DNA from: Phycisphaerales bacterium
GTDB taxonomy: Bacteria; Planctomycetota; Phycisphaerae; Sedimentisphaerales; Anaerobacaceae
NCBI GenBank assembly: GCA_020346325.1
Contig: CP070782.1
Coordinates: 6,167,382-6,201,605, forward strand
Direction of reading: 5' to 3'
DNA length: 34,224 bases
Positions 1 through 34,224 of the stretch are shown here, piece by piece. The position numbers and the translations under genes were made by a program. Every line of letters begins with the position of its first letter. The stretch's first letter is position 1. The notes beneath the pieces were generated by a model, which was given only the letters and a program-made list of their open reading frames with translations, did not search any database and was not told the origin of the DNA.

Positions 1-2
1 TC

Positions 3-140
3 TACGCCGACCAGACGGAACTGGATACCGACCGGATTGCCGCGGCGTTGGAGAATTCCCCTCCGCTGTCGGTGACCATGGCCGAGAAGGTCCAGGCCTT
101 ACGGCAGTGGGCCCGGGAGCGCTGCGTCCCGGCCGACTGA
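3..140 (+). CDS. C-terminal fragment of an unidentified protein
   Basis: An open frame enters from the left edge and gives 45 residues before a TGA at 138-140. The fragment is hydrophilic and helical-looking, with the sequence ALRQWARERC near its end. No family could be recognised from so short a piece. It runs in the same direction as the lipoprotein gene that begins 128 bases later, but the gap contains its own TATAAT box, so co-transcription is not certain. That it is a real gene end rests on the uninterrupted frame and GC-rich codon use, and is only moderately sure. Confidence 0.5.
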   Translation, partial: YADQTELDTDRIAAALENSPPLSVTMAEKVQALRQWARERCVPAD

Positions 141-218
141 CAGACCGCCGGGAGCGTCCACGCCGGCACCCTCGGCCGGCGCGCGGAGATTTGGCCTTCC
201 CAGGGCGCGGAGTTTGCC

Positions 219-224
219 TATAAT
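219..224 (+). promoter_or_regulatory. Candidate -10 box for the PEGA lipoprotein gene
   Basis: A perfect TATAAT stands 44 bases before the lipoprotein start. No convincing -35 hexamer is seen at 16-18 bases upstream (the nearest TTGGCC is 22 bases away), so this is a partial promoter match. Confidence 0.35.
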
Positions 225-268
225 GGGGACGCAAGATCGCTGGCCATCTGCCAAAAAGGATTCTGGAT

Positions 269-670
269 ATGAATAGACGTACCGTTGGACTCGTCCTGGC
301 TCTGGGCACGGCGTCCCTGTTGTGGTCCGGTTGCGTGGAGCGAGAGCTCACGATCAATACCGAACCCCAAGACGCGCTGGTCACGCTCAACGACGAACAG
401 ATCGGCCAGTCGCCCGTCACCGTCGCCTTCAACTGGTACGGGGACTACCGGGTCCGCGCCAGCAAGGAAGGCTACCAAACGCTGGAGACAAATCGCGAAC
501 TGAAGGCCCCGTGGTACGACTGGTTTCCGCTCGACTTCTTCGCCCAAGTGCTCTATCCCGGGCGCATCGTCGACAGTACCGAGTGGACCTTCGAGCTAGC
601 ACCGAGACAGGCCCCCACCCGCGAAGAACTCATCGACCAGGCCGAAACCGCCCGCAGCCAGCTCGACTGA
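269..670 (+). CDS. PEGA-domain lipoprotein
   Basis: This 133-residue protein starts with a lipoprotein signal peptide: two Arg at positions 3-4, a hydrophobic stretch, and the lipobox SGC with Cys22 as the lipidation site. Residues about 27-75 match the PEGA domain pattern (paired beta-strands with TEPQDALVTLNDEQIG and a later KEGYQTLE). PEGA domains occur in surface and carbohydrate-associated proteins. The C-terminal part is acidic and helical. The start is supported by AAAAAGGA eight bases upstream. It probably sits in the periplasmic face of the outer or inner membrane. The exact role is unknown; its closeness to the exopolysaccharide operon on the other strand hints at envelope work, but this is inference. 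Confidence 0.8.
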   Translation: MNRRTVGLVLALGTASLLWSGCVERELTINTEPQDALVTLNDEQIGQSPVTVAFNWYGDYRVRASKEGYQTLETNRELKAPWYDWFPLDFFAQVLYPGRIVDSTEWTFELAPRQAPTREELIDQAETARSQLD

Positions 671-718
671 CCATCAGAAGGGCTTGAATTGAGCATAGTG
701 CTGGTATCCTGCTCGGTT

Positions 719-816
719 TGTCATCCTGAGCCGGAAGCGAAAGATCTGGGCTTACTTCGAGAATGACCGTCGATCCTAGTCGAGAGCCAGATGCTTCACT
801 GCGTTCAGCATGACAG
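719..816. repeat. Dispersed intergenic repeat, copy A (TCATCCTGAG type)
   Basis: The element begins with TTGTCATCCTGAGCCGGAAG and ends with CACTGCGTTCAGCATGACAG; its two ends are partly complementary (TGTCAT..CTGA and TCAGCATGACA). Copy B at 15562-15699 repeats both ends almost base for base in the same orientation. It fills the gap after the lipoprotein gene and abuts the end of the epimerase gene, so it may act as a weak bidirectional terminator. Confidence 0.7.
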
Positions 817-818
817 CC

Positions 819-1823
819 TTAGGTTGACTGCGTGATGCCTGTAGCATGTGTGTGCAAATTCGTCCGGTCCGCACTGTGGTTAGGCTTCGTCGAATTGTCG
901 CGGTACCAGGTGATGGCTTTTTCGAGGCCTTCGCGGAAGAGGATGACGGGTTCGAAACCGATGAGCTGGCGGGCGACGGTGATGCCGGCCAGTGAATGCT
1001 TCACGTCGCCGGGACGTGGGGGTTCATACTTAGGCTTGATATCCTTGCCCACGATGTCGTTGATCATCGCGATGATGCCATTGACGGTAATCTTCTCGCC
1101 GCACGCGACGTTCACCACTTCGCCGTTGGTCTTCTTGGCGCGGGCGGCACAGAGATTGGCTTGCACGACGTTGTCGATATAGGTGAAGTCGCGGCTCTGC
1201 TCACCGTCGCCATAGACGGTGGGTGGCCGGTCTTTCAGGATCGCCGTCACAAACGCGGGAATCGCCGCGGCATAGGTGCTGGTCGGGTCCTGATAAGGCC
1301 CGAACACGTTGAAATAGCGCAGCGAAATGGTCTCCAGACCGAAGACCTTGGAGAAGACCGAGCAATAATACTCGCCCACGAGCTTGCCGACGGCGTACGG
1401 CGAGAGCGGGCTGGTCGGCATGGTTTCGACCTTGGGCAGGGTCGGTGTGTCGCCGTAAGCCGAGGAACTGGCGGCATACACGAAACGCTTCACGCCCGCG
1501 TCCCGCGCCGCCATCAGCAGCGTGAACGTCGCGTCGACGCAGTGCTGATGCGTCAACTCGGGCTCGTCGACGCTGCGCGGCACCGACGGCAGCGCTCCTT
1601 CGTGCAGAACCACGTCAACATCCTTGACGACCGCTTGCGCCACCTCTGCGACGCCCATATCGGCCTCGACGAACTCGATCTTGTCGATGATGTCGTCCAG
1701 GTTGCTCCGCTTGCCTGTGAGCAGGTTGTCCACGACGCGTACGAGACACCCTTCGGCCACTAAACGTCTACAGATATTCGAGCCGATGAACCCGGCTCCA
1801 CCGGTCACCAAGAACTTCTCCAT
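819..1823 (-). CDS. NAD-dependent sugar-nucleotide epimerase/dehydratase (extended SDR)
   Basis: This is a 334-residue extended short-chain dehydrogenase/reductase. The NAD-binding GxxGxxG lies at Gly8-Gly11-Gly14, with Asp32 in place to bind the adenine ribose. The catalytic Tyr143-x3-Lys147 (YAVGK) and Ser120/121 (SSSAYG) are present. The opening residues most resemble the UDP-GlcNAc/UDP-GalNAc 4-epimerase (WbpP) branch, which makes sugar donors for surface polysaccharide. The last 20 or so residues after WYRDN look like a nonconserved tail. GAGGG precedes the ATG by about eight bases. It is the last gene of the exopolysaccharide operon, 110 bases after the tyrosine kinase. Substrate is inferred from family and context; a dTDP- or UDP-hexose dehydratase is less likely. 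Confidence 0.85.
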   Translation of the reverse strand: MEKFLVTGGAGFIGSNICRRLVAEGCLVRVVDNLLTGKRSNLDDIIDKIEFVEADMGVAEVAQAVVKDVDVVLHEGALPSVPRSVDEPELTHQHCVDATFTLLMAARDAGVKRFVYAASSSAYGDTPTLPKVETMPTSPLSPYAVGKLVGEYYCSVFSKVFGLETISLRYFNVFGPYQDPTSTYAAAIPAFVTAILKDRPPTVYGDGEQSRDFTYIDNVVQANLCAARAKKTNGEVVNVACGEKITVNGIIAMINDIVGKDIKPKYEPPRPGDVKHSLAGITVARQLIGFEPVILFREGLEKAITWYRDNSTKPNHSADRTNLHTHATGITQST

Positions 1824-1933
1824 TCCAATTGCCCTCTCTGTCAGAATTCAGCGTTGTGGAAAGGAACTGCCATTCTACGGCGTCCCTCGCCACTTGGGAA
1901 CCCTTTTGCCAACTTTGCGCGATGCCGCACCTG

Positions 1934-4162
1934 TCATGCGGAATTGGCCGCCAGTTGCGGCTTAAGGTACCGGCGGTACGCTTTGTACTGCTGGCGGAAG
2001 TAACCGCCTTTCATCGCCTCGGCGCCGAACAGCACACCGCCGATCACATTCGCGCCGACCTCGTCCAGCTCGAAGATCGTCCGTTGCGCGGCGCCGCGCT
2101 TCGTCGTGGCCGCGTTGAACACCAGGAGCGTCGCATCGACGAGCTTGGACAGGACCTTTACGTCACTGACCAGCAGGACCGGAGGGCTGTCGACGATCAC
2201 GCGGTCGTAGCCCTGCGCCGCACTTTCCAGGACCTCCTTCATACGATAACAGGCGAGCAACTCAGCCGGACTGGCCGTGGGAGGTCCCGCATAGATCAGG
2301 TCCAGCCCCGTGACCTTGCTGGGTCGAATCGCTTCCTGGATGCTGCACTGCCCCGTCAGCAGGCTCGTCAATCCCCGCCGGCGCACCTCCTGCCCGTTTT
2401 CCGAACCGGCTCGGGGGAACGCAACGTGCAGACTGGGCTGGCGCAGATTGGCGTCGATCAGCAGAACCTTCTCGTACTTGGCCACAAACGCGGTCGCCAG
2501 GTTGCAGGCCAGTGAGGTCTTGCCATCGCCCGGATCACCGCTGCCGATCAGCAGCGTCTTGAACCTAGCCTCACCGGACAGATCCAGGTTCGTCCGACAG
2601 CGCCGATACGATTCGCCCAGCAGCGAATACGGTGCCTCGTCGACCACGTGACACAGATCGATATCGTCGACGGCGCGGTCTTCGTCGGCATCCGGAATCA
2701 CCCCGAGCAGCCGCAGACGCAGAAAACGCCTCACATCGCTCGGCGTCCGCACTAGGTCGTTGAGCATCTCCGCCAAGAACGCCAAACCCAATCCGAACAT
2801 CAGACCCAGCATCGTGCCACCCGGCGTCCACAGTAGAATGTGCCGGGAGATGACCATCTTCAGCGGGTCCGGCGCCAGGCCCAACACCTGAACCTTGGGC
2901 GTGTCCGGATCGTCCAGCATGATGCGCAGCTTCTCGATCTGCGCCTTGATCTGGTTGAGCATCTCGGTGCGTTCGTCGCGCGTCTTGACATATTGCTCGT
3001 ACCGAGAGCGGGCCTCGTCCAGGTCTTTCTGCTTGGCCAAAGCCTGGTCGCGCAGGCTCTGCAATTCGGTGCGTCGCTCTTCCAGCACCCGGAGCGTATC
3101 GCGCGCGTTGTAGAGATTGGCGCGGCGGGTCTGCTCGGCAATGGCGAGCCGGCGCTCCTGCCGGGTCTTCTTGATTTCGTCGATCGATTCCTGCGTCTGG
3201 CGCACCACGCGGTGGTTGGCGCCGAATTTCGTCAGCCGGCCGGAGAGCTGCCCCTCCAGCAGGGCCAACTGCTGCGCCAGAGCGATCATCACGGGATCGC
3301 GTTCGATCGCGTGCTCGACCTGGTCGGTAATCGGTCCCTCGGCCAAAGCCTTGAGGTTCTCGATGTCGGCCCGCAGTTGCTTGATCGCCAGCGACAGTTC
3401 GCTCTCCTGGAGTTCGAGATCGTTGAGCCGCAAGGTCACGGTATGCTGGAAATAGCGACCGTCCGAGCGCTCCAGGTCTGTCAGTTGGCTCTCTTCGCGC
3501 AGCCGCTGCATGGCCCGTTCGCTGTCGGCAATCTCTCGCTCCACGAGACTCTGTCGGCCGGTCAGCTCGATCAGCTTCTCATTGACGTCGCCCCGTTGCG
3601 TTTCGCCGTGCTCGCTGACGAACAGACGCATCATTTCATTGACGATCAGCGCCGCCTCCTTGGGGCTGCCACAGGTCATCGAGACGATGAGGTGCTCGGC
3701 CTCGCGATGAGGAAACGCATTCAGATTCCTTTCCAGATAGGAGACCGCCTCCGTGACATCCGCGTCGAGTGCTTGACGGAACCATTTCGTCTGCCGCACG
3801 CGGTCGCTCTGCAGCAGTCTCTGGAGACTGCTCTGCATCTTCATGAGATTGGCCAGCGAGACGCGGTGGCCGTACTGGATGTCCTGCTGCACCTGGGTCG
3901 CGACGATGTCCATCGGGTCGGTATCGACCGGAGGGAGAACCTTGATGATGCCTTCGGCCTTGTACAGCGGTCGGAACCGCCGCATCTGGTACCAGCCGCC
4001 GGTCCCCAACGCCCCGCCGAGAATCGTCATGAACACGATCATCCAGACGTGCCGGCGCAACATGCCCGCGATCTCCTTGGGAGTCAGAGCCGTTTCGGCA
4101 GCAGGCGCTGCTCCTGCCAGGTTCGGCCTCCTGCCGGGCGCTTTCGCGTTCTTGTTGGCCAT
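1934..4162 (-). CDS. Wzc/ExoP-like polysaccharide co-polymerase with tyrosine autokinase domain
   Basis: This 742-residue inner-membrane protein controls polysaccharide chain length and export. The N-terminal Wzz domain has its first membrane segment around residues 36-54, followed by a long periplasmic coiled coil, and a second membrane segment around 440-465. The cytoplasmic BY-kinase has Walker A GDPGDGKT (542-549), Walker A' with Asp570 (LLIDAN) and Walker B with Asp658 (VIVDSPP). The C-terminus carries a tyrosine cluster (Tyr721, 726, 729 and 732), the usual autophosphorylation site. GGAGAG lies just before the ATG. It lies between the TPR gene (72 bases upstream) and the epimerase. It should work with the Wza-like lipoprotein of the same operon to span the envelope. 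Fusion of both domains in one chain is the proteobacterial layout. Confidence 0.93.
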   Translation of the reverse strand: MANKNAKAPGRRPNLAGAAPAAETALTPKEIAGMLRRHVWMIVFMTILGGALGTGGWYQMRRFRPLYKAEGIIKVLPPVDTDPMDIVATQVQQDIQYGHRVSLANLMKMQSSLQRLLQSDRVRQTKWFRQALDADVTEAVSYLERNLNAFPHREAEHLIVSMTCGSPKEAALIVNEMMRLFVSEHGETQRGDVNEKLIELTGRQSLVEREIADSERAMQRLREESQLTDLERSDGRYFQHTVTLRLNDLELQESELSLAIKQLRADIENLKALAEGPITDQVEHAIERDPVMIALAQQLALLEGQLSGRLTKFGANHRVVRQTQESIDEIKKTRQERRLAIAEQTRRANLYNARDTLRVLEERRTELQSLRDQALAKQKDLDEARSRYEQYVKTRDERTEMLNQIKAQIEKLRIMLDDPDTPKVQVLGLAPDPLKMVISRHILLWTPGGTMLGLMFGLGLAFLAEMLNDLVRTPSDVRRFLRLRLLGVIPDADEDRAVDDIDLCHVVDEAPYSLLGESYRRCRTNLDLSGEARFKTLLIGSGDPGDGKTSLACNLATAFVAKYEKVLLIDANLRQPSLHVAFPRAGSENGQEVRRRGLTSLLTGQCSIQEAIRPSKVTGLDLIYAGPPTASPAELLACYRMKEVLESAAQGYDRVIVDSPPVLLVSDVKVLSKLVDATLLVFNAATTKRGAAQRTIFELDEVGANVIGGVLFGAEAMKGGYFRQQYKAYRRYLKPQLAANSA

Positions 4163-4234
4163 ATCACTCTCCGATACGCATTCGCCGCAACTTGCCCAGA
4201 GCGAATGCGCTGCGCATCGCGCGCCGCATCACCG

Positions 4235-7200
4235 CTACTGCAACCGTTTCACCGCCAAGACGATGCGCTCCTTTGCCGCGTCGGACAGGGCTTCGTCGCC
4301 CAGTTCCAGCGCGCGGCGGTAGGCCGCCAGGGCGCTTGGCTTGTCACCCTGCGCCTCCTTGATCAGGCCCAAATGCTCGTACGCCTCAGGCGACGCCGAT
4401 CCCTGCAACTCATGCTGCTGAATCGCCGCCGTGACGGCGCGAGCCGCCTCGCCATGCCGACCGCCTTTGTACAGGACGTAGGCATAGGTATCCAGGTAGG
4501 TTGCATTGTCCGGGTCGACAGCCAATACCTGTTGGGCGTATCGCTCGGCCAGCGCGATCTTCCGGTCGTCCTGGGCCAGCATGTACGCCAGGTTGTTCAA
4601 AACACTGGTATTCGTCGGCATTCTGGCTACCAGACTTTCGTAAACGGTGATGGCCCTCTCCAGATACTGTTTATCGGAAGTCTTCTTGTAGGCCACCGTC
4701 AGCAGGTGGGCCTTCTCGAAGAGGTATTGCAGTTCCCGATCGGGGTCGTGGCCGCTCAGCGCGATACACTTGTCGATATAACCGACAGCATCATCATAGT
4801 CATCCTGGAGCCGGGCCAGGCAGAACAGGGCGAAGTTCCCAGCCGGCACGTCCGGATCGGCCTGGAGTCGCTGGCGGCAGTACTGGGAAACCACCTCGAC
4901 GCCGACCAACTGATAAACACGCAGGAGGATGCCGGCCGTCATCTGCCTGTCGCCCCACGCCCGATCCAGGGCCTGACGGCAGTAGCGTTCGGCCGCAGCG
5001 GCGTCACCGAGCTTGATCTGGGCCTCCGCCATCCGACAGAGGACGGGAGGGGCATAGCTCGTGTCGAGATACTTGGCTCCTTCCTGGAGAACCTCTCTCA
5101 GTTTTTCCGGACGCCAGCCGGCCGCGCTGCCCGGTCGGTCTCCGGCAGCCAGGAGCAGCGCATGCAGACGACCATCCAGCGCGGCAAGGTATGGCGCGTC
5201 GTGCTCCAAACGATCGGACATCTGCGCTTGCCGCAGTTGGCGAGCCTCTTCGTAGAGCCGTGCCGCTTCGTCATACGCCCCCCGCTGTTGCGCGAAGGCA
5301 GCGGCGCGGCTGCGCCAACCCACGTCATCCGGGAACTCGGCCAGAGCATCCACATAGAGCTGTTCGAGGGCGTCGTCCTGCCCGAGCCTCCGGTAGATGC
5401 GCTCGAGCAGCGTTCGCGCCTGCGCCGGGGCGTCAGGCTCATTGAGCAGGCCACGGAGTTCGCTGATCGCCTCCTGATCGCGCCCGGCCCAGACATAAGC
5501 ATTGGCCAGCGCCACGGTGGTAGCCGAATCGTCCTGGAGTACCCGACTCTTGCGGAAATCCAGGATCGCCCGGTCGCCTTGCCCCATCAGCAAACCGATC
5601 TCGCCGCGTAGCCGCCACGTGGCCGCGTCCTCCTGATTCTTCTCGAGGCTGCGATTGGCCAGTTCCAGCGCCCGCTGCAACTGCCCCTGCCGCTTGGCCA
5701 GCAAGGCTTCCATGAGTAGAAGCCTGGGCTCATCGGGGAACTTCTCTTTGAAGCTCTGGAGCCGGCGCTCGGCCTCCTGGACCAGACCCACATCGAGATA
5801 GGCGCGGATCTGGGCCAGGCGGTTGATAGCGTTGTCCTGGAGAGACAGCAGCTCCTCTGAATATTGCCGGACGCCCGCTCTATCGTCGGTCGCCTCGGCC
5901 ACCAGCACGAGGCCCTTGAGCGCATCGCTGCGACTGCCGGCTTCGCTGTAAAGCTGTTCGAGGAAGCGCTTGGCCTCGGCATAGCGACCCACACGGTAGT
6001 AGTGACGCCAGAGCAGCCGACCGTCTTTCGATTCGACCAGCAACGCCTGGGCCTTGTCACTCTGACCGGTGACACGATAGTACTCCGCGTAGCTTTCCAG
6101 CATGAACTCGTTGCTCGGATCGATCGCTTTGGCCTGTTCGAAGGCACTCTCGGCCATCGTGAGATAGGCCTGCTTGCGGGCCGGGTCGGTCTCCTTGACC
6201 GCAACGCGCGTCGCCAGACGTCCCAGCATGACGGCATTGTTGAAACTCGGCGCGTTGATCTGGATCGTCTGCCGGATCGCCAGGGCCGTGAGGGGCTCGC
6301 TCTGGCCGACGACCTCAGCGTAGGCGCTCAACACCTGCACGTCTTTAGGATTCACCTGGATCGCGTGCTCCAGAGCGGCTTTCAGTTCCCGCCGCTGTTC
6401 GGCGGAGGCATTGTCGCCGAGGCGACCGTTACGCACGAGCAAAGCGTTGGCCAGGGCCTTGGCCACCAGCGGATCGGTGGGATTCAGATGGGAGGCCATG
6501 CGCGTGTCCTCGACAGAACCATGTTCGTTGCCGAGAGCCGCCTGCACGTTGCCACGGAGCATGTAGCCGTAAGAGAAGACGGGCCGCAGCTTGAGGCATT
6601 CATCCAGATGCTTCAAAGCTTCCTCGTGTTGCCCCCGCCCCAGCGCCAGCCGGCCGGCGAAGAGATGTCCCTGGCAATCGTCCAAGCTGTCCGAGGTCAC
6701 CACCTCGACCATCTCCGCAGCCAGCGACCAGTCCTGACGATGCCGGGCGATGTCGAAGAGTTGTCCGGCCGCCACCAGGCGCGGATTCGCGTCACCGGCA
6801 TCGAGATAGGCCGGCGCCTCCGGACGGCGCTGGGTGGCGGTCGCCGCCAGCACCTGACGCCACTGTTCGGTCGCTTCATCCAGCTGCCTCTGGTCCTGGT
6901 AGAAGAAGCCCAATTCCATGGCCCGCTCCACCGGGTCCGCCAGGCTCTTGACCGCCTGCACGTGGATCTCCCGACGCCGGGCTTCGGAACAGGCCGTCGG
7001 ATCGGGCTCGGCCAGGAGGCCGCGGTAGAACAGCGCCGCCAGGCTCTGCGGAGAATGCCTCAGATACGCGTCGACCACCGTCCGGGCTCGTTCGATATCC
7101 TGTTGCGCGATCAGGGCTTCGCAGAGACGGCGCAGATGATCCTTGTCCACTGCCTGCGGGTCACTCTGCAACAACTGCTCGACGAGCGCCGCCTGACGCC

Positions 7201-9178
7201 GGCGGCAATCGTGCAGCTCGGCAACCATGGCTCTGACCGCCGGCTGTTCTTCCGCTGACGATTCGGCATGAGCCGTGGCGCGCTGACGTCGAATCGCGCC
7301 CTGCAACTGTTCCGCTTGTGTCACGATCAGGGCCAGCCTAAGCCTCATGGTATCGGGGTCGGCAGCGCTTAGGGGCGCGATCTCCTCCTCGGCCTCGCTC
7401 ACGTGTCCTTTGGCCAGCAGGATCTCGATGCGCAGGGTCGCGCTGCGCTGGTTCGCTCCGAAACGCTCCTCAAAACTGCTCACAGCGCTGAGGGCCACGT
7501 CGTAGGAACCGGCCTCCGACAATGCCTGGCCGTAATCCAACAGTGCGGTCGGCTTCGTGTTGATGATCCCCGATGCCAAAGCCGCACCGAGGAATTCGAC
7601 CACGGCGCCGATTTCCGAGGTGGGTTTGAAGAGGCGGGCCAGCGTGTAGGCGAGAAAGGCGTCCCTGTCTTCCGGGGCGTTCGAAGCCTTGATGTCTTCA
7701 TAGGCCGCATACAGCCGCCGAACCGCCTGCCCTCGATCGCCCCGGGCCAGATCGAGCATCCCCTGCCATTTCACCACCTGAGGATTGTCGCCACTGCCCT
7801 GGATCTGCTCAATCTCATGGACAGCCTTCTGGGCCTTGGCCGATAGCATCTCGTCGGCCGTCAGCGGCTGGCCCGAGACCAGCGTCTGCTCCAGGTAGAG
7901 CGTCGCGAGCAGTGCACACAACGAAAACCGATTTGTCTGCTTGGCGTGGTACCTGGGTCCGGGATCGTCCTGGGCTTCGGGCAATTCCAGAGCCGACTCG
8001 GCCAGATCGATCGCCTGACGCAGGCTCGCCCGATCCCCGTAGAGAGAGAACCTGCGATAGCGCAAGCCGGCGGCCATCCGGGCGTACTTGACACTCGTCG
8101 GATCGAGCGTGTGCGCCTTCTCGATGGCCTCGATGGCGCGATCGAGCTGCACCGCCCCGGCGTCGGTGTGCAGATAGACGGAGTAAAATGCAAAGAACTC
8201 AGCAGCGGCGGCGAACGCCTGCGGGCGAGATGCGAAGCGGGTCATCAGCGTTTCGTATTCGGGCTCGAGAACACGCATGATCTCGCGGGCCTCCGCCACG
8301 CCCCGGCGCTGTGCCTTGGAGAGCCTGCGTATGAGGAGATTGATGTGCGGCTCCGGCTCATCGCCGGCCACCCTGACCGCCTCGGTCAGAATCTCTTCCG
8401 CCTGTCGCGCCGTCTCATCGGCCCGGTCATGGTTGCCACTGGCCTCGGCCGCCCGGCTCTCCGCCAGCAAGGCCGCCGCCAGGTGATGATATGCCTGGCC
8501 GTGGCTCGGATCGAGCCGCCGGGCCTCTTCCAGATCACGCTTGGCCTCGCCCAGCAGTTGCTCCGGATTGTTCGTCGCCCCCATGTTCGCCAGTTCGAGC
8601 GCCGCCCGCCCCCGGGCGAAGTACAGATACGCACCCAGAAGCTCGTCGCCGCCATCCCACCCGGCCGGTTCAGCCGTGCCGAAACTCGGCTCCCACGTGG
8701 CCTTCTTCTCCTGCATCACGTCGGAGCCATCGGTTGTCTCCAGCAGGTCCGTCGCCTGCGATGAAACATCCTTCCAGTACGCGCTGACCTGCTGGCCCAC
8801 GGTGCTGAGGCTGTCGGCCATGATGTAGTAGTATTTGAGCTTTCCCAGACGGGCCTTGAGATTCTGCGGGTCGGAGGTGATGATCTGCTCCCAGCATCCC
8901 AACACGCGGCGCCAGTCGTCGGTCACCTGGAACACGTCCGCCAGTCTGAAGTAGAGTTCCAGCTTCTCTTCGGCATTTCGCGTCAGGCCCAGCGCCTGCT
9001 GGTAGTTCCGGCGCGCCGCTTCATAGTCCTGTACGGCCCACGCGGCATCCCCATCGGCAACGAACTGGGCCGGGTCGCGCGTCAGACGAAGAATGACCAG
9101 CACGGCTCCCAGGGCCAGGATCGCCAAAACGGCCGAGCCCAGCAGCGCCACTTTCTTGTTGAGACGTCTTCTCGCCAT
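4235..9178 (-). CDS. Giant TPR-repeat protein of the exosortase/exopolysaccharide operon
   Basis: This 1647-residue protein has one N-terminal membrane segment (about residues 10-31) after a basic start, then tetratricopeptide-like helical repeats to the end (for example AYHHLAAALL, YGYMLRGNVQAALG, YEHLGLIKEAQG). It resembles PrsT-like TPR proteins found with exosortases, which are thought to scaffold polysaccharide assembly, but it is longer than the usual roughly 900 residues. The start chosen is the ATG whose A is shared with the TGA of the preceding EpsI-like gene (TGATG), a sign of translational coupling. A TTG one codon earlier is possible. Most of the chain should lie in the periplasm. 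Partners are unknown; the operon suggests the kinase or export lipoprotein. Confidence 0.85.
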   Translation of the reverse strand: MARRRLNKKVALLGSAVLAILALGAVLVILRLTRDPAQFVADGDAAWAVQDYEAARRNYQQALGLTRNAEEKLELYFRLADVFQVTDDWRRVLGCWEQIITSDPQNLKARLGKLKYYYIMADSLSTVGQQVSAYWKDVSSQATDLLETTDGSDVMQEKKATWEPSFGTAEPAGWDGGDELLGAYLYFARGRAALELANMGATNNPEQLLGEAKRDLEEARRLDPSHGQAYHHLAAALLAESRAAEASGNHDRADETARQAEEILTEAVRVAGDEPEPHINLLIRRLSKAQRRGVAEAREIMRVLEPEYETLMTRFASRPQAFAAAAEFFAFYSVYLHTDAGAVQLDRAIEAIEKAHTLDPTSVKYARMAAGLRYRRFSLYGDRASLRQAIDLAESALELPEAQDDPGPRYHAKQTNRFSLCALLATLYLEQTLVSGQPLTADEMLSAKAQKAVHEIEQIQGSGDNPQVVKWQGMLDLARGDRGQAVRRLYAAYEDIKASNAPEDRDAFLAYTLARLFKPTSEIGAVVEFLGAALASGIINTKPTALLDYGQALSEAGSYDVALSAVSSFEERFGANQRSATLRIEILLAKGHVSEAEEEIAPLSAADPDTMRLRLALIVTQAEQLQGAIRRQRATAHAESSAEEQPAVRAMVAELHDCRRRQAALVEQLLQSDPQAVDKDHLRRLCEALIAQQDIERARTVVDAYLRHSPQSLAALFYRGLLAEPDPTACSEARRREIHVQAVKSLADPVERAMELGFFYQDQRQLDEATEQWRQVLAATATQRRPEAPAYLDAGDANPRLVAAGQLFDIARHRQDWSLAAEMVEVVTSDSLDDCQGHLFAGRLALGRGQHEEALKHLDECLKLRPVFSYGYMLRGNVQAALGNEHGSVEDTRMASHLNPTDPLVAKALANALLVRNGRLGDNASAEQRRELKAALEHAIQVNPKDVQVLSAYAEVVGQSEPLTALAIRQTIQINAPSFNNAVMLGRLATRVAVKETDPARKQAYLTMAESAFEQAKAIDPSNEFMLESYAEYYRVTGQSDKAQALLVESKDGRLLWRHYYRVGRYAEAKRFLEQLYSEAGSRSDALKGLVLVAEATDDRAGVRQYSEELLSLQDNAINRLAQIRAYLDVGLVQEAERRLQSFKEKFPDEPRLLLMEALLAKRQGQLQRALELANRSLEKNQEDAATWRLRGEIGLLMGQGDRAILDFRKSRVLQDDSATTVALANAYVWAGRDQEAISELRGLLNEPDAPAQARTLLERIYRRLGQDDALEQLYVDALAEFPDDVGWRSRAAAFAQQRGAYDEAARLYEEARQLRQAQMSDRLEHDAPYLAALDGRLHALLLAAGDRPGSAAGWRPEKLREVLQEGAKYLDTSYAPPVLCRMAEAQIKLGDAAAAERYCRQALDRAWGDRQMTAGILLRVYQLVGVEVVSQYCRQRLQADPDVPAGNFALFCLARLQDDYDDAVGYIDKCIALSGHDPDRELQYLFEKAHLLTVAYKKTSDKQYLERAITVYESLVARMPTNTSVLNNLAYMLAQDDRKIALAERYAQQVLAVDPDNATYLDTYAYVLYKGGRHGEAARAVTAAIQQHELQGSASPEAYEHLGLIKEAQGDKPSALAAYRRALELGDEALSDAAKERIVLAVKRLQ

Positions 9179-10008
9179 CAATTACCCCTTGTCTGAGTTC
9201 TTGCGCGGCTCGTATCGTTCGTCGAATCGAACCGTTCCTGTTCTTGATGCGGGCTCTGGAGTCCCTGCTTGTCGGGCCAGTGATGACTCTCCAACTGCGG
9301 GAGGACGACGGTCAGCAGTTTCTCGGCAGCCACCACGGCCTCAGCCTGCGTCGGCGCCGAAGACGACTGATTGAAGACCAGCTCGACTTTGCAGAAATAC
9401 GAATAGGGACTGAAAATGTTTCGATTCAGCGCCATGCGAGCCCCGTTCCGGCTACCAGCATACTGCCCGTTGACGCGAAAGAAGTACAGCACGGGAAAAC
9501 GCGCCGCCCACAGCAGGTTCGTATCCGACGTGCCGAAAACCAGGCAGCGTCCCGAAATCTCCCGCGGTGGATCTGAGTCGATGATGCGCAATCGCACCGT
9601 GTCCGTTGCCAGCCGCTGGTAGCCGCCACCGGTGTAGCACTCTTCCGGCACGTGCGGGACACGATCGGGCAAGGCGTAATAGGTGACGAACAACATCACA
9701 CGCCGGACAGGACTCTCGGTCGGCTGGCAAGGATCTTCCAGCACCCATTGAATGTAGTCGGTGGTACCCAGCGACGTGAGAATCTCCTCGTTCTCGATCT
9801 TCAGCTTCGCCGCCACCTCGTAAGGAGCCAGCGCCGCTTCATCCATCAGGTCCAGGGATCGTTTCAAGGGCAACGGTCGCTTCTTCAGAGCCAGTCCCAG
9901 TTTCTTCTGGGCGATGGACATCCCCCCACCGACGATATCCATCACCGCCACGCAGATCACAAAGGCCGGCTGGAAATAACCCGAGTTGTCCTCCGTCGCG
10001 GCTCTCAT
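9178..10008 (-). CDS. EpsI-like exosortase-associated protein (DUF3485)
   Basis: This 276-residue protein has a hydrophobic N-terminal segment (about residues 12-30) and a soluble domain facing outward. The segment VPHVPEECYTGGGYQ and the following beta-rich region match the EpsI/DUF3485 family, which is either fused to or placed next to exosortases in exopolysaccharide loci. The biochemical role of the family is not established. Its start overlaps the exosortase stop by four bases (ATGA) and its stop shares a base with the TPR start, so the three genes are very likely translated as a coupled set. The last 40 residues are polar and rich in Gln, Ser and Arg and appear nonconserved. Confidence 0.85.
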   Translation of the reverse strand: MRAATEDNSGYFQPAFVICVAVMDIVGGGMSIAQKKLGLALKKRPLPLKRSLDLMDEAALAPYEVAAKLKIENEEILTSLGTTDYIQWVLEDPCQPTESPVRRVMLFVTYYALPDRVPHVPEECYTGGGYQRLATDTVRLRIIDSDPPREISGRCLVFGTSDTNLLWAARFPVLYFFRVNGQYAGSRNGARMALNRNIFSPYSYFCKVELVFNQSSSAPTQAEAVVAAEKLLTVVLPQLESHHWPDKQGLQSPHQEQERFDSTNDTSRARTQTRGN

Positions 10009-11042
10009 TCTGTCACCCGCTTACGAACGATCACATCGCTGCGGTCGCCATGGCCTTCCTCGACGAACAGACTCGCCATGAACCAGGCGAGAAACCCGTA
10101 CAGGCCAAACGCCAGGGGCAACATCGCCAGGCCCAGTGCATCGTGGTAGATTCCCTGCGTGTATTTCGGATCGGCCAGGACGTAAATGAATCCCGTCACG
10201 GTCACGCGCACGATGTTGCAGAAAACCGCGATAGGAACCGTGCTGGCCAACAGGATGAGGCGCTGCCCTAGGGGTCGTTCGTGTAGATACGCCATCGCCA
10301 CGCCGAGCGCCAGAAACGCCATCAGCAGACGCATCCCGCTGCACGCCTCGGCCACATCCAGCGCCGGCTCCAGGTGGCGGCCCTGGTACACGATGTCGAT
10401 CACGACCCCGCTGCACCGGGCTTCGAGACCGCTGACCATATTCAGCAAGGCCGTGGCCACCGTCGCGGCCAGTTCCCGCATCGGCATCGTCAGGCCCACG
10501 TAGTAGCGGCGTGGCAGTGGCACCGCGAAGACCAGGAAGACGATCGGCAGCCACGTCTGCGCGAGCAAACGCCCTCCGCCCAGGAACAGAACGACGGCCC
10601 CCAGCGCTCCGATCATCGCGAGCGGCCGGAAGTAGGCATACCCGGCAGGACTGACAACGTTGAACGCGTAGAACGCGAGCGTCCCCACCAGCAGGAGCAG
10701 GCCCAGGTAGTTCGGGCGCGTTTGCCCCGCACCTAGACGCGGCGGGCGCCGGCCGGCCAGGAACTCGGCCAGTGGATCACGCGCATGTTCCAGGCTGAGA
10801 ATCGCATCGCGTTTCCGGTTGATGAAGTAGAGACTGAACAGCGGAATGAGGAACCCGTGCGACCAACTCGGATCGCTGAGCCACAGGCCCACGATGCGCC
10901 GCATTTCGTGCCGGAAGACCAGGCATAGCGCCCCCGCGACGATAGCCATCCTCATGTAGCTATGCCGGCCAAGTTCGCCCCAGCTTCTCTGAGCCGGACT
11001 GGAACGATGCTGGTCTGGAACAGAGCAAGAAGTCCTGGTCAC
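10005..11042 (-). CDS. Exosortase (XrtA-like family, planctomycete type)
   Basis: This polytopic protein of 345 residues has about eight membrane segments and the exosortase catalytic set: Cys234 in AEACSGMR, Arg279 in CNIVRV and His300 in YHD. Exosortases are membrane cysteine transpeptidases that process proteins with a short C-terminal motif, membrane helix and basic tail. The frame is open from a GTG at 11042, 18 bases after the export gene ends. ATG codons at 10955 and 10949 are alternatives, and no start has a strong ribosome site, so the first 30 residues are uncertain. It is followed directly by the EpsI-like gene. The subtype (possibly XrtU) cannot be fixed by reading alone. Confidence 0.9.
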   Translation of the reverse strand: MTRTSCSVPDQHRSSPAQRSWGELGRHSYMRMAIVAGALCLVFRHEMRRIVGLWLSDPSWSHGFLIPLFSLYFINRKRDAILSLEHARDPLAEFLAGRRPPRLGAGQTRPNYLGLLLLVGTLAFYAFNVVSPAGYAYFRPLAMIGALGAVVLFLGGGRLLAQTWLPIVFLVFAVPLPRRYYVGLTMPMRELAATVATALLNMVSGLEARCSGVVIDIVYQGRHLEPALDVAEACSGMRLLMAFLALGVAMAYLHERPLGQRLILLASTVPIAVFCNIVRVTVTGFIYVLADPKYTQGIYHDALGLAMLPLAFGLYGFLAWFMASLFVEEGHGDRSDVIVRKRVTE

Positions 11043-11060
11043 TGTGGTCCACTGATTCCA

Positions 11061-12905
11061 TCAAAAGAAATTGGTGCCGTATCGGTCGTCGGAGTAAGCG
11101 AAGTTACGATCGTACACGAAGCCAAACCCATACGCCGCGCGGAAGGCATTGCGCAACACGGCCCGCCAGCGCGACGTCGGATGCGTTCCCACGTTGATCA
11201 GATCGTTGGGCTTGATGAAGAAGTCGGGCTGCTCGCCGCTGGCGATCTTGTCGAGATCGACCATGACGATTTCTTCCCGGTTATCATCGATGCGGCGGAT
11301 TACTTCGCAGTATTTCGGATAGGCCAGCGGCCCGAGTCCACCAGCGGCGGCAATCGCCATCTTCAACGTCATCGGGCGTCCTGTGATCCCGATGAACCCG
11401 CTGCGATTGACGTTGCCGGTGATGCAGAATTCGCCAATGATATCGACCGGCACATAGACCGTATCGCCCGGCTTGATGACGATGTTGTAACGCGGGTCGC
11501 CCGCCATGAGTTTGTCGGCCGGGATCTTCAGCAGGCGCGTCTGCACGGCTTCTTCCCATTCGGCCTCCCTCGGCAGCGGGGCCCTGGTCGTCGGCGGCAA
11601 GGCCTCGCGCGGTGGGGGCAGAGGAATCGGCTGTTGCGGGGCACCCTTGCGAACCGGGACCCACTGCCCGTCACGCCGCACCCACTCGATCTGCCCACCC
11701 ATATCCTGCTCGGCCGGGCGCTCGGTGGGTTGTTCAGCCTGCACTGCATCGGTTGCCGCGCGTTGAGCGTCCGCCGCTTCACCACTCTCGACGGCCAGAG
11801 GAATCCACTTGCCGTTGCGGAAGACCCATTCGATTCTGCCGGGCGGGGGCGCCGCCGGTCCCGCTGCCTCACGTGATTCATCGCCACCGAACTCGCTGGG
11901 CGTAATGATGCGCTCTTGGGGTTGCGCCTGGCGTGACCCCGCGTCCTTCGGTGGCGCGACGAGCCGAAAGCCCGGCGGCATAACCGAGGCCGAGATACTG
12001 CGCTGTTGCTGTGGCGTCACAAACTCCCTCGTCACCTTCTCCCTGTCAGGCGGGTTTGCCTTGGCCGACGGCGCGATCATCTCGAGCATTTCGCGTTCCA
12101 GCTCATAGCGCTCGGCCGGCTCGGAGGGTTCAGGAATCTCGCGCGGCGAAATGGTCCGCAAAGCATTGGTCGGGCGGGTCACCATCGGCGCTTCGACCGA
12201 ACTGTTGGTCGACGCTCCCGGCTCGATGAGCCGCAGTTCTTGGAATCCCGGTTGACTCGGCTCAACGCCCGGTGCGGCCCCCGCCTTCTCTTGCGCCCGC
12301 GCGACGTAGATGTGACTGACGTTGAACTGCATCGGCCCGCCGGCGGTTGCCAACGCATCGGTCAGCCGGAAGTCGTAGCGAGGGATCGCGTACCGCCCCG
12401 GCTGGGGGACGCCGTTGCCCAGGATGGAATACGTCCGTTGTTGCGAGTTCAGCAAGGTCACCGTTACCGACGGGTCTTTGAGAATCGCAGGCGACAGAAT
12501 CTGCCGGATCTCTTCCTCCAGCTGCGTCTCCGTCAAGCCCGCGGCCTGCACGACACCGACCTCGGGGATCGAGATCTTACCCGTCTCGGAGACGAGGTAG
12601 TCATTGACCGTCGCCGCCCCTTCCTGGAACAGTTCGAAGATGGAGATGCGCACCAGGTCGCCCGACCGCAACGCGTAGTCGCCGCGGACCGCGATGATGT
12701 CCTGTGGCTGCGGCTCCTCGCCGTTCTCCCACGCCACCGGCCTCTCTTCCGCCACCCCGAGTGAATCGAGAATGACGTTCACCGCCGGTGTCGGTCGAAA
12801 CCGGCCGATTTGCGTCGGGTCGAGTAGCTTGTTGCCGCAGCCGGCGGAACTGAGGCCCAGGTTGATAACCAGCAAAGCCAAACCCGCCTTGCGAATGCTG
12901 TTCAT
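11061..12905 (-). CDS. Wza-like polysaccharide export lipoprotein with internal low-complexity insertion
   Basis: This 614-residue lipoprotein is the first gene of the operon. Its signal peptide ends in SAGC with Cys23 as the lipid site. A polysaccharide-export (Poly_export) domain follows (about residues 72-135, RSGDLVRISIF and later SETGKISIPEVG), then an SLBB-like segment (RTYSILGNGVPQPGRY). A further SLBB-like domain near the C-terminus has VPVDIIGEFCITGNVNRSG. Between them lie about 250 residues rich in Pro, Glu and Gln with two copies of an IEWV-R-G-W-P motif. The start at 12905 is chosen over an upstream frame extension because AGGAG lies nine bases before it and the signal peptide begins there. 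It should form or cap the outer-membrane channel used with the Wzc-like kinase. Confidence 0.88.
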   Translation of the reverse strand: MNSIRKAGLALLVINLGLSSAGCGNKLLDPTQIGRFRPTPAVNVILDSLGVAEERPVAWENGEEPQPQDIIAVRGDYALRSGDLVRISIFELFQEGAATVNDYLVSETGKISIPEVGVVQAAGLTETQLEEEIRQILSPAILKDPSVTVTLLNSQQRTYSILGNGVPQPGRYAIPRYDFRLTDALATAGGPMQFNVSHIYVARAQEKAGAAPGVEPSQPGFQELRLIEPGASTNSSVEAPMVTRPTNALRTISPREIPEPSEPAERYELEREMLEMIAPSAKANPPDREKVTREFVTPQQQRSISASVMPPGFRLVAPPKDAGSRQAQPQERIITPSEFGGDESREAAGPAAPPPGRIEWVFRNGKWIPLAVESGEAADAQRAATDAVQAEQPTERPAEQDMGGQIEWVRRDGQWVPVRKGAPQQPIPLPPPREALPPTTRAPLPREAEWEEAVQTRLLKIPADKLMAGDPRYNIVIKPGDTVYVPVDIIGEFCITGNVNRSGFIGITGRPMTLKMAIAAAGGLGPLAYPKYCEVIRRIDDNREEIVMVDLDKIASGEQPDFFIKPNDLINVGTHPTSRWRAVLRNAFRAAYGFGFVYDRNFAYSDDRYGTNFF

Positions 12906-13294
12906 AACGCCGCAACTCCTGGCATGCCCAAACCTGGGCCACGTAGTCACTGTGTCACATGAATAGATGCCGAGGCATCCCACGAGGGCTTTATCGGTTA
13001 TGGCGCAAGCCCGCTTAAGCTTTTACCGGAGCCAAAAGCCGAATATCGCCGCGAAATCCAGCCTCGCGCGGCCTGTCACGTCCAGCCCCCCCGGTCCTGA
13101 TCCAGCCGGCCCTATAATCGCCGCCTTCTCAGAACAGCCAATAACCGAGGGCTGGCGTTTGCCCTTGCCCCGCCCCGCGCCGCGCGACATAATGCTGCGC
13201 AGCGACATTCCAGAAAAAGCGACGGTCAATGGCTCTTGCCCGCACGGGCTCGAACCGACCGGCTATCCTATCGTCGGCATGAAGGGAGCAAGGC
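12906..13294. other. Divergent intergenic region between the export operon and the LolA-like gene
   Basis: No intact gene is seen. A perfect hairpin arm pair GATGCC/GGCATC lies at 12966-12979, and GGGCTT/AAGCCC arms follow at about 12985-13012, so the export-gene leader is likely structured. On the plus strand a TATAAT occurs at 13113-13118 without a good -35 box. The promoters of both neighbouring transcripts must lie here, but none matches consensus well. Confidence 0.4.
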
Positions 13295-14308
13295 ATGAGA
13301 CGAGGTGCGATAATCCTTCTGGTGATCATGCTGTCCGCGCCCTGCCCCGCGCTGACGCTCGGCGAGCTGGCCGACATCTTGGAGGCGATGGAATCCGCCG
13401 TAGAAGACGTCACGATTGAGTACGAATGGTACAACCAGAAAGAGCTGACCGAGCAGGATGTCAACGACCCAGGTTTTCTGGTTCCGGTATCCCGGGCGGC
13501 CTGCACCTTCACGACCGCCAAGCCGTTCACGGAGCTTCAGGCGTATTCGGAAAAGGTGGACCTTTCTCAGGGACCCGGCCGGACCTTCACCTCGGACAGC
13601 CACTATACCTACAATGGCAAGTTGTTCAGACAATTGAGTTCCGGCGGGTTGCAGATATCCCAGCAGATGGGCATCAGTGAATCGGGCGCACGCCCGGCGG
13701 AGGGATTCATAACGAGACGCACGGATTTGTTGCGCGCATGGAATTCCACACCCATGGCATTTACCATCTTTCGCTTCTATCCCAGAGGCTTGCTCTCGCA
13801 GATGCTGCGCGAACATCCGGAGTGGTTCCGCATCGTCGACGGCATCCAACAAGTTCGCGACTTCCACACGATCGAACTCGACTGCGTGACCGATACCAGA
13901 GCCCTCCATCAACGCGTGTTCCTGTCCGTCGATCACGGATACACCCCGGTTCGCTTCGAGTATATCTGCCCGTTCGATGGATCCCGGGGAATTGAGGTGG
14001 ACGTGCTGGCCTTGCGCGAGGTCTCGCCCAACCTGTGGTTTCCCGTCAAAGGCACCACGACCTTTCCCGACGACAATGACGGCGACGTCTACGAAGCGAG
14101 CAGCGTCACGCTCAATCAGAATCTCTCGAAGGACGATTTCAACCTGGCGTTCCCGCCCGGAACGGAAGTCAACGACGAAACCGCCTGGTGGCCGAAAATC
14201 AACCTGGCGATCTTGTCCCCTGGAGAGGTCGCCGGCGTACTCCTGCTCCTGGTGGCCCTGGCCGTCCTCGTCCTCTACCGCACGGTCCGACGCCGCTCCC
14301 TTTCATAA
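13295..14308 (+). CDS. Secreted LolA-like protein with C-terminal membrane anchor or sorting signal
   Basis: This 337-residue protein has a signal peptide (about residues 1-20) and a beta-rich body typical of the outer-membrane lipoprotein sorting (LolA/LolB-like) fold widely seen in planctomycete secreted proteins. Examples are TIEYEWYNQKEL near the start and RIVDGIQQVRDFHTIELDC in the second half. The C-terminus has Pro309-Gly-Glu311, a hydrophobic stretch (312-328) and Arg-rich end (RTVRRR). That layout is what exosortases recognise, and an exosortase operon lies immediately divergent, though a plain membrane anchor is equally possible. GGGAG sits six bases before the ATG. True function is unknown; loss of the canonical lipoprotein-carrier role is likely. 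Confidence 0.7.
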   Translation: MRRGAIILLVIMLSAPCPALTLGELADILEAMESAVEDVTIEYEWYNQKELTEQDVNDPGFLVPVSRAACTFTTAKPFTELQAYSEKVDLSQGPGRTFTSDSHYTYNGKLFRQLSSGGLQISQQMGISESGARPAEGFITRRTDLLRAWNSTPMAFTIFRFYPRGLLSQMLREHPEWFRIVDGIQQVRDFHTIELDCVTDTRALHQRVFLSVDHGYTPVRFEYICPFDGSRGIEVDVLALREVSPNLWFPVKGTTTFPDDNDGDVYEASSVTLNQNLSKDDFNLAFPPGTEVNDETAWWPKINLAILSPGEVAGVLLLLVALAVLVLYRTVRRRSLS

Positions 14309-14349
14309 GGAACGCATATTCAAATGGACCGTCTGTTCTGAAGGCCGGT

Positions 14350-14440
14350 TGTCACCCCGAGGGCAGTCGAGGGGTCTAGCCGAGACCAAGCGCGGCGTCG
14401 TCTTCGATACGAGATGTCGCGACTGCGCTCGACATGACAG
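14350..14440. repeat. Dispersed intergenic repeat, copy C
   Basis: The stretch opens with TTGTCACCCCGAGGGCAGTC and closes with CTGCGCTCGACATGACAG. The ends pair partly (TGTCA..GAG with CTCGACATGACA). It is a diverged member of the same general design as copies A and B and lies between the convergent ends of the LolA-like gene and the permease gene. Confidence 0.55.
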
Positions 14441-14474
14441 ATGACGAAACGGGGTCGCCTCCGAGAGACGCGTG

Positions 14475-15494
14475 TTACGCCTTGCGGCGACGAAGGCGGG
14501 TGTAGAAGCCGTAGGCCAGGAGGGCCAGGAGGGCGACCGCGGCGATGGTTTGCGCCAGCGGTGAGGTCATATCGTGGGCGTGGGTGATCACCTTGATCTC
14601 GGCGTTGTAGACGAGGGCATCAAGCAGGAGACCCGCGCCGAGGGCGCAGCCCGCGACAGTGAGCAGATAGAGAATCGCGGTCCGGCGGCCCAGCGTGTTC
14701 CAGATCGTCGCCAGGCCCGCGGCGTTGGTAGCCGGGCCGGTCATGAGGAAGACCAGGGCCGCACCGGGGCTGAGACCCTTGAGGATCAGCGCGGCTGCCA
14801 CCGGCACCGAGGCCGAGGCGCACACATAGATCGGAATGCCCACCGCCATCATCACCAGCATGGCGGGCAGTCCGCGTCCGAGCTTGTCCGCAAAGAAATC
14901 GTCAGGCGTCAGCGCCGAGATGATCGCGGCGATCACCAGGCCCAGCAGTAAGGGCTTGCCGATATCGCGCGGCAACGTGACGAAAGCGTAGTCCATCCCG
15001 TCGAGGAATTTTTTCTTCCACGAGGACTCGCCGGGCGGGGCCCCCGCCGTTTCCGTCGTTTCGGCTGAAGCACCGTTCGGTTGACCGAGAAGATTGACGA
15101 ACAAACCACCGACAACACCGGTGACCAGTGCGACCAGAGGCCTAAAGACCGCGAAGACCGGGCCCAGCAGACTGTAGGTCACGAGGATGCTGTCGACGCC
15201 CGTCTGCGGCGTCGATAACAGAAACGAGATCGTCGAGCCCTTGCTGGCCCCCTGCCGGTGCAGTGACATCGAGACGGGGATCACGCCGCACGAGCACAAC
15301 GGCAGCGGGACCCCGAAGACGGCCGCTTTGAACAGAGGTAATATCCCGCCACCGCCCAGGTGCCGCTCCACCATCCGCCGCGAGACCAGCATGGAAAGCA
15401 GCCCGGCGACGAAGAACCCGAACAGCAGGTACGGCGACATCTCCGCAAAGACCGCCCAGAACTCGACGGCAATATGACGCAATGCTTCAATCAT
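14475..15494 (-). CDS. SO_0444/ArsP-like permease (DUF318 family), putative metal efflux
   Basis: This 339-residue polytopic membrane protein has about eight to nine hydrophobic segments and the family signature PLPLCSCGVIPV, with Cys67 and Cys69 as a likely soft-metal or metalloid site. A long loop in the middle (about residues 145-175) is polar and poorly conserved. Relatives include the SO_0444 copper/zinc exporters and ArsP organoarsenical permeases. The start has no strong ribosome site. It follows the polyferredoxin-like gene after 253 bases filled mostly by repeat copy B, so it is probably a separate unit. The substrate cannot be told from sequence alone. Confidence 0.8.
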   Translation of the reverse strand: MIEALRHIAVEFWAVFAEMSPYLLFGFFVAGLLSMLVSRRMVERHLGGGGILPLFKAAVFGVPLPLCSCGVIPVSMSLHRQGASKGSTISFLLSTPQTGVDSILVTYSLLGPVFAVFRPLVALVTGVVGGLFVNLLGQPNGASAETTETAGAPPGESSWKKKFLDGMDYAFVTLPRDIGKPLLLGLVIAAIISALTPDDFFADKLGRGLPAMLVMMAVGIPIYVCASASVPVAAALILKGLSPGAALVFLMTGPATNAAGLATIWNTLGRRTAILYLLTVAGCALGAGLLLDALVYNAEIKVITHAHDMTSPLAQTIAAVALLALLAYGFYTRLRRRKA

Positions 15495-15561
15495 GATCGC
15501 AACTTACGTTTCACAGAAAGGCCATCAGGCCACATGCCACGATGCCGGGACGCCAGCCCGC

Positions 15562-15699
15562 TTGTCATCCTGAGCCGGAGGCGAAGAGCCCGCCCTGAGT
15601 CCCGATTCACATCGGGATCGAACGGGATCTGGGCCCGGAATGAGAATAACCGTCTGTTCGAGTCGAAAGCCAGACGCTTCACTCCGTTCAGCATGACAG
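15562..15699. repeat. Dispersed intergenic repeat, copy B (TCATCCTGAG type)
   Basis: It shares TTGTCATCCTGAGCCGGA at the left and GCTTCACT-CGTTCAGCATGACAG at the right with copy A at 719-816, in the same orientation. It is about 40 bases longer, the extra part including a perfect small palindrome CCCGAT-TCAC-ATCGGG at 15601-15616. It lies between the permease and the polyferredoxin-like gene. Confidence 0.7.
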
Positions 15700-15747
15700 A
15701 CTATCGTTCGCTCGCGTCATAGTGGTATCATACACATGCAAGTCCAT

Positions 15748-16503
15748 TCAAGCCTCAGCCTCAACTTCTACAGTGATGGTCTCGCTGCGCAAGACCTGGC
15801 CCCGCAGGCCCACCATGACATCCTCGAAAGGCATGTCCTTGCCACTGGCGGCGATCGCCTCCTGAGCCACGCGGGTCAGACCGGAGCAACACGGCACTTC
15901 CATGTGCAAAACCGTCAGACTGCGGATGTTGTTGCCCCGCAGAATATCGCTGAGCTTCGCGACGTAGAACTGCACGTCGTCCAACTTCGGACACCCCATC
16001 GCGACGGCCCGGCCTTTGAGGAACCTTTGATGAAAATCGGCCATGGCCACGGGCACGCAATCGGCCACCAGCAGCAGGTCGGCATCATCGAAGTAGGGCG
16101 CCGTGCGCGCCACCAGCTTCAACTGTACCGGCCAATGCCCCAGTTGCGACGGTGTCGCGGGACGCTCGGCGCCCGCGTCTGGCGTCGCATCGGCGTCCTT
16201 CACATCGTCAAACAAATGCGCCGCCAGCCCGGGACAGACCGCCGGCGCCGCTTCCTTGTTCTGACTGGCCAAGTAGGCCTTCGTCGCCTCCTCGTCGAAC
16301 GGCTCAGCCTCGCGCGGCTCGACAGTGATGGCGTCCTCGGGGCAATGGCCCAGGCAGGCCCCGAGCCCGTCACAGTACGAATCGCTGACCAGCTTGGCCT
16401 TGCCGTTAATGATCTTGATGGCACCCTCGGCACAGGCGGTGACGCACAGCCCGCATCCGGTGCACTTCTCTTCGTCGATCTTAACGATATTTCTGACGGC
16501 CAT
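15748..16503 (-). CDS. 4Fe-4S ferredoxin-like protein associated with hybrid-cluster protein
   Basis: This 251-residue protein begins with a two-cluster ferredoxin domain. Cys14, 17, 20 and 24 form a full CxxCxxCxxxC set. The second set has Cys44, 50 and 54, with Leu47 where the second cysteine would be. The rest (about residues 125-250) is an alpha/beta domain with further cysteines (GCPK, PCCSG). Proteins of this build often sit beside hcp and are thought to pass electrons to it; direct proof is not known to me. The start at 16503 is chosen because the homology begins there and AGGATA precedes it by about six bases; the upstream open frame is only a repeat read through. It is the last gene of the Rrf2 operon or follows hcp after 157 bases. 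Confidence 0.85.
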   Translation of the reverse strand: MAVRNIVKIDEEKCTGCGLCVTACAEGAIKIINGKAKLVSDSYCDGLGACLGHCPEDAITVEPREAEPFDEEATKAYLASQNKEAAPAVCPGLAAHLFDDVKDADATPDAGAERPATPSQLGHWPVQLKLVARTAPYFDDADLLLVADCVPVAMADFHQRFLKGRAVAMGCPKLDDVQFYVAKLSDILRGNNIRSLTVLHMEVPCCSGLTRVAQEAIAASGKDMPFEDVMVGLRGQVLRSETITVEVEAEA

Positions 16504-16556
16504 GAGATATCCTATTCCAAGTGCTTCTATGGGTTGCCGACTCAGAGAGCCAAACG

Positions 16557-16629
16557 CCGTAGGGTGTGCCTCGCACACCGTTGCCCAATACGTGAGAACG
16601 AGAATCGTGTGCGGGCACACCCCACGGAT
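16557..16629. repeat. REPIN-like inverted pair of REP units between hcp and the ferredoxin-like gene
   Basis: The left unit (16557-16581) has GGTGTGC-CTC-GCACACC preceded by CCGTAG. The right unit (16605-16627) is the same element turned round: GTGTGC-GG-GCACAC followed by CCCACGG. The 23-base spacer would become the loop when the whole pair folds. A single unit occurs at 27606-27629 and a diverged one at 25884-25908, close to a RAYT transposase gene. Confidence 0.75.
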
Positions 16630-16660
16630 TTTCAACGGCCTCTTGTCATCGTTTCACGTG

Positions 16661-18316
16661 TCAGCCGGCCAGCGTAGCTGCCAGGTCCTCCTGAACGGTG
16701 CCGATGGGCTTGATGCCGAACTTCTCGACCAGCACGTTCAGCACGTCCGGCGTCACAAAGGCCGGCAGGCTCGGCCCCAGGCGAATATTCTTAACGTCCA
16801 GGTGCAGCAGCGTCAACAGAATCGCGACCGCCTTCTGCTCGAACCACGACAGGATCAGCGACAGCGGCAGATCGTTGACGCCGCAGTCGAACGCCTGCGC
16901 CAGCGCCACGGCGATCTGGACGGCCGAGTAGGCGTCGTTGCATTGGCCGCAATCGAGCAGGCGCGGGATGCCTTCGATATCGCCAAAGTCCAGCCGGTTG
17001 AAACGATACTTGCCGCAGGCCAGGGTCAGGATCACGCAATCCTTGGGGACCTGCTCGGCGAACTCGGTGTAGTAATTGCGGCCCGGCTTGGCGCCGTCGC
17101 AGCCACCGATCAGGTAAAAGTGCTTGATCTTGCCCTGCTTGACCAGATCGACCACCGTACCGGCCGCGTTCATCACGGCGTTGCGCCCGAAGCCAATCGT
17201 GATCCGCCGCTCAGGCACGTCGGTCAAGAAGCCCGGCGCCGCCAGCGCCGCCTCGATCACGGGGGCAAAGTTGCGATCGTCGATGTGTTTCACATCGGGC
17301 CAGCCCACCAGACCCAGCGTGAAGACGCGATCCTTGTAGCTGTCCTTCGGCTTGATGAGACAGTTGGTGGTCATGACGATCGCGCCGGGGAACGCTTCGA
17401 ACTCGTTACGCTGATTCTGCCAGGCGCCGCCGTAGTTGCCCGCCAGGTGCGGGTACTTCTTCAGACCTGGATACGCGTTGCAGGGCAGCATTTCGCCGTG
17501 CGTGTAGACGTTGATGTCTTTGCCCTCAGTCTGCTTGAGCAGTTCTTCGAGGTCCTTCAGATCGTGTCCTGAGACGAGAATGCACTTGCCCTTAATCGGC
17601 GTGATGCGCACCGACGTCGGCTCCGGGTGGCCATAGGTTTCCGTATTGGCAGCGTCGAGCAACTCCATGGCCTTGAGATTGATCTCGCCGGTCTTGAGGG
17701 CCTTGGCCAACAGATCGTTGATGTCACCCGGCCCGCTCGCCAGAAAGTCGAGCATCTCGTTGAAGCCGGCGTACAATTCCTCGTCGTCCTTGCCCAGGAT
17801 CTGGGCGTGATCGGCGTACGCGGCCGCGCCCTTGAGCCCGTAAAGGATCAATTCCTGCAAACCGGCCGACGTCTCGCCCAACCGGTCGATCCACTTGGCG
17901 ATGGAAACCTCCCGTCCCTTGGCGATCAGGCCTGGAAGATCGTCGGTCCCTTCCCACCACGCGACGGGACACGCCAGTGTTTCCGCCGTCTGCCCGGCCT
18001 GCTGCGCCGCCCTCTCGTAGAGCTGCTGGACCTTGATCTTGATGGCCGCCGCCTCCTGCAGGAACGCTCCGAACCAGCGTGGATCGAAGTTGACGTTGGT
18101 CACCGTGCTGAACAGCGCCCGGATCACAAACACATCCACATCCCGATCACGCACCCCGAGCTGATGAGCCCGATGGGCGTAACGGGCGATATCCTTGGTC
18201 GCGTAGACCACCAGATCCTGAAGCGCTGCGGTCTCCGCATCTTTCCCACAGGCCCCCGCCGTCGTGCAGCCGGTCCCCTTCGCTGTCTGCTCGCATTGAC
18301 GACATAACATATCCAC
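16661..18316 (-). CDS. hcp: Hydroxylamine reductase / hybrid-cluster protein
   Basis: This 551-residue protein is a full-length class I prismane protein. The N-terminal cluster motif is Cys5-x2-Cys8-x8-Cys17-x5-Cys23. Downstream segments typical of the hybrid Fe-S-O cluster are present, including the DCGQCNDAYSA region, GGCDGAKPGRNYY and VLVSGHDLKDLEELL. Hcp reduces hydroxylamine in vitro and is regarded as a nitric oxide reductase or nitrosylation factor in anaerobes; it is cytoplasmic. A GTG start is preferred, because AGAGG lies seven bases before it and MDM-C is a common beginning; the ATG two codons later is the alternative. It lies 67 bases after the cupin gene, with a hairpin in the gap, and upstream of its likely electron donor. 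Confidence 0.95.
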   Translation of the reverse strand: MDMLCRQCEQTAKGTGCTTAGACGKDAETAALQDLVVYATKDIARYAHRAHQLGVRDRDVDVFVIRALFSTVTNVNFDPRWFGAFLQEAAAIKIKVQQLYERAAQQAGQTAETLACPVAWWEGTDDLPGLIAKGREVSIAKWIDRLGETSAGLQELILYGLKGAAAYADHAQILGKDDEELYAGFNEMLDFLASGPGDINDLLAKALKTGEINLKAMELLDAANTETYGHPEPTSVRITPIKGKCILVSGHDLKDLEELLKQTEGKDINVYTHGEMLPCNAYPGLKKYPHLAGNYGGAWQNQRNEFEAFPGAIVMTTNCLIKPKDSYKDRVFTLGLVGWPDVKHIDDRNFAPVIEAALAAPGFLTDVPERRITIGFGRNAVMNAAGTVVDLVKQGKIKHFYLIGGCDGAKPGRNYYTEFAEQVPKDCVILTLACGKYRFNRLDFGDIEGIPRLLDCGQCNDAYSAVQIAVALAQAFDCGVNDLPLSLILSWFEQKAVAILLTLLHLDVKNIRLGPSLPAFVTPDVLNVLVEKFGIKPIGTVQEDLAATLAG

Positions 18317-18335
18317 GTTAACACCTCTCTTTCAT

Positions 18336-18350
18336 GCACGCTCAGCGTGC
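18336..18350. other. Intercistronic hairpin between cupin and hcp genes
   Basis: GCACGC-TCA-GCGTGC is a perfect six-base-pair stem with a three-base loop. It lacks a following T run on the minus strand, so it more likely affects mRNA stability or partial attenuation than full termination. Confidence 0.5.
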
Positions 18351-18383
18351 GGCCATCTTTCTTCGGCTTCGTTTCGAGTATCC

Positions 18384-18734
18384 TTACGCTCGAATCATGA
18401 TCAACAGCATCTTGAACCGCTCGGCGGCCGTCACGGCGTGAGGCACCTGCGCCGGCATGATGATCAACTCGCCGGCCTCCACCTCGTGGTCTTGCCCGTC
18501 GATGGTCAGGCGAGCGCGGCCTTCCACCACCTGCACCACCGCATCATAAGGCGACGTATGTTCGCTAAGCTTCTGCCCTCTATCGAAGGCGAACAGCGTC
18601 AACGTTCCGGCATGCTTGTCGAGAATGGTCTTGCTGACGATCGAGTCGTCCGCATAGCTCACCAGCGATTCGAGCCGCTCAGACTTACCCAGACACGCCT
18701 CCGACCCATGTGCTCGTTTCGTTACTTCGCTCAT
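18384..18734 (-). CDS. Small cupin-domain protein
   Basis: This 116-residue protein is a single cupin barrel covering nearly its whole length. Motif 1 is KLSEHTSPYDAVVQVVEG, in which the usual HxH is reduced to one His; motif 2 is GELIIMPAQVPHAV with the conserved Pro and His. Metal binding may therefore be altered. The start overlaps the end of the Rrf2 regulator gene by four bases (ATGA), so the two are translationally coupled. A cupin in this position in hcp operons of anaerobes suggests a role in nitrosative or oxidative stress, but no reaction can be assigned. It has no signal peptide and should be cytoplasmic. Confidence 0.85.
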   Translation of the reverse strand: MSEVTKRAHGSEACLGKSERLESLVSYADDSIVSKTILDKHAGTLTLFAFDRGQKLSEHTSPYDAVVQVVEGRARLTIDGQDHEVEAGELIIMPAQVPHAVTAAERFKMLLIMIRA

Positions 18735-19183
18735 CTCTTGCTCCTGCGGCGGTTCGTCCGCCGCTTTGGCGCCGGCTTGCGCTGCTTCGCCAACTCCCCG
18801 AGCGTCACGCTCTTGAGATAGCCATTCATCTGCTCCTGGAGGTGGCTCATCTTCTCCCGCACCGGGCAGCTATCCTTTCGCGTACAGAATCCATCGCTCA
18901 GCAGACACCGATTCAGCCGCAACGGCCCCTGAATCGCCTCGATCACTTCGTGGATTGACACCTCTTCGGGCCCCCGCCGCAGCCGGAAGCCCCCCTTGGG
19001 CCCCATGTTGCTCTCGACGAGTCCCGCCGCGTGCAGCTTCTGCATCAGCTTACACGCCAATTGATACGACACATCCTCAGCCTCAGCCAGCACCCGCGTT
19101 GACAACGAGTCTTCGCCGTAGTGCCTGGCCAGGTTCACGGCCAGTCGCAACGCGTAGTCGGTGTTTCGCCTCAAGATATCCAT
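18731..19183 (-). CDS. Rrf2-family transcriptional regulator (NsrR/IscR-like)
   Basis: This 150-residue regulator has the N-terminal winged helix-turn-helix of the Rrf2 family (DYALRLAVNLA, then LACKLMQKLHAAGLV and the wing GPKGGFRL). Cys93, Cys100 and Cys106 (C-x6-C-x5-C) are spaced as in members that hold an Fe-S cluster and sense nitric oxide or redox state. The C-terminal tail is strongly basic. It begins the operon with the cupin, hcp and ferredoxin-like genes, so nitrosative-stress sensing is the best guess. A dyad overlaps its own predicted -10 box, pointing to autoregulation. IscR-like control of Fe-S assembly is less likely, since no isc genes are near. Confidence 0.92.
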   Translation of the reverse strand: MDILRRNTDYALRLAVNLARHYGEDSLSTRVLAEAEDVSYQLACKLMQKLHAAGLVESNMGPKGGFRLRRGPEEVSIHEVIEAIQGPLRLNRCLLSDGFCTRKDSCPVREKMSHLQEQMNGYLKSVTLGELAKQRKPAPKRRTNRRRSKR

Positions 19184-19224
19184 CTGTCGTCACCTCAGCC
19201 TGCTTCGCCGCACGCCACACTATA

Positions 19225-19243
19225 TAGGATCAATATAGTCCTA
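19225..19243. promoter_or_regulatory. Candidate Rrf2 operator
   Basis: TAGGATCAATATAGTCCTA has perfect five-base inverted arms (TAGGA/TCCTA) around nine bases. It covers the predicted -10 box of the regulator promoter. A second perfect palindrome CTATATAG overlaps its left side. Binding is inferred from position. Confidence 0.5.
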
Positions 19244-19260
19244 CTTGTTCACTCCGGCAA
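19232..19260 (-). promoter_or_regulatory. Predicted promoter of the Rrf2-cupin-hcp operon
   Basis: Read on the minus strand, TTGCCG (19260-19255), a 17-base spacer and TATATT (19237-19232) form a sigma-70-like promoter. The 5' leader to the Rrf2 start would be about 40 bases. Confidence 0.6.
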
Positions 19261-19396
19261 GGAGAAAATCGAAAATTTCTGCAGATACTTCTGGAGACCC
19301 AAAGAAACGGGTGTTTCAGGCCTGTAAGAACCACCTCGGACATTTTGGCCTCCAGGAACCTCTCGTGTTCGCGGAGCCCTTGTCGCACGGATCGAT

Positions 19397-20851
19397 CTAA
19401 GGCAGCAGCTTTGTCCCCGCGCCTTTGACAAAGGTCTGAGCTACATCCCAGGCCTTCTGGCGCGTGGATATGTCCGGATACGTCGGCGCCTGCGCGATGC
19501 CTTTGCCGGCCAGCAGGCGCGCCGTCTGCAACCGCGCCTGCTGGGCCAGATCGGTGGCCTCGCCGAGCAGACGCATCGACTCTTGCGGCGAATGGAAACC
19601 CACGCCGTTGGTCGACGCCACGTAGTCCCAGTGGAATTGCGCGTGCCGCACCAGCTTCCGCGCCGCGGCCAGATCGGCATCCGCCACGCCCGCCTGCACG
19701 GCCGCCGCCACGTCGAAATGCGCGTGCACCAGGGCATCCTCCGTCGCCATCATGGCCTCGGATACCTTGGTCTGAATGCTCTCGACGCGCGTCCGGATCT
19801 CGTCTTCGCTCCAGCGATGGCAGACGGCACAGCTATTGGCGATATCCAGCAGCGGGCTCTGCACGTGATGATCGGTAAACTTGACGCCGCCTTCGGTGCG
19901 GTACGGCATATGACAATCGGCGCACGAGACGCCCCGGTAGGCGTGGATGCCCGTGCGGTACAGCTCGTAGTCGGGATGCTGCGACTTGACGATGCGCACG
20001 CCCGAGATCGGATGGACGTAATCAGCGAAATCGATCGCATCGTAGTATGCCAGCATGTCCTCTTGCGTCGTGCCCTGGGCCCACGGAAACGTCAGGTAAT
20101 TCTTCAGCCCGGCCGCTTCGTCGGTCTTGAAGTAGTATTCAGAATGGCATTGAGCGCACACCAGCGAGCGCATCTCCTGGTGCGTCGCCTCGTTGATATC
20201 GCGACCCATCGCCGCAAACGCCTCCTTCAGCGCCGGCCGCGTGATGCGCAATTTCAGCGTCTGTGGATCGTGGCAGTCCTGGCAACCGATCGGATGGGTA
20301 ATCTCATCCTTGAGGTCGTGGAAGTTGGCCGCGTAGAATTCCTTGACGCCCATCTGGTTCATCATACGCGGCACATCGGTGCTCTTACACGTCCAGCAGG
20401 TCGCCGCGTTGACAGGCGTCTTGATCCGCGCCGTCTTGCTCACGTCCTCCACGGCATAGTAATGCCCTCGCGCCTGGAGATACTCTTTACTGAAACCATA
20501 GCCGGCAAAGAGGATCACCTGGTAGGGATCCTCTTCCAGATAATCACGCGGATCGGCCCCGCCGAACTTGGTCTTGGTATCGTCGAGGCGCGTTTGCAGA
20601 TACGATTCGTATTCACGCGGGTAATTCTCGCCCCAGACGGCGTTGTCCGGCTCCCACTCGGCCATCGGCCTGACCAGCATCGCCGGCCGCTGGGCCTCCC
20701 ACCGCCGCTCCATGATCGAGACCGCCAGCAGCCCCAGCAGGACCACGACCGCCGCGGCCAACACCACGATCGCCGCTCCGGCCCAGAGCGGAAAGCCCCC
20801 CGCCATCCTCTGTCCTCTGTCCTCGGGACTCCGGCCCGTATCCATCGTCAT
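19397..20851 (-). CDS. nrfA: Ammonia-forming cytochrome c nitrite reductase, catalytic subunit
   Basis: This 484-residue pentaheme protein reduces nitrite to ammonium with six electrons. The active-site heme is bound by CWTCK (Cys152, Cys155, Lys156), followed by four CxxCH sites: CQDCH, CAQCH, CADCH and CAVCH. The KSQH segment (Lys289, Gln291, His292) and HSEYYF contain the catalytic His and the Lys, Gln, Glu and Tyr of the calcium site, so it belongs to the calcium-dependent type. An N-terminal hydrophobic segment (about residues 22-46) acts as signal anchor. The gene overlaps nrfH by four bases (ATGA). It probably forms a membrane-bound NrfHA complex in the periplasm using quinol electrons. 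Confidence 0.96.
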   Translation of the reverse strand: MTMDTGRSPEDRGQRMAGGFPLWAGAAIVVLAAAVVVLLGLLAVSIMERRWEAQRPAMLVRPMAEWEPDNAVWGENYPREYESYLQTRLDDTKTKFGGADPRDYLEEDPYQVILFAGYGFSKEYLQARGHYYAVEDVSKTARIKTPVNAATCWTCKSTDVPRMMNQMGVKEFYAANFHDLKDEITHPIGCQDCHDPQTLKLRITRPALKEAFAAMGRDINEATHQEMRSLVCAQCHSEYYFKTDEAAGLKNYLTFPWAQGTTQEDMLAYYDAIDFADYVHPISGVRIVKSQHPDYELYRTGIHAYRGVSCADCHMPYRTEGGVKFTDHHVQSPLLDIANSCAVCHRWSEDEIRTRVESIQTKVSEAMMATEDALVHAHFDVAAAVQAGVADADLAAARKLVRHAQFHWDYVASTNGVGFHSPQESMRLLGEATDLAQQARLQTARLLAGKGIAQAPTYPDISTRQKAWDVAQTFVKGAGTKLLP

Positions 20852-21420
20852 CGCTCATCCCCTTTCTTCATCCAGTCCAGTCCCGCATCGGGCAGGCCCG
20901 GCCGCAACGCTGCAGGTGAGGCCGACAGGCTCCGCACGGAACCGTGGATATTCTGGTGACAGTCCCAGCACTGCCGTTCTGCCGAGCCGGCCAAACGGAT
21001 CATCGTCAACTGATCGCTATGGCAATCGACACAGTTAGCCTGCACCACCGGCACCGCACCCGCCGACAGTTCCATCACCTGAGGCTCCTGCTTCATCGTG
21101 AAAACATAGGAATGCTTCATGCCGTCGCGAGCCTTGTACGCGTATTTCGCCACGAGGTTGCTGTGCGGCACATGACAATCGGTACACGCGGCCACACGCG
21201 CGTGGCTGCCCCGCTGCCAGCTCGCATAGGCATCGCTCATGACGTGACAGTTCATACACGTTTCAGGGCTGTCGGAAAGGTAGGAGGCGGCGTTGGCGAT
21301 ACGGGCCACGAACAGCCCCACGCCCACCGCAATGCCGACAAGGAGATAAATAAGAATCTGCCAGGCCCAGGGCAAACCGGCCAGCCGCAGCAAGGACAGG
21401 ATTTTGGCGACTAGGGCCAT
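20848..21420 (-). CDS. nrfH: Cytochrome c nitrite reductase small subunit (quinol dehydrogenase)
   Basis: This 190-residue NapC/NirT-family protein has one N-terminal membrane helix (about residues 18-40) and four CxxCH heme sites: CMNCH, CTDCH, CVDCH and CWDCH. It takes electrons from menaquinol and passes them to NrfA. The C-terminal 30 residues after the last heme are polar and likely variable. It is the first gene of the nrf operon, with a predicted promoter about 60-90 bases upstream, and overlaps nrfA. The pairing with NrfA and lack of nrfBCD match the two-component NrfHA system of epsilon- and delta-proteobacteria, also seen in planctomycetes. Confidence 0.94.
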   Translation of the reverse strand: MALVAKILSLLRLAGLPWAWQILIYLLVGIAVGVGLFVARIANAASYLSDSPETCMNCHVMSDAYASWQRGSHARVAACTDCHVPHSNLVAKYAYKARDGMKHSYVFTMKQEPQVMELSAGAVPVVQANCVDCHSDQLTMIRLAGSAERQCWDCHQNIHGSVRSLSASPAALRPGLPDAGLDWMKKGDER

Positions 21421-21761
21421 GATGAATACACCTACAACAAAGAAGGTAATTCCGTCACTACGTCACCACAATGTCGCTAATACTAAGACGGTCCACGCTC
21501 GCAGGCAAAGCCTTTTTCCAGGGAAATGTAAACTCTCCGCCTCTCAGCAGCAGCAAGTCCTGGCACCGAGATCGATCGTAAGACTCTGCGTCGCCAAGGC
21601 TTGTCGTATCGAGAGGCTCCCGGCTGAGGTTTTTCGTGAGCCGCGATTGACAGGATGCGATATGTCATCGAGAATAAGCAGAGAGACCCGACGCCGGCCA
21701 ACATCACCGTTTCGAGCCGGTGGTACACATTCGATGGACATTCTGATTTGGGAGGCAGACG
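21421..21761. other. Divergent intergenic region upstream of nrfH
   Basis: No gene is supported here; the open frames on either strand lack ribosome sites and family features. It holds the predicted nrfH promoter at 21480-21508 and the leader of the secreted-protein gene. I saw no matching copy of the TAGGA/TCCTA dyad. Confidence 0.5.
21480..21508 (-). promoter_or_regulatory. Predicted promoter of nrfHA
   Basis: Minus-strand TTGCCT (21508-21503), a 17-base spacer and TAGTAT (21485-21480) resemble the Rrf2 operon promoter (TTGCCG, 17 bases, TATATT). The leader would be about 50 bases. Confidence 0.5.
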
Positions 21762-22349
21762 ATGATGCATTCACTGAAGATTTGTGTCGCGGCATGGCTC
21801 GCCGCCGTCGTGATGGGCATGCCCTGCATGGCTCAGGACGTGCAACCGCCCTTCACGTGGCAAGGAAAAGGGACCGGGTCGTTCATCAGCGAGTATGGAG
21901 GAACGGAGGAAGTCGACTTCGACTTCGAGATGTCCATCGATGAACAAGGCATGGTTAAGGGCAAGACCACCAGCGACGATGGAACCTCCCGCATCGTACA
22001 CTGCTTCTACTCGGAGAAGAAGTATTACGAGGTCCCCGGGCTCTTCAGCAGGAACATCGTCATCGTGCTCATGATCAACGAATACGGCGACACCCCCATG
22101 TTGGGCGTTCTGAACGCGCGGGCCCTGGCCGATGTGTTTCTCTATGGCGAAGTGCTGCTGGCCCGGTATGAATCAGGTAGTGACACGGCGAAGGCCCTGG
22201 GCGTAGGCGATTCCCAGGCGACGCTGATGGACGGCGACGAACTACCGAGTGGCCTGAAATCCGCGTTGAAGAAGTGCCTGCCCGTCGGCATGGCGAAAAT
22301 CGAAGGCGACTACAAACAGGCTGAGGCCAGCGCCGCCGGCGGACAGTGA
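21762..22349 (+). CDS. Secreted protein of unknown function
   Basis: This 195-residue protein has a signal peptide (residues 1-24, ending about MAQ) and no further membrane segment. The body is beta-rich and acidic (for example EEVDFDFEMSIDEQG) and reads like a small lipocalin- or heat-domain-like barrel, but no family is recognised. GGAGG lies six bases before the ATG at 21762; the ATG of the next codon is an equally good start. It stands alone between divergent nrfH and a separate promoter for the oxidoreductase, so context gives no clue. A 12-base inverted repeat follows about 45 bases after its stop. Confidence 0.7.
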   Translation: MMHSLKICVAAWLAAVVMGMPCMAQDVQPPFTWQGKGTGSFISEYGGTEEVDFDFEMSIDEQGMVKGKTTSDDGTSRIVHCFYSEKKYYEVPGLFSRNIVIVLMINEYGDTPMLGVLNARALADVFLYGEVLLARYESGSDTAKALGVGDSQATLMDGDELPSGLKSALKKCLPVGMAKIEGDYKQAEASAAGGQ

Positions 22350-22394
22350 CACGATCGAGCCGTTCGTCAGCGGCCCACTCCAAAACAAGGCGAC

Positions 22395-22455
22395 CGGCGT
22401 CAGCCTCCGGCGCGAAGGCATTGCCATCATGCTCCGGGACATCAGGCTGACGCCG
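22395..22455. repeat. Perfect 12-base inverted repeat
   Basis: CGGCGTCAGCCT (22395-22406) is matched exactly by its complement at 22444-22455, with a 37-base loop that contains CCGG on both sides. No T run follows. It may be a stem in the 3' end of the secreted-protein mRNA or the ends of a decayed small element. A perfect 12-base palindrome GGGGCCGGCCCC follows at 22482-22493. Confidence 0.6.
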
Positions 22456-22535
22456 CCCCGCTGAACATCGTAGGCAGCGGCGGGGCCGGCCCCACTGTCA
22501 CGACGTCTGGCTTGAGAAAGGTCACGTTTCCTTGC

Positions 22536-22564
22536 TTGAACCGCTGGCCTTCTGCCGATATATT
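22536..22564 (+). promoter_or_regulatory. Predicted promoter of the Gfo/Idh/MocA gene
   Basis: TTGAAC (22536-22541), a 17-base spacer and TATATT (22559-22564) make a good sigma-70-like promoter. The leader to the ATG at 22620 would be about 50 bases. Confidence 0.6.
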
Positions 22565-22619
22565 TGTAGAGATGTACCACAGGCAACAGTGCTATGGTTG
22601 AAGTTTCGGAGAGGCCCCC

Positions 22620-23915
22620 ATGAAACATCGATCCATCTCGCGACGTGACGTTCTGAAGCATTCCACTCTCCTGAGCGCCGGCCTCTTCCTGGGCAGCGCG
22701 ACTCGGCCAGGATTCAGCGAAAGCGCCAACGAGAAGCTCAATATCGCCTGCATCGGCGTAGGAGGCCGGGGCGGGTCCAATGTCAACGGCCTGGCAGGTC
22801 AGAACCTGGTGGCCTTTGCCGACGTCGACGACGAACGTGCCGCCGGAACGTATAAGAAGTACCCCAAGGTCACGACTTACCGCGACTGGCGCCAGATGCT
22901 GGATGTGCACGGCGCGAAGCTCGATGCCGTCGTGATCAGCACGCCGGACCACACGCATTTCCACCCCGCTCTGGCCGCCATGCAACTCGGTCTGCACGTG
23001 TATCTCGAGAAGCCACTGGCGCACAATGTGTGGGAGACGCGCGTGCTGACGGACCTGGCCCGCAAGAAAGGGCTGGCTACCCAACTCGGTGCCCAGAGGC
23101 ATGCGTATCCCAATATGCGGCGGGTGGTAGAAATCGTCCGCAGTGGCGCCATCGGCCCCGTGCGTGAAGTCTACAGTTGGTGCGGCGGCGGGCGCGGCAT
23201 GCCCGAGATCCCTCAGGACCACCCACCGGCTCCCAGCACCCTCGATTACGATTTGTGGGTGGGACCGGCCGACTACCATCCCTATCACCCCTCCTTCTGT
23301 CCCTATGGCTGGCGCTTCTGGTGGGACTACGGGACAGCCGAAGCGGGCAATTGGGGCTGTCACATCCTCGACATCCCCTTCTGGGCCCTGGACCTGAAGT
23401 ATCCCTTGCGCGTGGACGCCACCGGCCCGGCTGTCGATCCGGAACGAACGCCGAAGTCGATGCAAGTGCGATACCAGTTCCCCGTCCGGGGCCAACAGCC
23501 CCCGCTGACACTGCATTGGTCGCATGGCAAGCCGGCGGACCTGGCCCAGAGAAAAATCCCCACCAGCGGCGCCAACACGGTTTTCATCGGTAACAAAGGC
23601 ATCCTCACTTGTAACTTCGACCAGCACAAGCTCCTGCCCGAAGCCGATTTCACCGACTTCACGCCGCTGGAAGCATCGATCCCGCCGTCCCCGGGCTTCC
23701 ACAACGAGTGGATCGCCGCCTGCCGCGGTGAAGGGCCCGCCACCTGTCATTTCGATTACAGCGGTCCGCTCGCCGAGGCCGTTCTGCTGGGCAATGTCGC
23801 CTATCGAGCCGGCGGCTTCGATTGGGACCCGCGCACCCTGAGCGCGAAAGGCAACGAGAAGGCCGCGCCCTTCTTGAAGGAAGCCTATCGCCCCGGCTGG
23901 GACGTGACGCTATAG
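22620..23915 (+). CDS. Tat-exported Gfo/Idh/MocA-family oxidoreductase
   Basis: This 431-residue enzyme has a twin-arginine signal (SRRDVLK then a hydrophobic stretch) ending near residue 35, so it is folded with its nicotinamide cofactor before export. The Rossmann motif is IACIGVGGRGGSN; EKPLAHN carries the family Lys for catalysis and cofactor contact. The region GWRFWWDYGTAEAGNWGCHILD is typical of the large planctomycete/Bacteroidetes branch of secreted members that act on sugars or glycosides. GGAGAGG lies five bases before the ATG and a promoter is predicted upstream. The gene is not in an operon. The substrate is unknown; members oxidise or epimerise sugars, and some remove N-acetylgalactosamine or 3-keto-sugars. 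Confidence 0.92.
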   Translation: MKHRSISRRDVLKHSTLLSAGLFLGSATRPGFSESANEKLNIACIGVGGRGGSNVNGLAGQNLVAFADVDDERAAGTYKKYPKVTTYRDWRQMLDVHGAKLDAVVISTPDHTHFHPALAAMQLGLHVYLEKPLAHNVWETRVLTDLARKKGLATQLGAQRHAYPNMRRVVEIVRSGAIGPVREVYSWCGGGRGMPEIPQDHPPAPSTLDYDLWVGPADYHPYHPSFCPYGWRFWWDYGTAEAGNWGCHILDIPFWALDLKYPLRVDATGPAVDPERTPKSMQVRYQFPVRGQQPPLTLHWSHGKPADLAQRKIPTSGANTVFIGNKGILTCNFDQHKLLPEADFTDFTPLEASIPPSPGFHNEWIAACRGEGPATCHFDYSGPLAEAVLLGNVAYRAGGFDWDPRTLSAKGNEKAAPFLKEAYRPGWDVTL

Positions 23916-23930
23916 CAACCCCCGGCCTGT

Positions 23931-23971
23931 TGTCACCCCGAGCGGAGCGAAGCGGAATCGAAAGGGTCTAC
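23931..23971. repeat. Half copy of dispersed repeat (copy D)
   Basis: TTGTCACCCCGAGCGGAGCG and the following GAATCGAAAGGGTCTA match the left half of the copy C design. It lies at the convergent ends of the oxidoreductase and URO-D genes and overlaps the last codon of the latter. Confidence 0.45.
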
Positions 23972-25146
23972 GTGCCGAACTCCTCTGCCAGTTCGACCAG
24001 TCGCTTCAGCCGGTCGGGCTTGACGTGCGGGGCCACGCTGCACGCCGAGGACAAAATGTAGCCGCTCCCCGGTTTGCCGATCGCGATTCGGTTCTTGACC
24101 GCCGCTTCAAAGGCCGCATCGTCGGCACCGAGCATATCGTTGACCGCGTCGAGGTTGCCCTTGAAGAAGAACCGCCGGCCATATCGCGCCTTCGCCTGTG
24201 CCAGGTCCACCGTGCCCAGGGGAGGCGGATCGAGCGTATCGATGCCGTCCACCGAGGTCTCGGCCATGAGATCGAGCCGGTCGCCAATGGCGCCGCACGT
24301 ATGGACATACGACCGCGCGCCCGCCTGGCGGACGGCCCGGAACACCTCGTCCTCGTAGGGCATGACGAACTCACGGTACATCGCCCGACTGATAAAGCCC
24401 GCACCGGCAAAGGCCGAGCTGACCAGGATAGCATCGGGCCGGCGGGCGCTGTACAGTCGGACCTGGGCCAACACGTGCTTGGTGACTTCAGACAGAACGC
24501 TGTGGCACGTCTGCGGCGCATCGACCAGAGCCACCAGGGCCTGCTCGTAGCCGAAGAGCTCCATCAGATGTGTGAAGGGTGAGAAGACCTCCGCATGTAC
24601 GGAAGTCTCGGGCGCCTGCCTTTGGACGGCTTCCACGGCATTCGTGAACCAGGACGGATACGCCGCCGGATCGGCCAGATCGGCCTCCTCTTCGATGCCC
24701 CAAAGCTCGGGGGCATGCCACGTGTTCCAGACATAGCCGCTCAATCGATAGGTGCCCGGGGCCTGGACGTCGACCGACTCGTACTGCGCCCGCTGCAGCG
24801 CCGCCTTGCCCGGCAGATACGTCTGGGGGTTGTCATCGGCCGGGACGATGGTCTCCAATCCCGACGTCCACCGCAGATGCTCCTTTCCCTCGACCGTCTC
24901 GTGCGATGCAACACTGCCTCTCCAATCGGGAGGCCGGCTCGGCAGATTCACCAGGATGCCGTCGAAGCGATAGCGCTGCTGTAATTGCACCAGGGCGCTC
25001 GCGAAGGTGTCCGTATCGAACCAGATCTCCGCTGGCTTCGCCTCGCAGTGGAGAAAGTAATGCCCCAGTGCCAATTGACACATGACCGGCACCCGATCCA
25101 CTGCCCCATGCCCCATGGCTGCGGCGACCCGCTCTTTGGAATTCAT
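23968..25146 (-). CDS. Uroporphyrinogen decarboxylase (URO-D) family protein, methyltransferase-like
   Basis: This 392-residue protein has the URO-D TIM-barrel pattern: NSKERVAAAMGHGAVDRVPV at the start, VHTCGAIGDRLDLMAETSVDGI in the middle and SSACSVAP near the end. The His-x-Cys and later Cys are the zinc ligands of the MtaA/CmuA-type methylcobalamin:CoM-like methyltransferase branch, rather than heme synthesis. Such orphan members are numerous in planctomycetes and may demethylate or methylate small compounds through corrinoid partners. No corrinoid protein gene is near. The ATG at 25146 has AGGA five bases upstream; the ATG at 25152 with GAGG six bases upstream is equally possible. Confidence 0.82.
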   Translation of the reverse strand: MNSKERVAAAMGHGAVDRVPVMCQLALGHYFLHCEAKPAEIWFDTDTFASALVQLQQRYRFDGILVNLPSRPPDWRGSVASHETVEGKEHLRWTSGLETIVPADDNPQTYLPGKAALQRAQYESVDVQAPGTYRLSGYVWNTWHAPELWGIEEEADLADPAAYPSWFTNAVEAVQRQAPETSVHAEVFSPFTHLMELFGYEQALVALVDAPQTCHSVLSEVTKHVLAQVRLYSARRPDAILVSSAFAGAGFISRAMYREFVMPYEDEVFRAVRQAGARSYVHTCGAIGDRLDLMAETSVDGIDTLDPPPLGTVDLAQAKARYGRRFFFKGNLDAVNDMLGADDAAFEAAVKNRIAIGKPGSGYILSSACSVAPHVKPDRLKRLVELAEEFGT

Positions 25147-25183
25147 GCCCATCCTATACCTCATCCTGTAGGGTACCACCGCC

Positions 25184-25561
25184 CTAATAGGCCTTCAACT
25201 GCACCCGCGGCGTGGAACGAAGCAGCGTATTGCCCCTCACATCGACCCGAATGTGCCGCTGGGCCCCGGAGACGCCGGGCTTGCCCTCGACAAACACCTG
25301 CGCCGTGACGTTCTGGCCCTGATCCGCACTGGCCAGCACCAGCGACAGCCGCCGGGCGGTGGCTGTAATCTCGGCCGGCAGCGTCTCGTTGACTTCGTAC
25401 TCCTTCCCGTCCGCCGTGAACGAGCCCGTCACCGCCAAGCCCTCGGCCCCCGACAACACCACTCTGGTCGTCACCACCGCCGGCCGTACCGCTAAGCCTA
25501 ACAGCACCACGCCACCGCCAACAAGAACAATCGCCACCAGAAGATAGTACTTCCGCTTCAT
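25184..25561 (-). CDS. Small membrane-anchored protein, MmpS-like beta domain possible
   Basis: This 125-residue protein has a short basic start, one membrane segment (about residues 5-25) and a beta-rich outer domain. The stretch GLAVTGSFTADGKEYEVNET followed by a TATARRLSLVLAS strand is reminiscent of MmpS-like accessory domains, but the match is weak and I do not assign that function. AGGA lies about eight bases before the ATG at 25561, so the longer upstream frame is not used. It ends 38 bases before the stop of nothing else and lies between the URO-D gene and another small membrane gene on the same strand, perhaps as one transcript. Confidence 0.65.
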   Translation of the reverse strand: MKRKYYLLVAIVLVGGGVVLLGLAVRPAVVTTRVVLSGAEGLAVTGSFTADGKEYEVNETLPAEITATARRLSLVLASADQGQNVTAQVFVEGKPGVSGAQRHIRVDVRGNTLLRSTPRVQLKAY

Positions 25562-25599
25562 AACACGTCCTTTCCTGTGCCGTCCAGTTGCAGGGTGGG

Positions 25600-25842
25600 T
25601 CACGAATCCTTCAGCAGCGCCTTGAGGCCCACGTCAAGAATCGTCACGCCGAAAGCGCCAATCAAAGGGAAGCCAAACAGCACAAACGCATCGTCGAAAC
25701 CCACCACGAAGCCACAACCCACAAGGAACAGGGCCCAGGCCCCCGCCGCGACCATCATTACGCCGCTGTTCTTCCGCCATCCCACTACGCCCACGACCAC
25801 ACACAACATGAGCGGCACCGCCACGACAATCCAAGGCGCCAT
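25600..25842 (-). CDS. Small hydrophobic membrane protein
   Basis: This 80-residue protein is almost wholly hydrophobic, with three predicted membrane helices (about 3-21, 26-48 and 51-72) and a short basic end. No family is recognised. The ATG at 25842 is preferred because GGGGAG stands eight bases upstream and the signal-like start MAPWIVV begins there; the open frame upstream is a repeat read through. It is 38 bases ahead of the next small membrane protein gene and may share its transcript. Confidence 0.65.
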   Translation of the reverse strand: MAPWIVVAVPLMLCVVVGVVGWRKNSGVMMVAAGAWALFLVGCGFVVGFDDAFVLFGFPLIGAFGVTILDVGLKALLKDS

Positions 25843-25883
25843 AGCAATTCTCCCCGATTCACTTTCCCTGCGAACACCAAACC

Positions 25884-25908
25884 CGTAGGGTGCGCCCCGC
25901 CCCACCGA
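25884..25908. repeat. Diverged REP-like unit beside the RAYT gene
   Basis: CCGTAGGGTGCGCCCCGCCC then CACCG keeps the frame of the GTAGGGTGTGC..GCACACCG unit seen at 16557 and 27606 but has lost part of the stem pairing. It lies about 50 bases from the end of the transposase gene. Confidence 0.5.
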
Positions 25909-25960
25909 TCCATCTGTACCGCGACCGGGTGGCAGCGTCAAGTGATAGCTTGGCGATGGT

Positions 25961-26527
25961 TCAGAAGACCGGGAAGCTATCTCGATCTATCGCTATCGGG
26001 CCCGCCCCTGTTCCTTCCCACGCGCCGGCACTGCTGTATCGCCACTGCGTCGCCGTCTGGACGAGTCCCCGTCGCACTGGATTGTTGTGGATGTATCGCA
26101 CCGTCTCAATCAGGGTCTTGACCTTCGTAATGTTCCTGTCATAGCCGCCCCCTTTCTGCCAGAACTGACGCGCTCGCCTCTGCTGGCCCGTCGCCAATCG
26201 CTGCAGATCGTCCGGGCGATGCTCCGTGAGAAAGGCCATGGCTTTGCGCGCGACGGGCTGCTTGATGGACTGCAGGATACGTGCGATGGAATACTCGTCG
26301 CGCGTGGGATAGAGCACGAGATGCACGTGCTCCGGCATGAAGACATAGGCCCACAAATCGAACGCGTGAGCCGATCGGGCCGCATCAATCGCACCAACAA
26401 GGTACCGGCAGAAACGACCCTCCAGCAACAGCCCGCGCTGCCGATAGCAGCTAAACGTCAACGCATGGGCATGCCCGGCCGTATTCCAACGCCGGCAACG
26501 CTTGCTATATCGATCACCCTCTCGCAT
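25961..26527 (-). CDS. REP-associated tyrosine transposase (RAYT)
   Basis: This 188-residue protein belongs to the Y1/HUH transposase family domesticated in REP systems. The metal-binding HUH is His67-Val-His69 in MPEHVHLVLYP, and the likely nucleophile is Tyr129 in KGGGYDRN. The late segment YIHNNPVRRGLV then WRYSSAGAW is a hallmark of RAYTs. These proteins bind and cut single-stranded REP hairpins and are single-copy chromosomal genes rather than insertion sequences. REP-like units lie next to it (25884) and at 27606 and 16557. No terminal repeats of an insertion sequence are seen. The ATG has no strong ribosome site. Confidence 0.9.
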   Translation of the reverse strand: MREGDRYSKRCRRWNTAGHAHALTFSCYRQRGLLLEGRFCRYLVGAIDAARSAHAFDLWAYVFMPEHVHLVLYPTRDEYSIARILQSIKQPVARKAMAFLTEHRPDDLQRLATGQQRRARQFWQKGGGYDRNITKVKTLIETVRYIHNNPVRRGLVQTATQWRYSSAGAWEGTGAGPIAIDRDSFPVF

Positions 26528-26623
26528 GCGTTCGGACCCATCGCCAAGCTAACGCTTGACGCTGTCACCCGTCGCCTGGCTTGATTCCTGTAACGGCTCC
26601 TGCACGTCTCCTGCATCGTATCT

Positions 26624-27571
26624 TCAGCGCAGCTTTTCTAACAGCCGATTCAGCTCGGCTAGAAGTATCTTATCCACGTAGACCGTCTTTGGCTCCGTGT
26701 CGTCGAGCAGCAGGTATCCTCCTTCAGTGGGCTCAGGCTGCTTCTTTGATCGAGCCAACGGAATCTTCTTCCACATGGTGTAGGAAGGATGGGGCACTAC
26801 ATCCTCCTCGAACAACGGGCCGGCGATTGCCTTGCGGAGTTGCTCACTCTCCAACACCTCGACCTTCCACCCGAATTGCCGAGCGAACTGAACGAAGGTT
26901 CGCGGCGGCTTATCATCGGTAAGGATCCGCAAGGCGTCCGTCTGCGTGCCGGCTATCGTATACAAAACGTTGGCAAGCTGTCTAGATCTGGATCTAGAGA
27001 GACGATCGTGCACCTTCACCAGACGCAGGAGCGTATCATCCCTCGTCTCGTCCGGAGTTCCGCCCTCCGAACAAAATACCTTGAAGAGCCATTTCACAAG
27101 ATCCAGTAGCAACTCCATCGGCGACTCGTATTCAACCGTAAGGAACTCCCGCTCCTGTAAACTCTTCTTGTACTCGTACAACTTGGCTAATTGACTAGCG
27201 TCTGATACGGTCACCCCCCCATTGTAGAAATACGCGCGCCAGCAGATACCTCGCTGGATGGCCCGTTCGATCTCCTGCACAGTACCCGAACTGCCCTTAC
27301 CAGTTGCCGAGCCAAGGCGGCTGCGGAATGCAGCCACCAATGCATCCGCACTGCCAACCAGTTGCTCGTTTATCGGAGGTTGTACCCCAGGCCCGTTTTG
27401 TATCACCGGATCGGACTTCCAATGAATGAAGGCGAGAGTCACGCCCTTTCCAGCCGTTTCCAGGAGTTTCGAGCAAACGTCAACTGCCTGATGACAAGTC
27501 AGTCCCTCCGATTCAACATCACCAGGACCACAAAACATCACCTTGAAGATGCTCACGTTCTTATGGTCCAT
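26624..27571 (-). CDS. DUF4062-like protein, candidate defence or signalling sensor
   Basis: This 315-residue protein starts with KVMFCGPGDVESEG and continues with FIHWKSDPVIQ, INEQLVGSADALVAAFRSRLG and SGTVQEIERAI. This order matches the DUF4062 pattern (a TIR-like or nucleotide-hydrolase-like fold) seen at the front of many NLR-like and anti-phage proteins. The C-terminal half (from about residue 175) is unlike any domain I know. There is no ATPase module or signal peptide. The gene is clearly less GC-rich than its neighbours: three 60-base lines I counted by hand (26941, 27061 and 27121) each have 29 G or C. This suggests recent transfer. It is flanked by a RAYT and a REP unit. Function is inferred only. 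Confidence 0.7.
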   Translation of the reverse strand: MDHKNVSIFKVMFCGPGDVESEGLTCHQAVDVCSKLLETAGKGVTLAFIHWKSDPVIQNGPGVQPPINEQLVGSADALVAAFRSRLGSATGKGSSGTVQEIERAIQRGICWRAYFYNGGVTVSDASQLAKLYEYKKSLQEREFLTVEYESPMELLLDLVKWLFKVFCSEGGTPDETRDDTLLRLVKVHDRLSRSRSRQLANVLYTIAGTQTDALRILTDDKPPRTFVQFARQFGWKVEVLESEQLRKAIAGPLFEEDVVPHPSYTMWKKIPLARSKKQPEPTEGGYLLLDDTEPKTVYVDKILLAELNRLLEKLR

Positions 27572-27605
27572 TTCCTGACCCTCGGGCTTGGTCTATAGTC
27601 AGTTT

Positions 27606-27629
27606 CGTAGGGTGTGCCGTGCACACCGC
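27606..27629. repeat. Single REP-like unit
   Basis: CGTAG is followed by GGTGTGC-CGT-GCACACC, a perfect seven-base-pair stem with a three-base loop. It matches the left unit of the pair at 16557 except in the loop. It lies between the 51-residue membrane protein gene and the DUF4062 gene. Confidence 0.75.
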
Positions 27630-27638
27630 CTTTCTTCT

Positions 27639-27794
27639 CTACCACTGCCGCACGAAGTCGCGGAGGAGTTTGAGTATTTCTTCCTGGTTTTTGACGATGT
27701 CGTTGATGCGCATGGCCCAGCGGAAGGTGGCGACCAGGAGCAAAACAACCACCAGGATGAGGAGCGCATAGGTCAGCAGCACACCCGTCATCAT
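27639..27794 (-). CDS. 51-residue single-pass membrane protein with disrupted start
   Basis: Minus-strand ATG ATG ACG opens a 51-residue protein: a hydrophobic helix (about residues 4-24), a basic junction (RWAMR) and an amphipathic coiled-coil tail ending RDFVRQW. The strong ribosome site (AAGGAGAGG) is not before this ATG but before another ATG at 27815-27813 in the same frame, which reads MILA then TAA (27803-27801), then Ala-Ser-Met-Met. Translation may restart at 27794 after the five-codon mini-frame, or a single change (CAA to TAA) has damaged the original start. Either way the product or its remnant is real, since hydrophobicity and tail are intact. Function unknown. Confidence 0.65.
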   Translation of the reverse strand: MMTGVLLTYALLILVVVLLLVATFRWAMRINDIVKNQEEILKLLRDFVRQW

Positions 27795-27815
27795 GCTCGC
27801 TTAGGCCAGGATCAT

Positions 27816-28203
27816 GGTTCCTCTCCTTTCGGCTGCCCTCTGGGCGGCTTTCGGGGTCTGCCACGTCTCAATCGTTACGCGTCCGCAGGGCTATTCTAGT
27901 ACGCGGGCGGCGGGAATGTAAGGGAAATCCCGGGGGAAGACCGCATTTCGTATCCCGCCACGAGCAAGAGGCCGGGGGCAAGGGGCCTCTTCCCGGGCAC
28001 AGCGTCACCCAGCTAGTGACACGCCGGAAAAACGAGCCAGACACCCAGGTATTTTCTGTTGATGCGGCCCTGCGCCCCTGCCGAAGTGTTATGACGTGTG
28101 AACGCTTGAACGGAAACAAGAACAGGAAAACAAGCGTCCGCTTCGGGGCGAAACCAGGACATCGGTATCACTTCCGGGCCGCCGGGGGTGGAAGGGAAGG
28201 CAG
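27816..28203. other. Gene-free stretch
   Basis: No coding region is supported. There are two hairpins: AGAGGCC/GGCCTCT near 27965-27990 and GTCAC/GTGAC at about 28005-28022. Neither is followed by a T run. Confidence 0.4.
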
Positions 28204-28344
28204 AGCACGGAGGCCCTGATCGCCGCCTTGGGCGGGCCGGATCAGATCGTCCCCGAGGGGAAGTACGACAAGTATGTCTACGAGAATCGCGATCCGCGGT
28301 TCTACTGCGTCAGAGACAACAACATTGAGCGGATAGCAAGGTAG
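28204..28344 (+). pseudogene. Coding remnant, C-terminal fragment of a lost gene
   Basis: One frame gives 46 residues in protein-like composition, including ALIAALGGPDQIVPEGKYDK and then a FYCVRDNNIERIAR end before TAG. The pattern, a helix ending in LGGPDQI and a beta hairpin, is like the end of small BamE- or lipoprotein-type domains, but the family is not certain. Upstream in this frame there is no ATG, GTG or TTG with a ribosome site before an in-frame TGA. It therefore looks like the tail of a gene whose front was lost. An unusual start or a sequencing error cannot be excluded. Confidence 0.45.
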
Positions 28345-28636
28345 CCGGACGACCTCAGAGCCCCTTCCGCCGGTCGTGGTTCCCCCATGCCGACACGACC
28401 CGGCGGTTGAGGGCCAAGGGGCAGGCCTGTGCGCCGGAGAATGCGCAGGCGGAATTCTTCGGCGCACTGTCTGCCCCCCGGGAATCGCAGAGTTGTGCAA
28501 GCCGTGCCCCGCACAGCCTGCGATCTCCCGCGGGGGACGCCCATCCCTCGGCAGGCCCCCCAGAATTGGGGTGGGCAACCGAGATCCTGGGCCTACGGAG
28601 GCACCACCGAAACGCGGGTGATTTTCCGGAATTCAC

Positions 28637-28665
28637 TTGACGGCGAAACATGCCTTCTGTATTAT
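28637..28665 (+). promoter_or_regulatory. Near-consensus sigma-70 promoter without a downstream gene
   Basis: TTGACG (28637-28642), a 17-base spacer and TATTAT (28660-28665) is the best promoter match seen in the window. Nothing convincing is encoded for the next 430 bases on this strand, so the transcript may be noncoding. Confidence 0.55.
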
Positions 28666-28833
28666 GTACACAAAACAGGACTGGGAAGTGTAGACAGCAA
28701 GGAAAGGGGTGGATCATCTCGGCCCGGACTCTGCATGACGTTGGGAACAACACGAAGCAACGCGGCCCCTGCCGTGCCCGCCTGGGGTCGGCCCGCTGGC
28801 CCGGACCCGGCGGGCCTGCCCGACCCGGCCGCG

Positions 28834-28957
28834 CCAAACAAAGCCAATTTCCGTGTTTTTGGCCCAAGAATGGGGGTGGAGGCGGGAAAACAAAGCCAAA
28901 CAAAGCCAATTCTCTCCGGCTGTCCCCCACCGGCGTGTGCCCAACAAACCCAATTCT
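28834..28957 (+). repeat. Three short direct repeats (CCAAACAAAGCCAATT type)
   Basis: CCAAACAAAGCCAATT occurs exactly at 28834-28849 and 28896-28911, and in a changed form (CCCAACAAACCCAATTCT) at 28940-28957. Spacings are 62 and 44 bases. They are AT-rich blocks in a GC-rich setting. Confidence 0.65.
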
Positions 28958-29095
28958 ACCAGACCCGGGAATGGAGATGGCCCCCTGCCGTGAAGCCAGT
29001 TACGGGAAACCCGAGGCCACCAGCCCGGCGACTGCCAAGCGAGTGAACAGCGCCGCGCGAGCGCCTGTTTGCAGGTCCCGGAGGACTTTCCGGAG

Positions 29096-29138
29096 AAATG
29101 AAAACGGTGGGATGAGCAAATGTGCTGCCCATCCCACC
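29096..29138 (-). terminator. Intrinsic terminator of the porin gene
   Basis: GGTGGGATG (29106-29114) pairs perfectly with CATCCCACC (29130-29138), with a small inner AGCA/TGCT stem. Read on the minus strand the stem is followed by GTTTTCATTTC. It lies 27 bases after the porin stop. Confidence 0.75.
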
Positions 29139-29165
29139 GCGAAACGCTGCTCAGGTGCTAAGGTG

Positions 29166-29903
29166 CTAGAAACCGTAGGCGCAGCTGACGCCGGCATAGA
29201 TCATGTCGGTATCATCGTTGCGGACGGCGTCTCTGATGTCACTATCGAGAAGGGTCACATAATGAATGCTCGGGGTGACCTTCACGGGGCCGACCTCGAA
29301 GGGGAAGGCCGCCGAGAGGACCAAGTCGTTCAGTTCGTTGTCGTCGACACCCCAGTAGTCCTCGTTGTAGCCACTGTCGCCCCAGCCGAGACTGGCGCCG
29401 AGATCGATCCCGAAGGGCAGGTCCGGCCAGTATTCCAGACTGTGCTCAACCGCCAGGTTGGCGTAAAAGCCACCGACCTCATCGACATCCCAGTACACCG
29501 TCAGCGAGGGCCTGGCGATGGTGTCGACGTTCACACCGGCGTACACTTCCGTGGTAGCGTCCCTACCCGGGAAGTAGTAGTAGATGCCGCCGACCGAGTA
29601 GCCGACCATGTCGGTGACCTGTCCGGAATAGTCGACGTAGAGGTCGTACTCGGTGAACTCCCAGTCCTCGCCATTCTCGTTCGTCAGATCCATGTTGCCC
29701 CAGATCCCTCCGGTGAGTCCTTGGGACGTGGCGCTGAAACCAGGCTGTAGAACCCAGTCATCGCTGTAGTTGTGTCCGCGCCAGACGTACTTGCTAAAGA
29801 GGTCCCCCGTGACTTCGTAGCTCACATCACCCTGGGCCCACGCTGCCGTCCCCATGCCGAGCAGGGCCACCGCCACACACAATACAACCTTGACCTGTTT
29901 CAT
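29166..29903 (-). CDS. TorF-like outer-membrane beta-barrel protein (Gcw_chp family)
   Basis: This 245-residue protein has a signal peptide (residues 1-23, ending AAWA) and then alternating beta strands rich in aromatic residues and acids. FSKYVWRGHNYSD and QPGFSATSQGLTGGIWGN are the hallmarks of the TorF/Gcw_chp family of putative porins, and the chain ends in an aromatic residue (YGF) as barrels do. The start at 29903 has AAGGAG eight bases upstream; the longer open frame before it is leader. A terminator follows. It stands alone as a single-gene unit. The solute is unknown. Confidence 0.85.
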   Translation of the reverse strand: MKQVKVVLCVAVALLGMGTAAWAQGDVSYEVTGDLFSKYVWRGHNYSDDWVLQPGFSATSQGLTGGIWGNMDLTNENGEDWEFTEYDLYVDYSGQVTDMVGYSVGGIYYYFPGRDATTEVYAGVNVDTIARPSLTVYWDVDEVGGFYANLAVEHSLEYWPDLPFGIDLGASLGWGDSGYNEDYWGVDDNELNDLVLSAAFPFEVGPVKVTPSIHYVTLLDSDIRDAVRNDDTDMIYAGVSCAYGF

Positions 29904-29995
29904 TTGTTCACTCCTTAGATTCTGGTTACTCGAGCCATCACCCTGGCGCCATACGAGCGTCACGAATTGCATGGACGATCCGTACAAGGGCCGAC

Positions 29996-30024
29996 ATTGT
30001 ACCCGATTTTGGGAAAAAAAGCCA
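29996..30024 (-). promoter_or_regulatory. Possible promoter of the porin gene
   Basis: On the minus strand TGGCTT, a 17-base T-rich spacer and TACAAT form a candidate promoter about 95 bases before the start. The -35 match is poor. Confidence 0.35.
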
Positions 30025-30096
30025 CTATATAACGGCAGAAAGGCACGCCGGATCGGGCATGTCACGCCGTTGCCGCAGCGGTGTCCGATAATAGCC

Positions 30097-31821
30097 CTAG
30101 CGGGTCACGTCAATGCGGCCATCGCGGCTAAACGCCAGAACCCCCTGCAAATGCTTGGTCGAGGCAAAATCGAACGCGCGCGCCCCGCTGAGGACCACGC
30201 AACTGTCGTCGGCCGTCAGGGTCAGATCCTGCTCGGGGTCCTTATGACGCAGGATGTTAGCCAGGACGAACGCCTTTTCCAGGCCGTCGCCGCGACTGTA
30301 GTTGACGACTTCGTCGGGCTGGGCGAGGCGATCGCCGTCGTAAATCGAGGCATCCTCCAGGCCCTGAAGCCACCGGTATGCCTCGTCGACCGACCGAGAC
30401 GCGGCAGCTTCGAGCGAGACAGGGTTGCGTTCCACGGCCGCCTTGGCGAACGGACGCCAGTCGCACGTTTCCATGTCACGGAAGGCGTAAAAGGCCAGAT
30501 CCACCGTGGGGTTCGCCTGCCGTTGGGACTGAAGCTGCGCGATGATCTCCTCGCGGTTCTGTCCCCCGGACAATTGGATCGGGGCCCTCTCGACGAAGTG
30601 CTTCTCGTGGGCCGGCAGTTTGGGTTGGATGTGCAGGAAATCCGCCAACTGGTCCACCAATTGCTTCGGGGCGGGAACATTCCCATCGAGAAACCCACTG
30701 AGCGCCGCACGGCCCTCAGCGGTGCGCAGGTCGGGCTTCTGCTGGGTGAGGAATTCGTGCAGGCGGTCGCAGCGCACACGGCCCGGCAGTTCGTAGCGGA
30801 TGTAGTCTTCGTCGTGCACCTCGGCCAGCAGCTTGTCGTGCGTCGTGTCACCGATCTTGTAAGGACTGCCATGTTCGTAGCTGAACAACGTTTCGGCTTT
30901 GAGAAACTGCGGATGGCCGTGACAATCTCTACAGATCTGAAAATATTTCTGATAGCCCGTCTCGCAGCGCAGGAAGCTGGCGAAATGGGTCAGGTTGATC
31001 TCGGTCGAAAGATAGTCGCCGAGGCGAGTCCTGAAGTGGTCGTAACGTTTCGGGGCGATCGTGGCTTCATCGTACAGGCAGTGAATGTAGCCGCTCGGGT
31101 GGGCGACGATCGTGACCTGCTCGTTGCGGAGAGCACGCTGAGCCTTGTAGGAAATTTCGGTGCCGTTGAACCACATTGTCTTGGTCACGAGCCGGCGGTT
31201 GTTCGTGAGAATACCATCGTTCATATCGATGAAATTCTGCGAATGCAGCGGTGTCAAGATGAGGTAGATATCCTCCAGCGGAATGCCGCACACGATGAAC
31301 GCCGCGGCAGCATACAGCGTCGCCAGCGAGACGCATTCGCCCGCCGCCTTGCCATAGCCCGGCTTGAAGCGGAAAGCGTCCATCGCCTCGACCGTTTCCG
31401 TCTTCCAATAGGGAATGATATCGCCATCGTACTTGTCGAGTCCGAAGTGCTTACGGATATTGACGTCGAAGTAGTACTTATCTCCCTCGTAGCCGAACAG
31501 GGCGTTACTCTTGCTGATCTCCTCCGGGGGCATCACATGCCTGAACCGCTCCAGTTCCGCCTGCTGCGTCGTCAATCCCCAGGTCTCCAGATCGAGATTG
31601 AAGTCGAACTCATCCATCACATACTGACGAAGCCGCATCAGCTTGCGGTAACTCGTCTTGCCTTCCAGTTTCTTAAAACAATCTTCCTCGCGCCATTTCC
31701 AGATGATAGGACTCATGATGTTTGCCAGAACCAGGCTGTACATCAGTTCCGGAAAGACAAACACCTCCATGTCGGAGAGAGTGATTGCCGACGAGTATTT
31801 CTCCAGATCCTTCGGATTCAT
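30097..31821 (-). CDS. Transglutaminase-like protein of unknown function
   Basis: This 574-residue protein has a transglutaminase-type core. Cys163 lies in GECVSLATLYAAAAF, at the start of a helix, and His193 in TPLHSQNF, followed by Asp199 or Asp202, fitting a Cys-His-Asp triad. A CxxCH (Cys297, Cys300, His301) lies downstream; as no signal peptide is present, a zinc or structural site is more likely than heme. The last 250 residues are helical without a recognised domain. The ATG at 31821 is preferred over a TTG six codons earlier; GGGAG lies 11 bases upstream. It stands next to a broken cheD gene with a perfect hairpin between. It could be a peptidase-like or inactive relative; the role is not known. 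Confidence 0.6.
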   Translation of the reverse strand: MNPKDLEKYSSAITLSDMEVFVFPELMYSLVLANIMSPIIWKWREEDCFKKLEGKTSYRKLMRLRQYVMDEFDFNLDLETWGLTTQQAELERFRHVMPPEEISKSNALFGYEGDKYYFDVNIRKHFGLDKYDGDIIPYWKTETVEAMDAFRFKPGYGKAAGECVSLATLYAAAAFIVCGIPLEDIYLILTPLHSQNFIDMNDGILTNNRRLVTKTMWFNGTEISYKAQRALRNEQVTIVAHPSGYIHCLYDEATIAPKRYDHFRTRLGDYLSTEINLTHFASFLRCETGYQKYFQICRDCHGHPQFLKAETLFSYEHGSPYKIGDTTHDKLLAEVHDEDYIRYELPGRVRCDRLHEFLTQQKPDLRTAEGRAALSGFLDGNVPAPKQLVDQLADFLHIQPKLPAHEKHFVERAPIQLSGGQNREEIIAQLQSQRQANPTVDLAFYAFRDMETCDWRPFAKAAVERNPVSLEAAASRSVDEAYRWLQGLEDASIYDGDRLAQPDEVVNYSRGDGLEKAFVLANILRHKDPEQDLTLTADDSCVVLSGARAFDFASTKHLQGVLAFSRDGRIDVTR

Positions 31822-31901
31822 CGTTTCGCGTTCTCCCAAGTAAGAGGCCTATCGAGCGGTTCGCACGTTCGGCCGGTTGTACCGCCGCGACCACTCCCGC
31901 C

Positions 31902-31923
31902 CTCCAGAAAACCGTTTCTGGAG
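31902..31923. other. Perfect nine-base-pair hairpin with tetraloop
   Basis: CTCCAGAAA and TTTCTGGAG enclose ACCG. It lies between the truncated cheD and the transglutaminase-like gene. No T run follows on either strand, so it is a stable stem of unknown effect, not a classic terminator. Confidence 0.6.
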
Positions 31924-31958
31924 ACCGCCCGATCGTGGCTGGCTCGGTCGGCTTTATC

Positions 31959-32189
31959 CTAGCACAGCCGGCAATCACTTGCACGGGCGTCGCCAAAGAA
32001 TTGGCCCCGGTTGGATTCGGCCGCACGGCGTGGACGAACCCTTAGAAAATGGTTCATCGCTCCGAAGCCCTGCCTGGCGTTGTACAGACAAACGGTAATG
32101 CAGGAACCGGCCAGGGTCTCGGCCAGGACGGGCCGGCGGGCCGCGTAGAACTGCCCAGGCCTGAGATACTTTCGCGGGATCGTAGCCAT
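31959..32189 (-). pseudogene. cheD: Truncated cheD (chemoreceptor glutamine deamidase) fragment
   Basis: The 76-residue frame opens with MATIPRKYLRPGQF and then TLAGSCITVCLYN and GAMNHF, the CheD N-terminal signature. Cys30 and His47 are 17 residues apart, the same gap as the catalytic Cys27 and His44 of Thermotoga CheD. After NHF the match stops: the remaining residues are unlike CheD, and neither other frame continues it, whereas CheD proteins have about 150-200 residues. No good ribosome site precedes the ATG. I therefore call it a decayed or truncated gene; a short working domain is less likely. No other chemotaxis gene is in the window. Confidence 0.6.
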
Positions 32190-32218
32190 GATTTCGCGTC
32201 GTGCCCCCAATCGAATCT

Positions 32219-33049
32219 CTATAGCCCGGCCGCCCGGACGTCGGCGACAAAGCGTCCCTTGTTCTCAATCACATCCACCTGGCAGTCGAAGAGCAGGCTG
32301 AGTCGCACTGAAGTGAGCATCTCACCGGGCGTCCCCTGAGCCACCAACCGTCCTGCTTTCATGAGCACCACCCGGTGAACCGCCCGCGGCAGTTCGTCCA
32401 GATGATGAGAGACAATCACCATCGTCGGCGGATCGGTCCGCCGCATCAACTCGTCCAGCACCTCGATACAGGCCGCCCGCGCGCCCATGTCGAGCCCGAC
32501 CGTCGGCTCATCGAATAGAAGCACGTTCGCATCGGCCACCAGAGCCCGTGCCAGCAGCGTCTTCATCTGCTCTCCCGAAGAAAGATCCCCATAGGCACGC
32601 TCGGCGATAGACGCCAATCCCAGCGGCGCCAGTTCGGCCGCGACGCGCTGCCACTGACGAGCCTCAACCTCCCGGTGCAGCGGCAGCATGATCGTTCCGA
32701 ACAGCCCCGTTGCCACCACCTCCCGCACGCACATCTTGGGGTCGAATCGCGGCGCCCGCGACGGCTCAATCAACCCAATCGTCCGCCGGACCTCGCCCAG
32801 GCTGACTCGGCCGTAACGACGCCCGTTGACCGTCACCGTTCCGGTAGACGGCCACAGATAACCGCTCAACACCGCCATCAGGGCCGACTTACCTGATCCA
32901 TTGGGCCCGAGAATCGCGCAACAACTCCCGGCTGGAACGCCCAGATTCACGTCGGCCAGGATCGCATTACCCCGCCGCGTGAAACTGACGTCGCTTAGTT
33001 CGATCGCGTTCGTCCGCAAGGATGATCTGGGAGACGCCGGCGGCCTCAT
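32219..33049 (-). CDS. ABC transporter ATP-binding protein
   Basis: This 276-residue ATPase has Walker A GPNGSGKS (48-55), the signature LSSGEQMK, Walker B VLLFDEP and the switch His in VSHHLDEL. The sequence order and the GYLWPSTGTV segment resemble the ModF/YlmA-like or iron-complex ATPase branch. No permease or binding-protein gene is nearby, so it is an orphan subunit or a soluble ATPase. It overlaps the upstream reductase-like gene by four bases (ATGA), so the two are translated together, an odd pairing. Function beyond ATP use is unknown. Confidence 0.85.
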   Translation of the reverse strand: MRPPASPRSSLRTNAIELSDVSFTRRGNAILADVNLGVPAGSCCAILGPNGSGKSALMAVLSGYLWPSTGTVTVNGRRYGRVSLGEVRRTIGLIEPSRAPRFDPKMCVREVVATGLFGTIMLPLHREVEARQWQRVAAELAPLGLASIAERAYGDLSSGEQMKTLLARALVADANVLLFDEPTVGLDMGARAACIEVLDELMRRTDPPTMVIVSHHLDELPRAVHRVVLMKAGRLVAQGTPGEMLTSVRLSLLFDCQVDVIENKGRFVADVRAAGL

Positions 33050-33510
33050 TCGCTCGCAGCCGACACGACTTCCGGCCCCAAGTTGCCCCCCCTGAATTCG
33101 TCCAGTCCGACTTTCTCGATCATCGCGCCCAATCGTTTATGCGCGCCGGCGTTGGCCTTGTAGTACGCAATAATCGTGTCCACCAACTGCAGGGCCTGGT
33201 CTTCCGTCAGGTCACGCGCCAGTTCCTGAGCCAAGCGGGGCCGCGCCCCGCCATTGCCGCCGACCAGCAGGCGCCACCCTTTGACGGTCCCGACGAGTCC
33301 GATGTCCTTGATACACGTCTCGGCACACTGATGCGGGCAGCCACTGATGCCGATCTTGAACTTGCCGGGCAGTGCCATGCCACGGTACTTGCCATCGAAC
33401 TTCAGTCGCAACGTCTCGGGCTGTACGACGCCACACGGGATATCCGGGGTCACCGCATAGGTTTGCCTGTCACGCTGCACGATGACGCCCTTGTCACCAT
33501 CATTGAGCAT
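33046..33510 (-). CDS. Compact nitrite/sulfite reductase-like protein
   Basis: This 154-residue protein keeps the beginning of the ferredoxin-like half (QTYAVTPDIPCGVVQPETLR) and the end of the siroheme/4Fe-4S half (KFKIGISGCPHQCAETCIKD, GWRLLVGGNGGARPRLAQEL). The part between, which in full enzymes carries the first cluster cysteines (CxxxxxC), is replaced by about 15 residues. Cysteines are at 26, 58, 62 and 66, two more than the usual pair in the second motif, so they may still hold a cluster. It probably is not a complete reductase. It lies 13 bases after the KorB-type gene and overlaps the ABC ATPase, so one operon is likely. Redox partner of the oxidoreductase is a reasonable guess. Confidence 0.75.
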   Translation of the reverse strand: MLNDGDKGVIVQRDRQTYAVTPDIPCGVVQPETLRLKFDGKYRGMALPGKFKIGISGCPHQCAETCIKDIGLVGTVKGWRLLVGGNGGARPRLAQELARDLTEDQALQLVDTIIAYYKANAGAHKRLGAMIEKVGLDEFRGGNLGPEVVSAASE

Positions 33511-33523
33511 TCAGCGCTTCTCC

Positions 33524-34224
33524 TCAAGCGGTCATCTTGAAAGTGTCAATCAACGAAGCAAGCCTGGCCTTGTCCACGTCCCTTTCGCAGAGCGGACGTG
33601 CATCCTCCTTATAGACCTCGACGTTCTCCTCGAAGCTCGGCTTCGGGTTCCGGTAGAAGATCCCCACGGGCAGGCGGTCCTGCTCGATGGCCTTGGCAAA
33701 GGCCGCAGCTCGATCGGTCGGGTCATGGGATTCGTCCAGGTAGTATACATGCTCTTTGAACCACTGATAGGTATTGAGTTTGTTGAAGGTCACGCAAGGC
33801 TGAAAGATGTCCACCAGGGCATATCCTTTGTGCTGGATGGCCTGTGTGAGGATATCTTTGGTCTGCTCACGATCGCCGGAACTGGCCCGCGCAACAAAGC
33901 TGGCATCCAACGCGATCGCGACCGCCAGCGGATTGAACGGCTCCATGATGACGCCGGCCACCTGCACGGGTGTCTTGAACCCGCGCCGGCTCGTAGGGGA
34001 GGCCTGCCCCTTGGTCAATCCATACACCATGTTGTCGTGGACGATGTTGGTGATATCGGGATTGCGACGAATGCAGTGGATGAAGTGGTTGCCTCCCTCA
34101 CCGTACATGTCACCGTCCCCACTCTCGGCAATCACGGTGAGCTTGGGATTGGTCGCCTTGATCGCCGTGGCGGGCGGCAGTGCCCGGCCGTGCAAGCCAT
34201 TGAAGAAGTTCGACTTGATGTAGT
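33524..34224 (-). CDS. korB: 2-oxoacid:ferredoxin oxidoreductase beta subunit (partial, KorB-like)
   Basis: The frame stays open to the right edge, so the N-terminus lies outside the window; about 233 residues are visible of a usual 280 or so. The thiamine diphosphate/Mg motif [15 protein letters not shown] is complete, followed by [15 protein letters not shown], both typical of the KorB/OorB type. Such enzymes decarboxylate 2-oxoglutarate or related acids and reduce ferredoxin; they are oxygen-sensitive and fit an anaerobic life. The end [14 protein letters not shown] is common to the family. The alpha subunit should lie just upstream beyond 34224. Specificity for 2-oxoglutarate is inferred. 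Confidence 0.9.

What the first reader, a model, noticed from the sequence alone, without database searches (positions are those of the whole stretch)
26624..27571. AT-richer DUF4062-like gene beside a RAYT: candidate defence island
The N-terminal half has the order of motifs of DUF4062 proteins (PGDVE, HW, INEQL, RLG, SGTVQEIE), which often front anti-phage or NLR-like proteins. Hand counts of three lines give 48% G+C, well under the GC-rich neighbours. The C-terminal half looks new. The gene stands alone without ATPase or nuclease.
Basis: partly seen in the sequence, partly recalled or inferred. Interest (0 to 1): 0.55.

Follow-up and report, generated by a model that had tools for sequence, protein, structure and literature searches.

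The report
Lone TIR-like NADase-type gene, unusual tail
A bacterium carries a single, probably acquired gene whose front half resembles enzymes that destroy the cell's NAD+ to stop viruses spreading, joined to a tail unlike the relatives examined; it stands alone among ordinary metabolic genes, not in a defence island.

Summary
The gene is real (26624-27571, minus strand, 315 aa). Residues ~5-160 belong to the DUF4062 family. A profile of 67 relatives scores 94.6 bits, and the AlphaFold model is TIR/DNPH1-like with pLDDT above 90 over most of that part. The invariant Glu (E100) falls on the catalytic E97 of KpSwz (Swarozyc), although that alignment is itself weak. Corrections: G+C is 54%, not 48%, though still the lowest of 25 window genes. 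There is no defence island; neighbours are metabolic. The RAYT is a separate mobile element whose ends stop short of the gene and which recurs elsewhere in the genome without it. The gene is absent from 5 of 5 congeners. The C-terminal half (~166-315) has no credible relative or solved fold among what was searched, and is not the winged-helix tail common in close relatives. Best reading: a lone TIR-like NADase with an unfamiliar C-terminal regulatory or trigger-sensing domain. Activity and defence are inferred, not shown. A variant of a recently described kind; modest interest.

The parts
26624..27571 (-). DUF4062-type gene, 315 aa plus stop, intact
   Evidence: ORF list; single copy in the 6.5-Mb genome at E<=0.001
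27077..27571 (-). N-terminal TIR-like / DUF4062 domain (residues 1 to about 165)
   Evidence: PDC-S60 E=6e-11; 67-sequence profile, 94.6 bits; AlphaFold pLDDT mostly above 90; VIA-align Z 12.8 to DNPH1, 12.1 and 11.6 to TIR-STING, 11.8 to the RRS1 TIR domain
27272..27274 (-). codon of E100, the presumed catalytic glutamate in SGTVQEIE
   Evidence: E in 74 of 74 other aligned sequences; aligned with the position of KpSwz E97 (alignment E=0.55)
26627..27076 (-). C-terminal domain (residues about 166-315), function unknown; inferred sensor/regulator
   Evidence: no credible relative; low-confidence models; no fold match with E<=0.001
25927..26578 (-). neighbour, NOT part of the system: RAYT mobile element with about 40-bp inverted ends
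   Evidence: 41-nt 88% inverted arms; 652-bp match to a second copy elsewhere in the genome, ending at the arms
25961..26527 (-). neighbour: RAYT (REP-associated tyrosine transposase) ORF
   Evidence: NCBIfam NF047646, 97.7 bits; Pfam Y1_Tnp 24.7 bits
27607..27627 (+). neighbour: GTAG-headed REP-like hairpin upstream of the gene start

Best explanation
The gene encodes a stand-alone two-domain protein. SHOWN by comparison: residues ~5-160 are a DUF4062 domain with a TIR-like predicted fold and the invariant glutamate E100. [quoted passage not shown] INFERRED: the C-terminal ~150 residues keep it off or sense a trigger, possibly a phage component as in Swarozyc, where the C-terminal auxiliary domain binds the phage portal. 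When triggered, the cell loses NAD+ and stops growing, so phage cannot spread (abortive infection). INFERRED: the gene was acquired horizontally by this lineage and works alone; its RAYT neighbour is a separate mobile element.
For: Family. Fold: (DNPH1 glycosidase, TIR-STING, plant TIR, SPARTA TIR-APAZ). Active site: E100 in 74 of 74 other sequences; the A3 profile's best PDB match is KpSwz, and the alignment puts A84 of that chain (E97A construct, by my numbering) on the profile position of E100 (weak, E=0.55). Mechanism of the family: PMC13174449, abstract, main text and figure legends read. Acquisition: lowest G+C and GC3 of 25 window genes; absent from 5 of 5 congeners, present as N-terminal matches in only 2 of 88 other family genomes, 13 of 396 other class genomes at E<=0.001 and 11 of 391 other phylum genomes. 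Modularity: among relatives the same domain is joined to a winged-helix-like tail (my reading of the sequences; 67 of 82 loci are 265-300 aa), to NTPase-type (NACHT-like, recalled) long chains, and to other tails, as expected for an effector with exchangeable regulators.
Against: No activity or phage test. No defence gene nearby. The query departs from the consensus at 11 of 38 positions that are at least 90% conserved in relatives (A14C, S15G, R23G, W33C, N34S, E52K, P57I, E99Q, S116Y, F134Y, G142E), several of them in helix A, so it could be inactive or assemble differently. The preprint found that three of four human DUF4062 proteins tested showed no NADase activity, so the fold alone does not prove catalysis. 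The C-terminal domain has no identified homologue, so a sensing role is by analogy only.
Confidence: 0.5

Rival explanations
1. It is a nucleoside/nucleotide N-glycosidase or 2-deoxyribosyltransferase-type enzyme (DNPH1/MilB-like) acting on a nucleotide other than NAD+, in nucleotide clean-up or in defence.
For: The best structural matches are DNPH1 chains (Z 12.8, rmsd 2.9, 125 residues) and MilB, tied or nearly tied with TIR-STING and TIR; 3 of 8 A1 members match Pfam Nuc_deoxyrib_tr (best E 2.8e-5).
Against: At sequence level the nearest relatives are DUF4062 (7 of 8 A1 members), for which NADase activity was shown in KpSwz and TEP1; modular tails fit effectors better than housekeeping glycosidases; patchy distribution.
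Confidence: 0.2
2. It is a decayed or catalytically dead relic of an acquired DUF4062 protein.
For: 11 of 38 otherwise strongly conserved positions are changed; no close relative in 5 congeners; it stands alone.
Against: Intact 315-aa ORF; 27 of 38 conserved positions kept, including all six invariant ones reported for A3 (D18, W51, Q64, G87, G96, E100).
Confidence: 0.2
3. It is a passenger carried by the RAYT element (a RAYT plus DUF4062 cassette).
For: 96 bp apart, same strand; GTAG-headed hairpins at 25885 and 27607 bracket the pair.
Against: The RAYT unit ends at 25927 and 26578; a 76%-identical copy with the same ends lies elsewhere in the genome without the DUF4062 gene; no RAYT match at E<=1e-3 in any of 82 loci of relatives; the hairpins are dispersed.
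Confidence: 0.05

Closest known systems
Swarozyc (KpSwz; DUF4062 protein of Klebsiella pneumoniae, PMC13174449; PDB 10wc, 11cq, 11cv)
   Same: N-terminal DUF4062 TIR-like domain with the catalytic Glu at the aligned position; single protein; auxiliary domain at the C-terminus
   Different: Very low sequence similarity (profile E=0.55); the C-terminal domain was not matched to the HTH/winged auxiliary domain; not in a defence island; no activity known
About 280-aa DUF4062 plus winged-helix-like-tail proteins (e.g. L039 Bacillus, L046 Candidatus Jettenia, L114 viral contig)
   Same: About 30-36% identity over residues ~5-155; the six invariant N-terminal residues shared
   Different: The query lacks their C-terminal conserved block (the match stops at residue 177; best C-terminal E 0.8)
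PADLOC candidate PDC-S60
   Same: N-terminal 154 positions of the model match residues 7-153 (E=6e-11)
   Different: The model is 906 positions long; the rest is absent from the query
DNPH1 / nucleoside 2-deoxyribosyltransferases
   Same: Same fold class (Z 12.8)
   Different: 13-16% identity; different sequence family; the aligned range ends near residue 168, so the C-terminal domain has no counterpart in the alignment

Membership tests
DUF4062 (TIR-like NADase superfamily) | sequence homology over the domain | tested here: met
   94.6 bits to a 67-relative profile; 7 of 8 members of A1, which includes the query, match PF13271. The query alone does not reach Pfam's model, so membership is through relatives.
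DUF4062 (TIR-like NADase superfamily) | TIR-like beta-alpha fold | tested here: met
   AlphaFold model, pLDDT mostly above 90 over residues 11-160; TIR and DNPH1 matches Z 10-13; Foldseek E-values alone were weak, TIR domain at rank 9, E=1.6e-3
DUF4062 (TIR-like NADase superfamily) | conserved catalytic Glu | tested here: met
   E100 invariant (74 of 74 others); aligned with KpSwz position 97 (weak alignment)
DUF4062 (TIR-like NADase superfamily) | NAD(P)+ hydrolysis | not testable with these tools
   needs biochemistry
Swarozyc | C-terminal HTH/winged auxiliary domain | tested here: inconclusive
   No sequence match to relatives' tails; C-terminal models low confidence (mean pLDDT 65.5), no fold match
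Swarozyc | phage portal sensing and abortive infection | not testable with these tools
   needs phage assays
Swarozyc | location in a defence island (true of the five tested proteins; not universal) | tested here: not met
   31 neighbours in the window and the adjacent 14 kb: no credible defence system
WYL/WCX-domain protein | full WCX domain in the C-terminal half | tested here: not met
   Only residues about 223-250 match: Pfam WCX E=0.017, below cut-off; PADLOC WYL E=2e-4 over 186-250; a WCX profile built from 10 proteins of related genomes aligns 21 residues
RAYT-borne cassette | gene lies within the mobile unit's ends | tested here: not met
   RAYT unit 25927-26578 defined by inverted arms and a second copy

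The most novel reading that the evidence does not exclude
The C-terminal ~150 residues are a previously undescribed sensor domain that gates a TIR-like NADase and recognises a trigger other than the phage portal, so this single gene would be a new type of NAD+-depleting phage defence, carried alone on the chromosome of a Planctomycete.
Probability: 0.2. Interest if true: 0.5.

Novelty: new variant of a known kind. Interest (0 to 1): 0.27.

Why it matters
DUF4062 was described as a TIR-like NADase in a 2026 preprint, also in the human vault protein TEP1. Which C-terminal domains switch such enzymes on, and in response to what, is open. A compact 315-aa member with an unfamiliar tail is an easy test object for how the same executioner is coupled to different sensors. 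Beyond that it is one more patchy, probably acquired member of the family.

Tried and rejected
Defence island: rejected. PADLOC on 31 neighbouring proteins gave 7 families at E<=0.001. mad3, mad8, two AriA models and ATPase-Toprim all come from the ABC-transporter ATPase 32222-33049; PDC-M71B is a weak hit in the 1648-aa protein 4238-9181; SspC (E=2e-4) was not traced to a protein.

Neighbour survey of relatives: from 43 of the 80 genome loci (those with at least 19.3 kb held; ORFs over 900 aa left out) I scanned the 129 nearest and, as control, 127 far proteins with PADLOC at 1e-20 (2 of the 129 far picks dropped because they were also near ones). Families hit: 77 near, 75 far (25 of each shown); restriction-modification, CBASS-type cyclase and others occur in the near set, restriction methyltransferases in the far set; no enrichment near versus far within 10 kb. 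ORFs were called by a simple longest-first rule, so this is rough.

WCX/WYL tail: only about 21-28 residues resemble the end of WCX; 1 of 2000 shuffles (1292 reported by hmmsearch) scored as high, yet the rest of the domain is missing. Treated as a short local resemblance.

C-terminal homologues: the phylum search gave 103 of 391 other genomes at E<=1, best 8e-4 with an internal stop; plasmids best E=8; viral contigs 0 of 5 candidates; 82 relatives best E 0.8; 23 further DUF4062 proteins best E 0.53. Re-alignments have E-values for tiny databases and were not taken as homology. The first genome-contig scan with the full protein found no relative (0 of 18 stretches).

Empty site: the 580-aa gene 30097-31839 is conserved in 6 of 6 genus genomes, but the block to its left (22-30 kb) is not beside it in the 5 congeners, so an exact insertion point could not be shown.

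Fold search: DNPH1 rows are tied with or above TIR rows, so the fold alone does not decide between NADase and nucleotide glycosidase. KpSwz did not appear among the rows shown of either fold search; nothing is concluded from that.

RAYT papers were seen in a search listing only.

Full report
What is there. The window lies at 6,167,382-6,201,605 of a 6.5-Mb single-contig genome. Its G+C is 54.2% (not 48%), the lowest of 25 window genes, as is its GC3 (63.5%; other 24: mean 77.5%, SD 3.4). This fits acquisition but does not prove it.

N-terminal half. PADLOC's PDC-S60 matches residues 7-153 (E=6e-11). Pfam's DUF4062 model does not hit the query, but hits 7 of 8 members of an alignment that contains it. 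The search for related loci returned 80 genome loci (the best of 149) and 2 viral contigs, all matching the N-terminal half at 29-36% identity. A profile of the 67 relatives of 265-300 aa (of 82) matches the query over residues 6-177 at 94.6 bits. In a 75-sequence alignment D18, W51, Q64, G87, G96 and E100 are invariant; the query keeps 27 of 38 positions that are at least 90% conserved and departs at 11.

Fold and active site. The AlphaFold model is confident over residues ~11-160 and poor beyond ~171. VIA-align of Foldseek's candidates gives DNPH1 (Z 12.8, rmsd 2.9, 125 residues), TIR-STING (Z 12.1 and 11.6), the RRS1 TIR domain (11.8), MilB (11.2) and SPARTA TIR-APAZ (10.7); GTPases and other Rossmann-like folds follow at 9.5-11. 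Foldseek itself gave weak, mixed matches. A profile search of the PDB has KpSwz DUF4062 as its top row at E=0.93 (alignment A1, sole row) and E=0.55 (A3, 4 rows); the alignment places alanine 84 of that chain on the profile position of E100. The structure paper's construct is residue 15 to the C-terminus with E97A, so this alanine is probably position 97 (my numbering).

What the family does. I read the abstract, main text and figure legends of PMC13174449 (supplement not read). DUF4062 is described there as a TIR-like NADase family; KpSwz protects E. coli by abortive infection, needs E97 and its auxiliary domain, and is switched on by a phage portal; ~20% of bacterial members lie in predicted defence islands and over half neighbour a defence gene. 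Only one of four human members tested was active. A search for DUF4062 gave 9 papers, this one being the only one on its function judged by the listing.

C-terminal half. Residues ~166-315 have no credible relative in 392 phylum genomes, 397 class genomes, 89 family genomes, plasmids, viral contigs, 82 relatives or 23 further DUF4062 proteins. A weak likeness to the end of the WCX domain covers about 21-28 residues. The stand-alone model has mean pLDDT 65.5 and no Foldseek match at E<=0.001; best VIA-align Z 4.0. With models this poor, neither a winged helix nor a new fold can be claimed.

Distribution and setting. At E<=0.001, N-terminal matches occur in 11 of 391 other phylum genomes, 13 of 396 other class genomes, 2 of 88 other family genomes and 0 of 5 congeners. 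The plasmid collection has 158 records at E<=0.01, none covering 80% of the query; no phage record at E<=0.1. The neighbours are metabolic (Prismane, cytochrome c552, tryptophan, exosortase, ABC transporter and others) and no defence system was found among 31 of them. The 580-aa gene to the right is conserved in all 6 genus genomes, but the block that holds our gene is not beside it in the other five.

RAYT. The neighbour is a true RAYT with 41-nt inverted arms at 25926-25966 and 26531-26571. A second copy, 77% identical in protein, lies at 1.634 Mb; DNA similarity runs from window 25927 to 26578 and stops at the arms. The DUF4062 gene lies outside. None of the 82 relatives' loci has a RAYT match. 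The adjacency is therefore probably incidental.

Verdict. The gene is most likely a lone DUF4062 TIR-like enzyme, probably an NADase effector with its own C-terminal regulator. Catalysis, trigger and defence are inferred. I do not file it as Swarozyc, because its auxiliary domain was not matched and no function is known. It is a variant of a recently described kind, of modest interest.

Noticed in passing
window 25926-26578: RAYT element with about 40-bp inverted ends; a second copy at G000:C1:1633933-1634493 (77% protein identity), a 50-residue fragment match at 834935, and relatives in three of five congeners.
   Followed up: partly
window 16559, 25885, 27607: GTAGGGTGYGCC occurs only 3 times in the 6.5-Mb genome, all on the + strand within about 11 kb in this window (reversed-pattern control: 4 in the genome); two of the three sit on clean 7-bp hairpins, GTAG-headed like REPs. 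The broader hairpin pattern has 15 genome matches against 12 in the control.
   Followed up: partly
window 30097-31839: 580-aa protein with no Pfam match (E<=1) or NCBIfam match, conserved at 73-78% identity in all five congeners.
   Followed up: no
window 28833-28955: Four copies of a 17-nt unit (GCCAAACAAAGCCAATT and variants) in a 1.6-kb stretch (27572-29165) without a clear gene.
   Followed up: no
L010, L011: Same-phylum DUF4062 proteins with open frames of about 1000 aa, with a P-loop NTPase (NACHT-like, by motif from recall) after the DUF4062 domain.
   Followed up: no
L119: An open frame in which pentapeptide-like repeats (by eye) precede a DUF4062 domain, an unusual order.
   Followed up: no
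L113, L114: Two IMG/VR viral contigs carry DUF4062 plus winged-helix-like-tail proteins of 279 aa, suggesting carriage by prophages or phages.
   Followed up: no
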